From Methanotrichaceae archaeon (lineage in GTDB: Archaea; Halobacteriota; Methanosarcinia; Methanotrichales; Methanotrichaceae), in contig JAFGMR010000019.1 of NCBI GenBank assembly GCA_016927425.1, positions 1 to 64,000 on the forward strand: 64,000 nt of DNA, written 5' to 3'. The position numbers and the translations under genes are program-made. This document shows, in pieces, positions 1-64,000 of the stretch. Each line of letters begins with the position of its first letter. The stretch's first letter is position 1. Under the pieces are notes generated by a model. The model searched no databases. It worked only from the letters and a program-made list of their open reading frames with translations, and had not been told where the DNA came from.

Positions 1-571
1 TCATGGGCCGATGAAACGGAAGAGATGGTCTTATCGCTCTGCTGGATACCTGCTTTGATAGACGGGATCTGCGTCTTCCCCCGGCCGTCGTCGGATAGAA
101 AGGCTTGAGATCCTTTGACGGCCTTCGAGGAGATCATATGGCGAAAGGGCAGGATAAGAGGAGATCGAACAGGCGATAGATCGCGGGACATCGCGCAAGG
201 CCCTTTCGAGATCGAATCTCCTAGGGATATGCCACAACTCATCCTCCGCCCTTGAAAAAGCTGGCTTAATGCCGCAAGCCGGCAGGCAGAATCCCAGGAG
301 GATCCTCCGCCACCCTCGATCCTCGGCTCATAAATGCTCCGTCCCCATATATTTAGCGGCAAATTGAAAGTCAGAAACAGCTTGTATTCGGGGCTTGGGA
401 GGGCGATATGGGGCCGAATGCCTGCAGCCTGCAGAAAGCATAGGTCCAATCCCGGAGCTCTCCCAACCTCTGCCCTCATCCGGCCAAGCACCCTGAAAGG
501 CTGGAAGAGAAGCGTCCTTGGCCTTGCCAGGCCCATGACGGCCGATGGAAATCCAGCATCGATTACGCATT
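1..571. other. Region downstream of the injection-system genes without a recognised gene
   Basis: I recognise no gene here. A minus-strand frame is open from an ATG at 242 to the window edge (about 80 codons, with a GGAGG stretch directly against the ATG) and could be the start of a further gene, but it resembles nothing I know. An AT-rich patch near 330-370 could hold a promoter or the end of the transcript that comes in from the right. In related injection-system loci a LysM or spike gene would be expected next; neither is visible. Confidence 0.3.
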
Positions 572-1063
572 TCATAGCAGATTTTTGGCTTTTCGCAAAA
601 GGTCCATCCAGCTGTACTTTGCAAGCCCGTTATGGGCGAGCTCCAGGCTCTCCACCGCTATGGCCCCTTGATTGGCGTTGAGACTTGGGCCGTTCCACTT
701 CACAGGATAAGCATCCTTTGCCATCCAGACCCATCCTGGAACCCTCTCCGGAGTCAGAAGTACGATCCAGATGTTGCTTCGCTTGACCTTTCCCTCAAGG
801 ACATCCTGCTGCCACCGATACAGCGAATCTATATCGGTCAGGCCTCGCTTCAGAACGAGGTTCGGGAACTTCCCGCCCTTCGGAAGCTTGTGAACGTGGT
901 CGTTTACGCCGCCCTCCTTGATCTCCTCGACCTCAACCTGAATCTCAAGCCCCTCCACCTCGGAGAAGCCGGCAACGACGATGCCATCGAACTCCACTAG
1001 AAACTGGTAGTTTCTATATGGATCGAATATGCCAAGAGGCTCTCTCCAGAACAGTACGCTCAC
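572..1063 (-). CDS. Third tail-tube-like protein (T4 gp19/Afp5-like)
   Basis: This 163-residue protein belongs to the phage tail tube family that builds the inner tube, or the tube-baseplate adaptor, of contractile injection systems. It shares the family opening with the two tube proteins nearby (FDPYRNYQFLVEFDG against NDPYGNYRFRLEIDG), the AGFSEVEGLE segment, a LVLKRGLTD motif and the C-terminal AVESLELAHNG strand. It is clearly more diverged than those two are from each other, so a specialised adaptor role (Afp5/Pvc5-like) is likely but inferred. I place the start at the GTG at 1063 because GGGAGGAG lies at normal spacing upstream; a TTG at 1078 is the alternative. It is the last recognisable gene of the minus-strand run and follows the DUF6760 gene after about 30 bases. 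Confidence 0.85.
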   Translation of the reverse strand: MSVLFWREPLGIFDPYRNYQFLVEFDGIVVAGFSEVEGLEIQVEVEEIKEGGVNDHVHKLPKGGKFPNLVLKRGLTDIDSLYRWQQDVLEGKVKRSNIWIVLLTPERVPGWVWMAKDAYPVKWNGPSLNANQGAIAVESLELAHNGLAKYSWMDLLRKAKNLL

Positions 1064-1091
1064 CAGGACTCCTCCCAATCGATCCTTGCAC

Positions 1092-1256
1092 TCAGCTCGA
1101 TCCCTCGCTAAGCCGCTTGTTTATGCTCGATATCTCCTGGCACCACCTTCTTCTCTCCGCGTGCTCCAGGTCCATGATCTCCATCATTCCCCAGTGGAAG
1201 TGATATGCTATGAAGGCCACCTCCTCGTAGATCCTGTCGAGGGGGTAGCCCTCTAT
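1092..1256 (-). CDS. Small DUF6760-family injection-system protein, start codon unclear
   Basis: This frame encodes about 54 residues matching the small DUF6760 proteins of eCIS loci: it contains GYPLDRIYEEVAFIAYHF, then HWGMMEIMDLEHAERRRW. In those loci a protein of this kind regularly follows the zinc-finger assembly protein, as it does here. Its function is not established; a role in tube or baseplate assembly is inferred from context. The frame opens after a TAA and has no ATG, GTG or TTG before the conserved part. The first plausible codon is an ATA at 1256, overlapping the TAG stop of the upstream gene; the first ATG is 24 codons in and would remove conserved sequence. Translation may depend on ATA initiation, on coupling with frameshifting, or there may be a sequencing error. 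Confidence 0.7.
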   Translation of the reverse strand: MEGYPLDRIYEEVAFIAYHFHWGMMEIMDLEHAERRRWCQEISSINKRLSEGSS

Positions 1257-1612
1257 TCCCCCGGTGCGAGGTCCACCTCGAACTTATGCTGGCATTGTGG
1301 ACAGACGGCCTTGACCGCCAGATGTCCATCGCCATTGATCCTCTGGTAGAACTCCTGAAGATATGCGAGATCTGAGGCGAAGAGGCCCTCGACCACACGC
1401 GGATTGACATCAGGAAGGCTTCCAAGCTTCGTTATCACCCTCGACAAAAGGATTACCGTCAGGTATGCGGGATTTGCCTGGACTCGCGGATCTTTCAGGG
1501 GAAGGATCTCATCTGCAGCTGTTGCAAGCCTCATCACTCCTTCACGGTGAAGGCTCCCTTCCCCATCCACATAGCCCTTTGGAAGGACGAACTGATGCTC
1601 GGTCTGAAACAT
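1253..1612 (-). CDS. Phage tail assembly/T4 gp41-like zinc-finger protein of the injection system
   Basis: The 119-residue protein has the features of the small assembly protein found between tube and DUF6760 genes in eCIS loci. It has an N-terminal strand region (FVLPKGYVDGEGSLHREG), a helical middle (RLATAADEILPLKDPRVQ) and a C-terminal CPQCQHKFEVD knuckle that looks metal-binding. Such proteins are thought to act as chaperones for tail tube or tape measure assembly; the exact role here is inferred. The ATG start is preceded by GAGGTGG at good spacing. The gene lies 15 bases downstream of tube gene 2, and its stop overlaps the beginning of the DUF6760 frame. Confidence 0.8.
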   Translation of the reverse strand: MFQTEHQFVLPKGYVDGEGSLHREGVMRLATAADEILPLKDPRVQANPAYLTVILLSRVITKLGSLPDVNPRVVEGLFASDLAYLQEFYQRINGDGHLAVKAVCPQCQHKFEVDLAPGE

Positions 1613-1626
1613 CTTATATCCACCTC

Positions 1627-2067
1627 TTATGCCTTCCTCTCCATTGTCTCAAAGGCGATCTCGACTGACTCTACGGCAACTTCGCTTCCCTTGGCGTTCA
1701 TGTCTGGGGCGTCGTACTTGCTAGGCCATGCGCTTGAGAACTCCCATCTCGCCTTGTCAGATCCGTCGTCGTCGAGGAGGATCACTGCGATGTTCTTGCG
1801 GTTATCTTTGATCAAGCCCTGCTCGATCTTCCTCCTCCACTCATAGAGCTCCATCGAGTCGGTGATGCCCCATTTCAGCACAAGGTTCCCGTACTTCGTA
1901 AGGCCTGCTCGCTTTCGGAAATAAAGCGGATCGGTTCCTGAGCGAACGTCCACGGCCTCGCAGCTGCTATCGGGAATCGTCACCTCGGAGAAGCCGGCCT
2001 GGATTATGCCGTCTATCTCGAGCCTGAAGCGGTAGTTTCCGTAGGGATCGTTTCTATCTGCTGCCAT
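1627..2067 (-). CDS. Tail tube protein, copy 2
   Basis: A 146-residue T4 gp19/Afp1-type tube protein; hexamers of this family stack to form the inner tube inside the contractile sheath. It begins MAADRNDPYGNYRFRLEIDG and contains AGFSEVTIPDSSCE and LVLKWGITDSMELYEW. It is almost identical to the copy immediately upstream (2085-2525). Most differences cluster near residues 38-56, with a few scattered ones such as KKIEQGLIKDN against KRIEQGLIRAN. The pair is a recent or homogenised tandem duplication. eCIS loci often carry two tube paralogues, one forming the shaft and one the tip, but usually far more diverged than here. The start is an ATG behind a purine-rich AGGGGGAGCTGA. Confidence 0.92.
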   Translation of the reverse strand: MAADRNDPYGNYRFRLEIDGIIQAGFSEVTIPDSSCEAVDVRSGTDPLYFRKRAGLTKYGNLVLKWGITDSMELYEWRRKIEQGLIKDNRKNIAVILLDDDGSDKARWEFSSAWPSKYDAPDMNAKGSEVAVESVEIAFETMERKA

Positions 2068-2084
2068 TTGTGGTCAGCTCCCCC

Positions 2085-2525
2085 TTAGGACTTCCTCTCC
2101 ATGGTCTCGAAGGCGATCTCAACAGACTCAACGGCAACCTCGCTTCCCTTTGCGTTCATATCGGGAGCATCGTACTTGCTAGGCCAGGCGTTTGAAAACT
2201 CCCATCTCGCCTTGTCAGATCCGTCGTCGTCGAGGAGGATCACAGCTATGTTCTTCCGGTTCGCCCTGATCAAGCCCTGCTCGATCCTCTTCCTCCACTC
2301 ATAAAGCTCCATCGAGTCGGTGATGCCCCATTTCAGCACAAGGGCACCGTACTTGGTAAGCCCTGAAAGCTTTCTGAAGTTAGGCGGATCGCTTCCAACC
2401 CTGTACTCGGTTGCCTCACAGCTGCTATCTGGAATCGTCACCTCCGAGAAGCCGGCCTGGACTATGCCGTCAATCTCGAGCCTGAAGCGATAGTTCCCGT
2501 AGGGATCGTTTCTATCTGCTGCCAT
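2085..2525 (-). CDS. Tail tube protein, copy 1
   Basis: A 146-residue tail tube protein of the gp19/Afp1 family, 21 bases downstream of the sheath gene, which is the standard order sheath, tube, tube in contractile injection systems. It has the N-terminal DPYGNYRFRLEIDG strand, the TIPDSSCEATEYRVGSD loop, the LTKYGALVLKWGITDS core and a C-terminal VAVESVEIAFETMER strand. The loop at residues 38-56 (ATEYRVGSDPPNFRKLSG) differs from the other copy (AVDVRSGTDPLYFRKRAG) while the flanks are nearly unchanged, so it may be the face that differs functionally between the two tubes. The start is an ATG behind AGGTGA. Confidence 0.92.
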   Translation of the reverse strand: MAADRNDPYGNYRFRLEIDGIVQAGFSEVTIPDSSCEATEYRVGSDPPNFRKLSGLTKYGALVLKWGITDSMELYEWRKRIEQGLIRANRKNIAVILLDDDGSDKARWEFSNAWPSKYDAPDMNAKGSEVAVESVEIAFETMERKS

Positions 2526-2546
2526 TCATATTCACCTACTGGATCT

Positions 2547-4307
2547 TCAGGCCTCGGCGATATCGGATCCCTTGGCCACCTGGGCTATTCTGAAGATGAC
2601 GAACTCCGCCGGCTTGACGGGGGCCACGCCTACGAGGACGATCAGCCGACCGTTGTTGATATCGTCCTGGGTCATGGTTGTCCGGTCACAGCGAACGAAG
2701 AAGGCATCGTCTCTGACAGTCCCCATCAAGGCGCCATCCCGCCATACGCGAGTCAGGAACTCCTCGACCGTCTGCCTCACCTTTGCCCAGAGCTTCTCGT
2801 CGTTGGGCTCGAAGACCACCCATTGGGTGCCCTCGTCTATCGACTCCTCGATAAACAAGAATAGCCTGCGGACGTTTACGTACTTCCAGGAAGGATCGCT
2901 CGACGTAGTCCTCGCCCCCCAGATCCTGATTCCCCTGCCAGGGAAGGCCCTGATGCAGTTGACGCCCTTCGGATTGAGGACATCCTGATCCTTCTTTGTC
3001 ACATTGATCTGCAGGGAGGCAACACCCCTCACAACCTCGTTGGCAGGGGCCTTGTGTACTCCCCTTTCCTGATCCGTCCGGGAGAAGACGCCTGCCACAT
3101 ATCCTCCGGGAGGAACGAGCTTGTAGAGATTGCTTGCCGGGTCCAGGATCCGTATCCATGGGAAGTAGAAGGCCGCATACTTGGAGTCCAATGGAGGCTC
3201 CAGGCTTGAGATGTCCCATCCGGACTGAGGCGCCTGAAGAATGGCAAAGCGATCCTTCATGTTCTCGCAATGGTCCACCATCAGGGCGGTTACGCCGGCG
3301 TAGTCGTTCTCGTCGGGCACGCAGAGGATCGCAATATCGTCTACCTCCTCAAAGGCAGCAAGGCCGGTCGGGTTCTCGGGATCTGCCCGGCTGCCCTGGA
3401 AGTCGGATGCCGCAATATCCGATCCTTCAGTGCCGCCATCCAACGGTTCATCTGCGATATTATTTGGTCGGATGGCTGCCAGGCTCTCAAGGGTTACCAG
3501 CGCCGATATTCCGTTTACCCTCTTCACATAGTAGTCGCTTGAGGATACGACCGTGGATAGGTTATCATACACCTCCGCTATGCCGTTGTAGACAAGCGTG
3601 AGCTTGAAGAGCTCCGCCTTTCCAAGCCCCGAATCCCCAATGGTCACCTTCACCTCCTTTCCCCATGTTCCCGGACCTTGGGCCTCCACCTTGATCGCCT
3701 TCCCCGAAACAACGCCTCCTGCCAAATTTTGAGAGGTAGTATTGTCCGGTTCCCCATCGGCAAGCCACTTCAGGCTTACCAGGGCGGATATCCCGTTTAC
3801 TTTCTTCTCATAGAAGCTATCAGAGGTCTTGTCAGTAGAGAGGTTGTCATATTCCTCATTTGTGGTCCCGTTGGTGATCGTAAGCTTGAAGCCACTTGTG
3901 CCCCCATCGGCCACCTCTACTTGGATGCTGTCTCCTTCTGTTCCATAAGCAAGCGCCTCAACCTTCATCACATCGACCGCTCCGGCCTTCAGCACTAGGC
4001 TTGCCTTCGCCCCCCATCCCAGCTCCAAGCTTGCCTTTACGCTACCGGATCCAACTATCCGGGCCAGGTAGCAACGAGATCCCCCGTTCCTGAAGAATCC
4101 CTCGACTCCATAGGCCAGATAGCTGGTCTCAAGATAGCCTCCGTATATCCTCTTATACTCCTCAAAAGAGGTTATCAGCTTGGGCTTTAGCGGACCGCGC
4201 TCTGTTGGTCCGAGAAATCCTGCTGTGCTTGTGCTGACTCCCTCTATTGGCTTTGATCCTATCTCGATCTCTTCTATATACACTCCCGGTGCCAGATATT
4301 CGGGCAT
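2547..4307 (-). CDS. Contractile tail sheath protein with duplicated insert domain
   Basis: The 586-residue protein is a contractile sheath subunit: its contraction drives the inner tube through a target membrane. It starts with the typical MPEYLAPGVYIEEI handshake strand, GVSTSTAGFLGPTERGP and a RNGGSRCYLARIVG segment. The C-terminal half holds the conserved sheath core and ends with NNGRLIVLVGVAPVKPAEF. Between them, residues about 113-198 and 204-292 are two tandem copies of a beta-rich domain (YDNLST, VNGISALV and a final GG recur in both). Such a domain is common once in large sheath proteins; two in a row is less usual and should make a thicker or decorated sheath. The ATG start sits behind GGAGAGGAGGG and overlaps the end of the broken gene upstream. 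Confidence 0.95.
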   Translation of the reverse strand: MPEYLAPGVYIEEIEIGSKPIEGVSTSTAGFLGPTERGPLKPKLITSFEEYKRIYGGYLETSYLAYGVEGFFRNGGSRCYLARIVGSGSVKASLELGWGAKASLVLKAGAVDVMKVEALAYGTEGDSIQVEVADGGTSGFKLTITNGTTNEEYDNLSTDKTSDSFYEKKVNGISALVSLKWLADGEPDNTTSQNLAGGVVSGKAIKVEAQGPGTWGKEVKVTIGDSGLGKAELFKLTLVYNGIAEVYDNLSTVVSSSDYYVKRVNGISALVTLESLAAIRPNNIADEPLDGGTEGSDIAASDFQGSRADPENPTGLAAFEEVDDIAILCVPDENDYAGVTALMVDHCENMKDRFAILQAPQSGWDISSLEPPLDSKYAAFYFPWIRILDPASNLYKLVPPGGYVAGVFSRTDQERGVHKAPANEVVRGVASLQINVTKKDQDVLNPKGVNCIRAFPGRGIRIWGARTTSSDPSWKYVNVRRLFLFIEESIDEGTQWVVFEPNDEKLWAKVRQTVEEFLTRVWRDGALMGTVRDDAFFVRCDRTTMTQDDINNGRLIVLVGVAPVKPAEFVIFRIAQVAKGSDIAEA

Positions 4308-5077
4308 TTACACCCTCCTCTCCTTTTGAAAGCAACTTCGCATCACAACAATTAGTTTTCCTACCTCAATACGGTCGATAAAAAAAATATCGCCATTTTT
4401 TGATATTATATTTACTTTAATCTTGGTATTTTCCATATCACCCCGAACGTAAGCGCGTCCTCCCGATCTGATGTGATCATCCACCGTAGGAGCCTGGAAG
4501 TAGAGAACGAACTCTCCCCTCTCGGTCGTCCTTCCCTCAAGCTCCCCTTCTCCGAATCTCCATCTCAGGTTTGCACCTGAGACGACTTGCCCTGATTGGC
4601 CAGATGCCTTTTCCACAAAGGATGCCTTGTGATAGAACCGGGAGCCAACGGAGATCCAAAAATCGGTTCTTCGCTGAATTGTATGGAAAGGGATCATCGC
4701 TCTGCTTGAACTTATTGTCAACTTAGATATGCATGAACTTCGAAGGATTTATTGTATATTCGCACATGTGTCTCTTGTATATATAATATAATGTAGAATA
4801 TTAGCGTTCATTCGTGTTCATTCGTGGTTGAGATAGGGAGGAATACGCTCACCCACATCAAATAGCGAGGATTCCAAAAATCCCCTGGAGGAGGATCCTT
4901 GAATACGTAATACGAACCGCTTCTAACTGCCACCTTATCTGATCCCTCGATTCCGACCTTCACCTGCCCTAGGGGCCCTTTTCCCGTGAAGGAGTCGACT
5001 GGATAGATCTCGATGGATTCGCATCGATGAGATCTCCCCCTTTTCAGATCCGCTCCGAATCTTTTTTTCGACTGCAA
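4308..5077 (-). pseudogene. Decoration-like gene copy split by an insertion
   Basis: Two minus-strand pieces match consecutive parts of the intact 261-residue gene upstream. The N-terminal piece (4883-5077) carries PVDSFTGKGPLGQVKV and VAVRSGSYYVFKDPPPGD. The C-terminal piece (4308-4664) carries WISVGSRFYHKASF, TTERGEFVLYFQAP and RGDMENTKIKVN. They are in different frames and separated by 218 bases starting and ending in the 10-mer TCCAAAAATC. Removing one 10-mer plus the intervening DNA gives GDFWISVGSRFYH in frame and a protein of about 183 residues. Compared with the intact paralogue it also lacks about 35 residues in the middle. The 5' end overlaps the intact gene at an A7 run where loss of one base would fuse both frames. 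Confidence 0.85.
4665..4882. mobile_element. Small insertion (about 208 bp plus 10-bp target duplication), MITE-like
   Basis: The 10-mer TCCAAAAATC occurs at 4655-4664 and again at 4873-4882, at exactly the point where the decoration gene is interrupted, and excision restores both frame and homology. This is the signature of an insertion with a 10-bp target site duplication. The insert has no ORF of note. Inside it, about 4798-4837 reads like one end of the 81-bp repeat unit found at 43.7-44.2 kb (TTCATTCGTGTTCATTCGTG followed by GTTGAGATAGG). The inner ends share an imperfect 9-bp inverted match (TTCTTCGCT against ATCCTCGCT), which is weak. The family is unknown to me. Confidence 0.7.
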
Positions 5078-5720
5078 TCTCCCCGTCTATTGTGCTTTTA
5101 AGTGGTTTAGTTGTCAGCCTGATCTCGATCAGGTTGGTCTTCCCGACCATGACGCGGTCGATTATGAAATATTTGACGTTATTATTGTATTTCACCTCGA
5201 CCTTCACTTTCGTCCTGCCCATATCCCCCCGGACGTAGTACGAACCAGCCGACCGGACAACGTTCTCCGACGTAAGCGGCCTGAAGTAGAGCACGAACTC
5301 CCCCTTATCCGTCGCCTTCCCTTTGAGAACCTCGCTTCCGCAACGCCAGGTCAAGGCCGCGAAAGGCATGGGCGCACCCTCGGGGCTTATGACCATTCCC
5401 CTAACAAGCGTCTCGCCGGAGGGAAACGGGCAGCATGGAAGCGGGTAGAGGGGGACCTTCACGGCCTCCGACCGGCCCGCATGCATCACCACGGATGCCT
5501 CGTGATAGAACCGGGAGCCTACAACGACCCTGTAGTCCCCCTCTGGAAGATCTGAGAAGGAGAAATAAGGCCCGCTTCTAACTGCTACATTCCCAGTTCC
5601 TTCCAAGAAGACCAAAACATCCCCTCTTGGGCCCTCTCCAGTGAAGACATCGACCGGCTGTACTACAAAGGACAGGCTTTTTGCCTGGCTCTCCAGGGAA
5701 TCTTCCTCGCTCATCGTCAA
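4935..5720 (-). CDS. Carboxypeptidase-regulatory-like/Ig-like protein of the injection-system locus
   Basis: A 261-residue protein of beta-rich appearance between the DUF4255 and sheath genes. It has two similar modules: an N-terminal one (FVVQPVDVFTGEGPRGDVLV, FSFSDLPEGDYRVVVGSRFYHEA) that looks like a carboxypeptidase-regulatory or prealbumin-like fold, and a central one (GMVISPEGAPMPFAALTWR, TDKGEFVLYF) of similar type. A strand-rich segment with FIIDRVMVGKTNLIEI follows. It has no signal peptide. The N-terminal module is shared with proteins fused to or encoded beside DUF4255 in tail-like loci, so a sheath-cap or surface-decoration role is a reasonable guess. The last ~55 residues have odd composition and read over the start of the next, broken copy; the original end may lie near residue 205. 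The start overlaps the DUF4255 gene by four bases. Confidence 0.75.
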   Translation of the reverse strand: MTMSEEDSLESQAKSLSFVVQPVDVFTGEGPRGDVLVFLEGTGNVAVRSGPYFSFSDLPEGDYRVVVGSRFYHEASVVMHAGRSEAVKVPLYPLPCCPFPSGETLVRGMVISPEGAPMPFAALTWRCGSEVLKGKATDKGEFVLYFRPLTSENVVRSAGSYYVRGDMGRTKVKVEVKYNNNVKYFIIDRVMVGKTNLIEIRLTTKPLKSTIDGEIAVEKKIRSGSEKGEISSMRIHRDLSSRLLHGKRAPRAGEGRNRGIR

Positions 5721-6301
5721 GCCTCGTCCAGCCTCTCGTAGACGTACTCCACATCTGATACCCGCTTTATCTCCTCTGACTTCTCTGATTCGATCCTCAC
5801 AGGGAATACCTGATAGTAAACGGCGAGGACGTAGGGCTTGTTCCTGGAGACAACGGACCAGATGCGGTTGATGTCGTCTGGCGTAGGGGTATGGAATATC
5901 AGCTTCAGCATTCCCCCAGCAAGGCCACCATTCAGATTGGGATCCCTGAGGATTCTGTGATCGTTGAAGATCTCCACGACCTTTCCCAATAGCAGCTGAT
6001 CCTTCTCTCCATCCTTCGTATTTGGAATGATCATATAAAAGAGCCTCAATGGAATGGGCTGGTTGCGACGGTTATCGGAGTCCACGAGCCCCACCTCAAG
6101 GTTCCTCTTGAAGGAATCCTCCACAATATAATACAAGAAGAGGGAGAGCTTCTGCTCCTCAGTGAGGTCATCGGGGGATGAGAGCGTGATCTGGTTCTCT
6201 GACGTTATTATCGAATGGAAGACTGCATCATCCCTGATCTCGCTCCATATCAGACCCATTAAGGAGCGGCCCACCTCCAGGAGCGCCGAGTAATCGCTCA
6301 A
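5717..6301 (-). CDS. DUF4255 (Pvc16/Afp16-type) tail terminator protein
   Basis: The 194-residue protein matches the DUF4255 family, the sheath/tube terminator that caps contractile injection systems such as Afp and PVC. Recognisable features are the N-terminal helix (YSALLEVGRSLMGLIWSEI), LSSPDDLTEEQKLSLFLYYI with the EDSFKRN segment, IPLRLFYMIIPNTKD, LLLGKVVEIFNDHRIL, and the C-terminal LAVYYQVFPVRIES strand followed by an acidic RVSDVEYVYERL tail. Length is normal for the family. It is probably the first structural gene of this minus-strand operon and overlaps the next gene in an ATGA context. In this family it binds the last ring of the tube, and its presence argues for a free or membrane-anchored injection device rather than a phage genome. 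Confidence 0.9.
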   Translation of the reverse strand: MSDYSALLEVGRSLMGLIWSEIRDDAVFHSIITSENQITLSSPDDLTEEQKLSLFLYYIVEDSFKRNLEVGLVDSDNRRNQPIPLRLFYMIIPNTKDGEKDQLLLGKVVEIFNDHRILRDPNLNGGLAGGMLKLIFHTPTPDDINRIWSVVSRNKPYVLAVYYQVFPVRIESEKSEEIKRVSDVEYVYERLDEA

Positions 6302-6338
6302 ATCTTAGGCCTCCTTGAGCCATCTTGAGCTGACTTCA

Positions 6339-6749
6339 TCATCTTGAAGGCGCAAAGGCCCATTTTGTCCCAGCTCCTTGGCTTTTGCACATCTCCTTCC
6401 AGGCCTTCTTCAGGATCTCCTGATCCGAGAGTGTTCCAAGAGACTTGAGGCGGTCCACCTCCAGCAGAAATTGGCCCAAAAGATCCCCATCCATTTTATT
6501 TCTCCGAGAGAAGTCGACCGCGATCTTCTTCAGCTCCTTTCGAGAGGAGTATCTCTTCGGAAGCCTCCCATCGACGAAGTCGAATATAAGCCCGCATTCG
6601 CTATGGCCAATCGTTGGCGTCGATGGCCCAATGGAGGTCTGAATATAGTCCCTAAATGTATGATTGTCAACGAACAAGCCGCACTCACACAATATATCTT
6701 TTTTTATAATATTAGACCCCCGATTTTTTTTACACCCAGAGGTGATCAA
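6339..6749 (-). CDS. Conserved-looking cysteine-containing hypothetical protein
   Basis: A 136-residue soluble protein of unknown function. The N-terminal part has a possible metal site (CECGLFVDNHTF, later GHSECGLIFDF); the centre reads IQTSIGPSTPTIGH, and the C-terminal half is helical and charged (SSRKELKKIAVDFSRR, LGQFLLEVDRLKSLG). The composition and the patterned cysteines make it look like a real gene, and it precedes the DUF4255 gene on the same strand by 37 bases, so it may be co-transcribed with the injection system. I have no family assignment. An upstream TATA-like element lies at about 6884-6896. Confidence 0.65.
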   Translation of the reverse strand: MITSGCKKNRGSNIIKKDILCECGLFVDNHTFRDYIQTSIGPSTPTIGHSECGLIFDFVDGRLPKRYSSRKELKKIAVDFSRRNKMDGDLLGQFLLEVDRLKSLGTLSDQEILKKAWKEMCKSQGAGTKWAFAPSR

Positions 6750-7165
6750 GGAGTTTCACAGCCCATTTGCTCGCTCCTACAGCACGGACCACTTCCCTTG
6801 CAGTCAATCCTTCATATGGATCCATCCAGTTTCGCTAAATTATCGATCCATCTCCTTCAGATAGGGCTATTATGACATACTACATATTTATATACTTTTC
6901 TACTGAGTAGATGATTGGAAGAAAAGGTGCTTTGCGAATTCATCGGAGGCTATAATCACCATAAATCGCTTTCCTGCAGCCACACATTAGATTGCAAACG
7001 CCAAGTGATGAATCCAAAAGCCGAAGAAGAACATCATATAACATAGATTATATCATATGATATTGATAGTATCAAGTGACCCCAGCACCTCCACGATAGA
7101 TCTGCAAATTTGCATATGCAGATTCGTTAAGGGTACAACAGCCAGGGAAGCTCCATCCGACAGCC
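6750..7165. other. AT-rich intergenic region with several palindromes
   Basis: No gene is seen. For the minus strand, GTATATAAATATG at 6884-6897 is a good TATA box and would start a transcript about 110 bases ahead of the gene at 6749. ATATCATATGATAT at 7050-7063 is a perfect 14-bp palindrome. ATCTGCA at 7100-7106 pairs with TGCAGAT at 7117-7123, with TGCAAATTTGCA nested in it; this lies just downstream of the EEP gene and could be its transcript end. Confidence 0.45.
6884..6897 (-). promoter_or_regulatory. Probable TATA box for the injection-system transcript
   Basis: The minus strand reads GTATATAAATATG in an AT-rich stretch. Archaeal initiation about 25 bases downstream would fall near 6860 and leave a leader of roughly 110 bases before the 6749 start. 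No other good TATA box is seen between this site and the injection-system genes. Confidence 0.45.
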
Positions 7166-8194
7166 CTATCTGCCCTTCCTCCCTGCCCGTTCGACAGGCC
7201 ACATCATCCTAGAGTCGGGAAGCTCGAAGCGGGCGATGACAGGGGCGTGGTCCGACTCGGGGTGGAGAAACGGGCGCCTGTAAGCTGTCGAGTGGTCGTG
7301 AAGCGTCTCGTTGTGGATCTCTGAACCCCGAAAGTAGGCGAGAAGCGTGCGTGAGACGAGTATATGGTCGAGCATCTTGCCCTTGCCATTGTGCAGAAGC
7401 GAGAACCTGGCAGGCTCAGGGATGTTCCTCTCGCTTGCGATCATCACCCTCGGCGCAAGCGTCGGATTTCCTGTGTTCTCGAGGTCTCCCCTAATTGCCT
7501 CGACCGGCACCTCCTCGAGGTCGGCGTTGAAGTCCCCGCAGATGGCTATCAGGGCATGAATGTCCCTATCGAATATGCGGTCTATCAGCATGCGAACCTC
7601 GAGCGCCTGGCCGAGCCGCTTCAGCGAAGAGAGGAAGAACCCCTCAGCCCAGCCTGATGCAGTCCTCCAGACGGCATCGCCGAGGCGGTGGCCGGCAATG
7701 CCAGACGGCCTCCTGGACTTGAGATGCAAGTTGACAACCTCAATAACGGTCTTTTCATCGATCCCTATCAACGCATACAATATGGGCCTCTCCCAGACAA
7801 CCTCGCGCGCCTCCTCCTCCTCCGGCTCTGCTGTCACCTTCTTGTACATGGGAGCTGGAGCATATCGATGCATGTACTGATGGTGCTCCAGTATGGGAAA
7901 CCGGCTCAATATGACGAGGTTTCTCTCCTCATACACGTTGGTTCCATCGACCGTCGTCGAGACCTTCTGAAATGTTGCGTAGGGGGTTCCATCGACCAGC
8001 CGGTCGAGGGCTCGAAGATGCGTTCCCTTGCGGCCCTGCTGGCCGTTGACCTCCTGGAGGCAGAGTATGTCGGCGTTGATCCTGACGAGCTGGGGTCGCA
8101 TGACTGCTATCCGCTCTTCGAGGCTCGGCTGAAGGCCGGGACGATCGTCGAAGTTCCACATGTTGAAGGTGGCTATGCGCAGCTTGAGGGGCAT
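7166..8194 (-). CDS. Endonuclease/exonuclease/phosphatase (EEP) family protein
   Basis: A 342-residue EEP-fold metal-dependent phosphodiesterase or phosphatase. The catalytic landmarks are in order: RIATFNMWNFDDR at the N-terminus, DILCLQEVNG with the metal-binding Glu, VVNLHLKSRR in the middle, ICGDFNADLEE, and the C-terminal ESDHAPVIARF with the Asp-His pair. There is no signal peptide or membrane segment, so it is cytoplasmic. Members of this superfamily cleave DNA, RNA, phosphoinositides or other phosphoesters; substrate cannot be told from sequence. It is transcribed divergently from cdc48. A minus-strand TATA-like AATATAATTG lies about 120 bases upstream of the start. Confidence 0.9.
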   Translation of the reverse strand: MPLKLRIATFNMWNFDDRPGLQPSLEERIAVMRPQLVRINADILCLQEVNGQQGRKGTHLRALDRLVDGTPYATFQKVSTTVDGTNVYEERNLVILSRFPILEHHQYMHRYAPAPMYKKVTAEPEEEEAREVVWERPILYALIGIDEKTVIEVVNLHLKSRRPSGIAGHRLGDAVWRTASGWAEGFFLSSLKRLGQALEVRMLIDRIFDRDIHALIAICGDFNADLEEVPVEAIRGDLENTGNPTLAPRVMIASERNIPEPARFSLLHNGKGKMLDHILVSRTLLAYFRGSEIHNETLHDHSTAYRRPFLHPESDHAPVIARFELPDSRMMWPVERAGRKGR

Positions 8195-8441
8195 TGACGC
8201 TTTTGTTGAACTCGGTGATAATAATCGCTTTCGCCACGATGGGAGAGGTCTCCGAGAGAGAGCTCTTGCTGCATCGAATAGGCGATAGGTGGAAAGCCCC
8301 GGCGCCTATGCATCGATATATGAAAAGCTCGAATCGCAATTATATTGCACATCGTTTTTCATCCTTTGGGTTTTGGATCCACTGGCCAAGGATTGAGGCC
8401 GCTATCCCGGGCTTGACCATTCAAGATCCTATAGCATACAA

Positions 8442-8525
8442 CAGCTTGCTGTAGAGCAGCTTACTCTAGAGCAGCTTGCTGTAGAGCAGCTTGCTGTAGA
8501 GCAGCTTGCTGTAGAGCAGCTTACC
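8442..8525 (+). repeat. 15-bp tandem repeat, five units plus a partial unit
   Basis: The unit CAGCTTGCTGTAGAG starts at 8442, 8457, 8472, 8487 and 8502, with a partial sixth at 8517. Only the second unit differs (CAGCTTACTCTAGAG). Each unit carries the short palindrome CAGCTTGCTG, so the array can fold or act as repeated protein-binding sites. It ends directly before the TATA-like element upstream of cdc48. Confidence 0.9.
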
Positions 8526-8531
8526 AAAAAG

Positions 8532-8568
8532 CTTTTATACAACTTACGATACTAACCATGGGTTAGTA
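8532..8568 (+). promoter_or_regulatory. TATA box and palindromic operator-like site upstream of cdc48
   Basis: CTTTTATAC at 8532-8540 is a TATA-like element. TACTAACC at 8550-8557 and GGTTAGTA at 8561-8568 form a perfect 8-bp inverted repeat around ATG, at the distance where transcription would start. A dimeric repressor bound there would block initiation. A second TATA-like stretch at 8646-8657 (AAAATACTTAAA) is nearer to the gene. Confidence 0.5.
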
Positions 8569-8616
8569 ATGATATGTACACAACCCACAGGGCTCCGGAA
8601 CGAGAGGGCCCCGTGC

Positions 8617-8636
8617 GGGGGAAGGCGTCTTCCCCC
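8617..8636 (+). other. Perfect GC-rich hairpin in the cdc48 leader
   Basis: GGGGGAAG (8617-8624) pairs with CTTCCCCC (8629-8636) around a GCGT loop. If transcription begins near 8562 this hairpin is in the leader, ahead of a second possible promoter, so it could end a short transcript or protect the mRNA. No U-run follows, which weakens the terminator reading. Confidence 0.5.
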
Positions 8637-8692
8637 CGAAGAGAGTCAAAAATACTTAAACTTGTAGATCGATATAGAACAGGTGGTTCATC

Positions 8693-10855
8693 ATGACCGA
8701 AGAGATCACGCTCAAGGTGGGAGAGGCCCGCCCCTCCGACGTAGGCCGCGGAATTGCCAGGGTCGATCCCGCGGTAATTCGAGAGAGAAATTGGCAAGCA
8801 GGCGACGTCATATCCATTCATGGGAAGAAGAAGACAGCAGCCCTCCTCTGGCCCGGCTACCCGGATGATACCGGCACCGGAATCATCCGCATGGACGGAA
8901 GCATCCGCAGGAACGCAGGCGTCAGCATGGACGACAGGGTGCCGGTCAAGATCATCCAAGCAGTTCCAGCAACCGGGATCACATTTGCCCCCACAGTTCC
9001 CTTGCGCATCACCGGAGGCGAGGAGTACCTTCGCCGCTATATGGAGGGGCGAGTGCTCACCCGCGGAGATATCATCGAATTTAATGTGATGGGGAGAAAG
9101 ATCGAGCTCGTTGCAGTCCGCGTAACGCCAGCCAAGGACTCGGTCGTCATCGGCGGAGGCACGCGGATAGAGCTATCGGAGAAGCCAGCCAAGGAGGTCA
9201 AGGCCCTTCCCCGCATCACCTACGAGGACATAGGGGGCCTCGGAGCCGAGATCAAGAAGGTTCGGGAGATGATAGAGCTTCCGATGAAGCACCCCGAGCT
9301 CTTCGAGCGCCTCGGCGTTGAGGCGCCAAAGGGCGTGCTCCTCCACGGGCCTCCTGGAACCGGAAAGACGCTTCTCGCAAGAGCCCTCGCATCCGAGACC
9401 AACGCCCACTTCGAGACGCTCTCGGGGCCTGAGATCATGTCCAAGTACTACGGTGAGTCGGAGGAGAAGCTCAGGCAGCTCTTCAAGACCGCCGAGGAAG
9501 AGGGGCCGAGCATCATATTGATCGACGAGATCGACTCCATCGCCCCGAAGAGGGAGGAGGTCACGGGAGAGGTCGAGCGCAGGGTCGTTGCCCAGCTGCT
9601 CGCATTGATGGACGGCCTTGAGTCGCGCGGAAAGGTTGTCGTGATAGGAGCTACGAACAGGCCTGATGCCCTTGATCCGGCGCTACGGCGGCCGGGCAGA
9701 TTCGACAGGGAGATCGAGATCGGCGTTCCCAACAGGGCCTCGCGACTGGAGGTCTTACAAATCCACACCAGGGGAATGCCCCTTGCGTCCAACGTGAACG
9801 TGGAGAGGCTTGCCGAGATCACCCATGGATTTGTGGGCGCGGACCTTGCAGCCCTTGCCAGGGAGGCTGGAATGCGGTCGCTACGCCGGATCATGCCCGA
9901 GCTAGACCTCGAGGTCGAGGCGATCCCAGCCGAGATCCTCAACAAGATCGAGGTGACGAACGAGGACTTCCTCGAGGCCCTTCGCGAGATGGAGCCTTCC
10001 GCCATGAGAGAGGTTATGGTCGAGTCCCCGGACGTCCACTGGACCGAGATCGGAGGCCTGGACAATGCCAAGCAGGAGCTCATGGAGGCTGTTGAGTGGC
10101 CTCTAACCTACACGAGCCTCTTCGATCACATGAACGCGACCCCTCCGAAGGGAATCCTCCTGTACGGGCCGCCCGGCACGGGAAAGACGCTGCTTGCAAA
10201 GGCCGTCGCAACCGAGAGCCAAGCGAACTTCATCAGCGTCAAGGGCCCGGAGTTCCTCTCGAAGTGGGTGGGCGAGTCTGAGAAGGCTGTCAGGGAGACA
10301 TTCAGAAAGGCCAAGCAGGCCGCGCCTGCGGTGGTCTTCTTCGACGAGATCGACGCAATCGCGCCAACGAGGGGAAGCGGCCTTGGCGACTCCCACGTTA
10401 CCGAGAGGGTGATCAGCCAGATACTCTCTGAGATGGACGGCCTCGAGTCCCTGCATAACGTCGTGGTGATCGCTGCCACCAATCGGCCGGATATCATAGA
10501 CTCAGCCCTGCTGCGGCCTGGCAGGTTCGACCGCATGATCGAGATAGGAGCTCCCGACGAGGCATCGCGGCTCGCGATCTTCAAGATCCATACAGCTGAC
10601 CGACCCCTCTCAGATGACGTAAAACTGGAGGAGCTCGCGAAGAGGACCGAGAACTACACAGGGGCGGACATCTTCGCCGTCTGCAACGAGGCCGTGATGC
10701 TCGCCATCAGGGAGTACGTCCAGTCCGGCAAGCCCCAAGAGCTCGAGTCCATCAAGGGTCAGAAGATCGAGATGAGGCACTTCGAGGAGGCGCTGAAGAA
10801 GGTCGCCGCAACCGCCAAGGACGAGTACATATACAAGAGGTTCAAGGGGGCATGA
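8693..10855 (+). CDS. Cdc48/VAT-type AAA ATPase
   Basis: The 720-residue protein is an archaeal VCP-like unfoldase that extracts and unfolds protein substrates, typically feeding the proteasome. The N-terminal substrate-binding domain covers residues 1-170 (double-psi barrel with [19 protein letters not shown]). The D1 domain has Walker A GPPGTGKT at 219-226, Walker B ILIDEID near 275-281 and the [20 protein letters not shown] second region of homology. D2 has Walker A at 492-499 and Walker B VVFFDEID at 547-554. Length is normal, and both ATPase sites look intact. The C-terminus ends YIYKRFKGA without a long tail. The ATG start follows AGGTGG. The gene stands alone, with a structured upstream region (15-bp repeats, palindrome, hairpin) and a terminator overlapping its stop. 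Confidence 0.98.
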
Positions 10856-10885
10856 GCCCCCAAACCCCATTTCTTATTTTCTCAT
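10846..10885 (+). terminator. Terminator at the end of cdc48
   Basis: GGGGGC (10846-10851) pairs with GCCCCC (10856-10861) around ATGA, which includes the stop codon. The T-rich stretch CATTTCTTATTTTCTC follows. This hairpin-plus-T-tract fits factor-independent termination. Confidence 0.65.
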
Positions 10886-10888
10886 AAA

Positions 10889-11124
10889 TTGTTCTATTTT
10901 AGACATATATTTTCTTACGAAAAGCATATATAGTTACGATGCGTCGTGCCCAATCGGGCGGGGCTGGCTTCCTCCTTTACCAGTCACCCTGTATTGGCCA
11001 TGAACTCCGCTACCCTGCCCCATCTTTCCTCTTTTTCTTCCCACTCTATCACGAAGGTTCATATCCAGCACCGCCTCCATCGCCTCCATCGTCTTCATAG
11101 CCTCCATCAGTGTAAGCGATCTTT
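10889..11124 (+). other. Intergenic region with a short imperfect repeat
   Basis: No gene is supported. The stretch 11070-11108 repeats CCATCGCCTCCATCGTCTTC-like units. A 62-codon frame across it translates to a low-complexity HRLHRLH run and is rejected. AT-rich CATATATAG near 10925 could be a TATA element but nothing follows it closely. Confidence 0.4.
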
Positions 11125-11168
11125 TCTTATGTAACCGCCGTCTTTAACTACCCGCCAGTTACATAAGA
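11125..11168 (+). promoter_or_regulatory. Long-spaced perfect inverted repeat, operator candidate for the metal transporter operon
   Basis: TCTTATGTAAC (11125-11135) and GTTACATAAGA (11158-11168) are perfect 11-bp inverted copies separated by 22 bases. They flank a TATA-like TCTTTAACTA (11141-11150) and end seven bases before the first ATG of the operon. Widely spaced half-sites around a core promoter suit a tetrameric or dimeric metal-responsive repressor; NikR-type regulators use separated half-sites, but the regulator here is unknown. Confidence 0.6.
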
Positions 11169-11175
11169 GGCCACC

Positions 11176-11463
11176 ATGGCCCCAGGGGATCTATCGCATA
11201 TGCTAGCCAGAAAGAGCCTGTCCGACCTCTATCGCATCAGGGAGACCGTCGACCGCCTCATAACCGATAGGGAATCGGGAGAAGGGGTCGTCGAGGAGAG
11301 GCGCTCAGGTTCTCGCACGTATCGTCTGGAGCTAGTGTACTGCGGAAAGGGCTGCCGAGGCTGTCCACACGGCCCCTACTGGTACTGCTATTGGAAGGAA
11401 GGGGGCCGGACGAGGTCGCGCTACATCGGAAAGATCCTGCCGAAGGAGGCAATGCAGATATGA
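11176..11463 (+). CDS. DUF6788-type small protein
   Basis: A 95-residue protein of a small archaeal family of unknown function. The N-terminal half is helical (LARKSLSDLYRIRETVDRL). The C-terminal half carries the family signature CGKGCRGCPHGPYWYCYW followed by TRSRYIGKILP, with four cysteines and a histidine that could hold zinc. In other genomes such proteins often lie in mobile or regulatory contexts. Here it is the first gene behind the 11-bp inverted repeat, and its stop overlaps the start of the binding-protein gene (ATGA). A metal-sensing or regulatory role for the operon is a guess from this position only. Confidence 0.75.
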   Translation: MAPGDLSHMLARKSLSDLYRIRETVDRLITDRESGEGVVEERRSGSRTYRLELVYCGKGCRGCPHGPYWYCYWKEGGRTRSRYIGKILPKEAMQI

Positions 11464-12407
11464 CGACCGCTTGGAGGACCCTGGTGCGCAGAGATCGGTT
11501 TATGACAATGGCATGGAGCTCTCAATGGCGATGGTTCATGCCGCCACATTCATGGCCCAAATTGGGCCTGGCTGGACTGGCATTAGTGCTCGCCTTGCTT
11601 GCAGCAGGCTGCCTCGCTCCGGCCCCGGAAGGGGATCGCATGCAGGTTGTGACCACCATAGCCCCCCTCGCGGATATGGTGCATAACGTTGGAGGCGACT
11701 ATGTGGAGGTGACGGTGATCGTCCCCCCCGGGGCCGAGCCCCACACCTTCGAGCCCACTCCATCCCAGATGCGGATAATGGAGAGCGCAGACCTCTACGT
11801 CAAGAATGGAGCAGGCCTTGAGACCTGGATAGAGCTGATGGTTGGGGATCATATATCGGTCGTCGACTCCTCGAAGGGCGTAGATCTGATCTTTGGGGAG
11901 GGAGGCGCTGAGAGAAGCGCGCCTGATCCACACATATGGCTCTCCCCCAGGAACGGCATGATACAGGTTGAGAACATCTACAAAGCCCTTGCCGACGCAG
12001 ACCCGATACATGAGGAATACTATGCCCAAAACAGGGATTCGTACCTCAAAACGCTTCAGGATCTCGATTCTGACCTCGGCAAGCGTCTTGGAAGGGCACA
12101 TAGGCGGGTCTTTATAGTACAGCATCCCGCCTTCAGCTATCTCGCGAGGGATTACGGCCTCGTCCAGGTGCCCCTGTCAGTTGACGAGAAGGAGCCAGGC
12201 CCGCGCCACATGGCAACCGTTGTGGATCTCGTCTCCTCCTCGAACGTTTCTGCCATCTTCGTCGAGCCCCAGTTCAACCCGAAGAGCGCCCAGGTGATCG
12301 CGGATGAGACCGGCTGCAATGTTCTTGAGATAGACCCCCTTCCCGAGAACTACACCGCAGGCCTTCGCCATGCCGGAGAGATGATCGCCGAGAGCCTGGA
12401 GGCTTGA
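11460..12407 (+). CDS. Metal ABC transporter substrate-binding lipoprotein, ZnuA-like
   Basis: A 315-residue cluster A-I solute-binding protein that captures a divalent metal outside the cell for the ABC transporter encoded next. The signal region runs to a lipobox (LLAAGC, Cys51). Likely metal ligands in this numbering are His95 (GAEPHTFEP), His158 (DPHIWLSP), His222 (VQHPAFSYLARDYG) and Glu269 (FVEPQFNP). Three histidines with His at the third position is the zinc pattern; manganese binders usually have Glu there. There is no His-rich loop. I choose the ATG at 11460, overlapping the previous stop; Met27 would give a more compact signal peptide and is a real alternative. Confidence 0.9.
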   Translation: MTTAWRTLVRRDRFMTMAWSSQWRWFMPPHSWPKLGLAGLALVLALLAAGCLAPAPEGDRMQVVTTIAPLADMVHNVGGDYVEVTVIVPPGAEPHTFEPTPSQMRIMESADLYVKNGAGLETWIELMVGDHISVVDSSKGVDLIFGEGGAERSAPDPHIWLSPRNGMIQVENIYKALADADPIHEEYYAQNRDSYLKTLQDLDSDLGKRLGRAHRRVFIVQHPAFSYLARDYGLVQVPLSVDEKEPGPRHMATVVDLVSSSNVSAIFVEPQFNPKSAQVIADETGCNVLEIDPLPENYTAGLRHAGEMIAESLEA

Positions 12408-12408
12408 G

Positions 12409-13158
12409 TTGATCGCGGTATCCATCGAGGACCTCTGGGTCAAGCTAGGACGCCGAACCGTCCTGGAAGCGATCAACCTGGAGGTCGAAGAGAGGGACTT
12501 CATCGGCCTTATCGGCCCAAACGGCGGTGGCAAGTCGACGCTGCTTCGCGCAATACTCGGGCTTATCCGACCAACGCAAGGCATAATAACGGTCTTCGGG
12601 CAAAGACCGGCTGCGGCGAGGCGCTCCGTTGGCTACCTCCCCCAGAGAAACCTATTCGACTCGGGCTTTCCCGCAACTGCCCTGGATGTGGTGCTAATGG
12701 GCCGCTATGGCGGCCTTGGATTGATGAAGCGAGCAGGACCCGCCGACAAAGAGGCCGCATACGACGCCCTAATGATGGTGGACATGGCAGAGAAGGCGTC
12801 CCGAGAGATAGGCGCGCTCTCCGGGGGGGAGCAGCAGAGGGTCTTTCTCGCACGTGCCCTCGTCTCCAGGCCTCGCCTGCTCCTTCTAGACGAGCCAATC
12901 ACCGGCATCGACGCATCCGGGCAGGGGGAGATCTACGACCTATTTCGTCGCCTCAACAGGGAGATGGCGATCATCATGGTCTCTCACGACCTGAGCGCGA
13001 TCTCAACCTACGTGGAGAAGATAGCCTGCCTGAGCCGGCGCCTCTACTACCACGGCTCAAGAGAGCTCTCAGCGGAAGATCTGATCGATGCCTATGGCTG
13101 TCCCGTGGACATGATCGCCCATGGCGTGCCCCACAGGGTTCTGAGGGAACATGATTGA
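12409..13158 (+). CDS. Metal ABC transporter ATP-binding protein, ZnuC-like
   Basis: A 249-residue ABC ATPase that powers metal import through the neighbouring ABC-3 permease. It has Walker A GPNGGGKST at residues 36-44, Q-loop region VGYLPQR near 74-80, the signature ALSGGEQQRV at 136-145, Walker B LLLLDEP at 157-163 and a switch histidine in MVSHDLSAIS. All elements are intact. The start is a TTG at 12409, two bases after the substrate-binding protein stop; the 3' end overlaps the permease start by eight bases. The layout (binding protein, ATPase, permease) is typical of zinc/manganese uptake operons. Confidence 0.95.
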   Translation: MIAVSIEDLWVKLGRRTVLEAINLEVEERDFIGLIGPNGGGKSTLLRAILGLIRPTQGIITVFGQRPAAARRSVGYLPQRNLFDSGFPATALDVVLMGRYGGLGLMKRAGPADKEAAYDALMMVDMAEKASREIGALSGGEQQRVFLARALVSRPRLLLLDEPITGIDASGQGEIYDLFRRLNREMAIIMVSHDLSAISTYVEKIACLSRRLYYHGSRELSAEDLIDAYGCPVDMIAHGVPHRVLREHD

Positions 13159-13942
13159 GATTCTCCAGTACGAGTTCATGAAAAACGCCCTTGCTGCCGG
13201 CCTCATAGCCTCGGTCCTCTGCGGGGTGATAGGGGTCTACGTAATCCTCAACCGGATAGTCTTCATCGGCGATGGCGTTGCCCACGCCGCCTTCGGGGGA
13301 ATTGGCATCGGATACCTGGCAGGCATCGATCCCCTGCTCGTAGGCGTGATCTTCGCCGTCACGTCCGCGCTTGGAATTGGCCGAATATCGAGGGCGAAGG
13401 TTGCCGAGGACACGGCAATCGGCGTCTTCCTTGCCATGGGGATGGCGGTCGGCGTTCTCTGCATGAGCCTCGGGCGGGGCTACGGCCGAGACCTCTTCGA
13501 CTACCTCTTCGGAAACATCCTTGCGGTGACGAGGGATGACGTCTATCTCGTCTTCGTCCTAACCGCGATAATGATTGCAGCAGTCGCCCTTCTGTACAAG
13601 GAGCTGCTCATAACATCCTTCGATCCCGCCTACGCGGAGGCCTTAGGAGTGCCTGTGGGAGGTATTCGCCTCCTGCTGCTATCGATGGTGGCGCTCTCCG
13701 TCGTCGTGCTGATCAAGATCGTCGGAATCGTGATGGTAATCGCCCTCCTGACGATCCCGGCCGCCGTTTCCAGACAACACCTATCGGGCCTTATAAACAT
13801 CATGATCCTTGCTGTCATTTTAGGAATGGCCTTCGTCACCTCGGGGCTTGCCATATCCTACATTTTCGACCTGCCCTCGGGCGCAACGATCATCCTCGTG
13901 GCCTCGGCTGCCTTCTTCCTAAGCACTGCCCTCTCCAGATGA
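13151..13942 (+). CDS. Metal ABC transporter permease, ABC-3 family (ZnuB-like)
   Basis: The 263-residue ABC-3 family permease has about eight hydrophobic segments and the family sequence LCGVIGVYVILNRIVFIGDG near the N-terminus, followed by VAHAAFGGIGIGYL. The cytoplasmic loop EDTAIGVFLAMGMAVGVL and the C-terminal LLTIPAAVSRQ match the part that contacts the ATPase. It works with the two preceding genes in uptake of zinc or a similar metal. Start and end overlap the neighbouring genes, and the following gene starts at an ATGA overlap, so translational coupling is likely through the whole run. Confidence 0.95.
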   Translation: MIEILQYEFMKNALAAGLIASVLCGVIGVYVILNRIVFIGDGVAHAAFGGIGIGYLAGIDPLLVGVIFAVTSALGIGRISRAKVAEDTAIGVFLAMGMAVGVLCMSLGRGYGRDLFDYLFGNILAVTRDDVYLVFVLTAIMIAAVALLYKELLITSFDPAYAEALGVPVGGIRLLLLSMVALSVVVLIKIVGIVMVIALLTIPAAVSRQHLSGLINIMILAVILGMAFVTSGLAISYIFDLPSGATIILVASAAFFLSTALSR

Positions 13943-14949
13943 GGACGCAAGCGAAAACGGTCAAATACGAAGAGGGGAAACACGCAACGGAGATGCGTTA
14001 TAACGTCCTTTCCCTCTTGCTGATCCTCCTGATCCCTGCAGGTGGCCAGGAACTCATGCTCTTTGCCGACGATCACTACAAGGTCCTCGGTGGCCCGCGA
14101 ATCGAAGCATCGCCGGTGCAAGCCGTCTTCCAACCAGGAGAGAACGCCACGCTGCAGGTGATCCTCGCAAACGTCGGACGGGTGGACGGCCTGATCCCTG
14201 TAAACCCGGTTATGGGCGAGGAAGAGGCCGCAGCCCGCGAGAGGGATGAGGAACTCCTCTCTGTAGACGCGCTCAACCTCGTTGCAACGCTACGCGCCGA
14301 TGGCCAGGTCTTCGCGAAGAGCTCTGTGGGGATATCGGTCCTTCCGGGAGGATCTGCCATCCCACTGGAGCTCCCCTTGCATATCAGCCCTGATGCGTCC
14401 GGACCTCAAGCCCTGAAGCTCGATGTGGATTACGAGCGACAGGTGGACGTGAGCATGAAGGGAGGAAGGGCAACGCCGCTGTATCTTCCGGCCAACAGAA
14501 GCCTGGACCTGGTGGTCACCGTCGAGCCTTTAAGAAATCCATTTAGGGCCGAGGGCGTCCGCTTCGACCTTGCTGGATCCGACGGCGTCCTTCTATTTCT
14601 TGTGAGAAACACCTCGCCAAAGCCGGCCTTAAACTGCTCCGCAAGGCTCGTAGAGGCAGCGCCCTTTCATCCACAGGAGGAAACATGCTCCCTCGGAGAT
14701 ATTGAGGTCGGTGGGATCGCACTTGCCCAGTTCCATGTTGCAGTCGACGAGGGCTCGTCGGGACACTGTCAGCTCGCATGCCTCATCAGCCATGACGGCG
14801 GAAGATCGACGCATGCAATTCCCCTGGAGGTCGGCAGATCTTCGAGCGCTTATTGGATGATCCTCTTTCTGCCCCTGATTGCCCTGCTCTCCCTCCTCCT
14901 CATCAGGTCGGGCATGCTCAGGCGGCCCCGTCGATCCCTGAGGGGCTGA
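13939..14949 (+). CDS. Predicted exported protein with a C-terminal membrane anchor
   Basis: A 336-residue protein that I cannot assign to a named family. It has a hydrophobic leader (MRYNVLSLLLILLIPAGG, from an internal ATG at 13993), an extracytoplasmic part with two beta-sandwich-like stretches (FQPGENATLQVILANVG and FDLAGSDGVLLFLVRNTS, the NEW3/CARDB style of spacing) and a C-terminal transmembrane helix (YWMILFLPLIALLSLLLI) followed by basic residues. Several NxS/T sites fit surface exposure. It sits between the metal importer and the ABC-2 exporter genes with coupled starts, so it may be an accessory surface protein of one of these transporters. Start at 13939 (ATGA overlap) or 13993. 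Confidence 0.7.
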   Translation: MRTQAKTVKYEEGKHATEMRYNVLSLLLILLIPAGGQELMLFADDHYKVLGGPRIEASPVQAVFQPGENATLQVILANVGRVDGLIPVNPVMGEEEAAARERDEELLSVDALNLVATLRADGQVFAKSSVGISVLPGGSAIPLELPLHISPDASGPQALKLDVDYERQVDVSMKGGRATPLYLPANRSLDLVVTVEPLRNPFRAEGVRFDLAGSDGVLLFLVRNTSPKPALNCSARLVEAAPFHPQEETCSLGDIEVGGIALAQFHVAVDEGSSGHCQLACLISHDGGRSTHAIPLEVGRSSSAYWMILFLPLIALLSLLLIRSGMLRRPRRSLRG

Positions 14950-14951
14950 AT

Positions 14952-15875
14952 ATGGCCGCAATCATCGCTCGCGATATCTGCAAAGGCTTCGGCAGCAGAT
15001 CTCGCCGGACCGAGGTCCTTCGATCCATCAACCTGGAGATCGCCGAAGGGGAGATCTTCGGGATACTTGGGCCGAACGGATCGGGAAAGACTACCCTCCT
15101 CTCGATATTCTCCACGCTGCTACGCCCGGACAAGGGTGAGCTTATGATACTGGGCCTCGATGCAAAGAGAGATGCCTCACGCCTGCGGGAGATCATAAAC
15201 ATCAGCTCTGGTGCCTCGAACTTCCCCTGGAGCCTGACTGTGAAGGAGAACTTGCGCCAGTCAGGCATGCTCTACGGCCTGCACGGGCCGCGCCTCGCCC
15301 GATCGATCGACGAGGCCATGGAGACGATGGATCTGTGGCCTTACAGGGACGTCCGGTTCGAGAACCTATCTTCCGGCATAAAGCAACGCCTCTCCCTCGC
15401 AAAAGCCCTCATCAACCACCCAAGGCTGCTCTTCCTCGACGAGCCCACGACCGGGCTTGATCCACAGATCGCGATTAAAACGAGGTCGATGGTGAAGAAG
15501 ATCCATAGAGATCATGGGATCACGGTGCTTCTCACAACCCATTACATGCCCGAGGCAGAGGAGCTCTGCCTCCGTATCGCATTCTTGCGCAAGGGAAGCA
15601 TCATCGCCCTCGATACGCCCTCCAGGCTCAAGAGGGACCTTCACCTAGGCGAGAGGGTCTCGATCAGGTTCAGGGGGAGCATCGACGAGGAGGCGCTCTT
15701 CGCTGTCCCGGGGATGATCTCCGCATCGATCGAGGAAGGTCGCGCAGAGCTCATGCTTGAGCGCTCAGAGGAGGGCACGAGCAGGCTTATGAGGCTCTTT
15801 TCTCATACAGAGGTCCTGGACATAAAGATGGAGGAGCCCGATCTGGAGGATGTATTCCTTGAGCTTGCGAGGTGA
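14952..15875 (+). CDS. ABC-2 type exporter ATP-binding protein
   Basis: A 307-residue ABC ATPase of the drug/polysaccharide exporter class. Walker A GPNGSGKT is at residues 40-47, the signature is the variant NLSSGIKQRLSLAKAL, Walker B is LLFLDEPTTGLDP, and the switch region is VLLTTHYMPEAEEL. A C-terminal ~80-residue extension (VSIRFRGSIDEEALF through LEDVFLELAR) is typical of the subfamily. The ATG at 14952 is chosen because homology starts there and GAGGGG precedes it; an upstream in-frame ATG at 14853 would overlap the previous gene by about 100 bases. It overlaps nothing downstream and is one base from the permease gene, so they form one exporter. Substrate unknown. Confidence 0.93.
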   Translation: MAAIIARDICKGFGSRSRRTEVLRSINLEIAEGEIFGILGPNGSGKTTLLSIFSTLLRPDKGELMILGLDAKRDASRLREIINISSGASNFPWSLTVKENLRQSGMLYGLHGPRLARSIDEAMETMDLWPYRDVRFENLSSGIKQRLSLAKALINHPRLLFLDEPTTGLDPQIAIKTRSMVKKIHRDHGITVLLTTHYMPEAEELCLRIAFLRKGSIIALDTPSRLKRDLHLGERVSIRFRGSIDEEALFAVPGMISASIEEGRAELMLERSEEGTSRLMRLFSHTEVLDIKMEEPDLEDVFLELAR

Positions 15876-15876
15876 G

Positions 15877-16644
15877 ATGAACAAGGTCCTGTCAACGACA
15901 TACAAGAACTGGACCATATCCAAGAGGAACGCCTTCACACTATTCGAGCTGATATTCTGGCCTCTCGTGAGCCTTCTATCCATCGGCCTTCTCACGAGGT
16001 TCCTCGAGACCGATCAAGAGACGGTATCCTTTCTCATGGTGGGAGCGATCGGCCTGACCATTATGCAGGTCTGCCAGATCGACATCGCATACGTACTCCT
16101 CTTCGATATGTGGTCCAAGAGCATCAAGAACACATTCGTCTCCCCTGTGCGAGGCTACCACCTGGTCCTTGGAGCCCTCCTATTCGGCATGGTAAGGGGG
16201 ACGATCGTATTCGCCATATTGGTCATCTCGAGCAAAATGGCGTTCGGATTCGAGTTCCTGGCAGGCGGAACTTGGATGGTGGCCCTCTTCCTCGTGGGGA
16301 TCTACCTCGTCTCCGCTTTCATTGGGATGGTAGTGTGCATATCCATCCTCCTCTTCGGCCAGAAGGCGGACGTTGCCGCGTGGACCCTGAGCGGCCTCAT
16401 CATGCTCCTCTGCGGAATATACTATCCAGTAGATGTCCTGCCTTCATCGCTCCAGATGGTCGCGAGAATGATCCCACTGACCTATTTCCTCGAGTACTAT
16501 CGATCAGCATACGGCTTCGGCTCCCATCATATCCTCGTAGGGTTTGGGCTTGCCCTCTTCTACGTGGGCCTTGGCCTGATCGTATTTGAGATGGCGATTC
16601 ATAGAGCCCGCCGTTCAGGCATACTGCTTCGCCTCTCGGAGTAG
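15877..16644 (+). CDS. ABC-2 type exporter permease
   Basis: A 255-residue integral membrane protein with about six transmembrane segments and the ABC-2 family pattern (KNWTISKRNAFTLFELIFWP near the N-terminus and SGLIMLLCGIYYPVDVLPSS with MIPLTYFLEYYRSA near the C-terminus). It forms the channel for the ATPase encoded just upstream. The start is the ATG at 15877 behind GAGGTGAG, right after the stop of the ATPase gene. It is probably the last gene of the operon beginning at 11176; the next gene has its own TATA box. Confidence 0.92.
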   Translation: MNKVLSTTYKNWTISKRNAFTLFELIFWPLVSLLSIGLLTRFLETDQETVSFLMVGAIGLTIMQVCQIDIAYVLLFDMWSKSIKNTFVSPVRGYHLVLGALLFGMVRGTIVFAILVISSKMAFGFEFLAGGTWMVALFLVGIYLVSAFIGMVVCISILLFGQKADVAAWTLSGLIMLLCGIYYPVDVLPSSLQMVARMIPLTYFLEYYRSAYGFGSHHILVGFGLALFYVGLGLIVFEMAIHRARRSGILLRLSE

Positions 16645-16667
16645 CCCCAGATCCGCCCCCTGGATTA

Positions 16668-16680
16668 ATGTTTTAAAGTC
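16668..16680 (+). promoter_or_regulatory. TATA box for the DHPS-cofE run
   Basis: ATGTTTTAAAGTC between the ABC-2 permease stop and the next gene is a good archaeal TATA element. Initiation about 25 bases downstream falls near 16698, which is after the TTG at 16689 and before the TTG at 16710, and so decides the gene start in favour of 16710. Confidence 0.55.
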
Positions 16681-16709
16681 AACCGGCCTTGGGGCTAGAG
16701 GCGTTCGAT

Positions 16710-17933
16710 TTGACCATTGAGGGATTGCTCGGGAGGATCCATGCAGGGGATCGATACCCTGTAAGGGTAATGGCCGTGATTAACCTGGGAGAGGAGTCAT
16801 TCTACAAAGGATCGATCGCCTCACCCGACGGTCTGCTAGAGAGAGCCTGGGCTTTTCTAGACGAGGGAGCTGATATGATCGACCTGGGTGCCGTCTCCAC
16901 GGCTCCTGGATCGCCCACGATCACAATGGAGCGGGAACGAGAGAGGCTGATCCCGGCCCTCTCCCTCCTCCGGGATAATATGGATGTGGAGATCTCCGTC
17001 GATACCCAACGTTCGGACCTGGCCGATTGTGCCCTATCGAGAGGAGCATCCTGCGTAAACGACGTCTCAGGCCTGCTCGACCCAGACATGGCTTCGACCA
17101 TCGCCGATCACGACGCATCCTTGGTGATAATGGCCTCCCGAAGACGTCCCGGCGACATTCTTCGGATGAAAGAGATCATAAGCCTGCTCGAAGAGAGGCT
17201 CGACCTTGCCTGCGAGGCAGGCGTATCTCGAGATAAGATCATCGTTGACCCGGGCGTTGGCCGCTGGATCCCCGAGAAGGGATTCGAGCACGACCTTGCC
17301 ATCCTCGACGAGCTGGAGCGTCTCCGGGTGCTGGAGAGGCCGGTCCTCGCAGCCCTATCTCGAAAGTCCTTCATAGGGACGGTGCTCGACCTTCCAAGCC
17401 CCGCCGATCGCCTCGCCGGATCGCTCGCTGCAGCGGCCATAGCCGTCTATAATGGAGCCCATATACTGCGAACCCACGACGTCGCAAGAAGCCTCGATGC
17501 CATAACCCTTGCAAGGGCGGTTCGAGGAAGGCCTGCTACAGCGAGACGACCGGGCATCGAGGTGGAGGTTCTCGAGCGCTCCGGCCACAGGGATGATATG
17601 GAGTGCAGGCTTAAGGGAGTTGGCGCGGGAGAGGGCGCCCTCGTCCACCTGGGGGTCAAGGGCTCATTTCGATTGATCTCCTTAAGGGGGATCAGCTCCA
17701 TGGAGGCCTTGATCATAAAACAGGAGATGCTCGCCCGAGGAGGCGATGCCGCCATCTCCCGAGAGGCGCTTCGCTGTTCGAAACGACCGCAGACCGTGCT
17801 GATCATGGGGACGCTTGCCCAGATAATGGGCCTCTCCAAGAAGTTAAGGCTCCAGCCTTTCGACCTTCCGGTCGTGGCCGAGGCCCTGGAGGAGGCCCTC
17901 GATGTGGACGAGGATGTGCAACGTTACAGGTGA
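16710..17933 (+). CDS. Archaeal dihydropteroate-synthase-like protein
   Basis: About 407 residues. The N-terminal two thirds is a TIM-barrel pterin-binding domain of the dihydropteroate synthase family: VMAVINLGEESFYKG, GADMIDLGAVSTAPGS (normally GGESTRPG), VEISVDTQRSDLA, GASCVNDVSG, IIVDPGVGRW and LAALSRKSFIGTVL are in the right order. The C-terminal ~130 residues (from about GIEVEVLERSG) are an added domain typical of the methanogen version. The family is linked to tetrahydromethanopterin synthesis, but the exact archaeal reaction is not settled for all members. The pterin loop variants suggest a substrate other than folate-type pABA. Start TTG 16710 is preferred over TTG 16689 from promoter position. 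Seven bases separate it from the CofE fusion gene. Confidence 0.85.
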   Translation: MTIEGLLGRIHAGDRYPVRVMAVINLGEESFYKGSIASPDGLLERAWAFLDEGADMIDLGAVSTAPGSPTITMERERERLIPALSLLRDNMDVEISVDTQRSDLADCALSRGASCVNDVSGLLDPDMASTIADHDASLVIMASRRRPGDILRMKEIISLLEERLDLACEAGVSRDKIIVDPGVGRWIPEKGFEHDLAILDELERLRVLERPVLAALSRKSFIGTVLDLPSPADRLAGSLAAAAIAVYNGAHILRTHDVARSLDAITLARAVRGRPATARRPGIEVEVLERSGHRDDMECRLKGVGAGEGALVHLGVKGSFRLISLRGISSMEALIIKQEMLARGGDAAISREALRCSKRPQTVLIMGTLAQIMGLSKKLRLQPFDLPVVAEALEEALDVDEDVQRYR

Positions 17934-17939
17934 GAAGAG

Positions 17940-19136
17940 TTGGAAGTCATCGGGATAAAGACCGACCTCGTGGGGGTAGGAGAGGACCTCGTTGAGGCAC
18001 TGCAAAATGGCATGCAAAGAGCGGGCCTCTGCCTCATGGATGGCGATATCCTCGTCGTCTCTGAGAGCGTGATTGCTACATGGGAGGGCCGGGTCATCGA
18101 CCTCGATACAGTTGAGCCGGACGAGAGGGCACGCGCCTTGGCCGACCACTATGGGAAGGATCCGCGGGAGATGGCCCTGATAATAAAGGAGTCGGACTCC
18201 ATAGTAGGCGGAATCCCGGGCGTTGTGCTTACGCTGAATGACGGATTTCTCTATCCGAACGCCGGGATAGACCACTCCAACGCCCCGCCCGGCCACGTCA
18301 TACTCTTTCCAAAGGACTCTTCGATCTCGGCGAAGATCCTAAGGGAGAAGCTCTCCTCTGGAAGGCGAATAGGGGTGATCGTAGGCGATAGCCGCACCCA
18401 TCCCCTCCGCCTGGGCTGCGTCGGAGTGGCCCTCGCCTGCCAGGGGATCTCGCCTGTGGAGGACGCCAGAGGTCAAGACGACCTCTACGGCAGAAAGCTG
18501 ATGATCACGCGAAAAGCCGTCGCAGACAATCTTGTCTCAGCGGCCCAGGTGGTGATGGGAGAGGGAGACGAGGGAATCCCAGCGGTGATCATCCGCAACT
18601 CCCCGGTTGAGGTGATCGAAGGCGACGACGAGGCGCTCTTCAGCATGCCGAGGATCGCGCCACACGATTGCATGTACATCGGTGCCTTGACGGGGGGCCT
18701 TCGCCCCTATGCAGGCGGCTACGATTGGTTGATCGCCCTTGCAAAGGAGGCGATCGTTAACGCCTACGCTCCATACTCCGGGTTCAAGGTGGGAGCCGCG
18801 ATCCTTGCCGCAAGCGGCAGGGTATACTCGGCAGGAAACGTGGAGAACGCCTCCCACGGGGCAGGCCTCTGCGCAGAGCGGGCAGCGCTTGCCAAGGCCA
18901 TCTCAGCCGGGGAGAGGGAGATATCGGCCCTCGCCGTCGTTGGCGACACACCAGACCCCATAACCCCCTGCGGCATCTGCAGGCAGATGCTGGTCGAAAT
19001 GGGCGAGGATATACTGGTGATAATGGCCAACCTTGGGGGGAAGGCGGCCGTGGCAACGGCAGGAGAGCTCTTGCCAAATCCCTTCATAGGACAATCGATG
19101 GCAAAGGAATCAGATGGGGATAGCCTTATATCATAG
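17940..19136 (+). CDS. Fusion of F420 gamma-glutamyl ligase (CofE) and cytidine deaminase
   Basis: A 398-residue two-domain protein. Residues 1-245 are coenzyme F420-0:L-glutamate ligase (CofE), the GTP-dependent enzyme that adds glutamates to F420; ILVVSESVIATWEGR, GGIPGVVLTLNDGFLYPNAG and VIVGDSRTHPLRLGCVGVAL are family hallmarks. Residues about 262-390 are a tetrameric-type cytidine deaminase with AYAPYSGFKVGAA, ENASHGAGLCAERAA (zinc Cys311, catalytic Glu313) and TPCGICRQML (zinc Cys344, Cys347). Both active sites look complete. The two activities have no obvious metabolic link, although both meet at guanine/pyrimidine nucleotide pools. Start is a TTG after GAGAAGAG. The reading frame is continuous across the junction, so this is a real fusion unless the sequence has an error. 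Confidence 0.93.
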   Translation: MEVIGIKTDLVGVGEDLVEALQNGMQRAGLCLMDGDILVVSESVIATWEGRVIDLDTVEPDERARALADHYGKDPREMALIIKESDSIVGGIPGVVLTLNDGFLYPNAGIDHSNAPPGHVILFPKDSSISAKILREKLSSGRRIGVIVGDSRTHPLRLGCVGVALACQGISPVEDARGQDDLYGRKLMITRKAVADNLVSAAQVVMGEGDEGIPAVIIRNSPVEVIEGDDEALFSMPRIAPHDCMYIGALTGGLRPYAGGYDWLIALAKEAIVNAYAPYSGFKVGAAILAASGRVYSAGNVENASHGAGLCAERAALAKAISAGEREISALAVVGDTPDPITPCGICRQMLVEMGEDILVIMANLGGKAAVATAGELLPNPFIGQSMAKESDGDSLIS

Positions 19137-19145
19137 GGCCCAGGG

Positions 19146-21131
19146 GTGGTTGGGCTTCCGGATAAGATGAAGATAGAGGTCTTGCTGCGGGCTTTTGGCT
19201 CGCTCATGAGGATCCTCGGACTGCTTATGCTGGTCCCTGGAATCGTAGCTGCCTATTATGGGGAGATCAGCGGGGTTATCTCCTTTGGCCTAACCGCCTT
19301 GATTACCCTTGGTGCCGGCTCGGCCCTGAGGAGCCTCGGCCCCGATGAGGAGATGGGCAATAGAGAGGCGTTCGCCCTGGTGGCCCTGGGCTGGATGGGG
19401 GCAGCGCTCTTCGGCGCGCTCCCCTATCTATTCCTGGGAATTTCACCTGTCGATGCCCTCTTCGAGTCCATGTCAGGGTTCACAACAACCGGCGCCTCCA
19501 TAATGACGGAGTCCTGCGACGGCTACTGGATCATCAATCGGACGCTGGCCGAAGGGAGCATTGCCTACGGCCTTGCGCGATCGCTTCCCCATTACGTACT
19601 TCCCCAGGCGGGCCTCTCCGGCAACATCACGCTTGCGATGGCATCGAACCTGACGCAGAACCTGACCTGCAACGCTACAGGACACCTGGCCTGGGCGAAC
19701 AACAGCACGCTTCCAGCCATACTGCCGTATCTGACCATCAAGGGGACGATCAAGGGGCTCTTATTCTGGCGATCGCTCTCGCAGTGGCTAGGTGGAATGG
19801 GGATCATCCTCCTCTTCATCGCGATACTGCCAAAGTTGGGCGTGGCAGGCCGGCAGCTCTTCAAGGCCGAGGTGCCTGGGCCTGAGAAGGACTCCCTCAC
19901 CCCCCGAGTCAGGGAGACTGCAAAGATCCTCTGGGGGGTCTATGTTGTTCTTACAGCGATCGAGGTCGTCTTGCTCTGGCTTGCTGGGATTGGGCTCTAC
20001 GATGCCCTATGCAATTCGTTTGCCTCCATGGCAACAGGGGGATTCTCGCCGCGAGCATTGAGCATAGCCCATTACCAAAGCCCCCTGATCGACTGGATAA
20101 TAATTATCTTCATCTTCCTCGCCGGCGCAAACTTCGCCCTCCACTACCGAACGATACACACGGATCGCAGAAGCCTGATCCGGGACCGGGAGTTTCGGAT
20201 CTATGCCATGATCATTTTGATCGCAACGATCGTCCTTATCGTTGCAGGCGGCATGGGCGCGATATACCTGGGGGATGGAAGGGATGCGAGCAACATAAAC
20301 CTCGTCTGCGTCAACCTATCGGGTGCGGACCTGACCGACCTTGGCAGCGGCGATTACTTCAAGGAGTACAACGTAAGCAGGATAGGGAACTTGAGCCTGA
20401 TCCAGGCCAACCTGAGCAACCTTACCGCATGCGACGTCAGCCTCCCGATGGTATCCCTTCGAGGCGTCAACCTCACCGGGTATAGGATACGCGGTGGCGA
20501 TATCGTGGGAGGAGAGCTCCACGGAGGCCGGCTAGAGAGGGGAAGCCCCTACTGGGAGATGGGCGGGAGATTCAGGTTCGCCATATTCCAGGTGGTCTCC
20601 ATCATGACCACGACCGGCTTTGCCACCGCAGACTTCGACGGCTGGTCGACCGCGGCCAAGGCAACGCTGCTCTTGCTCATGTTCATAGGAGCCTGCGCTG
20701 GGTCGACCGGCGGGGCGATAAAGGTCGTAAGGGTACTCCTCGCGATCAAGTACGCCCATAGAGAGCTGCTTCGCGCAATCCATCCAACCGCGATCATCCC
20801 CATAAAGCTCGGCGAGAGCCCGGTCAAGGAGGAGATACTGCACTCGAGCCTCGTCTTCTTCGCGCTCTATCTGCTGATCTTCGCCGCAGCCTCGCTGCTG
20901 CTGGCGGTAGTCACCTCGCTCGACGGATCGATGGATCTCGTCACCGTCGCCTCGGCGGTGGCAACCACATTGGGGAACGTCGGGCCTGGCTTTGGCATGG
21001 TAGGTCCAACGCTGAGCTTCGCAGAGCTTCACCCATTGGGCAAGATGATCCTCCTGCTCTGCATGTGGATCGGACGGCTGGAGATAATAACAGCACTCCT
21101 GATCTTCATTCCCGATTTCTGGGAGAGGTAA
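19146..21131 (+). CDS. TrkH-type potassium transporter with extracytoplasmic insertions
   Basis: A 661-residue TrkH/KtrB superfamily K+ channel subunit. The four pore loops are recognisable: ESMSGFTTTGAS (~107-118), SFASMATGGFSP (~291-302), SIMTTTGFATADFD (~485-498) and AVATTLGNVGPGFG near the C-terminus. Two insertions stand out. Residues ~120-200 after the first pore loop are rich in NxS/T sites (NLTQNLTCNATG, NNSTLP). Residues ~376-474 before the third loop are pentapeptide-like (LSGADLTDLG, LIQANLSNLT, GVNLTG, GGELHGGRLERG). Both should lie outside the membrane. The regulatory TrkA partner is not encoded nearby. Start GTG 19146; ATG 19167 (MKIEVLLRAFG) is an equally good alternative. Confidence 0.93.
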   Translation: MVGLPDKMKIEVLLRAFGSLMRILGLLMLVPGIVAAYYGEISGVISFGLTALITLGAGSALRSLGPDEEMGNREAFALVALGWMGAALFGALPYLFLGISPVDALFESMSGFTTTGASIMTESCDGYWIINRTLAEGSIAYGLARSLPHYVLPQAGLSGNITLAMASNLTQNLTCNATGHLAWANNSTLPAILPYLTIKGTIKGLLFWRSLSQWLGGMGIILLFIAILPKLGVAGRQLFKAEVPGPEKDSLTPRVRETAKILWGVYVVLTAIEVVLLWLAGIGLYDALCNSFASMATGGFSPRALSIAHYQSPLIDWIIIIFIFLAGANFALHYRTIHTDRRSLIRDREFRIYAMIILIATIVLIVAGGMGAIYLGDGRDASNINLVCVNLSGADLTDLGSGDYFKEYNVSRIGNLSLIQANLSNLTACDVSLPMVSLRGVNLTGYRIRGGDIVGGELHGGRLERGSPYWEMGGRFRFAIFQVVSIMTTTGFATADFDGWSTAAKATLLLLMFIGACAGSTGGAIKVVRVLLAIKYAHRELLRAIHPTAIIPIKLGESPVKEEILHSSLVFFALYLLIFAAASLLLAVVTSLDGSMDLVTVASAVATTLGNVGPGFGMVGPTLSFAELHPLGKMILLLCMWIGRLEIITALLIFIPDFWER

Positions 21132-21180
21132 GCGCCACATTGCGATGGCTTTTTTGCTCATCGATCGACTCAGATGAGAT

Positions 21181-21999
21181 ATGATCCGACTGGTGACGAT
21201 CTCGGAGAACTCCGTCATGCCCAAGGGAGGCCTTCTCGGAGAGCACGGCCTCTCCATATACATAGAGTGGGATGGCTTCAAGCTGCTTTTCGACACCGGT
21301 CAGGGCCGATCCGCCGCCCATAACGCCTCTGCCCTGGGGCTTGACCTCTGCGGGACGCCGATCGCCCTGAGTCATGGCCACTACGACCATACGGGAGGCC
21401 TTGCGTCCCTGCTGAAGATGACCGGCCCTGTTGACGTCTTTGGCCATCCTGATATATTCGCAGCCAAGTATCGAAGGGACGGGAGCTTCATCGGCATTCC
21501 CTGGACTCGCGAATATCTCGAGTCGGCAGGGGCGTTTTTCGCCCTCTCAAAGGATCCTCGAGAGCTTGCCCCTGGGATATGGCTCAGCGGGGAGATACCA
21601 CGCCTGGAGGCTTGCGAAGAGCCCCTCGGAGAGCTGATGGCCAGATCCGATGACGGAACTATCGCTAGGGACCCCTTCCACGACGACCAGGCCCTCATAC
21701 TGGAGACCTCCAATGGACTTTTGGTGGTCCTCGGGTGCGCCCATAGCGGCCTCATCAATACGATCGAGCATGCGCGCCGCATAACGGGAGAGGATCGGCT
21801 CTACGGAGTCATTGGAGGGACGCATCTTGCTATGGCAGATGAGGATCGCCTGGAGAGGACGTTCGAAGCCTTGCAGAGCATGCGACCTACCCTCCTCGCT
21901 CCTTGCCACTGCACAGGACCTGAGGCCTCGTGCACACTTCGACAGCGGTTCAAGGACCAGTTCGTATTTAACCAGGCGGGCCTGACCTTGGAGATATGA
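21181..21999 (+). CDS. MBL-fold metallo-hydrolase, COG1237 type
   Basis: A 272-residue metallo-beta-lactamase-fold protein. It has LSHGHYDHTGGL (the HxHxDH metal site in variant form), an acidic/His region near LVVLGCAHSGLINT and a C-terminal LLAPCHCTGPEA. These are typical of COG1237, which is often annotated as related to ribofuranosylaminobenzene-5'-phosphate synthase, but the true substrate of most members is not known. The N-terminus (ITISENSV-like IRLVTISENSVMPKGG LLGEHGLSI with spacing) fits the same group. The ATG start is 49 bases after the TrkH stop, and the 3' end overlaps the LarC start at ATGA, so the two are probably co-translated. Confidence 0.9.
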   Translation: MIRLVTISENSVMPKGGLLGEHGLSIYIEWDGFKLLFDTGQGRSAAHNASALGLDLCGTPIALSHGHYDHTGGLASLLKMTGPVDVFGHPDIFAAKYRRDGSFIGIPWTREYLESAGAFFALSKDPRELAPGIWLSGEIPRLEACEEPLGELMARSDDGTIARDPFHDDQALILETSNGLLVVLGCAHSGLINTIEHARRITGEDRLYGVIGGTHLAMADEDRLERTFEALQSMRPTLLAPCHCTGPEASCTLRQRFKDQFVFNQAGLTLEI

Positions 22000-23174
22000 G
22001 GGCGCTCATATTCGATCCCTTCTGTGGAGCCTCCGGGGATATGATCATGGCAACGCTGCTCGACCTAGGCGCCGATGCCGGCGTCGTCGTCGAGGCGGTG
22101 GAGTCGGTGGGCTGCAGCCTGGATATAAGGACCGATGTTCGAGGCCATATCGAGGCCACAAGGGCGGCTGTCTCATCCGACGGCCGCTTCAAATCCCTTG
22201 AGGAAGGACGATTCATCCTCGAAGCCTCGACCCTCGCAGGGCCTGCCCTGGAGAAGGCCCAGAGGACCTTGGAAATCCTCGCCGAGGCGGAGGGCCGCGT
22301 GCACGGGGTTCCGAGAACGCAGGCCCGCTTTCATGAGATCGGGGCCTTGGACGCGCTTGCGGATATCGCCGGTTGCTTCGCTGCCCTGGAGAGCCTCGCT
22401 CCAGAGGTCGTCTTGTCCCTGCCTCCATCCGTTGGAGGGGGGACTGTTAGATCCGTTCACGGGCTCATACCAGTTCCAGCTCCAGCAACGCTTGAGGTGC
22501 TCCGAACCCGGGATATGCCCTGGAAGGGAGGTCCCCTGGACCAGGAGCTCCTTACGCCAACGGGCGCATCCATTCTCGCAATCGCCGTCGACCGATTCAT
22601 CGATTTGCTCCCGCGAGAGCGTTCTTATGCGGTCGGCTACGGCGCAGGATCCAAGGATCTGGAGATTCCAAACGTGCTGCGCGGATCTATTGCAGACGTC
22701 CATCCACACGCGGCGCGCGATCGAGTTGTATTGCTCGAGACGAACCTGGACGACGTAACCGGAGAGGTCCTGGGCAATCTGATCGATCAACTCATGGAAG
22801 ATGGAGCGCTCGATGTCACCATCATCCCCGCCTTGATGAAGAAGGGGCGAAGCGGAAACATCGTAAGCGTAGTCTGCAGGGAAGAGGATCAAGACCGCCT
22901 AACAATGCGAATGATGACCGAGACCGGATCCTTGGGAGTGAGGACCATTCCAACAGTCCACAGGCTTGTGGCAACCCGGGATACCGAGTGCGTGGAGGTG
23001 GATATAGGGGGCGCCCTCTACAGGGCCGAGGTGAAGGTCAGCCGACTGGCGGGTGAGCTGCTCAACATCAAGCCGGAGTTCGAGGACTGTCGCCGCATTG
23101 CAATGGAGACCGGTCTGCCGCTTAGGTCGATCATGAGGCTGGTCGGCGAGGTCGGCTGGCGATCCAAACGTTAG
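21996..23174 (+). CDS. larC: LarC-type nickel insertion protein (DUF111)
   Basis: A 392-residue protein of the LarC family, which uses CTP to insert nickel into the pincer cofactor of lactate racemase-type enzymes. The N-terminal FDPFCGASGDMIMATLLDLG, FHEIGALDALADI, TPTGASIL and LLETNLDDVTGEVLGNL segments match the family, and the C-terminal domain (ALMKKGRSGNIVSVVC) is complete. LarA, LarB and LarE are not in the window, which is common in archaea; the nickel-pincer enzyme served must be elsewhere. The start overlaps the MBL gene stop. The last four bases overlap the end of the convergent histidine kinase gene. Confidence 0.92.
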   Translation: MRALIFDPFCGASGDMIMATLLDLGADAGVVVEAVESVGCSLDIRTDVRGHIEATRAAVSSDGRFKSLEEGRFILEASTLAGPALEKAQRTLEILAEAEGRVHGVPRTQARFHEIGALDALADIAGCFAALESLAPEVVLSLPPSVGGGTVRSVHGLIPVPAPATLEVLRTRDMPWKGGPLDQELLTPTGASILAIAVDRFIDLLPRERSYAVGYGAGSKDLEIPNVLRGSIADVHPHAARDRVVLLETNLDDVTGEVLGNLIDQLMEDGALDVTIIPALMKKGRSGNIVSVVCREEDQDRLTMRMMTETGSLGVRTIPTVHRLVATRDTECVEVDIGGALYRAEVKVSRLAGELLNIKPEFEDCRRIAMETGLPLRSIMRLVGEVGWRSKR

Positions 23175-26100
23175 AGCTGGCGGCAGCCGAAGCGATCGAG
23201 CGTCCTAGATAATGCCTTCATCCTGATGGGCTTGCTGATGAAATCGTCCATTCCTGAACGCAGACATTCCTCGCGGTCCCCCTCCATCACATGGGCGGTC
23301 ATCGCAATGATCCAGTGATCCCGTCCCCATCTCTCCCTTATCCTACGGGTGGCCTCAAGCCCGTCCATCTCGGGCATCTGAATGTCCATCAGTATGACCT
23401 GGTAGCTCTGCCCTTCCAGGGCGGAGATCGCCTCTTCTCCGTTTGCGGCCACATCTGCCTCGTGGCCCATGCGCTTGAGCATTATAAGCGCCACCTTCTG
23501 GTTCACCAGGTTATCCTCTACGAGGAGGATGTGCAAACGAGATGCCGTGCTCGAAGCCCCTTTGAGGTCGGGCGCCGGGCAAAAGACAGGAGCCTCTGCC
23601 GAGTCTGCCTCCATCGTGAAGTGGAAGGTGCTCCCAGTTCCAGGAAGGCTTTCGACCCATATCCTTCCACCCATCATCTCCACGAGCCTCTTGCTTATGG
23701 CAAGGCCAAGGCCGGTTCCCCCATATCGGCGGGTGATGGAGGAGTCCACCTGGCTGAACGATTGAAAGAGAACCGACAATCGGCTCATCGGTATGCCTAT
23801 TCCCGTATCCATCACGGCGAAATGAAGACAATGGGCCTTGCCTAGCGTGGGCGAGGAGGAGACGGTCAACGCGACCTCGCCGGCATCGGTGAACTTGACG
23901 GCGTTTCCGAGGAGGTTTACCAGCACCTGGCGCAGACGGCCGAAGTCGCCCATCACGTACTTCGGGACGTCGTCTGCAATCGTTGACGTGAGCTGTATCC
24001 CTTTCTCCAACGCTGAAGCCGCCACGAGATCCATGGAGGTCTCCAGGCATTCCCGCAAAGAGAAGGGGGCCTCTTGGAGGAGCAACCGGCCGCTCTCCAT
24101 CTTGGAGAAGTCGAGTATATCGTTTATCACTGAGAGAAGGGCTTCGCTGCTCTTTCGAATCGTCTCGACGTAGTCCCTCTGCTCAGGTGCGATCTTCATC
24201 TCCAGCAGGAGATCGGTCATGCCGATGACGGCATTGAGCGGTGTGCGGATCTCATGGCTCATATTCGCCAGGAACTCCGACTTGGCCGCTGTCGCCGCCT
24301 CGGCCGCCTCCTTTGCCCGACGGAGCTCCAACTCGGATTGGAAACGGATGATAGCGCCGCCGATGGCTGAAGCGGCGGAGAGGAGGATCGACGTCTCATA
24401 CTCCTCCCAGGCCCTTTCTGCGCTGCAATCCTGGAGCGCCAGAAATCCCCAACGTCCCCTCTCTGTGATGATGGGAAGCATCAATATGGATACCACATTC
24501 GATTGGAGTAGATAATCCCCCTCCTCGACCGGAAGGTCCTTCACAATCCCTTGTATGGGCCTTCCGGAGGAGAAGGCTGCATGCCATCGAGATAGATATG
24601 GCTCATAGGAGAGCTTGCGCAGGTTCGATGAATCCATGATCGACGCGATGCCCTTTGCGGTCCACTCGAACTCGATCTGCGCCTGGAGATCTCCTTTGTG
24701 GGAGAGGTCGTCTCGAAAGATCAAGACCCGATCGACGCTGGAGACGAGCCCCATCATCTCCATCGACCGATGAATCGCAGACTCGAAGTTCTTTCCCGTA
24801 AGAAGTATCTTCGTCGCCATGGCAACGCCGCTAAGCAGGATGTCCCTTTTGCGCAGGGATTCCTCCATCTTCTTTCTCTCGCTGATGTCGATTGCAACAG
24901 CCATTCCCCCGTAGAGACCTCCGTTCTCATCGAGGAGAGGATAGATGTTCAGAAGGGCAGGGAATCGCTCTCCCGAACTGCGAACGAGGATCGTCTCCTG
25001 GGAGATTCCCCGATCATCGAGGGACTTGCGGACTATGGGTTCGCGGTTGGCATCCTCGGGATCGTCGAGGATAGTTACCGGCCTGCCTATAATCTCCTCC
25101 CTCTTGTATCCGAATATGGTCTCCGCACCGGGGCTGAACTCCACAACCCGAGGGGGGCTTTGGATGTCGGAGATGACGAGGGCTACGTCCCTTGCCGCCT
25201 CGAAGACGCCCCTCAGCCGCTCCTCCCTCTCCCGAAGGGCAATCTCCGCCAGATATCTCTGGGTCACATCCTCGAAGGTGACCAGGTAATCCCCGGTTTC
25301 CAGCCGGACAGATATCACATTCACCATCTTGTCCTGGCCGTCGCTACATCGAAGGGGGAAGAGCCTTGCTTTCCGCTCTCCCGATGACATGTCACGGAAG
25401 TCGTCGACCCAGTTGGAGATGGCCTCTCTGCGGCGTTTCGAATCCGGAAATGCCAATCTAAACCAGCTTTTTCCATCGGGTATATGCCCAAGGTCGTAGC
25501 CGAAGATCTCCTCGAACTTGGGGTTGACGTGCTGCCAGCGACCCTTCTCATCTATCAGGGCAAGGCCGAAGGGAGAGCTCTCGGTGAGCGTCTGGAACTT
25601 CATTCGCTCCTCCCTGAGTGCGATCTCGTCGAGATAGCGCTCGGTGACGTCTCTCAGTATCCCCTGCAGCCCCTTTATCACTCCGCCTTCCATGATTGGG
25701 GATATGTTGACCTCCAGATGGACGCTCGATCCATCCGGCCGGCGCAACATCAACCTCAAGCCCTCCGTCCTCTCGCCGCTCAAGCCCTTATGGAAGGCCT
25801 CCCTCGCAACAGAGAGGTCGGCCTCATTTAGGATGGACTTGACCGGCCTATAGAGGAGGGATCTCGCCTTCAAGCCGGTCAGCCTCTCGACCGCTGGGGA
25901 GGCATAAGTTATACGGCCGAGCGAGTCGGCGGTTATTATGCCATCTATGCTCCTCTCGGCGATTCCCCTAAACCTCTCCTCAGATATTGCGAGCCGAGAG
26001 GTTGTCCCCCAATATTCCGCAAGCTTCCCAAGCCTGCCTTGGATGGAGGAATCGCCTCTGCGAAAATAGAAATTCTCCATAACCGCATTACCCATCACGA

Positions 26101-26629
26101 CGAGGGGATGTGCCTCCATCAGGGATAGAAGAGGACGGCTCATTGAGCCGGCGATGTCATAGAGACAGAGGGCCAGACATTGGCTCCCTGGAAGATAGAG
26201 GTTCAGCAAATCCTCGAACTCCCCAAGCGGGAGATCGTCGACGAGCCAATTTAGATCGATTGCGAGGCGCAGCGCTGGATAGCCATTAGAGAGAGCAAGA
26301 TCTGCCTCCCCCTTAATGTGGGCAAGGGCATTCTCCGGAAGAAACGCCCCGTCGGTAAGCAAGAGCTCCCTGCAAGGGCGAAGCTCGAGCTCGCCATGTT
26401 CCATATGAGATTCGCCGATCAAGTCGGCTCTCGACAGATCCCAAAAAATGGAAGGGTCGAGGAGGCAGAGAACCCGCTCTCCCCTATCGAGCCCACACTT
26501 CACATAAGCGCCAAGGGAGGAGAGACGATCCTCCTTAGATCTATAAAATAAGCAGGAGTGATCCCCCACCCTGAGGTCTTCCATGCTGCGGCGCTCAACG
26601 GTTGCGGGCATTGGAATCGATCCTAACAC
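23171..26629 (-). CDS. Hybrid MEDS-PAS-GAF histidine kinase/response regulator
   Basis: A 1152-residue cytoplasmic sensor kinase. Residues ~16-195 form a MEDS domain (methanogen/methylotroph DcmR sensory domain; [20 protein letters not shown]). PAS domains lie at about 213-332, 340-460 and 468-588, and a GAF domain at about 600-770. HisKA has [13 protein letters not shown] with His792. The ATPase domain has the N box [12 protein letters not shown]1 box DTGIGIP and G2 box [11 protein letters not shown] receiver domain covers 1032-1148 with [11 protein letters not shown] (Asp1082). No transmembrane helix is seen. MEDS is proposed to sense small hydrocarbon-derived or methanogenic signals; the ligand here is unknown. 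No separate output regulator is adjacent. Start at 26629; Met7 and Met16 are alternatives. Confidence 0.95.
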
Positions 26630-26940
26630 AAAGGCCAGATGGAGCTATGGTATGTAAGAGTTTCTCCAGAGGCGAGGGATCGGGTCGTGAATTCGTTATG
26701 GGTTGCAATTTGGGTCTGCATTGGAATACGGCATCAATGGATATCGATTCTCCCAGAGAATCCCTCGTAATGACTTCTGATGAGACCGCAAGCTGCAGAC
26801 GGATTAGGGAAATTCCAACCTATTTCAGAATCATAACCCGAGATCTTGCGAGGCCTTTTTCCATGGGAAAGGCGAAGAGACCAATAAAAGGCGGTCTGAT
26901 CGAAGATCTCGATTGTATTTTAGTCCGAGATTGCGGAGGT

Positions 26941-27045
26941 TCACTTGATCCTCTTATCCGACCAGGCGGGAAGCCCAATCGACAATACCAACAGGACGGC
27001 AACGATCACCACCAGGTCGATCATCTGCGTAAAGAGAGAGATCAT
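26941..27045 (-). CDS. Tiny single-helix membrane protein (34 residues)
   Basis: This short frame encodes MISLFTQMIDLVVIVAVLL and then VLSIGLPAWSDKRIK: one hydrophobic helix followed by a positively charged tail. The ATG is preceded by the strong ribosome binding site GGAGGTGA with six-base spacing, which is the main evidence that it is translated. No family is recognised. Its only neighbour on the same strand is the kinase gene 300 bases downstream. A role as a small membrane regulator or subunit is possible but not shown. Confidence 0.6.
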   Translation of the reverse strand: MISLFTQMIDLVVIVAVLLVLSIGLPAWSDKRIK

Positions 27046-27155
27046 TCAGTTTCACCTCCTCTCCGTTCTAGAGGCGGACGCCCATGGCAGAAGAAGGGGG
27101 GAACCATTCTCGTGCCTATGTCCGCAAGTTCTAGTCATCAAAGGTCCTTCATCCC

Positions 27156-27180
27156 ATCCAAGGGCGCAAAGCCCTTGGAT
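27156..27180 (-). other. Perfect 10-bp hairpin upstream of the tiny gene
   Basis: ATCCAAGGGC (27156-27165) and GCCCTTGGAT (27171-27180) pair perfectly around a five-base loop. It is about 110 bases upstream of the 34-residue gene on the minus strand and could be part of its leader, or a terminator or regulatory RNA element; no U-run follows on either strand. Confidence 0.55.
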
Positions 27181-27254
27181 CAGATGATGCCACCCCTTCC
27201 GCTCAAGATATAAAGTTTCTGGCCAAACTAATAAAAATTAATATCCCAATTCAT

Positions 27255-27278
27255 ATCCCATATTCCGGAATAGGGGAT
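27255..27278. promoter_or_regulatory. 24-bp near-perfect palindrome
   Basis: ATCCCATATTCC and GGAATAGGGGAT are inverted copies with a single mismatch and no spacer. Such compact symmetry is typical of a dimeric regulator site. It lies about 160-180 bases upstream of the aminotransferase promoter and within the AT-rich stretch that could drive the leftward tiny gene. Confidence 0.45.
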
Positions 27279-27430
27279 TCAAATGGAGATTACAGACAAA
27301 ATACGCCATAAAAAAGGCCAAATCCGGACATGATTCCAGCAAGGCCGAATTAAACGGAGAATTCGTCTTATCGAGATTTAGCGCGAGAGGCCATGGATGA
27401 AGAGGTGAGAGGCATGGGTGGATGGCAGAA

Positions 27431-27441
27431 ACGTTATATCC
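27431..27441 (+). promoter_or_regulatory. TATA box of the aminotransferase gene
   Basis: ACGTTATATCC lies about 27 bases before 27460. A transcript from here would begin just ahead of the ATG at 27467, so the upstream in-frame ATG at 27422 would be outside the mRNA. Confidence 0.5.
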
Positions 27442-27466
27442 ACCATCCGGAAAGACCGAGGATAAG

Positions 27467-28783
27467 ATGAACCTGCGCAAACACGTAAGTCTGAACATCA
27501 ACGTGAGAGGGATCGGTCAGTCGGCCACGCTTGCCATCAACGAGAGATGCAAGGGCCTTGAAGCGGAAGGCCAGATGATATACAACCTGGGGCTTGGCCA
27601 GTCTCCCTTCCCAGTTCCAACATCGGTTGTAAACGCGCTCAAGCTCTACGCCCACGAGAAGGACTACCTTCCAGTGAAGGGCCTCGCCTCGCTGAGGGAG
27701 GCCGTGGCCGGTTTCCACAAGAAGAAGGATGGGGTCGAGGCAAATCCCGACTTCGTCCTCGTAGGACCTGGCTCGAAGGAGCTGATGTTCCTCCTCCAAG
27801 TCGTCTTCTACGGTGAGATCGTTGTGCCGACACCGTGCTGGGTCTCTTACGTTCCCCAGGCGGAGATCCTGGGAAAGCAAGTAAGGCTAATTCACACGAG
27901 ATTCGAGGATAAGTGGCACCTTTCAGCCGACAGGTTGGCGGAGTTCCTCGACTGGGAGCATGACGTCTTTCGGCCGCGCATACTGGTGCTCAACTATCCC
28001 GGCAATCCCGACGGCCTCACATACACAGCCGGAGAGCTGAAGGATATAGCGAAGGTTGCGAGGGACTATGAGATCACGCTTCTCTCGGACGAGATATACG
28101 GCCAGCTCCACCACAAAGGGGAGCACGTCTCAGTCGCCCGTTACTATCCAGAGGGAACCATTCTAAGCTCCGGCCTCTCCAAGTGGTGTGGGGCAGGGGG
28201 ATGGCGCCTTGGCACGTTCACCTTTCCGCCCGATCTGGACTGGCTTATGGAGGCCATGGCAAGCGTTGCGAGCGAGACGTACACCTCGGTCAGCGCACCC
28301 ATCCAGTTCGCGGCCGTCCGGGCCTTTCGAGGCGGGATGGATATCGAGCGCTACCTCCAGCACGCTAGAAGAACGCTCTCGGCGCTAGGATGCGAGTGTC
28401 AGAGGATTCTCGCGGAGGCCGGGCTTCGGGTCCATCCCCCGGAGGGGGCGTTCTACCTGTTTCTCGACTTCTCGCCCCTTGCCGATCGCCTGAAGGCTCG
28501 GGAGATCGAGGAGAGCAGGTCGCTATGCGAAACCCTCCTTCAGGAGACTGGGGTTGCGATCCTTCCGGGCATCGACTTCGGCCGTCCCCCAGGAGAGCTC
28601 ACCGCTCGAATGGCCTACATCAACTTCGACGGAGCGAAGGTAATGGCCCAGAGCGAGACCATACCATTGCACGAGCCGCTGCCTGAGGAGTTCTTGGCCA
28701 CGATGTGCTGCAAGACGATCGCCGCCACAAAGAGGATCGCCGAGTGGGCCAGCCGGGATTCTCCATCGAAACCCCGAACATGA
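27467..28783 (+). CDS. Class I/II PLP-dependent aminotransferase
   Basis: About 438 residues of fold-type I aspartate-aminotransferase-like enzyme. Visible landmarks are IYNLGLGQSPFPVP, FVLVGPGSKELMFLL, VVPTPCWVSYVPQA, LNYPGNPDGLTYT, LLSDEIYGQLHH and the PLP lysine in SSGLSKWCGAGGWRLG, followed by MAYINFDGAKV near the C-terminus. The amino donor and acceptor cannot be fixed from sequence; aromatic or aspartate-like substrates are usual for the group. I start at the ATG at 27467 (GAGGATAAG upstream) rather than 27422, based on the TATA box at 27431-27441. It stands alone, with two small hairpins after its stop. Confidence 0.92.
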   Translation: MNLRKHVSLNINVRGIGQSATLAINERCKGLEAEGQMIYNLGLGQSPFPVPTSVVNALKLYAHEKDYLPVKGLASLREAVAGFHKKKDGVEANPDFVLVGPGSKELMFLLQVVFYGEIVVPTPCWVSYVPQAEILGKQVRLIHTRFEDKWHLSADRLAEFLDWEHDVFRPRILVLNYPGNPDGLTYTAGELKDIAKVARDYEITLLSDEIYGQLHHKGEHVSVARYYPEGTILSSGLSKWCGAGGWRLGTFTFPPDLDWLMEAMASVASETYTSVSAPIQFAAVRAFRGGMDIERYLQHARRTLSALGCECQRILAEAGLRVHPPEGAFYLFLDFSPLADRLKAREIEESRSLCETLLQETGVAILPGIDFGRPPGELTARMAYINFDGAKVMAQSETIPLHEPLPEEFLATMCCKTIAATKRIAEWASRDSPSKPRT

Positions 28784-28907
28784 TCGGATAGGGCGACCAA
28801 GAAGGCCGGGCCGAACGAGAGGCAATGGGAGAAGAGCCGCCGAGGATGGGGTTCTTCGTGCCCAACACATGGAAAACTCACAATGCCTACTGGTTTTTCA
28901 TCCTTTG

Positions 28908-28949
28908 GGCATGATCACTTGCCTGAGGATCATGGCCATTTTGTGGCCC
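28908..28949. terminator. Two adjacent hairpins between convergent genes
   Basis: CATGATC (28910-28916) pairs with GATCATG (28928-28934), and GGCCA (28934-28938) pairs with TGGCC (28944-28948) around TTTTG-like sequence. They lie between the convergent aminotransferase and ICMT-like genes and probably mark transcript ends, though no clear T-run follows. Confidence 0.35.
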
Positions 28950-29038
28950 AGTTGAATGTTATATCGGAAACGGTCCAACTGCCGGCCCTTTCTGCCCTCC
29001 TTTCTTCCCCACGCCTACCAACATTCAAATGAGAATCC

Positions 29039-29647
29039 TCACCTTCTCCCCACGAGCCTTCCGAGCCGGGGCAGTATCCTCGGGACCTCGTCCATGTAAT
29101 CCAGGTAGGCCTGCCCGAACTGGGCGATCAGCCTCCCCTCCCAGTGGAGGGATCCGAGGTAGACGTAGACGCTGGCCGCGATGTAGACCGCGAGCAGATG
29201 GGCCGTCATGAAAGGAGTAAGCCACATTATCGCAAGGCCGCTTCCTGCGAACGGGTCGCGCACATATCCGTATATCCCCCGAAAGAGCACCTCCTCCTGA
29301 CCCGGCGTGGGCGCTGACAGCTGCGGAATAAGGGCGAACTTCTCCGGCCAGGCGTCTCGAAAGGCCTTGACCGTCAGGACGGCTGTGATGGCTTGCCCTC
29401 CAAGCATCAGATAGATCCAGGGTTTGGGGACGATGTAGAGGATCTCTCCCGGGTCTCTTGCGACCAGATATACCACGGGCAGAATCGAGATGCCGGCAAG
29501 TAGGCTGAAGAGGTTGACGTAGCGCTCGCTGATGGACGGGCCTGCGATCGATAGGGCCTTTCGCTTACACCTGGAGCTTGCAGCGAAACTGTGGAGGACC
29601 ATGAATCCGATGAGGGCTGCAAGTATTGGGAGAAGGCTGCCTGACAT
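29039..29647 (-). CDS. Membrane protein of the NnrU/isoprenylcysteine methyltransferase-like fold
   Basis: A 202-residue integral membrane protein with about five hydrophobic segments. The C-terminal part has the ICMT/PEMT-like pattern: IYGYVRDPFAGSGLAIMWL (where RHP is usual), a helix pair, then HWEGRLIAQFGQAYLDYMD and EVPRILPRLG. Such proteins methylate carboxyl groups or phospholipids using S-adenosylmethionine, or, for NnrU, are needed for denitrification by an unknown route. The His of the RHP motif is Asp here, so methyltransferase activity is uncertain. Start ATG 29647. It stands alone, divergent from the protease gene. Confidence 0.75.
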   Translation of the reverse strand: MSGSLLPILAALIGFMVLHSFAASSRCKRKALSIAGPSISERYVNLFSLLAGISILPVVYLVARDPGEILYIVPKPWIYLMLGGQAITAVLTVKAFRDAWPEKFALIPQLSAPTPGQEEVLFRGIYGYVRDPFAGSGLAIMWLTPFMTAHLLAVYIAASVYVYLGSLHWEGRLIAQFGQAYLDYMDEVPRILPRLGRLVGRR

Positions 29648-29766
29648 GATCCTTGCTATATATCGCCAAGATACTATTTAATCCTTTGCCGGGCATCAAA
29701 GCCAGAGACCTCAGACCTCACAACCCCTAAATAGAATTAGTAACTATATAATCCTCCGGAGGATAG

Positions 29767-30618
29767 ATGAACCAAGACGCAATCTTCACATTGATATTCA
29801 GCAACATATGGATCATACTCTTCCTGGTCCTCTTCCTCGTCCCCATGGCGCAGAGAAACGCCCTGCAGATGGCGAGGAAGCGCCTGCTCGTCCGCCTGGG
29901 AAAGAGGCGAAAGAGCAATGTGATCACCATGATACATCGCCAGGAGGTGATCAGCTTTCTTGGCATTCCGCTTGCCCGTTACATCGATATCGAGGACAGC
30001 GAGGTGGTCCTCCGGGCGATCAGAATGACGCCAAAGAATGTTCCAATCGATATCATACTGCACACGCCAGGAGGGCTCGCCCTCGCGGCAACGCAGATCG
30101 CGCTCGCCCTCAAGCAGCACCCGGCGAAGAAGACCGTGATCATCCCCCATTATGCGATGTCTGGAGGCACACTCATCGCCCTTGCCGCCGACGAGATCAT
30201 AATGGATCCAAACGCCGCTCTCGGCCCGGTCGACCCCCAGCTCGGCGACCAGACGAGCGTCTATTCTGCGTCATCACTCCTGAAGCTCGTGGAGAAGAAG
30301 AAGATCGACGAGATCGACGACAAGACGCTGATCCTTGCCGAGGAGGCGAAGAAGGCGATGGCCCAGATGGAGGCGCTGATCCGGCGGATAGTGGAGGCAA
30401 AGTGCGACGAGGAAATGACGAACGGAATCATCGAGGAGTTCATCTCAGGCAAGTACACGCACGACCACCCCTTCATCTTCGAGGACGCCCAGTTGCTCCT
30501 CGGAAGCTGCGTCAAGACCGACGTTCCCGAGGAGGTCTACGAGCTCATGGCCCTCTTCAGGATGGAGGTCGGCAGGAGGAGGCCCGGCGTGGAGTATGTG
30601 CCCCTGGGGGGAAAGTGA
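29767..30618 (+). CDS. SDH_sah/SppA-like membrane serine protease
   Basis: A 283-residue ClpP-fold protein of the archaeal SDH_sah family (PF01972-type). A single N-terminal transmembrane helix (NIWIILFLVLFLVPMA) is followed by the protease domain with DIILHTPGGLALAATQ (oxyanion region) and HYAMSGGTLIALAADEI (nucleophile Ser132). The conserved GPVDPQLG follows, as in the family. It probably cleaves signal peptides or membrane proteins at the membrane face. SD sequence CCGGAGGATAG directly precedes the ATG, and TATA-like elements lie at about 29727 and 29742. The next gene is 94 bases downstream on the same strand. Confidence 0.92.
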   Translation: MNQDAIFTLIFSNIWIILFLVLFLVPMAQRNALQMARKRLLVRLGKRRKSNVITMIHRQEVISFLGIPLARYIDIEDSEVVLRAIRMTPKNVPIDIILHTPGGLALAATQIALALKQHPAKKTVIIPHYAMSGGTLIALAADEIIMDPNAALGPVDPQLGDQTSVYSASSLLKLVEKKKIDEIDDKTLILAEEAKKAMAQMEALIRRIVEAKCDEEMTNGIIEEFISGKYTHDHPFIFEDAQLLLGSCVKTDVPEEVYELMALFRMEVGRRRPGVEYVPLGGK

Positions 30619-30712
30619 TGGGAACTCGGCCTTATTGGCGGTGCCGCCTGGAAGATGTTATGGGCGAATTGGACCTATGCTTTATCGAACCAGCAGATAG
30701 GAGGAGATCCGA

Positions 30713-31903
30713 TTGAGAGATAAAAAAGACCATATTGCGCTTGCGCTCGCCATTGCCCTGATATGCAGCCTGGCGCCAATTGGCGCGGCCGGGCAAGATA
30801 TCGAAGGATACGTTGAAAGCCAGTCGTCTGAGGGAAGTGGCATGGCATTGGAAGTCTTCGCCTTTCCAGAAGACCATCTCTTGCACCAGCCGCAATCGGT
30901 CGTAGAGGATACAGGGCTCTTCGTCGAATGGCTCTACTGGACAGGGATCCTAGAGGACGATGAGACCGGCGATCTATATGGATTCCAGTACACCCTATTC
31001 CACCAGAACCTAATGCCAGGGATTATCGGCTACGTCAACCACGCGGCAATCAGCGATGTCCAGGAGAGCCAGCATCCGCGATTCAGATACGCCGCCCTTC
31101 CAGACCAAGCCGAGGTTACGAACGGCACTGACGATGAAGCCGGCACCTATTGGCGCTATCAGGATGCTCAAACGACCCTCACCTACTGGAAAGATCTTGA
31201 TGCCTGGTGCATTGCAACGCAAGGAAACGTCTCCGAAGACGGCGGGCATGGGGAGAACATATCCCTGAACCTGACCTTTACAAACGAGAAGTCTGAGTAC
31301 ATACTGCATCGACCAGATGGTATAAGCTCACAAGGCGCCTGCTCGATGATCGATCCCGAAGGCATGGCGGGCAGAAGCTACTACTACTCCCATCCCTCGA
31401 TGACTACCACTGGGACGCTGACCATCGACGGGCACGAGATCGATGTACAGGGGAATAGCTGGTTCGACCACCAATGGGGCGGCTTTGGGAACTGTCTACC
31501 CGCTTGGGACTGGTTCAGCCTGCGCCTCTACGATGGAAGCTTCGTCATGCTGTACAACTTGAAAGATCCCCTCTTGAACGATATATCGAGCCAACGCGGC
31601 CTGACCTATATCGATCCCGAGGGCGGCATTAGATGGTGGCTAGGGGAAGATGCAGCCAACTTGACCGCGACTCGATGGTGGAGGTCGGACCTCTTCGGAT
31701 TCAGGTACCCCCTTGAGTGGATCATCGATGCTCCAACAGGCAGATATGCGCTCGAGCCGTACTTCGATGAGCAGACGATGAACACAGGCGAGGGAGAGGT
31801 GAAGTACTGGGAGGGCATAATGCGCGTTCGCAATAGCGATCCAAGCGGCGAGCAGATCGGCATTGGCTATATGGAGCTTGCGGGTTATGCGCCGATCCGG
31901 TGA
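30713..31903 (+). CDS. Secreted CrtC/AttH-like (COG5621-type) lipocalin-fold protein
   Basis: A 396-residue exported protein. A signal peptide (LALAIALICSLAPIGAAG) is followed by a two-lipocalin CrtC/AttH-type body: LFVEWLYWTGIL, YGFQYTLFH, SWFDHQWGGFGN and WDWFSLRLYDGSFVMLYNL are hallmarks of the family called predicted secreted hydrolase. In carotenoid producers related proteins hydrate carotenoid double bonds; the substrate in a methanogen is unknown and may be an isoprenoid lipid. The conserved His-Gln-Trp-Gly strip is intact. Start is a TTG behind GGAGGAG. A hairpin follows the stop. Confidence 0.85.
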   Translation: MRDKKDHIALALAIALICSLAPIGAAGQDIEGYVESQSSEGSGMALEVFAFPEDHLLHQPQSVVEDTGLFVEWLYWTGILEDDETGDLYGFQYTLFHQNLMPGIIGYVNHAAISDVQESQHPRFRYAALPDQAEVTNGTDDEAGTYWRYQDAQTTLTYWKDLDAWCIATQGNVSEDGGHGENISLNLTFTNEKSEYILHRPDGISSQGACSMIDPEGMAGRSYYYSHPSMTTTGTLTIDGHEIDVQGNSWFDHQWGGFGNCLPAWDWFSLRLYDGSFVMLYNLKDPLLNDISSQRGLTYIDPEGGIRWWLGEDAANLTATRWWRSDLFGFRYPLEWIIDAPTGRYALEPYFDEQTMNTGEGEVKYWEGIMRVRNSDPSGEQIGIGYMELAGYAPIR

Positions 31904-31929
31904 TCTGGCCGTTCATCTTAGAACGTGAT

Positions 31930-31982
31930 ACCCCGCAGCTTGCTGCGAGGTGCGCCGCAGCTGTTCGACTGTGGTGCGGGGT
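31930..31982. terminator. Structured element between convergent genes
   Basis: ACCCCGCA (31930-31937) and TGCGGGGT (31975-31982) form a perfect 8-bp closing stem around a loop that itself contains GCAGCTTGCTGC. It is 27 bases after the secreted protein gene and 40 before the end of the YgiQ gene, so it may terminate both transcripts; there is no strong T-run. Confidence 0.4.
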
Positions 31983-32022
31983 CTATGGGGAAGCGAAGCG
32001 GTCTTTTGGCCTCATCCCCACC

Positions 32023-33819
32023 TCATCCCTGGCGCCGTCGCGAAGGCCCTCCGGGGATGAGGCCGCCAGGGCCGATCAGGTCCTCCCTTCCAGCAGCCTT
32101 CAGGGCCTCTCTGACGAGGCCGTAGTTCCTTGGATTGTGGAACTGGAGAAGCGCTCGCTGCATCCTTTTTTCGTGCCCTTTTGAGACGTGGACCTTCTCC
32201 ATCGTGAGCGGATCGAGCCCTGTGTAGTACATGGCTGAAGATAAGGTCAACGGGGTCGGGGTGAAGTCCTGCACCTGCTCTGGCCGAATGCCATGGGCCT
32301 TGAGCCACAATGCAAGCTCGATCATATCATCGATGCCGCAGCCTGGATGGCCCGATATTAGGTAGGGGACCAGGTACTGCTCCTTTCCCGCCGCCCGGCT
32401 TGCCTCGAAGAACCGATCCATGAAAGCAACAAGCACTTCCACGGGGGGCTTTCTCATGCAGTCGGTGACCCTTCTTGAGATATGCTCCGGCGCGATCTTC
32501 AGGTGGCCGGATACGTGGTGGCGGCAGATCTCCTCGAGATAGCAGCCGTCGTCCCTCAGGGCCAGGTCATGGCGAATCCCTGAGCCTATGAAGACCTTCC
32601 TCACGCCTGGAACCGCCCGGAGGCGGCGAAGTAGCTCCACCTGCCGATCGTTGCCGGCTTCAAGGCTTGGACAGTCGATGCAGGAGCGGTCAAGGCAAGC
32701 GCCCGTCTTCCAGCGGGGACAATCGAGGCCGTACATATTGGCTGTAGGCCCTCCCACGTCCTGGATTATCCCCTTGAATCCTGGAATCCTCGTGAAGCGG
32801 GCGGCCTCCCGAACCAGCGACTCGATGGAGCGGCTCTGAATGATTCGGCCCTGGTGGTGGGAAAGAGCGCAAAAGGAGCAAGATCCAAAGCAGCCCCGAT
32901 GGCTGGTGAGCGAGAACCTAACGGGCTCGAGGGCTGGGACCGCCTCCGCGTAGGAGGGATGCTGATCCCTCCGGAAGGGGTGCTCGTAGATGCGATCGAT
33001 CTCCTCGACCGTCAAAGGCCTTGCCGGAGGGTTCTGCAGTATCACAGTCTTTGGATGGGGCTGGACTATTCCTCGGCCTTGGAAGGGATCTTGCTCATTG
33101 TAATGCATGGCAAAGGCCTGGGCGTAGAGCCTCTTTTCGGAGACCTCGGGAAACCCTGGAAGGACGACTAGCCCCTCCCTCTCAAATGATCGCCACTCTC
33201 CTACCGAGAGCTTCACCGCCGTTCCGGGCACGTCCCTTATCGCCCCGATCGTCTCCCCTCCATCGAGCCTTCTGAGAACCTCCAAGAGGGCGAGCTCGCC
33301 CATGCCGTAGACGACCATGTCGGCGGGTGCGTCGGCGAGGATCGACCGGCGCACAGAGTCCGACCAGTAATCGTAATGGGCGAACCGCCGGAGGCTTGCC
33401 TCGATTCCCCCAAGGACGAGGGGCGAGCTCGGAAAGAGGGCGTGGATCTTGTTTGCGTAGACGATTACAGCCCTGTCAGGCCTTCGCAGGGCGCCGCCGG
33501 GGGAATAGACGTCCGCCTCCCGCCTTCTTAGGCTCGCGGTATAATTGTTCACCATCGAGTCGACGTTTCCCGATGTCACGCCGAAGAGGAGACGCGGCTC
33601 TCCCAGCCGGAGGAAGTCTTCGCTATCCCGCCAGTCGGGCTGGTCGATTATTCCGACGGTGTATCCCGCATCCCAGAGGACACGGCCTATCAGGGCAGCT
33701 CCAAACGATGGATGATCGACATAGGCATCGCCGCTGACGAGGATCACGTCCAGCTGGTCGACTCCTAAATCCCTCGCCTCGGCGAGGGAGAGGGGAAGGA
33801 AGGGTGGTTGGGCGATCAT
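32023..33819 (-). CDS. YgiQ-family radical SAM protein
   Basis: A 598-residue radical SAM enzyme of the YgiQ family. The N-terminal part (DVILVSGDAYVDHPSFGAAL) is the family-specific domain, and the cluster motif is HRGCFGSCSFCALSHHQGR. A second cysteine group (CPRWKTGACLDRSCIDCP) may hold another iron-sulfur cluster. The C-terminal LKIAPEHISRRVTDCMRKP and YYTGLDPLTME with NPRNYGLVREAL complete the family. The reaction catalysed is not established. I choose the ATG at 33819 with GAGAG upstream; an in-frame ATG at 33885 would overlap the upstream peptidase gene by 46 bases. It is the last gene of the minus-strand run that includes CarB. Confidence 0.93.
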   Translation of the reverse strand: MIAQPPFLPLSLAEARDLGVDQLDVILVSGDAYVDHPSFGAALIGRVLWDAGYTVGIIDQPDWRDSEDFLRLGEPRLLFGVTSGNVDSMVNNYTASLRRREADVYSPGGALRRPDRAVIVYANKIHALFPSSPLVLGGIEASLRRFAHYDYWSDSVRRSILADAPADMVVYGMGELALLEVLRRLDGGETIGAIRDVPGTAVKLSVGEWRSFEREGLVVLPGFPEVSEKRLYAQAFAMHYNEQDPFQGRGIVQPHPKTVILQNPPARPLTVEEIDRIYEHPFRRDQHPSYAEAVPALEPVRFSLTSHRGCFGSCSFCALSHHQGRIIQSRSIESLVREAARFTRIPGFKGIIQDVGGPTANMYGLDCPRWKTGACLDRSCIDCPSLEAGNDRQVELLRRLRAVPGVRKVFIGSGIRHDLALRDDGCYLEEICRHHVSGHLKIAPEHISRRVTDCMRKPPVEVLVAFMDRFFEASRAAGKEQYLVPYLISGHPGCGIDDMIELALWLKAHGIRPEQVQDFTPTPLTLSSAMYYTGLDPLTMEKVHVSKGHEKRMQRALLQFHNPRNYGLVREALKAAGREDLIGPGGLIPGGPSRRRQG

Positions 33820-33839
33820 TCTCTCGAAGCTGCCTCGAT

Positions 33840-35011
33840 TCAGGCCCGCCAGATCTCGCGCGGAAGCCTGGTCAATCTCTCGCAAGCGTTCGCAGTCGTG
33901 AGCACAGTATCCTCCACGCCGACTACGCCGAGTCCCGGGTAGATCATCTTAGGCTCGACTGCGACGGTCATGCCCGGCTCGATTCGGTGGTCGAGCGGGC
34001 CGATCACGGGATACTCGTCGAGCTCGAGGCCTACGCCATGGCCTACGAACCCGCACTTCGCACCAGTTGGCCCTCCAAGCCACTCGGCATAGCCGAGGAA
34101 CTCGCCCATCTCCTCGGAGATCTCGAAGATCTCGCGACCGGTCCTGCCGGGTCGAAGCGCCTTGAGCACTGCCTCTTCAACCTGTACAGCTGCGAGATGT
34201 GCATCCTCGAGCATCTGGGGGAGGGCTCCGATCGAGAATATCCTCGTCTCGTCGGCGGTGTAGCCGTTGTAGACACCACCGAAGTCGACCAGGACCGGCT
34301 CCCCGCGCCGAATCCTTCTCTTGCCCGGACCCTGTGGATTTAGCAAGGAGAGGCCCTGTCCACCCGTTGGGGAGGCAACGAAGCTCGGGATCGCCGCATT
34401 TCCCCCTGCCATGAGGTGGCCCAGGGGGACCTCGTGATTGAACCTGCGAAAGCGAATAATCCCCTGATGGCCCATGTTGCGCATGACCGACTCGACCCTG
34501 GCCGCAAGCTCGATCTCCCTCATGCCAGGCGAGAGGTGATCAGCGACTGACGCTATCCCGGCATCGACGATTCCAGCGGCCTCCCTTAAGAGATCGATCT
34601 CGAAGTCCGACTTTACCGAGCGGATATGCCTGATCATCTCGGAGATATCGACGATCTCCACATCCCCCAAGGCCTTGGCTACCCTGGAATAGTTGTTGTA
34701 GGGAAGGATGTCGAGCTCAAGGCCTATTGTCGAGCCCTTCGAGATCCCAAGGTCCTCCTTGAGCGTTCTTGTGCTCTTGAGGGGCAAGACATCCAGGGGG
34801 GACTCCTCCCGTGCCCTCTCCAGGCTCTTTCTCATCATCACGACGGGCTCTGAATCTCGGGGAACGTAGACGAGCCCCTCCTGGGCCGTGCCCGAGAAGT
34901 AGCAGACGTTGACCGACCCGAATAGGATGACCCCGGCGATTGCGCCCATGCGGCTTTGAAGCCTCTCGATCCTCGCCTCAACCTCCGACTTTGGGTATAC
35001 AACATACTCCA

Positions 35012-35012
<1 letters not shown>
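33840..35012 (-). CDS. M24-family Xaa-Pro aminopeptidase-like protein
   Basis: A 390-residue creatinase-fold peptidase that removes an N-terminal residue before proline. The metal ligands fall in VDFGGVYNGYTADETRIF (two Asp), GHGVGLELDEYP (His) and EPKMIYPGLGVVGVEDTV (two Glu), so the dinuclear site is complete. The N-terminal creatinase-like domain covers about residues 1-130. Its ATG overlaps the CarB stop codon (TAATG), indicating coupled translation. No signal peptide; cytoplasmic dipeptide turnover is likely. Confidence 0.92.
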
Positions 35013-38260
<3,248 letters not shown>

Positions 38261-38478
38261 CCTTCGGCCTCCTAGCTCTACTGCATTATCCCTTAGCCAG
38301 CAGACCCCCCAAACATCGAGAATGCGATTTATTCCTGTCGATCTTGAGGCCGCCCTTTCCAGAATGCAACCGGCATCCGCGAGACGAGGATGGGGCTCAA
38401 GAAAAGCCAACCCCGGCGTTCGTTTCAGGCAAGGGCCCCCATTCCTCAGCGAGGTAAAGAGGGGATAAGAGGAGCCAA

Positions 38479-38492
38479 CCCCCGAGTGGGGG
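38479..38492 (-). terminator. Short GC hairpin after the sugar dehydrogenase gene
   Basis: CCCCC (38479-38483) and GGGGG (38488-38492) enclose GAGT just downstream of the dehydrogenase stop. It may end the nucleotide-sugar transcript before carB. The stem is short and lacks a clear T-run, so this is tentative. A TATA-like AATAAATCG near 38320 on the minus strand may start the carB transcript. Confidence 0.35.
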
Positions 38493-38506
38493 ATGGTCTG
38501 CAGAGA

Positions 38507-39682
38507 TTATAGATTGTATTTTATTTTCAATGCATATGGGTCGAATGAGATGTGGCAGCCTTCGGCCCCGCCTGCTCGAAGGCCGAGCGCCTCCAGCTCC
38601 TCGCAACTGTAGAGGGAATCGGATACGGAGACAGCAAGCCCCTTTCTCATCAGCAGTCGCGCAAGCGCGAAGTTTCGGCTGTGATAGAGTCCTTTTGCCC
38701 CTGCGCGATAGCTTATGCCCTCTATGCAAATCCTAACCCGCGATAGCGGGAGATCGAGCTTTAGAGAGGCCATCACGATCCGCTCAGCCCAGAAGTCGAT
38801 CATGCCATCGTTCTCCTCTCTCGCAGTGCGCAGTAGGCGGACAGAGTCAAACCTCTCGCGGCGCTCCATCTCCTTGATCAGGAACCATGGATAGACCGGA
38901 ATGCAGTGGCCCCCAACCCCGGTTGACGGCATGTGGATATGGCAGAACTCGTGGTTTGCGTATTCCCGGGCTTCGTAGAAGTCGATTCCAAGCTCCTCAG
39001 CGATTAAAAAGAGTTCGTTTGCAAGGGAGATGTTAACGTCCCTGTAGCAGCCCTCCATCACCTTGATCAGCTCGGCAACCTCGGAGGAGGAGACTTTCTT
39101 GAGGTTGGGTATAAAGCGGCTGTAGAGCTGGAAGGCCTTCTCGCCGGATACGCCATCCACTCCTCCGATCACTTTTGGAAACTCCCTCAATCGGGATATG
39201 CAGTAGCCTGACATTATCCTCTCAGGGGAGTGCGCGAGGTAGAACTCGCCTAGCGAAAGGCCGCTCTCCTCCTCCAGCCATCCCCTGACAGGGCCTGCTG
39301 TCGTTCCCGGAGGTACGGTCGTCTCCATAACGACGGTACTTCCTGGCGAGATCACTCGGCCGACGCATCTAAGCGCTCCCTCTATTATGGAGAGATCGGG
39401 ATTGTTACCCTCGTCTACGAAGAGGGGGACGATCACTATGAAAAGCTCGGAACCCCTCGCATCCTCATAGTTCGATGTGGCCTTGAGGTTGCGGCCGCCA
39501 TGCCTCCTGATCAGCTCATCGAGACCGATTTCCTGGGGCAAGGGGTTCTCGCCGCGGTTGATCATTGCGCATCTTGATTCGTCCACGTCCACGCCGATGA
39601 CGGAGTGCCCATTCTCGGCTATGACCGCCGAGAGAGGGAGACCCGCGTTTCCAAGTCCGATGACAGATATCGTCCAAACCAC
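38507..39682 (-). CDS. UDP-GlcNAc/UDP-sugar 6-dehydrogenase (WbpA/WecC-like)
   Basis: A 391-residue NAD-dependent nucleotide-sugar dehydrogenase that oxidises C6 of a UDP-hexosamine to the uronic acid. The Rossmann start SVIGLGNAGLPLSAVIAENG, VVMETTVPPGTT, YLAHSPERIMSGY with the family CPER variant, and VGGHCIPVYPWFL (catalytic region) are present. In the WbpA pathway UDP-GlcNAc is oxidised to UDP-GlcNAcA. The start is a GTG at 39682, just after the acetyltransferase stop; an upstream in-frame ATG at 39712 would overlap that gene. The four enzymes at 38.5-42.3 kb together match the route to UDP-2,3-diacetamido-2,3-dideoxyglucuronate. Confidence 0.88.
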   Translation of the reverse strand: MVWTISVIGLGNAGLPLSAVIAENGHSVIGVDVDESRCAMINRGENPLPQEIGLDELIRRHGGRNLKATSNYEDARGSELFIVIVPLFVDEGNNPDLSIIEGALRCVGRVISPGSTVVMETTVPPGTTAGPVRGWLEEESGLSLGEFYLAHSPERIMSGYCISRLREFPKVIGGVDGVSGEKAFQLYSRFIPNLKKVSSSEVAELIKVMEGCYRDVNISLANELFLIAEELGIDFYEAREYANHEFCHIHMPSTGVGGHCIPVYPWFLIKEMERRERFDSVRLLRTAREENDGMIDFWAERIVMASLKLDLPLSRVRICIEGISYRAGAKGLYHSRNFALARLLMRKGLAVSVSDSLYSCEELEALGLRAGGAEGCHISFDPYALKIKYNL

Positions 39683-39684
39683 CC

Positions 39685-40239
39685 CTATCCAATGGATACT
39701 TCCCTTCCACAATCAGCGCAGCGAAAGGTGCTTTTCCCTGCATCAGTCGGCCCCTCCAGCCTCTTGCCACAGTAGCAGACAGAGCCCCTTTGAGCCGCAG
39801 GGCACCCCATGACTAGCGCGAAGGGGGGGACATCCTTCGTAACCACGCTTCCAGCCCCAACCATGGCGTACTCGCCTATGGTGCATCCGCAGACGACTGT
39901 AGAGTTGGCGCCGATGCTCGCCCCCCTCTCGACGAGGGTAGGCACGACCTTATCCTCATCCCAGATGAAGGCCCTCGGGTGAAGGTCGTTAGTGAATGTG
40001 ACCGAGGGTCCTACGAAGACCTGATCCTCGATGACGACGCCCCTGTAGACGGAGACGAAGTTCTGTATCTTCACGCCATCTCCGATAACGACGCCGGAAT
40101 CGATGTATACCCCTTTGCCGATGTTGCAGCCCTTCCCGATCCGCGCCCCCTCCCTGATGTGGGCATAGTGCCAGATGCGAGTTCCTTCCCCGATATCGGC
40201 GCTCTCGATTACAGCCGTTGGATGTGCCCAAAAGGTCAC
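39685..40239 (-). CDS. WbpD/WlbB-like sugar N-acetyltransferase with zinc ribbon
   Basis: A 184-residue left-handed beta-helix acetyltransferase. The hexapeptide repeats (IGEGTRIWHYAHIREGARIG, CNIGKGVYIDSGVVIGDG and onward) and FTNDLHPRAFIWD match WbpD/WlbB, which acetylates the 3-amino group of UDP-GlcNAc3NA. Catalysis in that family uses a His and Asn near this segment. After the helix, the C-terminal ~40 residues add a zinc-ribbon-like pair (CYCGKRL, FRCADCGREV) absent from typical WbpD of about 190 residues in bacteria, here with a compact core. The gene overlaps the oxidoreductase gene by four bases and is three bases from the dehydrogenase. Confidence 0.88.
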   Translation of the reverse strand: MTFWAHPTAVIESADIGEGTRIWHYAHIREGARIGKGCNIGKGVYIDSGVVIGDGVKIQNFVSVYRGVVIEDQVFVGPSVTFTNDLHPRAFIWDEDKVVPTLVERGASIGANSTVVCGCTIGEYAMVGAGSVVTKDVPPFALVMGCPAAQRGSVCYCGKRLEGPTDAGKSTFRCADCGREVSIG

Positions 40240-41147
40240 GCCAACCCCTTCTCGATCTCGCGACAGATCCTGAGGTTTTTAAGGCCCTCTTCCGGCGTGA
40301 CAGGAAATGGCCTTCTTCCTGCAACCGCATCCATGAAGGCCTTAAGCTCCACCTTCAGGGGCTCGACCTTGTTTACGAGGACCTTCTCGATGATGTTCTC
40401 CTGCGTGTAGCGCTCGTTCTCTGAGCTGTAGACATCGGGCTTCCTGTACACGTAGACCTCTTGCGCCATGAAGTCTCCCTCGGTCGTCGCCAGATCCTCC
40501 TCCAGGTAGATGGTTCGAATCTTCTTCGAGGCCAACCTGCTCGCGGAGAGGGAGACGACCGACCCCGGATAGACAAGCATCGCCTGGCAGACGTTCTCGT
40601 CTCCGGCGCTGAACATCCGATTCATCTTTCGGCCCTGATAGAGGACGTTCTGGACGATATCTATGTCGTGGATCATGAGGTCGGCTACAACCGATGCATC
40701 GGTAATGCGGGCCGACGTTGGGTTATGCCTTTTGATCTCGAGATAGACGGGGCTCTGTGCAATGCGACGCACCTCCTCCACAACCGGATTGAACCTCTCG
40801 ATATGTCCAACACCTGCTACGAGGTCCTCGCGGCGCAAGAGCTCGACGAGCCGCTCACCTTCGTCGAGATCGAGGGTGATCGGCTTCTCTATGAGGCAGG
40901 CAATGCCCCTCTTTGCGACCTCCTTTGCCACTTGGAAGTGGTACTTGGTGGGAACGCAGATGCTTGCCGCCTCCACGCAACCGAGCAGCTCATCCAGGGA
41001 TCGGCAGACGGTCGCATAATCCTTGACCCTCTTGGCATTGGATGGCAGTGGATCGTAGACAAAAAGATCGCCTACGCTTTTAAGCTCCGAGTATACCCTC
41101 GCATGGTTCTTGCCCATCGAGCCTACGCCGATTACGCCGACGTCCAA
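40236..41147 (-). CDS. Gfo/Idh/MocA oxidoreductase, WbpB/WlbA-like
   Basis: A 303-residue NAD(P)-dependent oxidoreductase. It has the Rossmann start VGVIGVGSMGKNHARVYSEL, the conserved LIEKPITLDLDEGERLVELL (EKP motif) and VGHIERFNPVVEEVRRI; the catalytic Lys and His-like region DLMIHDIDIV is intact. In the WbpB step the 3-hydroxyl of UDP-GlcNAcA is oxidised to the 3-keto sugar, the substrate for the neighbouring aminotransferase. The link is from gene order and family; regiospecificity is not proven. The ATG start is 25 bases from the aminotransferase stop. Confidence 0.88.
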   Translation of the reverse strand: MDVGVIGVGSMGKNHARVYSELKSVGDLFVYDPLPSNAKRVKDYATVCRSLDELLGCVEAASICVPTKYHFQVAKEVAKRGIACLIEKPITLDLDEGERLVELLRREDLVAGVGHIERFNPVVEEVRRIAQSPVYLEIKRHNPTSARITDASVVADLMIHDIDIVQNVLYQGRKMNRMFSAGDENVCQAMLVYPGSVVSLSASRLASKKIRTIYLEEDLATTEGDFMAQEVYVYRKPDVYSSENERYTQENIIEKVLVNKVEPLKVELKAFMDAVAGRRPFPVTPEEGLKNLRICREIEKGLA

Positions 41148-41172
41148 CCTTAGGCCCCCATCCAGCTCATCT

Positions 41173-42273
41173 TCAGGCCCCCATCGCGTTCATCGTATGT
41201 ATTATGCGGGATAGATCGTCATCGGATAGATCGGGGTAGACCGGAAGGCTCATCACGCGAGCGGAGACCTCCTCGGCCACCGGACAAGAAACCCCCCTAT
41301 TGAGGCCCAGCTCTCGATAGAGCGGCTGCTCGTAGACCGGCTTTGGGTAGTGGACGGCCGTTGCAATTCCCGCCTTCTGAAGTCGGGCCATAAGCTCCTC
41401 TCGGCCGAAGGGGAACTCATCCTCCACGCGGACGACGTACTGGTTGTAGACGTGCCTTGCCCCGGGCGCTTTATAGGGCGTCGTTATCCCTTCCACCTTC
41501 AACCCTCGATCGAGCGCCTGGGCATTTTTCTCCCTCTGGCGGATAAACTCCTCCAGGCGCTTCAGCTGCACGAGGCCAAGCGCCCCTTGTATGTTCGTCA
41601 TGCGATAGTTGTAGCCGAGCACTACGTGGTTGTACTTGCCAAGGTCCCCGTGGTTCCGCAAAAGCCTCAGCCGGATGCCAAGCTCGGGATCATCGGTTGT
41701 GATCATCCCCCCCTCGCCCGTCGTCATGTTCTTCGTTGGATAGAAGGAGAAGCAGCCTGTGGCATAGCTTCCAACCTTTCGGCCATTGAGCTCTGCGCCA
41801 TGGGCCTGGGCGCAGTCCTCGATGAGGAATAGGCCGCGATCCTCGCAGATCTCGGAAACGGCGTCCAGGTCAAACGGCTGTCCGTAGAGATGGACTCCGA
41901 TCACAGCCTTTGTCCTGGGCGTGATCCTCTCTGCTAAATCCTCCGGGTCTAAGTTGAAAGTCCGAGGATCGACGTCGGCAAATCTCGGCCGAAGCCCCTG
42001 ATAGAGGGCGGCGTTGGCCGTTGCTATGAACGTGAAGGCAGGGGTTATAACCTCTGAACCCTGCTCGAGCGAGAGACCCTTCAGGGCCAGGTCGAGTGCA
42101 ACCGTCCCGTTGCTCACAGCGACGCCTGCCCCCGCCCCGATGTATGCGGAGAACTCATCCTCGAACCGTGCGACCTCCTCCCCCTGTACCAGCATGCCAG
42201 ACCTTAAGACAGCCTCCACCGCCCGTATCTCCTCTTCGCCAATAGAGGGCCTTGCTATGGGAATCGAGCTCAT
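41173..42273 (-). CDS. DegT/DnrJ/EryC1 sugar aminotransferase, WbpE/WlbC-like
   Basis: A 366-residue PLP-dependent sugar aminotransferase. Signature segments are PSIGEEEIRAVEAVLRSG, SNGTVALDLALKGL, VITPAFTFIATANAALYQG, LIEDCAQAHGAELNGRKVG and the PLP lysine in CFSFYPTKNMTTGEGG. The WbpE reaction transfers an amino group to C3 of the keto sugar made by the oxidoreductase. I use the ATG at 42273 (GAGGG upstream); an upstream ATG adds nine residues without homology. It lies between the nucleotidyltransferase and oxidoreductase genes, all on the minus strand. Confidence 0.92.
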   Translation of the reverse strand: MSSIPIARPSIGEEEIRAVEAVLRSGMLVQGEEVARFEDEFSAYIGAGAGVAVSNGTVALDLALKGLSLEQGSEVITPAFTFIATANAALYQGLRPRFADVDPRTFNLDPEDLAERITPRTKAVIGVHLYGQPFDLDAVSEICEDRGLFLIEDCAQAHGAELNGRKVGSYATGCFSFYPTKNMTTGEGGMITTDDPELGIRLRLLRNHGDLGKYNHVVLGYNYRMTNIQGALGLVQLKRLEEFIRQREKNAQALDRGLKVEGITTPYKAPGARHVYNQYVVRVEDEFPFGREELMARLQKAGIATAVHYPKPVYEQPLYRELGLNRGVSCPVAEEVSARVMSLPVYPDLSDDDLSRIIHTMNAMGA

Positions 42274-42372
42274 TTTCCCTCGATCCCCCTCATCCTGCAA
42301 ACTTTGTGAATAATGATCTCGACCTCCAATATAATCTCCATAAACCCGTAAGAGCCCATTTCCATCGCTCGA

Positions 42373-43581
42373 TCAGAGCTCCACATGTCCCTTGAGGATC
42401 GCGCCGGGAAGCGAGCGATATCCAGCCTCGATGACCGTCCCCGGGTATATGGTCGTATGGATCCCCGTCTTTACTCCATCGCCCATTATCACGCCGAGCT
42501 TTCGGCGGCCGCTATCCACAAGCTCCCCCTTGACCATGGCCTTGACGTTGCGACCATCATGGCGCAGGTTTGCCAGAATCGTCCCCGCCCCGAAGTTGCA
42601 CGTTTCGCCAATAACGCTGTCCCCGACGTAAGAGAGGTGTCCGATCTTGGTTCCGTCCATTACAGTGGAGTTCTTCACCTCGACTGCGTTTCCCACTCGA
42701 ACGTCTCGTCCGATGCAGGTCCCTTCCCTGATGTAGCAGTTTGGCCCTATATTACATTCGGGGCCTATGAATATGGGATACTTTCTGCCGTCGATGTAGG
42801 ATCCGGACCTGATCCTCGTGCCCTTGCCAACGGCAACGCTTCCAAGCAGCGTGGCCCCCGCTTCCACCTCGCCCTCCATCGCCAACTTCCGGCCGGAGAG
42901 GACTGCCCTGCTCGCATCCAGTATGTCCCAGGGACGGCCGATCTCGATCCACTCCCCCATCTCAACGATTTGGATCTGCGCCCCCTCGCGGGCGAGTTGG
43001 TTCAGGCCGTCTGTCAGCTCGAATTCGCCCCTCGCCGAGGGCGTCAGAGCCTCCAACGCCAGAAAGATATCATAATCCAAGAGGTATATCCCCGCGTTTG
43101 CAATATTCGATGGCGGATCCTGGCTTTTCTCAACGACCTCCGCCATGCAGTCCCCATCAATGAGGAATACGCCGAAACGGCGCGGATCAGCCACCCGGAA
43201 CGCCGCAGCAGCAGGCCGGCCAATCGAGATCATCTTCTGGAGGGTGGAGGTCTCTGGCAAGACGTCCCCATTGAGGACGAGGAACCTATCCTCGGCGAGA
43301 TCCCTTGCCATCGAGAGGGCGTGGCCGGTTCCAAGCTGCTTATCCTGAACCACATACTCGATCTTCATCCCAAGGCGCTCGCCACTCCCGAAGTGATCGC
43401 GAATAACCTCCTGATGGTAGCCGACGACCAGGACGATTCGGGTGACTCCTGCGGCCCTGGCACGAGCCAATATCTCCTCAAGGAACGGCCTTCCGCCAAC
43501 CGGAAGCATCACCTTGGGCCTCCTCGATGTCAGCGGCCTCATGCGGGAGCCCTCCCCCGCTGCGAGTACTATTGCCTGCAA
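42373..43581 (-). CDS. Bifunctional sugar-1-phosphate nucleotidyltransferase/acetyltransferase (archaeal GlmU-like)
   Basis: About 402 residues. The N-terminal nucleotidyltransferase domain has QAIVLAAGEGSRMRPLT, SRRPKVMLPVGGRPFLE and FLVLNGDVLP. From about residue 240 a left-handed beta-helix follows (NIGPNCYIREGTCIGRDVRV, MDGTKIGHLSYVGDSVIGE). Archaeal proteins of this kind make UDP-GlcNAc from GlcN-1-P, the precursor of the sugar built by the four downstream genes. The TTG at 43581 is favoured as start because the family begins MQAIVLAAG and GGTGGGG lies upstream; GTG codons at 43590 and 43599 are alternatives. It is the first gene of the cluster. Confidence 0.9.
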   Translation of the reverse strand: MQAIVLAAGEGSRMRPLTSRRPKVMLPVGGRPFLEEILARARAAGVTRIVLVVGYHQEVIRDHFGSGERLGMKIEYVVQDKQLGTGHALSMARDLAEDRFLVLNGDVLPETSTLQKMISIGRPAAAAFRVADPRRFGVFLIDGDCMAEVVEKSQDPPSNIANAGIYLLDYDIFLALEALTPSARGEFELTDGLNQLAREGAQIQIVEMGEWIEIGRPWDILDASRAVLSGRKLAMEGEVEAGATLLGSVAVGKGTRIRSGSYIDGRKYPIFIGPECNIGPNCYIREGTCIGRDVRVGNAVEVKNSTVMDGTKIGHLSYVGDSVIGETCNFGAGTILANLRHDGRNVKAMVKGELVDSGRRKLGVIMGDGVKTGIHTTIYPGTVIEAGYRSLPGAILKGHVEL

Positions 43582-43710
43582 CTGGATCACACGCCCCACC
43601 GAGCGATGCCAAACCCCAAATGGGATCTGCTATTTTCGCATTCGCCCGGATTAGAAGATCTCCTGCCATTGTAGAAGAACTTTTTGAGAAGGTCCACGCG
43701 GTTTAGGAGG

Positions 43711-44219
43711 ATATTCGCATTCATTCGCAGTTAAGTATACAAAACCACTAATGCACACTAATGAACGCAAATCAGATTTTTGGTATTAGGGTTCATTCGC
43801 GTTCATTCGCTGTTAATTATACAAAACCATTAATGCACACTAATGAACGCGAATCAGATTTGGGTATTAGGGTTCATTCGCGTTTATTCGCGGTTAAGTA
43901 TACAAAACCACTAATGCACACTGACGAACGCGAATCAGATTTGGGTATTAGGGTTCATCCGAGTTCATTCGCGGTTAAGTATACAAAACCACTAATGCAC
44001 ACTGACGAACGCAAATCAGATTTGGGTATTAGGGTTCATCCGCGTTCATTCGCGGTTAAGTATACAAAACCACTAATGCACACTAATGAACACGAATCAG
44101 ATTTGGGTATTAGGGTTCATTCGCGTTCATTCGCGGTTAATTATACAAAATCACCGATGCACACTGACGAACGCAAATCAGATTTGGGTATTAGGGTTCA
44201 TCCGCGGTTGAGATAAGGA
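43711..44219 (+). repeat. 81-bp tandem repeat array, about six units
   Basis: The sequence GTTCAT that opens each unit occurs at 43791, 43872, 43953, 44034, 44115 and 44196, exactly 81 bases apart, with a degenerate first unit from about 43711 and a truncated last one ending in GTTGAGATAAGG. Units contain TTCGCGTTCATTCGCGG, AAGTATACAAAACCACTAAT, GCACACTAATGAACGCGAAT and CAGATTTGGGTATTAGG. TTCATTCGCGTTCATT and AATGAACGCGAAT are inverted, so each unit can form a hairpin. Because 81 is divisible by three one plus-strand frame stays open (about 150 codons, 27-residue repeats), but there is no ribosome binding site and I treat it as non-coding. Part of the unit recurs at about 4798-4837. Confidence 0.93.
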
Positions 44220-44289
44220 TAGAGATCATGGCGATGTGCATCCATGCTCTTCCGAAAGGCCTTTAACGTTATACATAGCAGCTACATAT

Positions 44290-44949
44290 ATGTTGGATGA
44301 GTTCCGACGTTATTGCTCCCTCCAACGGGACCAGTCAGCGCTCGCATCCCTCCTTATATACCTGAAGAGAAAGGGGGGTTGGGTGCAGCTCAACCAGATC
44401 TGGAAGGACCTAGGCCCATCGAGCGGCGGCCCCTTCTGGAACCAGACCACGATGATGAACAAGCTCGACAAGCTGGAGCGCCTCGAGGTGATATCGGTTG
44501 ATAGAAGGGTCATTCCATCGCCGCGGATCGAAGCGAAGCAGAAGGCCAACACGTTCTGCCGGCTCAATCACCTAACCCCGATAGCCCCTCACATCTTCTC
44601 GATGCTCAAAGTCAGCCGGAGGAAGGACGACGAGGATCGGTTCACCTCTGAGCTTGTGGAGAAGCCCCTAGACCACCTCCTCTGCAGGCTTGCCGGTGAC
44701 CCTCGAATCGATCCCCGCGTGGATAGGGAGCGCCAGGCAGCCTTCGAGCTCCTGGGCGAGGTCTTCGGTGTGGACGAGGCCGAGGTGAAGGCGATGATCG
44801 GCGAACGGCTTGCCAGCAGGGGGATTGCCGCCCCAACGAAGCGAAAGGTCAAGAAAGATAGGGGCAAGAAGATGGATACGGAGAGGCCGCCCGAATCCCG
44901 TTCCCAGAAGGGGGCAGGGCCTGCCGAGAGCCCCGCAGACGATGCCTGA
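44290..44949 (+). CDS. Hypothetical protein with a winged-helix-like N-terminal region
   Basis: A 219-residue soluble protein with no family I can name. Residues ~1-80 (LASLLIYLKRKGGWVQLNQI, MMNKLDKLERLEVISVDRR) resemble a winged-helix DNA-binding domain. The middle (VSRRKDDEDRFTSELVEKPL, RQAAFELLGEVFGVDE) is helical and the last ~50 residues are highly charged and low in complexity (KKDRGKKMDTERPPE). The ATG at 44290 follows TATA-like sequence (TTTAACGTTATACAT) at a distance that fits a leaderless transcript; an ATG 54 bases upstream is in frame but lies in that promoter. A transcription regulator is possible. Confidence 0.65.
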   Translation: MLDEFRRYCSLQRDQSALASLLIYLKRKGGWVQLNQIWKDLGPSSGGPFWNQTTMMNKLDKLERLEVISVDRRVIPSPRIEAKQKANTFCRLNHLTPIAPHIFSMLKVSRRKDDEDRFTSELVEKPLDHLLCRLAGDPRIDPRVDRERQAAFELLGEVFGVDEAEVKAMIGERLASRGIAAPTKRKVKKDRGKKMDTERPPESRSQKGAGPAESPADDA

Positions 44950-44970
44950 CGGAGGTTCCCGTGACCCGGG

Positions 44971-46713
44971 CTACATTCCCCTCTTCTGCCGGTAGAGGCG
45001 AAGCATCCCCTCGACGGTCTCAGGCTCTATCAAGCCAAGAGGGCTTGCCGTCTTATAGAAGCGATGAGGAATCCGGGAGCTTGCGAGATCGAAACCCTCC
45101 CTGGTCTTGAAGCGGTATCTCTCCTTGAAGATCCTCGCCCCCAGAAGCTCGAGATCCTCCGCGTTCTTCTCTATCCCGATGGATAGCAGTGCATCGACGA
45201 TCCTCTCCGACGTATAGACTCCCCTTGCAAAGAGGCAGCCCACAAGGGAGTTGAAGACGCCGCGGGAGTCATCCTCATTGATCAAGGCATCGACCATCTT
45301 CTCGGGATCCAATCCATCCTTTACTGCCTTCTGATCCAAGCTGTAGCCGCCGTTATCCAGATGGGAGTGCCTCACCCCCACGGTCAGGCCGACGATGGTT
45401 CCAGGCCCTGTGTGGTAGCCTGGAACCTCGTTCTTTCCTAGCGCCATTGCGAACTCCCGGCCGCCGTAGCGTCCCGACGCGTATTCCACGCCCTTTGCCA
45501 TCGCAGAGTAGAACTCGTTTGGCATGGCAACCATCCTCTCCAAAGCCTCGACGTAAAATGGGACGCTGTCCCAAACAAGATCCAACCCGAGCGTCTCCTT
45601 TGAGGTTATGAGGCCATTCTCGAAGGCCTCCGTCGCCCAACCGAGGACGACGCCTGCGCTTATGGCGTCGATGCCCAGCCTCTCGCAGGCCTCGATCAGC
45701 TCAAGAAGCCCTTCGGGCGTTGTCACCCCCAGGTTGCTTCCAAGCGAGTAGATCAGCTCAAAGTCATATGAGATCCTCCTTACCTCGAACTCGTGATGGG
45801 GGGCAAAGGATGTCTTTAGCATCGCTATGTGGATGCAGCCGATGGGACAGTGGGCGCAGGAGATCTTTCTTATCAGGTAGTTGTCGGCCAGGTTCTCACC
45901 GCTTATCGCCTCCGCATGGGGAAATGTGGAGGACTTGAAGTTCCATGTGGGAAGCCCCTTTAGCTGGTTTAAGACGTTTATGTTAATTGCAGTACCTAAA
46001 TCGTGGTACTTCTCCATGGCATCGGTCTTCACAACCAGACGATGGAGGACGTTGTAGACCTTCCTGTACCTTCCGGGATCCGGGATCGAGACATCCTCGG
46101 TCCCAGAGACCACTAGCGCCTTCAAGTTCTTCGAGCCGAAGAGCGCGCCTAAGCCCAGGCGGCCGAAGTGGCGATATGTGTCGACCGTAACGCATGAGAA
46201 GGGGATCTGCGCTTCGCCCGCAGGGCCGATTCGGATGATGCTTCGGCGTCCGACTCCCGCCTCAGCGTCCCGGAGTATCACGCCTGTTCTCAGAGCATTG
46301 ATCCCCCAGATGGAGCTTGCATCCTTGATCGAGACCTCATCGTCGCGGATGGATATGTAGGATGGCTTCTCAGCGCGGCCTCTGATGACTACGGCCTCAT
46401 GGCCTGCGAATCGAAGCGCCATCGCAAGCCTTCCTCCGGCGTAGGACTCGCCAAGCTCTCCTGTAAGCGGAGACTTGAACATGGCAACGGTCTTCGTCAT
46501 CACGGGGAAGATGGCGGACAGCGGACCTATGGCGAGGATTATCGGCGAGTCGGGAGAGAGAGGGTCGACTCCGGCGGGGCACTCCTTCAAGAGGAGCTGT
46601 GTTGCAACGCCACACCCCCCAAGCCATTCCTCGAAGAGGTCATCCCCTACCTCAACCCAGCTCTCGCCATCGCTCAGATCTATATAGAGAACACGTCTAA
46701 GCATGCGGATCAC
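44971..46713 (-). CDS. Tungsten-dependent aldehyde:ferredoxin oxidoreductase
   Basis: A 580-residue AOR-family enzyme that oxidises aldehydes to carboxylic acids with ferredoxin, using a tungstopterin cofactor and a [4Fe-4S] cluster. The N-terminal beta domain (LYIDLSDGESWVEV, FEEWLGGCGVATQLL, AMFKSPLTGELGESYAGG) and the cluster motif CAHCPIGC near residue 290 with a later Cys in SLVGCLFARG are present. The region GRLGLGALFGSKNLKALVV is a family marker. It is close to the family's ~600 residues. The start overlaps the end of the ferredoxin gene by 17 bases. Aldehyde source is not evident from neighbours. Confidence 0.93.
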   Translation of the reverse strand: MIRMLRRVLYIDLSDGESWVEVGDDLFEEWLGGCGVATQLLLKECPAGVDPLSPDSPIILAIGPLSAIFPVMTKTVAMFKSPLTGELGESYAGGRLAMALRFAGHEAVVIRGRAEKPSYISIRDDEVSIKDASSIWGINALRTGVILRDAEAGVGRRSIIRIGPAGEAQIPFSCVTVDTYRHFGRLGLGALFGSKNLKALVVSGTEDVSIPDPGRYRKVYNVLHRLVVKTDAMEKYHDLGTAININVLNQLKGLPTWNFKSSTFPHAEAISGENLADNYLIRKISCAHCPIGCIHIAMLKTSFAPHHEFEVRRISYDFELIYSLGSNLGVTTPEGLLELIEACERLGIDAISAGVVLGWATEAFENGLITSKETLGLDLVWDSVPFYVEALERMVAMPNEFYSAMAKGVEYASGRYGGREFAMALGKNEVPGYHTGPGTIVGLTVGVRHSHLDNGGYSLDQKAVKDGLDPEKMVDALINEDDSRGVFNSLVGCLFARGVYTSERIVDALLSIGIEKNAEDLELLGARIFKERYRFKTREGFDLASSRIPHRFYKTASPLGLIEPETVEGMLRLYRQKRGM

Positions 46714-47248
46714 CCCCGCCTTCGGACAATGCCCTTGGCATTGAATCCGGCTCGACCTCTACAAGCTCCAAGACCTCGTGGGGGCAGAATGCAACGCAAG
46801 CCCCGCAATGCTTGCATTTCACGGCAAGCCTGTCGCTTAGATGAATCGCCCTTACAAGACATGCGTCAGCGCAGCTCCCGCAGCCCTTGCATAGCGATTC
46901 ATCGAATACGACCTTACCGTCGGGCTTTCGGGATAGGGCGCCTGTAGGACATGCCCGCACGCAGGAAGGATCTTTGCAGGCGTGACAGACCACCACCTGG
47001 AAGTCGCCCTCGATCCCGCCCTGCGTCTGGATCCTGATCGCTGAGCGCTCGAGAGAGGCCCGGCCCGTGTTGATCCTGCTGCAAGCGAACATGCAGCAGA
47101 GACATCCTATGCAGCGCTCGGGATGGACTACCTTGAGCCTTTTCCTTTTTCGCGGCTTCTTCTCCGCGATCGCGCCGCCTTCCCCACTCGCAAGGCCCGC
47201 TGAAACCGCGCCCTCTGGCCCCCGAGCATCTTCGAATAATGAACTCAT
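46697..47248 (-). CDS. Multi-cluster ferredoxin, electron partner of the AOR
   Basis: A 183-residue iron-sulfur protein with about four [4Fe-4S]-type motifs: CIGCLCCMFACSRINTG, CHACKDPSCVRACPTGAL, CKGCGSCADACLVRAIH and CKHCGACVAFCPHEVL. It is of the DMSO-reductase-B/AOR-associated kind and should take electrons from the aldehyde oxidoreductase encoded directly downstream with overlap. Before the clusters there is a charged linker (AEKKPRKRKRLKVV). The start is set at the ATG at 47248; an upstream ATG at 47275 (MDLLMRGGF) is possible. No signal peptide, so the pair is cytoplasmic. Confidence 0.9.
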   Translation of the reverse strand: MSSLFEDARGPEGAVSAGLASGEGGAIAEKKPRKRKRLKVVHPERCIGCLCCMFACSRINTGRASLERSAIRIQTQGGIEGDFQVVVCHACKDPSCVRACPTGALSRKPDGKVVFDESLCKGCGSCADACLVRAIHLSDRLAVKCKHCGACVAFCPHEVLELVEVEPDSMPRALSEGGGDPHA

Positions 47249-47540
47249 AAAACCACCACGCATTAAGAGATCCATCGACAGATCTCGAATGGTGACAATT
47301 CACGCCCTTCCCCAAGTCAAGCGCAACGGCCCCACAAAGCAAGGTATCCTTTCCACAAATCCCTAATCGATCTTTCTATGTATCCAACGCATAAATATCA
47401 TGCGCCCCCCACAATGGAGGACAAGGGAAAGCTTGCGAGTGGTGGAAATCCCCAAATTCTCCAGTTTCCACCCCTGCAAAACGGCGAGAAGACGCGACTG
47501 GGTCACAGAAAAAAGAAGATCTCAAGGAGGGGCGACCGCC
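47249..47540. other. Intergenic region upstream of the ferredoxin/AOR genes
   Basis: About 290 bases with no gene. On the minus strand GATATTTATGCG near 47392-47403 is a TATA-like element that could start the ferredoxin/AOR transcript with a leader of about 120 bases. The rest is the 3' flank of the FBP aldolase/phosphatase gene. Confidence 0.35.
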
Positions 47541-48674
47541 TCACTCCTCGGTATCCTCGAAGCGGTCGGCGAGCCTCTCCATCACTCCTGGAAGTGTAGT
47601 ATACTCCATATCCTCCATCGGCAGGCGGTGCGGCTCGAACGGACCATGCGCCCTCATGTAGTCGGTGATCTGGAGGACCCTCTGTCGAGTGAGATCGAAG
47701 GCGACGTCTGCGAAGAGGTCGACTGGGCCCACAAGGTTTCCGTTGCAGAGCTGGAATCCTGCGGCAATCACCCTCGGAGGTCCGTCGAAGCGGGTTGGAT
47801 GCGCGGTCTCGAAGCTGCAGGGCATAAGGGGCCCGTTATGGCTTCCCCGCATCCAGCCGCTTACGAGATGGCCGATTGCAAAGGGCTCCAGAACCTCGCC
47901 CAAGGCCGGAAGGCCGGACTGGCTCCTCACGAGGGCGACTGGATCATCCTTTCCGACGTACTTGCCCGCGGTCTGATAGAGCTTCTCCGTGCTGATCACG
48001 GCCACGGGCTCATCGACTGGAAGCTTTCCTGCCTTCGGGTAGACCCGCTTTATCACGTAGCGGCTCTTTGCCCCGATCAGGGCGAGGATGTCGTACATCT
48101 CCTCTGGGCTGTTCATCAGCACCTTCTTGTGCTCCCGGATGTCCCAGATCTCGAAGATGAACCCTTGATGGAGGCTGGGGTCGATGATCAAGCCAGCCGT
48201 GTTAAATGGATCGGCAAACATCTTGAAGATGGGCATGTTGAAGGCGCCGGGCTCCGTCTTATCCATCATGAATGCAACAATTGGCTCTGCTCCTCGTTCT
48301 GCAAACTCCATCTCCGCAACGCCTGGGCCCATCCCCCGAACGTTGCCGCAGAAGGCATCGCTGAGCATGTCCTGACCGGCGCCGTAGAGCTTCAGCTCCT
48401 TCGCCCGGGCCGTCGCCTTCTCGAAGGCCTCCCAGGCAAGGCCATGGATCTCGCCGTCGTCCACACCCAGGTTATGGGTCATGAGCAGCTCGAGGTCGTC
48501 CCCGCAGGCCATGATCTCGTAGTCGATAAGGGTTCTGGCCGACTTGGCCTGCCCAAGGATCGATGCCGCCGCCTCCTTCAGGGCGGGGTGGACCATGGAG
48601 TGGCCCGGCCAGCCGCCGACATCGGCCTTGATCAGACTGACAGTTACTTTTGGGGATGTGACCTTAGGAGACAT
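47541..48674 (-). CDS. Fructose-1,6-bisphosphate aldolase/phosphatase
   Basis: A 377-residue archaeal-type bifunctional enzyme of gluconeogenesis that condenses triose phosphates and dephosphorylates the product to fructose 6-phosphate. Markers are TVSLIKADVGGWPGHSMVHP at the N-terminus, DYEIMACGDDLELLMTHN, GVDDGEIHGLAWEAFEKA, GAGQDMLSDAFCGNVRGMGP and the lysine region SRYVIKRVYPK where the aldolase Schiff base forms. Length is normal and all metal-binding acidic segments are present. A minus-strand TATA-like TTATAATTTT lies about 15-25 bases upstream of the start. It stands alone. Confidence 0.96.
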   Translation of the reverse strand: MSPKVTSPKVTVSLIKADVGGWPGHSMVHPALKEAAASILGQAKSARTLIDYEIMACGDDLELLMTHNLGVDDGEIHGLAWEAFEKATARAKELKLYGAGQDMLSDAFCGNVRGMGPGVAEMEFAERGAEPIVAFMMDKTEPGAFNMPIFKMFADPFNTAGLIIDPSLHQGFIFEIWDIREHKKVLMNSPEEMYDILALIGAKSRYVIKRVYPKAGKLPVDEPVAVISTEKLYQTAGKYVGKDDPVALVRSQSGLPALGEVLEPFAIGHLVSGWMRGSHNGPLMPCSFETAHPTRFDGPPRVIAAGFQLCNGNLVGPVDLFADVAFDLTRQRVLQITDYMRAHGPFEPHRLPMEDMEYTTLPGVMERLADRFEDTEE

Positions 48675-49304
48675 TTAGACGCCCTCGTTGAAAATTATAA
48701 CATTATGAGAATTGGAATCGGAGCGAGGATGAATGCGAGGCCCGACCATTTGAACCCCTTCCCAGGGCCCACTAAATCCGCGGGCCGGGGCATTTGAGCT
48801 AGCGTTGGATTGCCTATCCCATCCTATATGCCTTTCAAACAGGATGTCCTCGTAGACATGCCTCGTATATCTCATATATATCTCCGCCAATTCAAACCAT
48901 GCAGGAATGCGCTAGCACTGCTTCAGGTCGGTTGGAAGTAAGGTTCACCTAAATATTAATCTTTTCCCTCGACGAGCGAATTGATATAAAAATTAATCAT
49001 ATAAATTGTATTTAAAAACTTAGAAACAAAATTAGTATTCGAATGTAGTTGGATCGTCTACTACCACCCCCTAAAGGAGGTGGCTTCTAACTGTGTCAAA
49101 TATACGCTACATTTGGCTGGTTGACAGGCAGCCTGCTCAGGCAAGATCTACCCGCCTGAGCGATGTTACGAGGATGAATGAGACCCAGCACCTTGTACAC
49201 GGCGATAAGCCAAAGATCCGCGATGACTGGCATGCTTCCGATCAACCGTCATCATTAATTAGTATTAAATACGAGTCTAATGAGTTATCCCAGGAGATCC
49301 AGAT
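48675..49304. other. Intergenic region with an IS200/IS605-like end
   Basis: No gene is supported in these 630 bases. A 71-codon minus-strand frame directly upstream of the FBP gene overlaps its promoter and is rejected. The middle (48950-49050) is very AT-rich. At 49056-49085 there is a hairpin typical of IS200/IS605 ends, described separately. Before the UspA gene, ATTAAATAC near 49263 is a TATA-like element and AGGAGATCC a ribosome binding site. Confidence 0.4.
49056..49085 (-). mobile_element. IS200/IS605-type terminal hairpin, probable relic
   Basis: The plus strand reads CTACTACCACCCCCTAAAGG followed by AGGTGGCTTCT. On the minus strand this is GAAGCCACCTCCTTTA and then GGGGGTGGTAGTAG, the imperfect stem with a TTTA loop that commonly marks the right end of tnpB-carrying IS200/IS605 (IS1341-type) elements. 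No tnpB frame follows within the next 200 bases, so only an end or a deleted copy seems left. Confidence 0.5.
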
Positions 49305-50174
49305 ATGTTTAGAAGGATTCTTGTTCCCACAGACTTTTCTAAGTACTCCCAGAAGGTGCTCGAGTGCATTAAAGAGATTCCCGGATTGGAGGACATTTTG
49401 CTCCTCCACGTGATCGGACCATTCGACTCCATATCCAAGATATTGGATCCAGTGGCACGAGATGAGGAGGCAAAAGCCAAGCTCGCCGAAGAGAGGACAT
49501 ACCTGGAACGCTTTGGCCTCAATGTCGAGGCCAGGATCGAGAAATTGACGGAGGGCGAGATAGCTGGCCTAATACAAAGGGTGGCAGATGAAGAGCACAT
49601 CCCCCTGATCGCTCTAGGCGCACGCGGCAAGGGGCTCGTAGAGGGCATCCTTCTGGGAAATGTGGCGAGGACCCTCCTGAGATACGGAAATACAAACCTC
49701 CTCCTCATGCGCTATGCCCTTCTCGAAGGACGCGAGGGCCCAAAGCTAGGGGGGTTCTGCTCAAAGCCATTCTCAAGGGTGCTCTGCCCCACCGACTTCT
49801 CCGAGCCTGCCGCCCAGACTGTGAGATTCATCGAAGGGATCGAGGGGGTGAAGGAGGTCATCCTTCAACACGTCATATTCAAGGGCGAGACCTGGAAGGA
49901 GATTGAGGCAAGTCGAGAGGATGCGGCAGAGAAGCTCGAGGCCATAGGAGGAGAGATAAGGCGGTCAGGCCTTGAATTCAGAGCATTTGTGAGCGTAGGC
50001 AATCCCGTTGAAGAGATATGCAACCTCGCAAATAAAGAGGACGTATCCCTGATCGCCATGAGTTCTCACGGAATGGGTTGGTTGAAGCAGCTCGCCATAG
50101 GGAGCACCACCTACGACGTCGCAAGAACTGCAGAGCTGCCGCTCATGGTGGTGAGGGCTCGCCCGATAGCATGA
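49305..50174 (+). CDS. Tandem-domain universal stress protein (UspA family)
   Basis: A 289-residue protein with two Usp domains. The first (~1-140) has FRRILVPTDFSKYSQKVLEC and IALGARGKGLVEGILLGNVA; the second (~150-287) has FSRVLCPTDFSEPAAQT and IAMSSHGMGWLKQLAIGSTT. The GxxGxnG-type nucleotide-binding loop is partly kept in both (GARGKG-V-LLGNVA, SSHGMG-L-AIGSTT), so ATP binding is plausible. Such proteins help cells survive starvation or stress by unknown mechanisms. ATG start behind AGGAGATCC. It stands between an IS-like relic and a long AT-rich gap. Confidence 0.93.
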   Translation: MFRRILVPTDFSKYSQKVLECIKEIPGLEDILLLHVIGPFDSISKILDPVARDEEAKAKLAEERTYLERFGLNVEARIEKLTEGEIAGLIQRVADEEHIPLIALGARGKGLVEGILLGNVARTLLRYGNTNLLLMRYALLEGREGPKLGGFCSKPFSRVLCPTDFSEPAAQTVRFIEGIEGVKEVILQHVIFKGETWKEIEASREDAAEKLEAIGGEIRRSGLEFRAFVSVGNPVEEICNLANKEDVSLIAMSSHGMGWLKQLAIGSTTYDVARTAELPLMVVRARPIA

Positions 50175-50863
50175 AGCCCGAGAACGAAAGGGCCTCAGGC
50201 CATTGATTTTGTTAGAGAATAGACGGAGCCATACATTCAAGGTCGGCGAGAAAGGAATGATATTAGATTAAATTTTAAAGTTATGATCTAATCTTGAGGG
50301 TTGGATTGCCGATATTTCGAGATCATAGATCAATGCTTTATTTAAATAATTAAAAGATATAGAGGAGGATTTGCCAAGATTATCGAAAAGATTTTTCAAT
50401 TATAGTTATCGCGGATAATTCAGACAATAATTTGGATCTGATCCATATTAATTTTTATTATATTTATTAAAATTGTGGATAGAAAATTATTGAGTCAATT
50501 TTTGATTATTTTTCCTGGTTAAAGGTAAAAGACGCCTATCGAACGGCTTACTCCTTGTTAGGATAATCCTAATGATTAATTATCAATTTTGGTTTCCCAT
50601 AAACATCGAAATCCTCCGAGGCAAATACCCCATAAGCCCAGTTCGTAGTTATAAAATCTTCAGATATGCAGTGCTATTGGCATTGCCATCGACTTTCAGA
50701 GCCATGAAATACAATTTTTCCTGCAAATTATAGAGTATATGGATTAATAGTTATCAATATTTCTTTGTAGAGTGCCAATAAGCTTTAATATGGGAATACA
50801 ATGATTCTTGATTTTAGTTGACATCGAATAAGAGAACGTATACACCAAGGTGGGGATCTGAAG
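50175..50863. other. AT-rich intergenic region upstream of the DUF1646 genes
   Basis: These ~690 bases are markedly AT-rich with no gene on either strand. TTAGGAT (50558-50564) and ATCCTAA (50566-50572) form a perfect palindrome around one base. Near the right end, GCTTTAATATGG (~50781-50792) is a TATA-like element, and AAGGTGGGGATCTGA lies directly ahead of the first DUF1646 ATG. The low GC and lack of genes suit acquired or degraded DNA. Confidence 0.4.
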
Positions 50864-51616
50864 ATGGCGATGAACCCAGCTGAAATTGGTTTGATGGGGA
50901 TAGTCATGGCCGTACTCGTAGGGCCATTCTTCATTAAAAGAGTGGAGCGCAACCTAGAAGGATTTCTGTTTCTGATGAGCGCATGTGCTGTAGCCATTTC
51001 CAAGACCTGGCACATCGGCCTCGTAGAGGAGGCGTTCCAATCCACGGTAATTGTAGGCATATTATTGTGTGTATTGGCGGTCGGCTCAGTAATACGCTAC
51101 CGGAGGCCGAATCCGGATGGCATGAATAACTCGTTCATAGATGGAATAACTCTTAAAGTAATATTCTTTGAAATCGTGGTCGTACTGGGATTGCTAGCAG
51201 GCATAGTCACGCCCATTATCCCGTTCTTCGTCCTCGTGGAGGTGGTACACCTGCTGCCCATCGAGCGTAAGGCGCGGGCGAGCCTGATGCTGTTGGCATG
51301 CTTGTCGGTACTATTAGGAGCTGCTGCAACTCCAGGGGGTGGCCCTTACTCCACAATAGCGGTCACCACGATTGGTGGCCAACCCCATGCGGAACAACTG
51401 CTCCCCCTCTCGAACTTATTGAGCATCAACCTGATTCCATATCTACTATTGCTAGGCCTGATCAGCACCCTATTCGCCGGAAGATCTACCTTCAAGGAGA
51501 TTCCTGCCAAGGATGATGCTGTTACATTCAAGAATGCGGCAAATCTAGGTGTGCGAGCTTGCATGTTCGTTGGAGCCCTTCTCCTCGTTGGAGGGGCATT
51601 TGGTGTCAATTTCTAA
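50864..51616 (+). CDS. Truncated DUF1646 transporter (N-terminal half)
   Basis: A 250-residue membrane protein matching the first part of the DUF1646 domain of the next gene: EIGLMGIVMAVLVGPFFIKR, VERNLEGFLFLMSACAVAIS, FVLVEVVHLLPIERKARASL and the hairpin motif ATPGGGPYSTIAV (TPLGEPLSTIA in the full protein). It stops after VGALLLVGGAFGV, where the full protein continues for about 110 residues with the second conserved hairpin (DNATLTAAEI). DUF1646 belongs to the ion-transporter superfamily with two inverted halves, so this piece should not be a complete transporter alone. It may act as a partner of another subunit or be a decaying copy. Good ribosome binding site, 34 bases from the next gene. 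Confidence 0.85.
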   Translation: MAMNPAEIGLMGIVMAVLVGPFFIKRVERNLEGFLFLMSACAVAISKTWHIGLVEEAFQSTVIVGILLCVLAVGSVIRYRRPNPDGMNNSFIDGITLKVIFFEIVVVLGLLAGIVTPIIPFFVLVEVVHLLPIERKARASLMLLACLSVLLGAAATPGGGPYSTIAVTTIGGQPHAEQLLPLSNLLSINLIPYLLLLGLISTLFAGRSTFKEIPAKDDAVTFKNAANLGVRACMFVGALLLVGGAFGVNF

Positions 51617-51650
51617 ACAACTGAACGTCTAGGGAAACATAGGTGATCGA

Positions 51651-53792
51651 ATGTACACAGGAATGGAAACCGCGAACGTCATAACCTCCATAGCCACGGT
51701 GATTAGCTGGGGTTTATCGTTCATCGGTGTACACAGGTACATGCGCTCCTATGCTCACCATTACGACAATGGATTTCCCATGATCTTATCCGTATTGGTG
51801 AGCGTAGGCGTAGGAATTATCGCTGCTACAGCTTCAAGCATGCTATTGACTGGAAGAGCTGGACTCTCGCCCCTCGATATGAGTTTTGCCATGACGGCAA
51901 TTGCGGTAATTCTGATATGGGCCATATCCTTCGTGAGTATATATAGATATATAAGGTCACATGCCACCCATTACGATAATGGCTTCGCCATGATCTTATC
52001 CGTATTGGTTAGCGTAGGAGTGGGAATTATTGCAGCGGGGGCTGCAAGCAATATCTCGACGATAGGGGCAGCGCTTCAGCCGCTGGAGATCAGGATGGTC
52101 ATTGCGGCAATAGCGGCAGTCGTGGTATGGGGCATATCCTTCGTGGGAATATATCGATACTTGAAGCCATACTCGACCAATTATGATAATGGGTTTACGA
52201 CGATCCTCTCGGTACTGATGAGCGTGGGGATGGGAATTCTAGCCGCGGCAACAGCCAGCAGACTACTGACCGAGCCGACGTCATTGCCGCCCATTGAGAT
52301 GGGCTTGATCGTAACGGCAACAGCCGCAGTCGTGGTATGGGGCATATCCTTCGTGGGGATATATCGATACTTAAAGCCCTATTCGGCCAATTATGATAAT
52401 GGGTTTACGACGATCCTCTCGGTACTGATGAGCGTGGGAATGGGAATTCTAGCCGCGGCAGTAGCAAGCACGCTATTGAAAGGACCTGCGGCGTTGCCGC
52501 CCCTTGAGATGAGCCTGGTCATAACAGCGATAGCAGTCGTCGTGGTATGGGGCATATCCTTCGCAGGGATACATCGATACTTGAGATCCCATGCAACAGG
52601 CCACGACAATGGCTTCTATATGGCACTCTCAGTTGCAGCAAGCATTGGAGTGGCAATAGTTGCCGCAGCTCTTGCGAGCAAGATCTCGGTGATACAGATG
52701 CCCTCCGCAGACCTGGGATATGGTGTGACTACAGTCGACCTGGGCCTAGCCCTCATAGCTCTCGGCGTGCTGATTGGGCCGTTCACCGTGAAGAGGATAG
52801 AGCACAACCTGGAGGTCTTCCTGTTTGTGATGGGCGTTCTCGCCGTCACAGTTGCAGGCGTCTGGGAGATGAGGCTTGTCGAGGAGGCCGTCATGGAGCC
52901 GGTGGTCAAGGGCATCGTTCCGGCCGTGCTGACGGCAGGCGTGCTCTTCCACTACGGCAGATCATACGTACATGAAGCCATGGATGCCATCCAGAAGGCG
53001 GTTCCCCTCAAAGTGATAGTCTTTGTGATGATCGTTGCGCTCGGATTGGCATCGAGCATCATGACGGCCATCATCGCCTCCCTGCTCCTCGTTGAGCTGG
53101 TGAACTGCCTGCCGCTCGACCGAAAGGCCAAGATCAATCTGGTGGTCGTCTCCTGTTTCTCAATCGGCCTTGGAGCAGTCCTCACGCCGCTCGGCGAGCC
53201 GCTTTCAACAATTGCCGTCTCGAAGTTGCAAGGAGCGCCTTATCACGCAGATTTCTTCTTCCTCTTCGACCAGCTGGCCGGGTACGTAATACCTGGTGTG
53301 CTGGTCATGGGGTTGCTTGGCACCCTCTTCGTGAGAAAGGCCACGGCCGAGGAGTGCGTGATGACCACGACGGCTACAGAAGGCCTCAGAGATGTGGGCA
53401 TAAGGGCGGCCAAGGTTTACGCCTTCGTGATGGCCCTGCTCCTCCTCGGAGGTGGCATGAAGATTATCATCGATAAATACTTCATAGCCATCCCCTCTGA
53501 GGCGCTCTATTGGGTGAACATGCTCTCAGCGATCCTCGACAACGCCACGCTTACTGCGGCGGAGATCGCCCCCAGCCTGTCTATGCCGCAGATCAGCGCC
53601 GCCCTGATGGGCCTCTTGATCGCAGGTGGCATGCTCATTCCAGGAAACATCCCCAACATCATCGCCGCGAACAAGCTGGGCATCACCTCCAAGGAATGGG
53701 CCCGTCTGGGCATACCGCTGGGCCTAGTATCGATGCTGGTCTACTTCGTGTGGGTCTTCTACCTGCCGTTCAAGCCCAGCCTCGGCTTCTAG
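51651..53792 (+). CDS. DUF1646 transporter fused to five 70-residue membrane repeats
   Basis: A 713-residue integral membrane protein. Residues 5-354 are five tandem 70-residue repeats, each with two hydrophobic helices and the pattern VVWGISFVGIYRYL, then YDNGFTTILSV and SVGMGILAAA. The invariant Trp is at 20, 90, 160, 230 and 300, so there is not one inserted or deleted residue. Residues ~360-713 are a complete DUF1646 domain with TPLGEPLSTIAV (512-523), DNATLTAAEI (630-639) and PGNIPN (664-669), related to Na+/H+ or arsenite-type ion transporters. The repeat domain is not one I recognise. The conserved Asp-Asn and Arg-Tyr at helix ends could bind ions or lipids. A strong hairpin terminator overlaps the stop. 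Confidence 0.9.
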   Translation: MYTGMETANVITSIATVISWGLSFIGVHRYMRSYAHHYDNGFPMILSVLVSVGVGIIAATASSMLLTGRAGLSPLDMSFAMTAIAVILIWAISFVSIYRYIRSHATHYDNGFAMILSVLVSVGVGIIAAGAASNISTIGAALQPLEIRMVIAAIAAVVVWGISFVGIYRYLKPYSTNYDNGFTTILSVLMSVGMGILAAATASRLLTEPTSLPPIEMGLIVTATAAVVVWGISFVGIYRYLKPYSANYDNGFTTILSVLMSVGMGILAAAVASTLLKGPAALPPLEMSLVITAIAVVVVWGISFAGIHRYLRSHATGHDNGFYMALSVAASIGVAIVAAALASKISVIQMPSADLGYGVTTVDLGLALIALGVLIGPFTVKRIEHNLEVFLFVMGVLAVTVAGVWEMRLVEEAVMEPVVKGIVPAVLTAGVLFHYGRSYVHEAMDAIQKAVPLKVIVFVMIVALGLASSIMTAIIASLLLVELVNCLPLDRKAKINLVVVSCFSIGLGAVLTPLGEPLSTIAVSKLQGAPYHADFFFLFDQLAGYVIPGVLVMGLLGTLFVRKATAEECVMTTTATEGLRDVGIRAAKVYAFVMALLLLGGGMKIIIDKYFIAIPSEALYWVNMLSAILDNATLTAAEIAPSLSMPQISAALMGLLIAGGMLIPGNIPNIIAANKLGITSKEWARLGIPLGLVSMLVYFVWVFYLPFKPSLGF
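51663..52712 (+). repeat. Five 210-bp in-frame coding repeats
   Basis: The DNA coding the 70-residue membrane repeats has an exact 210-bp period. Units three and four (about 52083-52502) are nearly identical over long stretches, such as GTCGTGGTATGGGGCATATC and GATAATGGGTTTACGACGAT, while units one, two and five are more diverged. This indicates recent duplication or gene conversion of the middle units on top of an older repeat. Confidence 0.92.
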
Positions 53793-53824
53793 AAGCGGTG
53801 GATCACCACCGCTTCCTATTTTTC
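53792..53824 (+). terminator. Strong hairpin terminator after the 713-residue gene
   Basis: GAAGCGGTGG (53792-53801) and CCACCGCTTC (53806-53815) pair perfectly around ATCA and are followed by CTATTTTTCTC. This is a clear factor-independent terminator shape. Confidence 0.8.
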
Positions 53825-54188
53825 TCGAGATCTTCGATCCATTTAAGGCGTACTTCGACAAATGCCCCAGCCCCACAACCTGACCCCCCACTCTTTTTAG
53901 CACATAGAACCGAAGCATAGCGATCGATTATGCCTAATTACCCACATACAATATACCTGATAGCCAGCATCGATCGCCTCATTTGTCCCCACTTCTGCCA
54001 AATCAATGGAGAACTCAGGCTCAAAAGGATTAATTGGCCACTCGATCAACTTAGACAAGAAAAACCAGAACAATAATAGATCAATTCTATGATTATTAAT
54101 GAACAAATGCCCCTGCAGTAGGAACATTTATTACATAGATTCATGCAGTATCTCTGGAATTGCAATTATGGAGACGAGAGGAGACATC
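53825..54188. other. Intergenic region between DUF1646 derivatives
   Basis: No gene is seen in about 360 bases. The right part is AT-rich (AATAATAGATCAATTCTATG near 54072) and may hold the promoter of the small DUF1646 remnant. Frames crossing it lack ribosome binding sites. Confidence 0.35.
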
Positions 54189-54542
54189 ATGATACAGCCG
54201 AGTTCAATCGAGATATTGGTTGTCGTTCTAACCATTGCGGCCATAGCTGTGCCGATATGCAACGCCATCCTCCATCGATCGGCCCGTTGTGGCATCATTT
54301 CAAGCCGATCAGCCCTATGCGGGATATCGGTCGTCGCTCTGGGGCTCCTCGCAAGCATTATCGCACCGATGGCGGTGCTGCTAATTCTCGTTGCCGCTGC
54401 TATGCTTATTCCGATGGAGAAGAAGATGATGATGGGCCTTCTCATCATTGGCTGCCTGGCCATAGCCATGGGTTCGGCCCTCGATCTCCACGGCATTCCA
54501 CCCTCTCAGATAGCCCTCATGAAGCTGTATGGTCCTCCATGA
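54189..54542 (+). CDS. Short DUF1646 remnant or mini-protein (117 residues)
   Basis: A 117-residue hydrophobic protein. Its second half (VALGLLASIIAPMAVLLILV, LIPMEKKMMMGLLIIGCLAI, GSALDLHGIPPSQIALMKL) lines up with IVALGLASSIMTAIIASLLL, CLPLDRKAKINLVVVSCFSI and GAVLTPLGEPLSTIAVSKL of the 713-residue protein. The first half has lost the intervening ~70 residues, and nothing follows the first hairpin motif, where GEP has become GIP and Thr is lost. It is therefore an internally deleted and truncated copy. The ATG at 54189 has GAGGAGA at good spacing, so it may still be translated; an upstream ATG at 54168 is possible. Pseudogene status cannot be excluded. Confidence 0.65.
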   Translation: MIQPSSIEILVVVLTIAAIAVPICNAILHRSARCGIISSRSALCGISVVALGLLASIIAPMAVLLILVAAAMLIPMEKKMMMGLLIIGCLAIAMGSALDLHGIPPSQIALMKLYGPP

Positions 54543-54814
54543 CCTAGAACCGCCTTCGATTGCATTCTCGACCATCCCTTGCGCCCCTCGATAATTCCTC
54601 CGTGCGCCTTGATTGGGGGGTTCCAGATGGCGGATGAAAACGCCGATTCTGGCTGGCAATGCGGGCTTCCGTGGGATCGGCCTTGGCACAATCCTGACCA
54701 AAACGTTTATAAAGGGTCTTCAGATAAGTTAATAAAAGATAATTGTAAATGAGGGCATGAGATTCTCCATTCCAGTCGAACTTGGGAAGATGAATTCGGC
54801 CAAATAAAGGTGAG
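54543..54814. other. Leader region of the 59-residue gene
   Basis: No gene. ACGTTTATAAAGGG at 54706-54719 is a strong TATA box; initiation near 54740 would give a leader of about 75 bases before the small membrane protein at 54815. Confidence 0.45.
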
Positions 54815-54994
54815 ATGATGTCGCTTATATATATAAGCCCAATAATAAGCGCGGCGGTGCTCGGGGGGATAGCCATCTTGGCCCTCATAGTGGCCTATTA
54901 CGCCTTAATCGTGGGACATAAAGATCTGCTCGTTGACGAGGCAGAGGATATATCCCGGATGTGTGATAGGAGAAATTGCATATCGAAGACGTGA
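54815..54994 (+). CDS. Small membrane protein (59 residues)
   Basis: A short frame, MMSLIYISPIISAAVLGG, continuing with a hydrophobic stretch (IAILALIVAYYALIVG) and a charged C-terminal tail with two cysteines (RMCDRRNCISKT). AAAGGTGAG precedes two adjacent ATGs (54815 and 54818), and a TATA box lies ~100 bases upstream, which together make translation likely. No family is recognised. It is divergent from the leftward antiporter genes, so it is probably its own transcript. Confidence 0.6.
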   Translation: MMSLIYISPIISAAVLGGIAILALIVAYYALIVGHKDLLVDEAEDISRMCDRRNCISKT

Positions 54995-55114
54995 ATGCGG
55001 ATTAGGCCTAAGCCCAGCGGCAGCTGGGCTTCGAGCGTCGTCCCCCTCTTTCGCGATTCGCCGATAGGCGCCCGGCCCTATGCCGGGCACAATTTTGACT
55101 GTACGTCGTCCAAA

Positions 55115-55204
55115 TTATTTTAATAGGTAGTCCACCAAGATGACGACGTACATCCAGAGGGTGATGATTACCATCAAGATATATCCTATCGATTCATCCT
55201 TCAT
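55115..55204 (-). CDS. Tiny single-helix membrane protein (29 residues)
   Basis: The minus strand encodes MKDESIGYILMVIITL followed by WMYVVILVDYLLK: one transmembrane helix with charged ends. AGGTGACTTGAT precedes the ATG, with GGTGA at normal spacing. It lies 86 bases downstream of the MrpD-like 55291 gene on the same strand, and a similar tiny protein is encoded at 57351-57482. Both could be small accessory subunits of the antiporter complex; that is inference from position. Confidence 0.55.
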   Translation of the reverse strand: MKDESIGYILMVIITLWMYVVILVDYLLK

Positions 55205-55290
55205 ATCAAGTCACCTAATTAAGCCGAAGAGGTTCATCTCCGATAGATCCTCCATTTCAATCCGAAGTCCGCTAGCCCCCCAAAAAAAAA

Positions 55291-57012
55291 TTAGGAGATA
55301 GCCCATCTATATATCAACTCCACGAGCAAGTAGACTGCGAGGAAGATCAGTGCAATTAATACCGAGACTCCCACCAGCATTCTCTCTTCCAGCTCCCCAC
55401 CATACCCTTTGAAGAATGAAGCGATCCTCTTCAAGCCCTGGTCCAGATTGGCGCCAAGGGCCATCAAAGGCCCCTTGACGAACCACATAAACTTGGCCCC
55501 GATCATCCTGAGCGGCCAATCCGTATCCAGGCTGATCGTTCTTCGCTCCGGGGGATATATTCCCGAAAGCATGAGAACATAGAAGGCAAACGAGGCAAAG
55601 AGCAGGAGCTGAAGCTGGCCGACTACATGAGGCGTAGTGTATGGCACATAGTCGATCGAATACGGAAGGATCTGGTAGAGCGGATGGGGATAAACGCCTA
55701 ACAAGATGCACAAGAAGGCTATTGTTCCCATGGCAATCTGCATATTGATGGGGGGGTCTCGCACCCGAATCCCCCTATCCTCGGAGAAGAACGTCATGAA
55801 GGGCACCTTTATGCCGGCATGTTCGAATACGCCCGCTCCGGCCAGTTGCAATAGAACGAATATTAGGGCGAAGTTGCCGGCAAGAGCAGCATCTATCGTC
55901 ATCGATTTGGTCGTAAAACCCGAGAATAGGGGGAAAGCCGATATCGACGCTGCGCCCACGACGCAACAGATGCACGTGATCGGCATGCTCTTATACAAAC
56001 CCCCGAGCTCCGTGATCTTGGTTGTACCCGTCCTGTAAAGAACGCTGCCTATGGACATGAAGAGCAATCCCTTATAGAGGATATGTACGAAGGCATGCGA
56101 GACTGCGCCGTTGATGGCGAGTGCAGTGCCAATCCCTATCCCGCATAGCATGAATCCAACCTGATTGATGATGCTATAGCTGAGAACCTTCCTCAAGTCG
56201 TTCTCGAGCACAGCGTAGAAGATGGGATATATCGTCATAAATGCCCCAATCCACATTAGAGGGCCAAAACCTGCAAAGCCTCTTGCCAAGACGTAGACCG
56301 CGGTCTTGGTTGTGAAGATGCTCAAGTAGACCGATCCCGCATAGGTCGACTCCGGATAGGAATCGGGCAGCCAGGCATGCAATGGCGGAGCACCCGCATT
56401 TATTATGAAACCAACGAAGATTAATAAAGAAGGCAGAAGAAGATCGGGAGAACTCCAGCCGATTGCATTGAAGGCTATCGAGCCCGTACCTGCTATATAC
56501 ATGACGATCCCCGCTAGGAGAATCACGCCACCTGCCACATGCCATAAGATATAGCGGTATCCAGCCCCTAGAGCCCTGTCGGTACCGCCATGCAAGATGA
56601 CGAGCAGGGCTGTGATCGCCATGATCTCCCAGAAGATGTAAAGGGTAATCAGGTCTCCAGCGAAGACTGCTCCAATCGAGCTGCCCGCATAAATGAACTC
56701 CGACATGAGCTCACTGCTGCTTTTGATATTCAGGCCATAGAGAACGACCGGGACAGATGCTAACGAGAATGCCAATCCGAAGAGCAAGCTCAGCTTGTCC
56801 ACCCTTCCGAACACGAGCTCGTATCCAAGAAAAGGCAGCTGCCATCTCGAGGCGGGAATGTCTCCAAATACACCCATATACATGAGGATGAGGTCTATGA
56901 AAGCCAATACTGGAGGTATTAGCAGATAGGCCTTCCTCCATCTGCCCTTTAAGAATGGGATGATGAAAGCGCCTACGATTAATATAACTCCAGGGTGCAC
57001 CCACTCGATCAT
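55291..57012 (-). CDS. MrpD/NuoL-family antiporter subunit (third copy)
   Basis: A 573-residue proton-translocating antiporter-like subunit with about 15 transmembrane segments. The family landmarks include IFWEIMAITALLVI (acidic residue of helix 5), PLHAWLPDSYPEST, ENDLRKVLSYSIINQVG (conserved Lys region) and HAFVHILYKGLLFMSIGSVL. Compared with the other two copies it has a longer C-terminal end, with a helix at 545-570 (LVGVSVLIALIFLAVYLLVE). It translocates Na+ or H+ as part of the Mrp-type complex encoded to the right. It overlaps the 106-residue gene by four bases and is separated from the main mrp genes by the secreted propeller-like protein. Confidence 0.92.
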   Translation of the reverse strand: MIEWVHPGVILIVGAFIIPFLKGRWRKAYLLIPPVLAFIDLILMYMGVFGDIPASRWQLPFLGYELVFGRVDKLSLLFGLAFSLASVPVVLYGLNIKSSSELMSEFIYAGSSIGAVFAGDLITLYIFWEIMAITALLVILHGGTDRALGAGYRYILWHVAGGVILLAGIVMYIAGTGSIAFNAIGWSSPDLLLPSLLIFVGFIINAGAPPLHAWLPDSYPESTYAGSVYLSIFTTKTAVYVLARGFAGFGPLMWIGAFMTIYPIFYAVLENDLRKVLSYSIINQVGFMLCGIGIGTALAINGAVSHAFVHILYKGLLFMSIGSVLYRTGTTKITELGGLYKSMPITCICCVVGAASISAFPLFSGFTTKSMTIDAALAGNFALIFVLLQLAGAGVFEHAGIKVPFMTFFSEDRGIRVRDPPINMQIAMGTIAFLCILLGVYPHPLYQILPYSIDYVPYTTPHVVGQLQLLLFASFAFYVLMLSGIYPPERRTISLDTDWPLRMIGAKFMWFVKGPLMALGANLDQGLKRIASFFKGYGGELEERMLVGVSVLIALIFLAVYLLVELIYRWAIS

Positions 57013-57329
57013 TTCTTCTCAACCCCCCTCATTTCATAATAATCCTCTTCCCTCACTAGAAGCGGGCGCAACCCTTTGGCCGTATAAATAAGAAAGACGA
57101 ATGCTACGAAACCATATATCGCGTAGAATGAGGTTATATCCTGCCACCAGAATATAATATGCCAATGAACAAATAGTCCGGCCACGACCATGGTGATGAG
57201 GCAAACTCCATAAAGTGCGATCAACAAGTTCCCATGTTTGTGGCGCGGCTCCTTGGTTCCAAAGAAGAGCAGAACGTAGCCAATGACGCCAATTAGAGCG
57301 AGAATCACGATCGGTATTTCGTCAGCCAT
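57009..57329 (-). CDS. Small four-helix membrane protein of the antiporter cluster
   Basis: A 106-residue protein with three or four hydrophobic segments (IPIVILALIGVIGYVLLFFG, LLIALYGVCLITMVVAGLFV, FYAIYGFVAFVFLIYTAKGL) and a charged C-terminal tail (REEDYYEMRGVEKK). It is not MrpF or MrpG by pattern: it lacks the MrpG GxxxLRxPD motif. Its position upstream of and overlapping an MrpD-like gene suggests that it is a subunit of that complex. Family not recognised. ATG start. Confidence 0.75.
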   Translation of the reverse strand: MADEIPIVILALIGVIGYVLLFFGTKEPRHKHGNLLIALYGVCLITMVVAGLFVHWHIIFWWQDITSFYAIYGFVAFVFLIYTAKGLRPLLVREEDYYEMRGVEKK

Positions 57330-57350
57330 TTTTCGCTTTCCCCCTAAAGA

Positions 57351-57482
57351 TTATAGTACGCCCAAAGCTACATAGATCAGAAATGCAATATATACTAAAG
57401 TCAGCAATAAGAGGGCCCACGCGAGCATCTCCGAGGGACCTCCATAATATGTATGCCAGAAGCCAGAGCATCTTTCTTTCAT
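57351..57482 (-). CDS. Tiny membrane protein (43 residues)
   Basis: The minus strand encodes MKERCSGFWHTYYGGPSEML, followed by a transmembrane helix (WALLLLTLVYIAFLIYVAL) and a short end. GGTGATTGGAT precedes the ATG. It lies 21 bases upstream of the 106-residue gene, on the same strand. The soluble stretch before the helix is rich in aromatic residues. A similar arrangement at 55115-55204 suggests a set of small accessory subunits. No family recognised. Confidence 0.6.
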   Translation of the reverse strand: MKERCSGFWHTYYGGPSEMLAWALLLLTLVYIAFLIYVALGVL

Positions 57483-57505
57483 ATCCAATCACCGAAACCT
57501 CTCGA

Positions 57506-58771
57506 TCATCTCACCCTTATCAGCCAAACATCGCTCTTTCCAGCGCCGTACGACTCTGTGACGCCCGTGAGTATGTAGCCACCATCCTGGGTCTGGTGCC
57601 CCGAGTTGCCCCAATCGTTGCGCGAACCGCCGAAGGCCAGGTCCCACTCCCTGTTACCCTCGGAATCGGTCTTTATCAGCCAAATGCGGCTCAAGCTAGA
57701 CGGCTTGTAAAACCAGGAATCGGCAGAATCGGAGACGTTGGAGATGGTATTGAATCCTAGAATCGCATATCCGCCATCCATTGTCTGTTGGACGGAAGAT
57801 CCCTGATCGAAGTTGGCCCCCCCAAACGTCTTATCCCACTCGATGTTCCCCCCCCGGTCGGTCTTTATCAGCCAGACATCGCCATTTCCGGCTCCGAAGG
57901 ACTCCGTCAATCCAGTGATGATGTAACCCCCATCCTCAGTCACCCAGACGGAGAGGCCGATGTCTCGGCTCGTTCCTCCGAAGGTCTTATCCCACTCCTT
58001 GAACCCATTTGAATCCGTCTTAATCAGCCAGACATCCTCTTTTCCAGCATCATCAGAAGATATGTACCCCGTGATAATGTAGCCGCCATCACTTGTCTCT
58101 TGAAGGGAAACCCCCTCTGCCGAGTTCTCTCCGCCATAGCCCATCTCCCATTCCTTATTTCCGTATGAGTCGGTTTTTACGATAAATAGCATTCTATTAG
58201 TACCATAAGATATATAACCGGTGGCGATATAGCCAAGGTCTTTCGTCTGCCGGATGAAGAAGCCCAGGTCCTCCTTCTCCCCGCCGAAGGTCCTCTCCCA
58301 TTCCATGATCCCTTCGGAGTCCGTCTTCAGGATCCAGAGGTCGTAGCTGCCAACCCAGGAAGATCTCTTAGCTCCACATATTATATAACCGCCATCTTGA
58401 GCCTCCTCTACAGAGAATCCGAACTCCCTGCCAAAGCCACCGAATGTCCTCTCCCACACCAGGTTGCCCAACGAATCCGTCTTGATCAGCCAGAGGTCTC
58501 CCCTTAGATGCGATCTGATGAGCCAAGAATAAGGCACGTCAGCGCCAAAGCTTTCCGTAGATCCTACAATGATATAGCCCCCTTCGCTGGTCTCAGAAAC
58601 GAATGTGCCAACGTCGTCGCTCGATCCGCCAAAGGTTCTATTCCATTCCTCCTGGGGCAGTCGGCTGCCATTGCCAAGATCGGTTATGGCGATTTCGGGC
58701 CTGGTTGGCGCTAGGGATGTCGCAATCAATATCATCATTAAGGCCATCCACTTAAATATTATAACATCCAT
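57506..58771 (-). CDS. Exported protein with seven FGG repeats, probable beta-propeller
   Basis: A 421-residue exported protein. After a signal-like helix (WMALMMILIATSLAPTRP) come seven ~50-residue repeats of the form EWDKTFGG, D-G-SVQQT-DGGYII, GLTESFGAGNGDVWLIKTD and GNIEW, a repeat common in methanogen surface proteins. Seven copies fit a seven-bladed beta-propeller. There is no anchor at the C-terminus (ends DVWLIRVR). The ATG at 58771 is chosen because GGAAGGAAG lies just upstream; an in-frame ATG at 58822 lacks one. It lies between two MrpD-like genes on the same strand, which is an odd place for a surface protein. Confidence 0.88.
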   Translation of the reverse strand: MDVIIFKWMALMMILIATSLAPTRPEIAITDLGNGSRLPQEEWNRTFGGSSDDVGTFVSETSEGGYIIVGSTESFGADVPYSWLIRSHLRGDLWLIKTDSLGNLVWERTFGGFGREFGFSVEEAQDGGYIICGAKRSSWVGSYDLWILKTDSEGIMEWERTFGGEKEDLGFFIRQTKDLGYIATGYISYGTNRMLFIVKTDSYGNKEWEMGYGGENSAEGVSLQETSDGGYIITGYISSDDAGKEDVWLIKTDSNGFKEWDKTFGGTSRDIGLSVWVTEDGGYIITGLTESFGAGNGDVWLIKTDRGGNIEWDKTFGGANFDQGSSVQQTMDGGYAILGFNTISNVSDSADSWFYKPSSLSRIWLIKTDSEGNREWDLAFGGSRNDWGNSGHQTQDGGYILTGVTESYGAGKSDVWLIRVR

Positions 58772-58894
58772 AATAGCTTCCTTCCAAGACCTCGCTACAT
58801 GCCGAACCACTGCATTTGGCATTCCAGAAAGCGATGTAGCTTAGGACATTCCCATAAGTCCCATCAAAGGATAGCGACATGATGGTCATTTTCC

Positions 58895-60397
58895 TCAGCC
58901 ACCTCCGAAGAGTTCCACAATCGCCAATTGTACAAGATCGATTATATAGAATGTATGTGGATATATAAAGAAGAGGATTGAAAAGGCCGCAGTTATGGAC
59001 AGAGGTACAAGCATGAAGGTGGGAGCTTCCTTTATCACATAACCGCCGTTCGTTCTCTCTGCATCCACAGGCTCCCTGAAGAAGGCAGCATGTATTATAG
59101 GGAAGAAATATACAATATCAAGCACTGAACTGGTTAATATGACTGCGAGGAATATCATTCCATAGGGAGGATGGAGCTCCCATGCGCCGAAGCAGAGATA
59201 CAATTTACTGATAAATCCACATAACGGCGGGAGGCCAGCCATGCCGATCGCAGCAATGCTGAAGGCAAGCATCGTAACCGGCATGGTCTTGCCAAGTCCT
59301 GCCATCTCGCTTATCTTCCTCTTTCCGCTCCCCACTAGAATCGCTCCGGCACACAGAAAGAGGGTTATCTTCATGTATGCATGGAATGGAATGTGGAGCA
59401 TCGCCCCCATCACTCCATCCTTGGTCAGGAATGCCGCACCTAGGATTACGTAGGATAGCTGGCTTATGGTTGAATAGGCCAGCCTCTTCTTGATGTCATC
59501 CTGAGCGATGGCGAAGAAGGAGCCCATGATCATGGTGAATCCCGCGATGCAGGCCAAGATCAGCCACAGGCCAAGCTCATCTACAAGGCCCACCCCGAAG
59601 ATGTAGCATATCATTCGCACTATGCCGAAAACACCCGCCTTGACCACGGCTACCGCATGCAATAAGGCACTGACCGGCGTCGGTGCTACCATCGCTGTGG
59701 GGAGCCAGGAATGGAAGGGCATCCAGGCAGCCTTCATGAATCCGAGGAGGAAACAGAAGAACAGCACCGTGGCTGCCACCGGGGATGTGGTAGCTAGTGC
59801 CTTGATCCCTCCAGGCGTAAAATCACAGGATCCTGTGAGATAATAAGTGGCGACGACCCCGAAGAGAAAGAAAGCTCCAGCCGGCATCAGATAAGCGAAG
59901 TATTTATGCCCACCACCCAAGGCCTCGGGAGTCTGCTCGTGTATCACCAAAGGATAGGTAGAAACTGTAATTATCTCAAAAAATACAAACATTGTCAATA
60001 AATTAGCAGAAAGGGCAACTCCAATTGCCCCGAGAATTGCAAGGCAGAAAGCGAAGAAGTATCTAGTCTGAGCATGCTCTTTCAAAGATCGCATATATCC
60101 TATCGAATATAGGGAGACTAGAATCCACAGGGATGATGTGGTGATGGCGAATATCAGGCCGAACGCGTCGACTTTGAACGCGAAGTCGATGTTCTTGAAC
60201 ATTGTATGAAACATGGTAAACCTGATAACATCCCCTTTGAGAACTTCGGGCCCCATGGAAAGGACAAGGGCAAACATCGTTATGCCTGCCGCTATGGTCC
60301 ATCCTTCGCGGATATTGGGGTGATTCCTGGATAGCAAGACCAGAGGTGCCGCGATTGCCGGGCAGAGTATCGCCAATAGTGGCGTGAGCGACTCCAT
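58895..60397 (-). CDS. MrpD/NuoL-family antiporter subunit (second copy)
   Basis: A 500-residue antiporter-like subunit with about 14 transmembrane segments. It has FEIITVSTYPLVIHEQTPEA (helix-5 acidic residue), MPFHSWLPTAMVAPTPVSAL, DDIKKRLAYSTISQLSYVIL and HIPFHAYMKITLFLCAGA. It overlaps the preceding MrpD gene by one base, so the two are translated together. This type of sequence is close to the Mbh/Ehb H subunit-like branch of the family, and it should carry one of the ion channels of the complex. Ends KLAIVELFGGG-like. Confidence 0.92.
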   Translation of the reverse strand: MESLTPLLAILCPAIAAPLVLLSRNHPNIREGWTIAAGITMFALVLSMGPEVLKGDVIRFTMFHTMFKNIDFAFKVDAFGLIFAITTSSLWILVSLYSIGYMRSLKEHAQTRYFFAFCLAILGAIGVALSANLLTMFVFFEIITVSTYPLVIHEQTPEALGGGHKYFAYLMPAGAFFLFGVVATYYLTGSCDFTPGGIKALATTSPVAATVLFFCFLLGFMKAAWMPFHSWLPTAMVAPTPVSALLHAVAVVKAGVFGIVRMICYIFGVGLVDELGLWLILACIAGFTMIMGSFFAIAQDDIKKRLAYSTISQLSYVILGAAFLTKDGVMGAMLHIPFHAYMKITLFLCAGAILVGSGKRKISEMAGLGKTMPVTMLAFSIAAIGMAGLPPLCGFISKLYLCFGAWELHPPYGMIFLAVILTSSVLDIVYFFPIIHAAFFREPVDAERTNGGYVIKEAPTFMLVPLSITAAFSILFFIYPHTFYIIDLVQLAIVELFGGG

Positions 60398-61911
60398 TAA
60401 AGCCTCCCTCCTGTCGATAGATCAGATAATATCTGGTTGATCAAGGGCATTGGAATATCCGTCAGCCAAAAGATGCCGAGGATAATGCATAGGGCAGCCA
60501 GGACCATCATTGGAGCAGTCATGCTGATGGGAAGCCTTCTCGTCCCCTCATTACCCCCTTCTGTTGGCTCCTCATGCCTTACGAAGTACATTCGATCGAT
60601 CACCCTCCAAAAATATACCAGGTTGAGAAGGCCGCTCAAGAGCAATATGACGACGAATGGATATTGAGCGGCGTCCAGAGAGGCGAGTATCAAGAAAAGC
60701 TTGGAGGCGAATCCCGCGGTGGGCGGGATCCCTATCATGGAGATGGCAGCTATTGCAAAGGCGCCGCTCGCCCAAGGCATCCTCTTGGATAGGCCTTCAA
60801 AAGACCTTATGTCCCACTTCCCCTCTTGATGGATGAACGACCCTGCCGCCAAGAACAGGCAACCTTTCATGACAGCATGGTTCAATATATGGGCAACTAC
60901 CCCGACCAGCCCCCAGGGAGAGAGTGGGGAGAGGCCGATTCCCAGCAATATATAGCCGAACTGGGATACCGATGAGTAGGCAAGCATCCTCTTAACGTTT
61001 CGTTGCTTTATTGCGAAGACGGAGCCTGCGAGTATCCCAGCGGCGGCGACCCAGCATATTATTAAATCTAAACCAATATAATATCTGATGAAATCGAGAG
61101 TAAAGACTGAGTAAACCAGCCGGATCAATATATATATCATGACCTTTCCATGAATGGATGCAATCATAGCGCTTACCGAGGATGGCGCATAGGTATACGC
61201 ATCTGGTTGCCAGAAATGAAGTGGAAAGATATAGGCCTTTATCATTATGCCGACCACGATAAATGCGAAGGCCATTTGCACCAATCTGCTATCGTATACT
61301 ACCGGCAGCAGTATTCTCATGTCGGCCATGTTAAGGGTGCCTGTGGCGGCATAGATCCAGCCCACCCCAAAGATATAGAAGACGGCTCCAATCGATCCCA
61401 TTATCACATAGTTATAGCTTGCCCGGAGAGCCCTTCCTCCGGCCACAGCTATCAATGCATAGGCAGTCAAAGAGGCGATCTCGAGCCACACGAACATGTT
61501 AAACAGGTCGCCGGTCACGGTTATTCCTGCAAGCCCCGCGACCATGAGCTGGATCAGGGCGTAGAAAGTGGGATGTTTTCTCGCCTCGATCTCCTTCTCC
61601 ACATTCCTCTTCGAGTATATCTCGATCAATATCACTATGAAGAAGAGGATCACCAGCAGATAGGCATTCATGGCATCCACTACATATTCTATCCCCCAAG
61701 GAGGCCTCCACCCACCTTGCCAGTACTTGATCGGTCCTACTGCCAAGACATGCCTCAGTGTGAGGATGGAAAGCGCGAAGAAGACGATATTTGCCAGAAG
61801 TGAGATCCAAAAGGCCGACTTCTTATTCAGGTATCCGGCGAGCAAAATCGTGAAGCCACAGAACATGGCTACAGTTACGATTATGACCGGAAGCTGTTCA
61901 GCCAGAAGCAT
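60397..61911 (-). CDS. mrpD: Na+/H+ antiporter subunit MrpD (first copy)
   Basis: A 504-residue antiporter subunit, the closest of the three to classical MrpD. It has WLEIASLTAYALIAVAGG, FPLHFWQPDAYTYAPSSVSA, RNVKRMLAYSSVSQFGYILL and HAVMKGCLFLAAGSFIHQEG. It follows MrpC with a 14-base overlap, the usual C-D order. In Mrp complexes MrpD, together with MrpA, exchanges Na+ for H+ across the membrane. In methanogens such complexes adjust sodium and proton gradients during energy conservation. Confidence 0.94.
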   Translation of the reverse strand: MLLAEQLPVIIVTVAMFCGFTILLAGYLNKKSAFWISLLANIVFFALSILTLRHVLAVGPIKYWQGGWRPPWGIEYVVDAMNAYLLVILFFIVILIEIYSKRNVEKEIEARKHPTFYALIQLMVAGLAGITVTGDLFNMFVWLEIASLTAYALIAVAGGRALRASYNYVIMGSIGAVFYIFGVGWIYAATGTLNMADMRILLPVVYDSRLVQMAFAFIVVGIMIKAYIFPLHFWQPDAYTYAPSSVSAMIASIHGKVMIYILIRLVYSVFTLDFIRYYIGLDLIICWVAAAGILAGSVFAIKQRNVKRMLAYSSVSQFGYILLGIGLSPLSPWGLVGVVAHILNHAVMKGCLFLAAGSFIHQEGKWDIRSFEGLSKRMPWASGAFAIAAISMIGIPPTAGFASKLFLILASLDAAQYPFVVILLLSGLLNLVYFWRVIDRMYFVRHEEPTEGGNEGTRRLPISMTAPMMVLAALCIILGIFWLTDIPMPLINQILSDLSTGGRL

Positions 61912-62332
61912 ATCTTACCTCCTCTTGCAGCTCCCTCTCAAGTATCTCATCTTCTTCTATGGTCCCATATTTCTGGTAGATCCTAATCACAATCGCCAGG
62001 GCTACGGCGGTTGTTGCCGCGCTGACCACAATCCCTGTGAGCATGAGAACGTTGGGGAGAGGATTAACATATGTGTATCCTTCCTCCACGGCTTTCTCCC
62101 AAATAATGGGCGGGGTTCCCCCTTTTAAACCCCATGTAACCATAACATCTCTTCCAACATCCCCAAGAGAGATGAACCAGAGGAACATGGCCGTTTGAAA
62201 TATGCTCAATCCAATGAGTTTCTTCAGCAAGTTGCCCTTGGCCATAGCGGCATAAAGCCCTATGAGAATTATGGTCATGGCTATCCAGAAGTTATATTTC
62301 TCCAGGACGTGCTGCGCGAGCCATTCCATCAT
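61898..62332 (-). CDS. mrpC: Antiporter subunit MrpC (NuoK-like)
   Basis: A 144-residue three-helix NuoK-like subunit. The hallmark NPLPNVLMLTGIVVSAATTA followed by VALAIVIRIYQ is intact, with the first helix FWIAMTIILIGLYAAMAKGN. An unusual loop (~65-85: GGTPPIIWEKAVEEGYTYV) extends the family's short linker. The C-terminal tail is acidic (EEDEILERELQEEVRY). It overlaps MrpB at the start and MrpD at the end. Confidence 0.93.
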   Translation of the reverse strand: MMEWLAQHVLEKYNFWIAMTIILIGLYAAMAKGNLLKKLIGLSIFQTAMFLWFISLGDVGRDVMVTWGLKGGTPPIIWEKAVEEGYTYVNPLPNVLMLTGIVVSAATTAVALAIVIRIYQKYGTIEEDEILERELQEEVRYASG

Positions 62333-62832
62333 TCTTTCCTCACCACCATCTCCTCTTCTTCATCCTTCCAAGCGAGGTCGAAGTATTGGGAGATGAACGC
62401 CGCCATCACCGTCAATCCTATCCCCACCTCAACCATGAACGCAATTATCCAAGCCCTGGACCCTGCAACGCCCACCAGATCCGTCACAGGCCAGATTCCG
62501 GGATAGTTCAGAAATTGCACTGCCCCCATGCTGAAGATAATGCACAAAAGGCCGGAACCATTGTAGAGATACAATCCAAAGCTCTCGAAGAACGTATTAA
62601 CCGATTCCGGAATCATCTCCCGCCCGCGCTTTGCCCCAAATACGGTGATATAGAGGATGAAACCAGCTGCTAATATCGTTCCTCCCTGGAACCCACCCCC
62701 TGTGCCCTCCGTCCCTATCATCACGTAGAAGCCAAATAGCAGGATGAACGGCAATATCAGCCGGGATATCGTCTCTATTATGACATCCCTCCCCGCCATC
62801 CTCTTCTCAGGAATGGCCCCTCCACCAGTCAT
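62329..62832 (-). CDS. mrpB: Antiporter subunit MrpB (MnhB domain)
   Basis: A 167-residue MnhB-type subunit with four helices. The family core LILPFILLFGFYVMIGTEGT and GGGFQGGTILAAGFILYI is clear, and IIAFMVEVGIGLTVMAAFIS lies near the end. It overlaps both neighbours by four bases. It is a structural subunit of the Mrp complex and does not carry a channel by itself. Confidence 0.93.
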   Translation of the reverse strand: MTGGGAIPEKRMAGRDVIIETISRLILPFILLFGFYVMIGTEGTGGGFQGGTILAAGFILYITVFGAKRGREMIPESVNTFFESFGLYLYNGSGLLCIIFSMGAVQFLNYPGIWPVTDLVGVAGSRAWIIAFMVEVGIGLTVMAAFISQYFDLAWKDEEEEMVVRKE

Positions 62833-63395
62833 AGCCTCCCCCTCCTCCTCAAGAGCATGGTAACAGCAATGGCTCCGGTGAGGATAACGGTCTCCTCCCC
62901 CATAGTGTCAAAACCCCTGTAATCAGCAAGCCCCGAGGTGACGGCATTGGGAGTTGCAGTCTCCTCCTCAGTCCACTCTATAACCCTCACGGGCCAATTA
63001 TATCTATATACTGCCAGCTCCTCGCCCAATACCCTGATACAATAATATTTTATTGGTTCATTATAATAGATCTCCCCTTCCTCAATTAGAACATCCCAAC
63101 CCCCGTTCTCCTCATTCCACTCGATCTCATAGCCACCCTCCTCCAGAGTTGGATAGTGGTTCTCTTCATTAAAACCAAATTCATATATTTTATTCTTTAG
63201 TTCTATTGGAATTACCCCACTCTCCAGCATACTCCCCATGGCATCGCTTTGCATTGAGAATATTCGTATGTACTTGTTTGCAGGTGAGTTCTCATCACCG
63301 AAGGCGGGCAAATCCTCGATTACGTATGCAGACAGACCGATGAGGATTATTACAATTACTATTCCGAATGAGGAAAGGGATTTCACTTCTCCCAC
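62829..63395 (-). CDS. MbhE-like subunit with an enlarged extracytoplasmic insertion
   Basis: A 188-residue protein. The two ends match the small MbhE-like/MrpA-C-terminal subunit: a first helix IVIVIILIGLSAYVIEDLPA with FGDENSPANKYI, and the end TPNAVTSGLADYRGFDTMGE followed by ETVILTGAIAVTMLLRRR. Between them (residues ~45-140) is an acidic, aromatic stretch (FNEENHYPTLEEGGYEIEWN, YYNEPIKYYCIRV) where known members have about ten residues. By topology it should be outside the membrane. It overlaps both neighbours, in the usual position before MrpB. Confidence 0.85.
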   Translation of the reverse strand: MGEVKSLSSFGIVIVIILIGLSAYVIEDLPAFGDENSPANKYIRIFSMQSDAMGSMLESGVIPIELKNKIYEFGFNEENHYPTLEEGGYEIEWNEENGGWDVLIEEGEIYYNEPIKYYCIRVLGEELAVYRYNWPVRVIEWTEEETATPNAVTSGLADYRGFDTMGEETVILTGAIAVTMLLRRRGRL

Positions 63396-63625
63396 CTCGT
63401 AGTCCTAGAGATGGCTGCAACCATGAGGGCAGTGGAGACTCCAGCGCCGATTGCGGCTTCAGTAAACGCAACGTCGCTTGAGCCCATCTGCAGCCAAACG
63501 TTGGCCATTACAAAGCTGTAGGCGCCAGTAAGTATAACCGCTGCCAAGATATCCTTCACCGTTACAGCGGCTATCGCTATAATCACGAGGAAGAACAATA
63601 GGATAAGATCGATTGGTAATATCAT
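63383..63625 (-). CDS. MbhD-like small antiporter subunit (DUF4040)
   Basis: An 80-residue membrane protein matching the MbhD/DUF4040 subunit, equivalent to part of the C-terminal region of MrpA. It has DILAAVILTGAYSFVMANVW and SSDVAFTEAAIGAGVSTALM, which is the family hallmark. It overlaps the MbhE-like gene by 13 bases. Together the two replace the C-terminal region of a full-length MrpA, as in archaeal Mrp/Mbh operons. Confidence 0.92.
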   Translation of the reverse strand: MILPIDLILLFFLVIIAIAAVTVKDILAAVILTGAYSFVMANVWLQMGSSDVAFTEAAIGAGVSTALMVAAISRTTRWEK

Positions 63626-63641
63626 TATCCTTCACCCCCGT

Positions 63642-64000
63642 TTACTCCTCCATGAAGACATATGCCACCTTCTTTTGCATAATCTGGTCAACGGTAAGGG
63701 AGTCTGCCGGCTCCTTTGCTATAGCATGGACCATGTACCTTCCCCTCTCCGGTTCGATGTCGATTGTTATTGTCCCAGGGGTCAATGTGATGGAGTTGCC
63801 AAATGCGGTAAGCGCGAGATCGCTCCTCAATGTGGTATCGAATTCTATAATCCTTGGATCCACGGGAAGCATTCCGATAACCCGCTTGGTCACATCGATG
63901 GTGGCCAGATAGATCTGCCACATCTCCCATATCGAGTAGGCGACGAACCTACGGCTCTTTAGGAGAATATTCTCCCCTCGGCAGGGGAGAAATATCTCAT
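63642..64000 (-). CDS. mrpE: Antiporter subunit MrpE, 5' end outside the window
   Basis: The frame is open through the window edge. In-window residues include FVAYSIWEMWQIYLATIDV, PRIIEFDTTLRSDLALTAFG and NSITLTPGTITIDIEPERG, then YMVHAIAKEPADSLTV, which is the C-terminal half of MrpE. The ATG at 63923 is internal: conserved sequence (CRGENILLKSRRFVAYSIWE) precedes it in the same frame. MrpE is required for assembly and function of the Mrp complex. The next gene downstream is the MbhD-like subunit only 16 bases away, so MrpF and MrpG are not in their usual position. Confidence 0.9.
   Translation of the reverse strand, partial: EIFLPCRGENILLKSRRFVAYSIWEMWQIYLATIDVTKRVIGMLPVDPRIIEFDTTLRSDLALTAFGNSITLTPGTITIDIEPERGRYMVHAIAKEPADSLTVDQIMQKKVAYVFMEE

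Follow-up and report, generated by a model that had tools for sequence, protein, structure and literature searches.

A gene at positions 51651–53792 (+) of the 64,000-nucleotide stretch of Methanotrichaceae DNA analyzed here (the window) raises two questions: what is the repeated membrane domain that it places ahead of a transporter domain, and what might the former do for the latter? The gene is a single open frame with an ATG start and encodes a 713-residue fusion of five membrane repeat units and a DUF1646 transporter domain. Unit 1 spans residues 3–72 (51657–51866, +) and corresponds to the first unit in the homologues; units 2, 3, 4 and 5 follow at residues 73–142 (51867–52076, +), 143–212 (52077–52286, +), 213–282 (52287–52496, +) and 283–352 (52497–52706, +), respectively. 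A short linker then leads into the complete DUF1646 (PF07854) domain (52749–53765, +), in which the TPLGEPLST and PGNIPN motifs are retained. The initial annotation had proposed five 70-residue repeats, and the numbers agree: the DNGF tetrapeptide recurs at residues 39, 109, 179, 249 and 319, in steps of 70/70/70/70, and the identity of the protein to itself at a lag of 70 is 165/290 (57%), far beyond chance, with 5–12% at the other lags from 60 to 79. Unit-to-unit identity lies at 47–59%, except for units 3 and 4, which are 77% identical as protein and 84% as DNA; the earlier description of the middle units as near-identical is qualified to this extent.

Each unit comprises a hydrophobic helix 1 (approximately positions 8–27), a basic turn (28–41) that ends in DNGF, and a hydrophobic, Ala/Ser/Gly-rich helix 2 (42–61). 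Hydropathy and two AlphaFold runs agree on two predicted helices per unit and ten in total, as initially proposed. Both runs returned helices only and were of low confidence (pLDDT 36.6 and pTM 0.24 for the full-length protein with 6 alignment rows; pLDDT 55.6 and pTM 0.35 for a two-unit model with 8 rows), which we attribute to a lack of related sequences; the alignments comprised window sequences and related loci only. Models of this quality do not discriminate among the sensor, ion vestibule and oligomerization ring initially put forward as possible roles.

The repeat domain had been called unrecognized, and no annotated family was found to cover it: Pfam and NCBIfam yielded no consistent match above cut-off, and PDB chains yielded no sequence match. 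Judged by these searches, the repeat is an undescribed two-helix membrane unit and a member of no named membrane repeat family. Weak matches to DUF6796, MgtC and EamA (best E 5.5e-08, 6.1e-05 and 1.3e-05, respectively) were confined to some units or homologues and are read as membrane-composition noise; the DUF6796 score fell from 33.1 to 17.7 bits on whole-protein scoring, below the cut-off of 26.9. An origin of the unit from the N-terminal hairpin of DUF1646 was suggested by visual likeness and dropped, as hhalign gave no support. Searches of viral contigs and of plasmids found no relatives.

A repeat profile built on 15 units separated true members (E below 1e-30) from the best other match (E 0.004) among 394 genomes of the phylum. 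Within the class, 3 of 238 genomes carry the repeat, all of them Methanotrichaceae: the window's own genome (G000), G015 and G067, the last matching a Methanothrix sp. MAG from Lake Pavin (JAPKYA01). The latter two genomes each hold two copies of the fused gene, and all four copies have three units, spaced 72 and 73 residues apart. Repeat number therefore does vary between genomes, at five in the window and three in the relatives, and spacing is not fixed in the family; the absence of indels claimed at first is true of the gene in the window and fails for the four homologous genes. All five fused genes of the three genomes are single open frames with a conserved start region. The repeat fusion is a real, maintained, lineage-specific addition. 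Most DUF1646 proteins of Methanotrichaceae lack the repeat, and the ordinary members in the family genomes examined are frames of approximately 350–440 residues.

The DUF1646 match covers residues 367–705 (E 7.9e-115; 384 bits against a cut-off of 21.4) and positions 5–347 of the 347-position profile, which bears out the earlier view of a complete transporter domain. The C-terminal 340 residues are those of a full family member, 58–77% identical to relatives within Methanotrichaceae, and the TPxGEPLST and PGNIPN columns are invariant or near-invariant across the fused protein and ten relatives; it is the repeat domain that sets the fused protein apart. DUF1646 probably belongs to the IT (ion transporter) superfamily, whose fold is an inverted repeat with two re-entrant hairpins. 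In hhalign the two halves of the domain did not match each other, PDB yielded no sequence match, and the AlphaFold model was of low confidence. Some DUF1646 proteins are predicted to be Na+/H+ antiporters, and in bacteria DUF1646 genes lie under Na+ riboswitches (PMC9337991). The 64-kb window itself contains no Na+ riboswitch or other Rfam family. Because of the riboswitch association, the antiporter prediction and the genomic linkage to an Mrp antiporter described below, a Na+-linked carrier is our best guess for the fused protein.

Twelve positions are invariant in the 16 distinct units: A14, W19, S22, F23, D38, N39, G40, F41, S46, S50, I55 and A58; position 54 is always Ala or Gly. On helix 2, small residues four apart (S46, S50, A/G54 and A58, plus position 61) form a stripe of the kind typical of tight helix packing (permutation p 0.02, for a stripe picked post hoc). 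A general test at 100 degrees per residue gave no significant conserved face on either helix. The net charge is +1 in each turn and 0 or −1 in the loops on the other side. By the positive-inside rule, in which basic segments face the cytosol, the turns would be cytosolic and the units would begin and end outside. Since every unit adds two spans, the orientation of DUF1646 would be the same for any whole number of units, with the domain starting outside and its KRIEHNLE loop inside.

Comparison of orthologues between G015 and G067 gave dN/dS values of 0.16–0.18 for the repeat domain and 0.07–0.08 for DUF1646, which indicates purifying selection on both, less strict on the repeats. The inference initially drawn from exact spacing and near-identical units, that structure is under selection, does not follow from those features, given the 72/73 spacing of the homologues and a dS of 0.36 between units 3 and 4; that the module is maintained is instead supported by the orthologue ratios and by the recurrence of the fusion. 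In a tree of DUF1646 domains, those of the five fused proteins group in a single clade (SH-aLRT 99).

Taken together, the reading that we favor, at a probability of about 40%, is that the repeat array is an accessory membrane hairpin scaffold for a Na+-linked DUF1646 carrier. The hairpins would enter the membrane from outside, each with its basic, DNGF-ending turn in the cytosol, and would leave the orientation of the carrier unchanged at any unit number. The array would pack against the carrier's fixed part, steadying it while the transport part moves, and it may also receive the half-length DUF1646 partner encoded next to it. Transport would be of Na+, probably in exchange for H+, within the sodium cycle in which the neighboring Mrp antiporter also takes part. 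Several observations are consistent with this scaffold: whole units are topology-neutral, small residues line helix 2, the repeat domains are constrained between orthologues, and the carrier is intact while unit number varies. One Trp is kept in every unit; the TRAP Q subunit and scaffold domains are reported to be enriched in Trp (PMC9971032). The sodium assignment draws on the DUF1646 literature and on the adjacent Mrp operon, which coincides with the repeat in three of the 39 DUF1646-bearing genomes of the family, neither occurring there without the other. Against the scaffold stand the low model confidence (pLDDT 37 and 56), the general test for a conserved helix face, the faster evolution of the repeat relative to the carrier, and the many family DUF1646 proteins that have no repeat; our literature search found no measured activity for any DUF1646 protein.

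The neighborhood of the gene bears on which partners such an array might have. Beginning with the upstream side, a two-domain universal stress protein (Usp) gene (49305–50174, +) is followed by a half-length DUF1646 gene (50864–51616, +; 250 residues, profile positions 4–245) that ends 34 nucleotides 5′ of the fused gene. Downstream lie a mini-DUF1646 gene (54099–54542, +; 147 residues, profile positions 61–172) and a convergent operon for an Mrp-type Na+/H+ antiporter (55291–63395, −), encoding three antiporter-type subunits as well as subunits B and C and a DUF4040 protein. True half-length DUF1646 frames are limited to the repeat-bearing genomes, with one in G000 and two each in G015 and G067. 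Every one of them precedes a fused gene, although in one G015 copy a TnpB-like gene now lies between the two. A MYAG(I/V)E start is common to the fused genes and some half-length genes and is restricted to the translation start region. If both halves are needed for transport, the half-length protein would be no complete transporter alone. Of 50 family genomes, 6 encode the Mrp marker MnhB: the three repeat-bearing ones and three others that lack any DUF1646 match at E ≤ 1e-5. Among the 39 DUF1646-bearing genomes, Mrp accompanies the repeat in 3/3 and is found in 0/36 of those lacking it (hypergeometric 1.1e-4, a value that ignores relatedness and draws on two genera and several incomplete genomes). 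The operon adjoins the fused locus here and in one relative and lies approximately 130 kb from the fused genes in G015.

Other features of these loci may be recorded. In G015, TnpB-like transposon genes are found next to the duplicated fused loci (L036:2876-4048 and 12374-13627). In each of the three genomes with the repeat, the Mrp operon has a mini-DUF1646 frame at its 3′ end; these frames, of approximately 107–147 residues (window 54099–54542; L079:3171-3491; L085:3771-4070), may encode a small protein or be remnants. Inside the operon, window positions 57506–58822 (−) encode a 438-residue protein with beta-propeller-like repeats (a weak SBBP match), which is present in the Mrp operons of the same three genomes, with no match in G002 and fragments only in G021. 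A further gene, found directly downstream of one fused gene in G067 and beside the fused genes in G015, joins a DUF1646 fragment (profile approximately 82–199, with its membrane helices) to an HrcA-type winged-helix DNA-binding domain and a CBS domain (L036:9227-10585, −; L080:4489-5781, +); its product resembles a transcription regulator anchored in the membrane, with a sensor part that would derive from the transporter.

This arrangement lends itself to a second reading, doubtful in our view, in which the hairpins are a docking module that tethers the carrier to the half-length DUF1646 protein or to the Mrp antiporter. The presence of a half-length gene before each of the five fused genes, and its absence from the rest of the family, is in keeping with docking, as is the coincidence of repeat and Mrp; co-occurrence in two genera is, however, also expected from shared sodium physiology or from descent, and the distance between the G015 fused genes and Mrp speaks against this reading.

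The turns allow for another interpretation, which we consider unlikely: a sensory or regulatory module in which basic, partly His-rich DNGF turns act as pH or Na+ sensors that gate the carrier, with unit number altering sensitivity. The sodium and pH context would suit such a role, as would the invariant D, N, G and F that each unit keeps at the edge of the membrane, and the turns of units 1, 2 and 5 contain several His residues; those of units 3 and 4 contain none, and the domain matched no known sensor family in Pfam or NCBIfam.

Less probable still is that the array is a tolerated expansion, in which unequal recombination added copies of one useful or harmless ancestral hairpin with little effect, as topology was left undisturbed. 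The history of the units offers some encouragement for this scenario. The dS between units 3 and 4 suggests that their similarity stems from a recent internal duplication no less than from selection. In the unit tree, first units group together on one side, and the later ones cluster according to lineage (95 and 99). This tentatively suggests that the ancestor had one first unit and one internal unit, the latter having expanded or been homogenized separately in each lineage, although the tree is short with long branches, which weakens this reading. Unit 2 accounts for most of the amino-acid change between the two G015 copies (14.5 nonsynonymous against 5.5 synonymous differences), which points to conversion or relaxed constraint in that unit, and copy number differs between genomes. 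Against a merely tolerated array stand the twelve positions invariant in all 16 distinct units and the orthologue dN/dS well below 1. The remaining idea, that a separate gene in decay was erroneously joined to the transporter, is refuted for practical purposes: the five fused genes in three genomes are each a single open frame, their start region is conserved, and they show purifying selection and a single DUF1646 clade.

Returning to the scaffold reading and extending it to its neighbors, one may speculate, with considerable reservation, that this new, lineage-restricted membrane repeat family forms an expandable scaffold or docking array of three or five hairpins, joining a sodium carrier and a half-carrier to Mrp-type Na+/H+ exchange in methanogens that use acetate. 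The energy margin of Methanothrix-type archaea is very small, and a sodium carrier whose occurrence is tied to that of Mrp bears on their Na+/H+ balance for that reason. Extra membrane repeats in variable number are unusual on an ion carrier, and the presence of none, three or five units on one carrier family in close relatives provides a natural series for the effects of added helices. A distinctive member with strong genomic context also helps to aim an activity test of DUF1646.

Among known systems, the SPW (PF03779) and MHYT (PF03707) families are likewise short membrane repeats in tandem; SPW did not match the units, and MHYT matched one unit at E 1, under its cut-off. A parallel in working is offered by TRAP transporters. 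The fused protein has no TRAP family match in Pfam or NCBIfam, and no gene for a binding protein (P subunit) was found among the scanned neighbors. In SiaQM, the four-helix Q subunit, which is fused to the carrier in some systems, enlarges the scaffold, which may allow the carrier to function as a monomer (PMC9971032). Unlike the array described here, Q has four helices and no tandem units; as here, extra membrane helices stand beside an ion-coupled carrier, and the analogy is one of working only.
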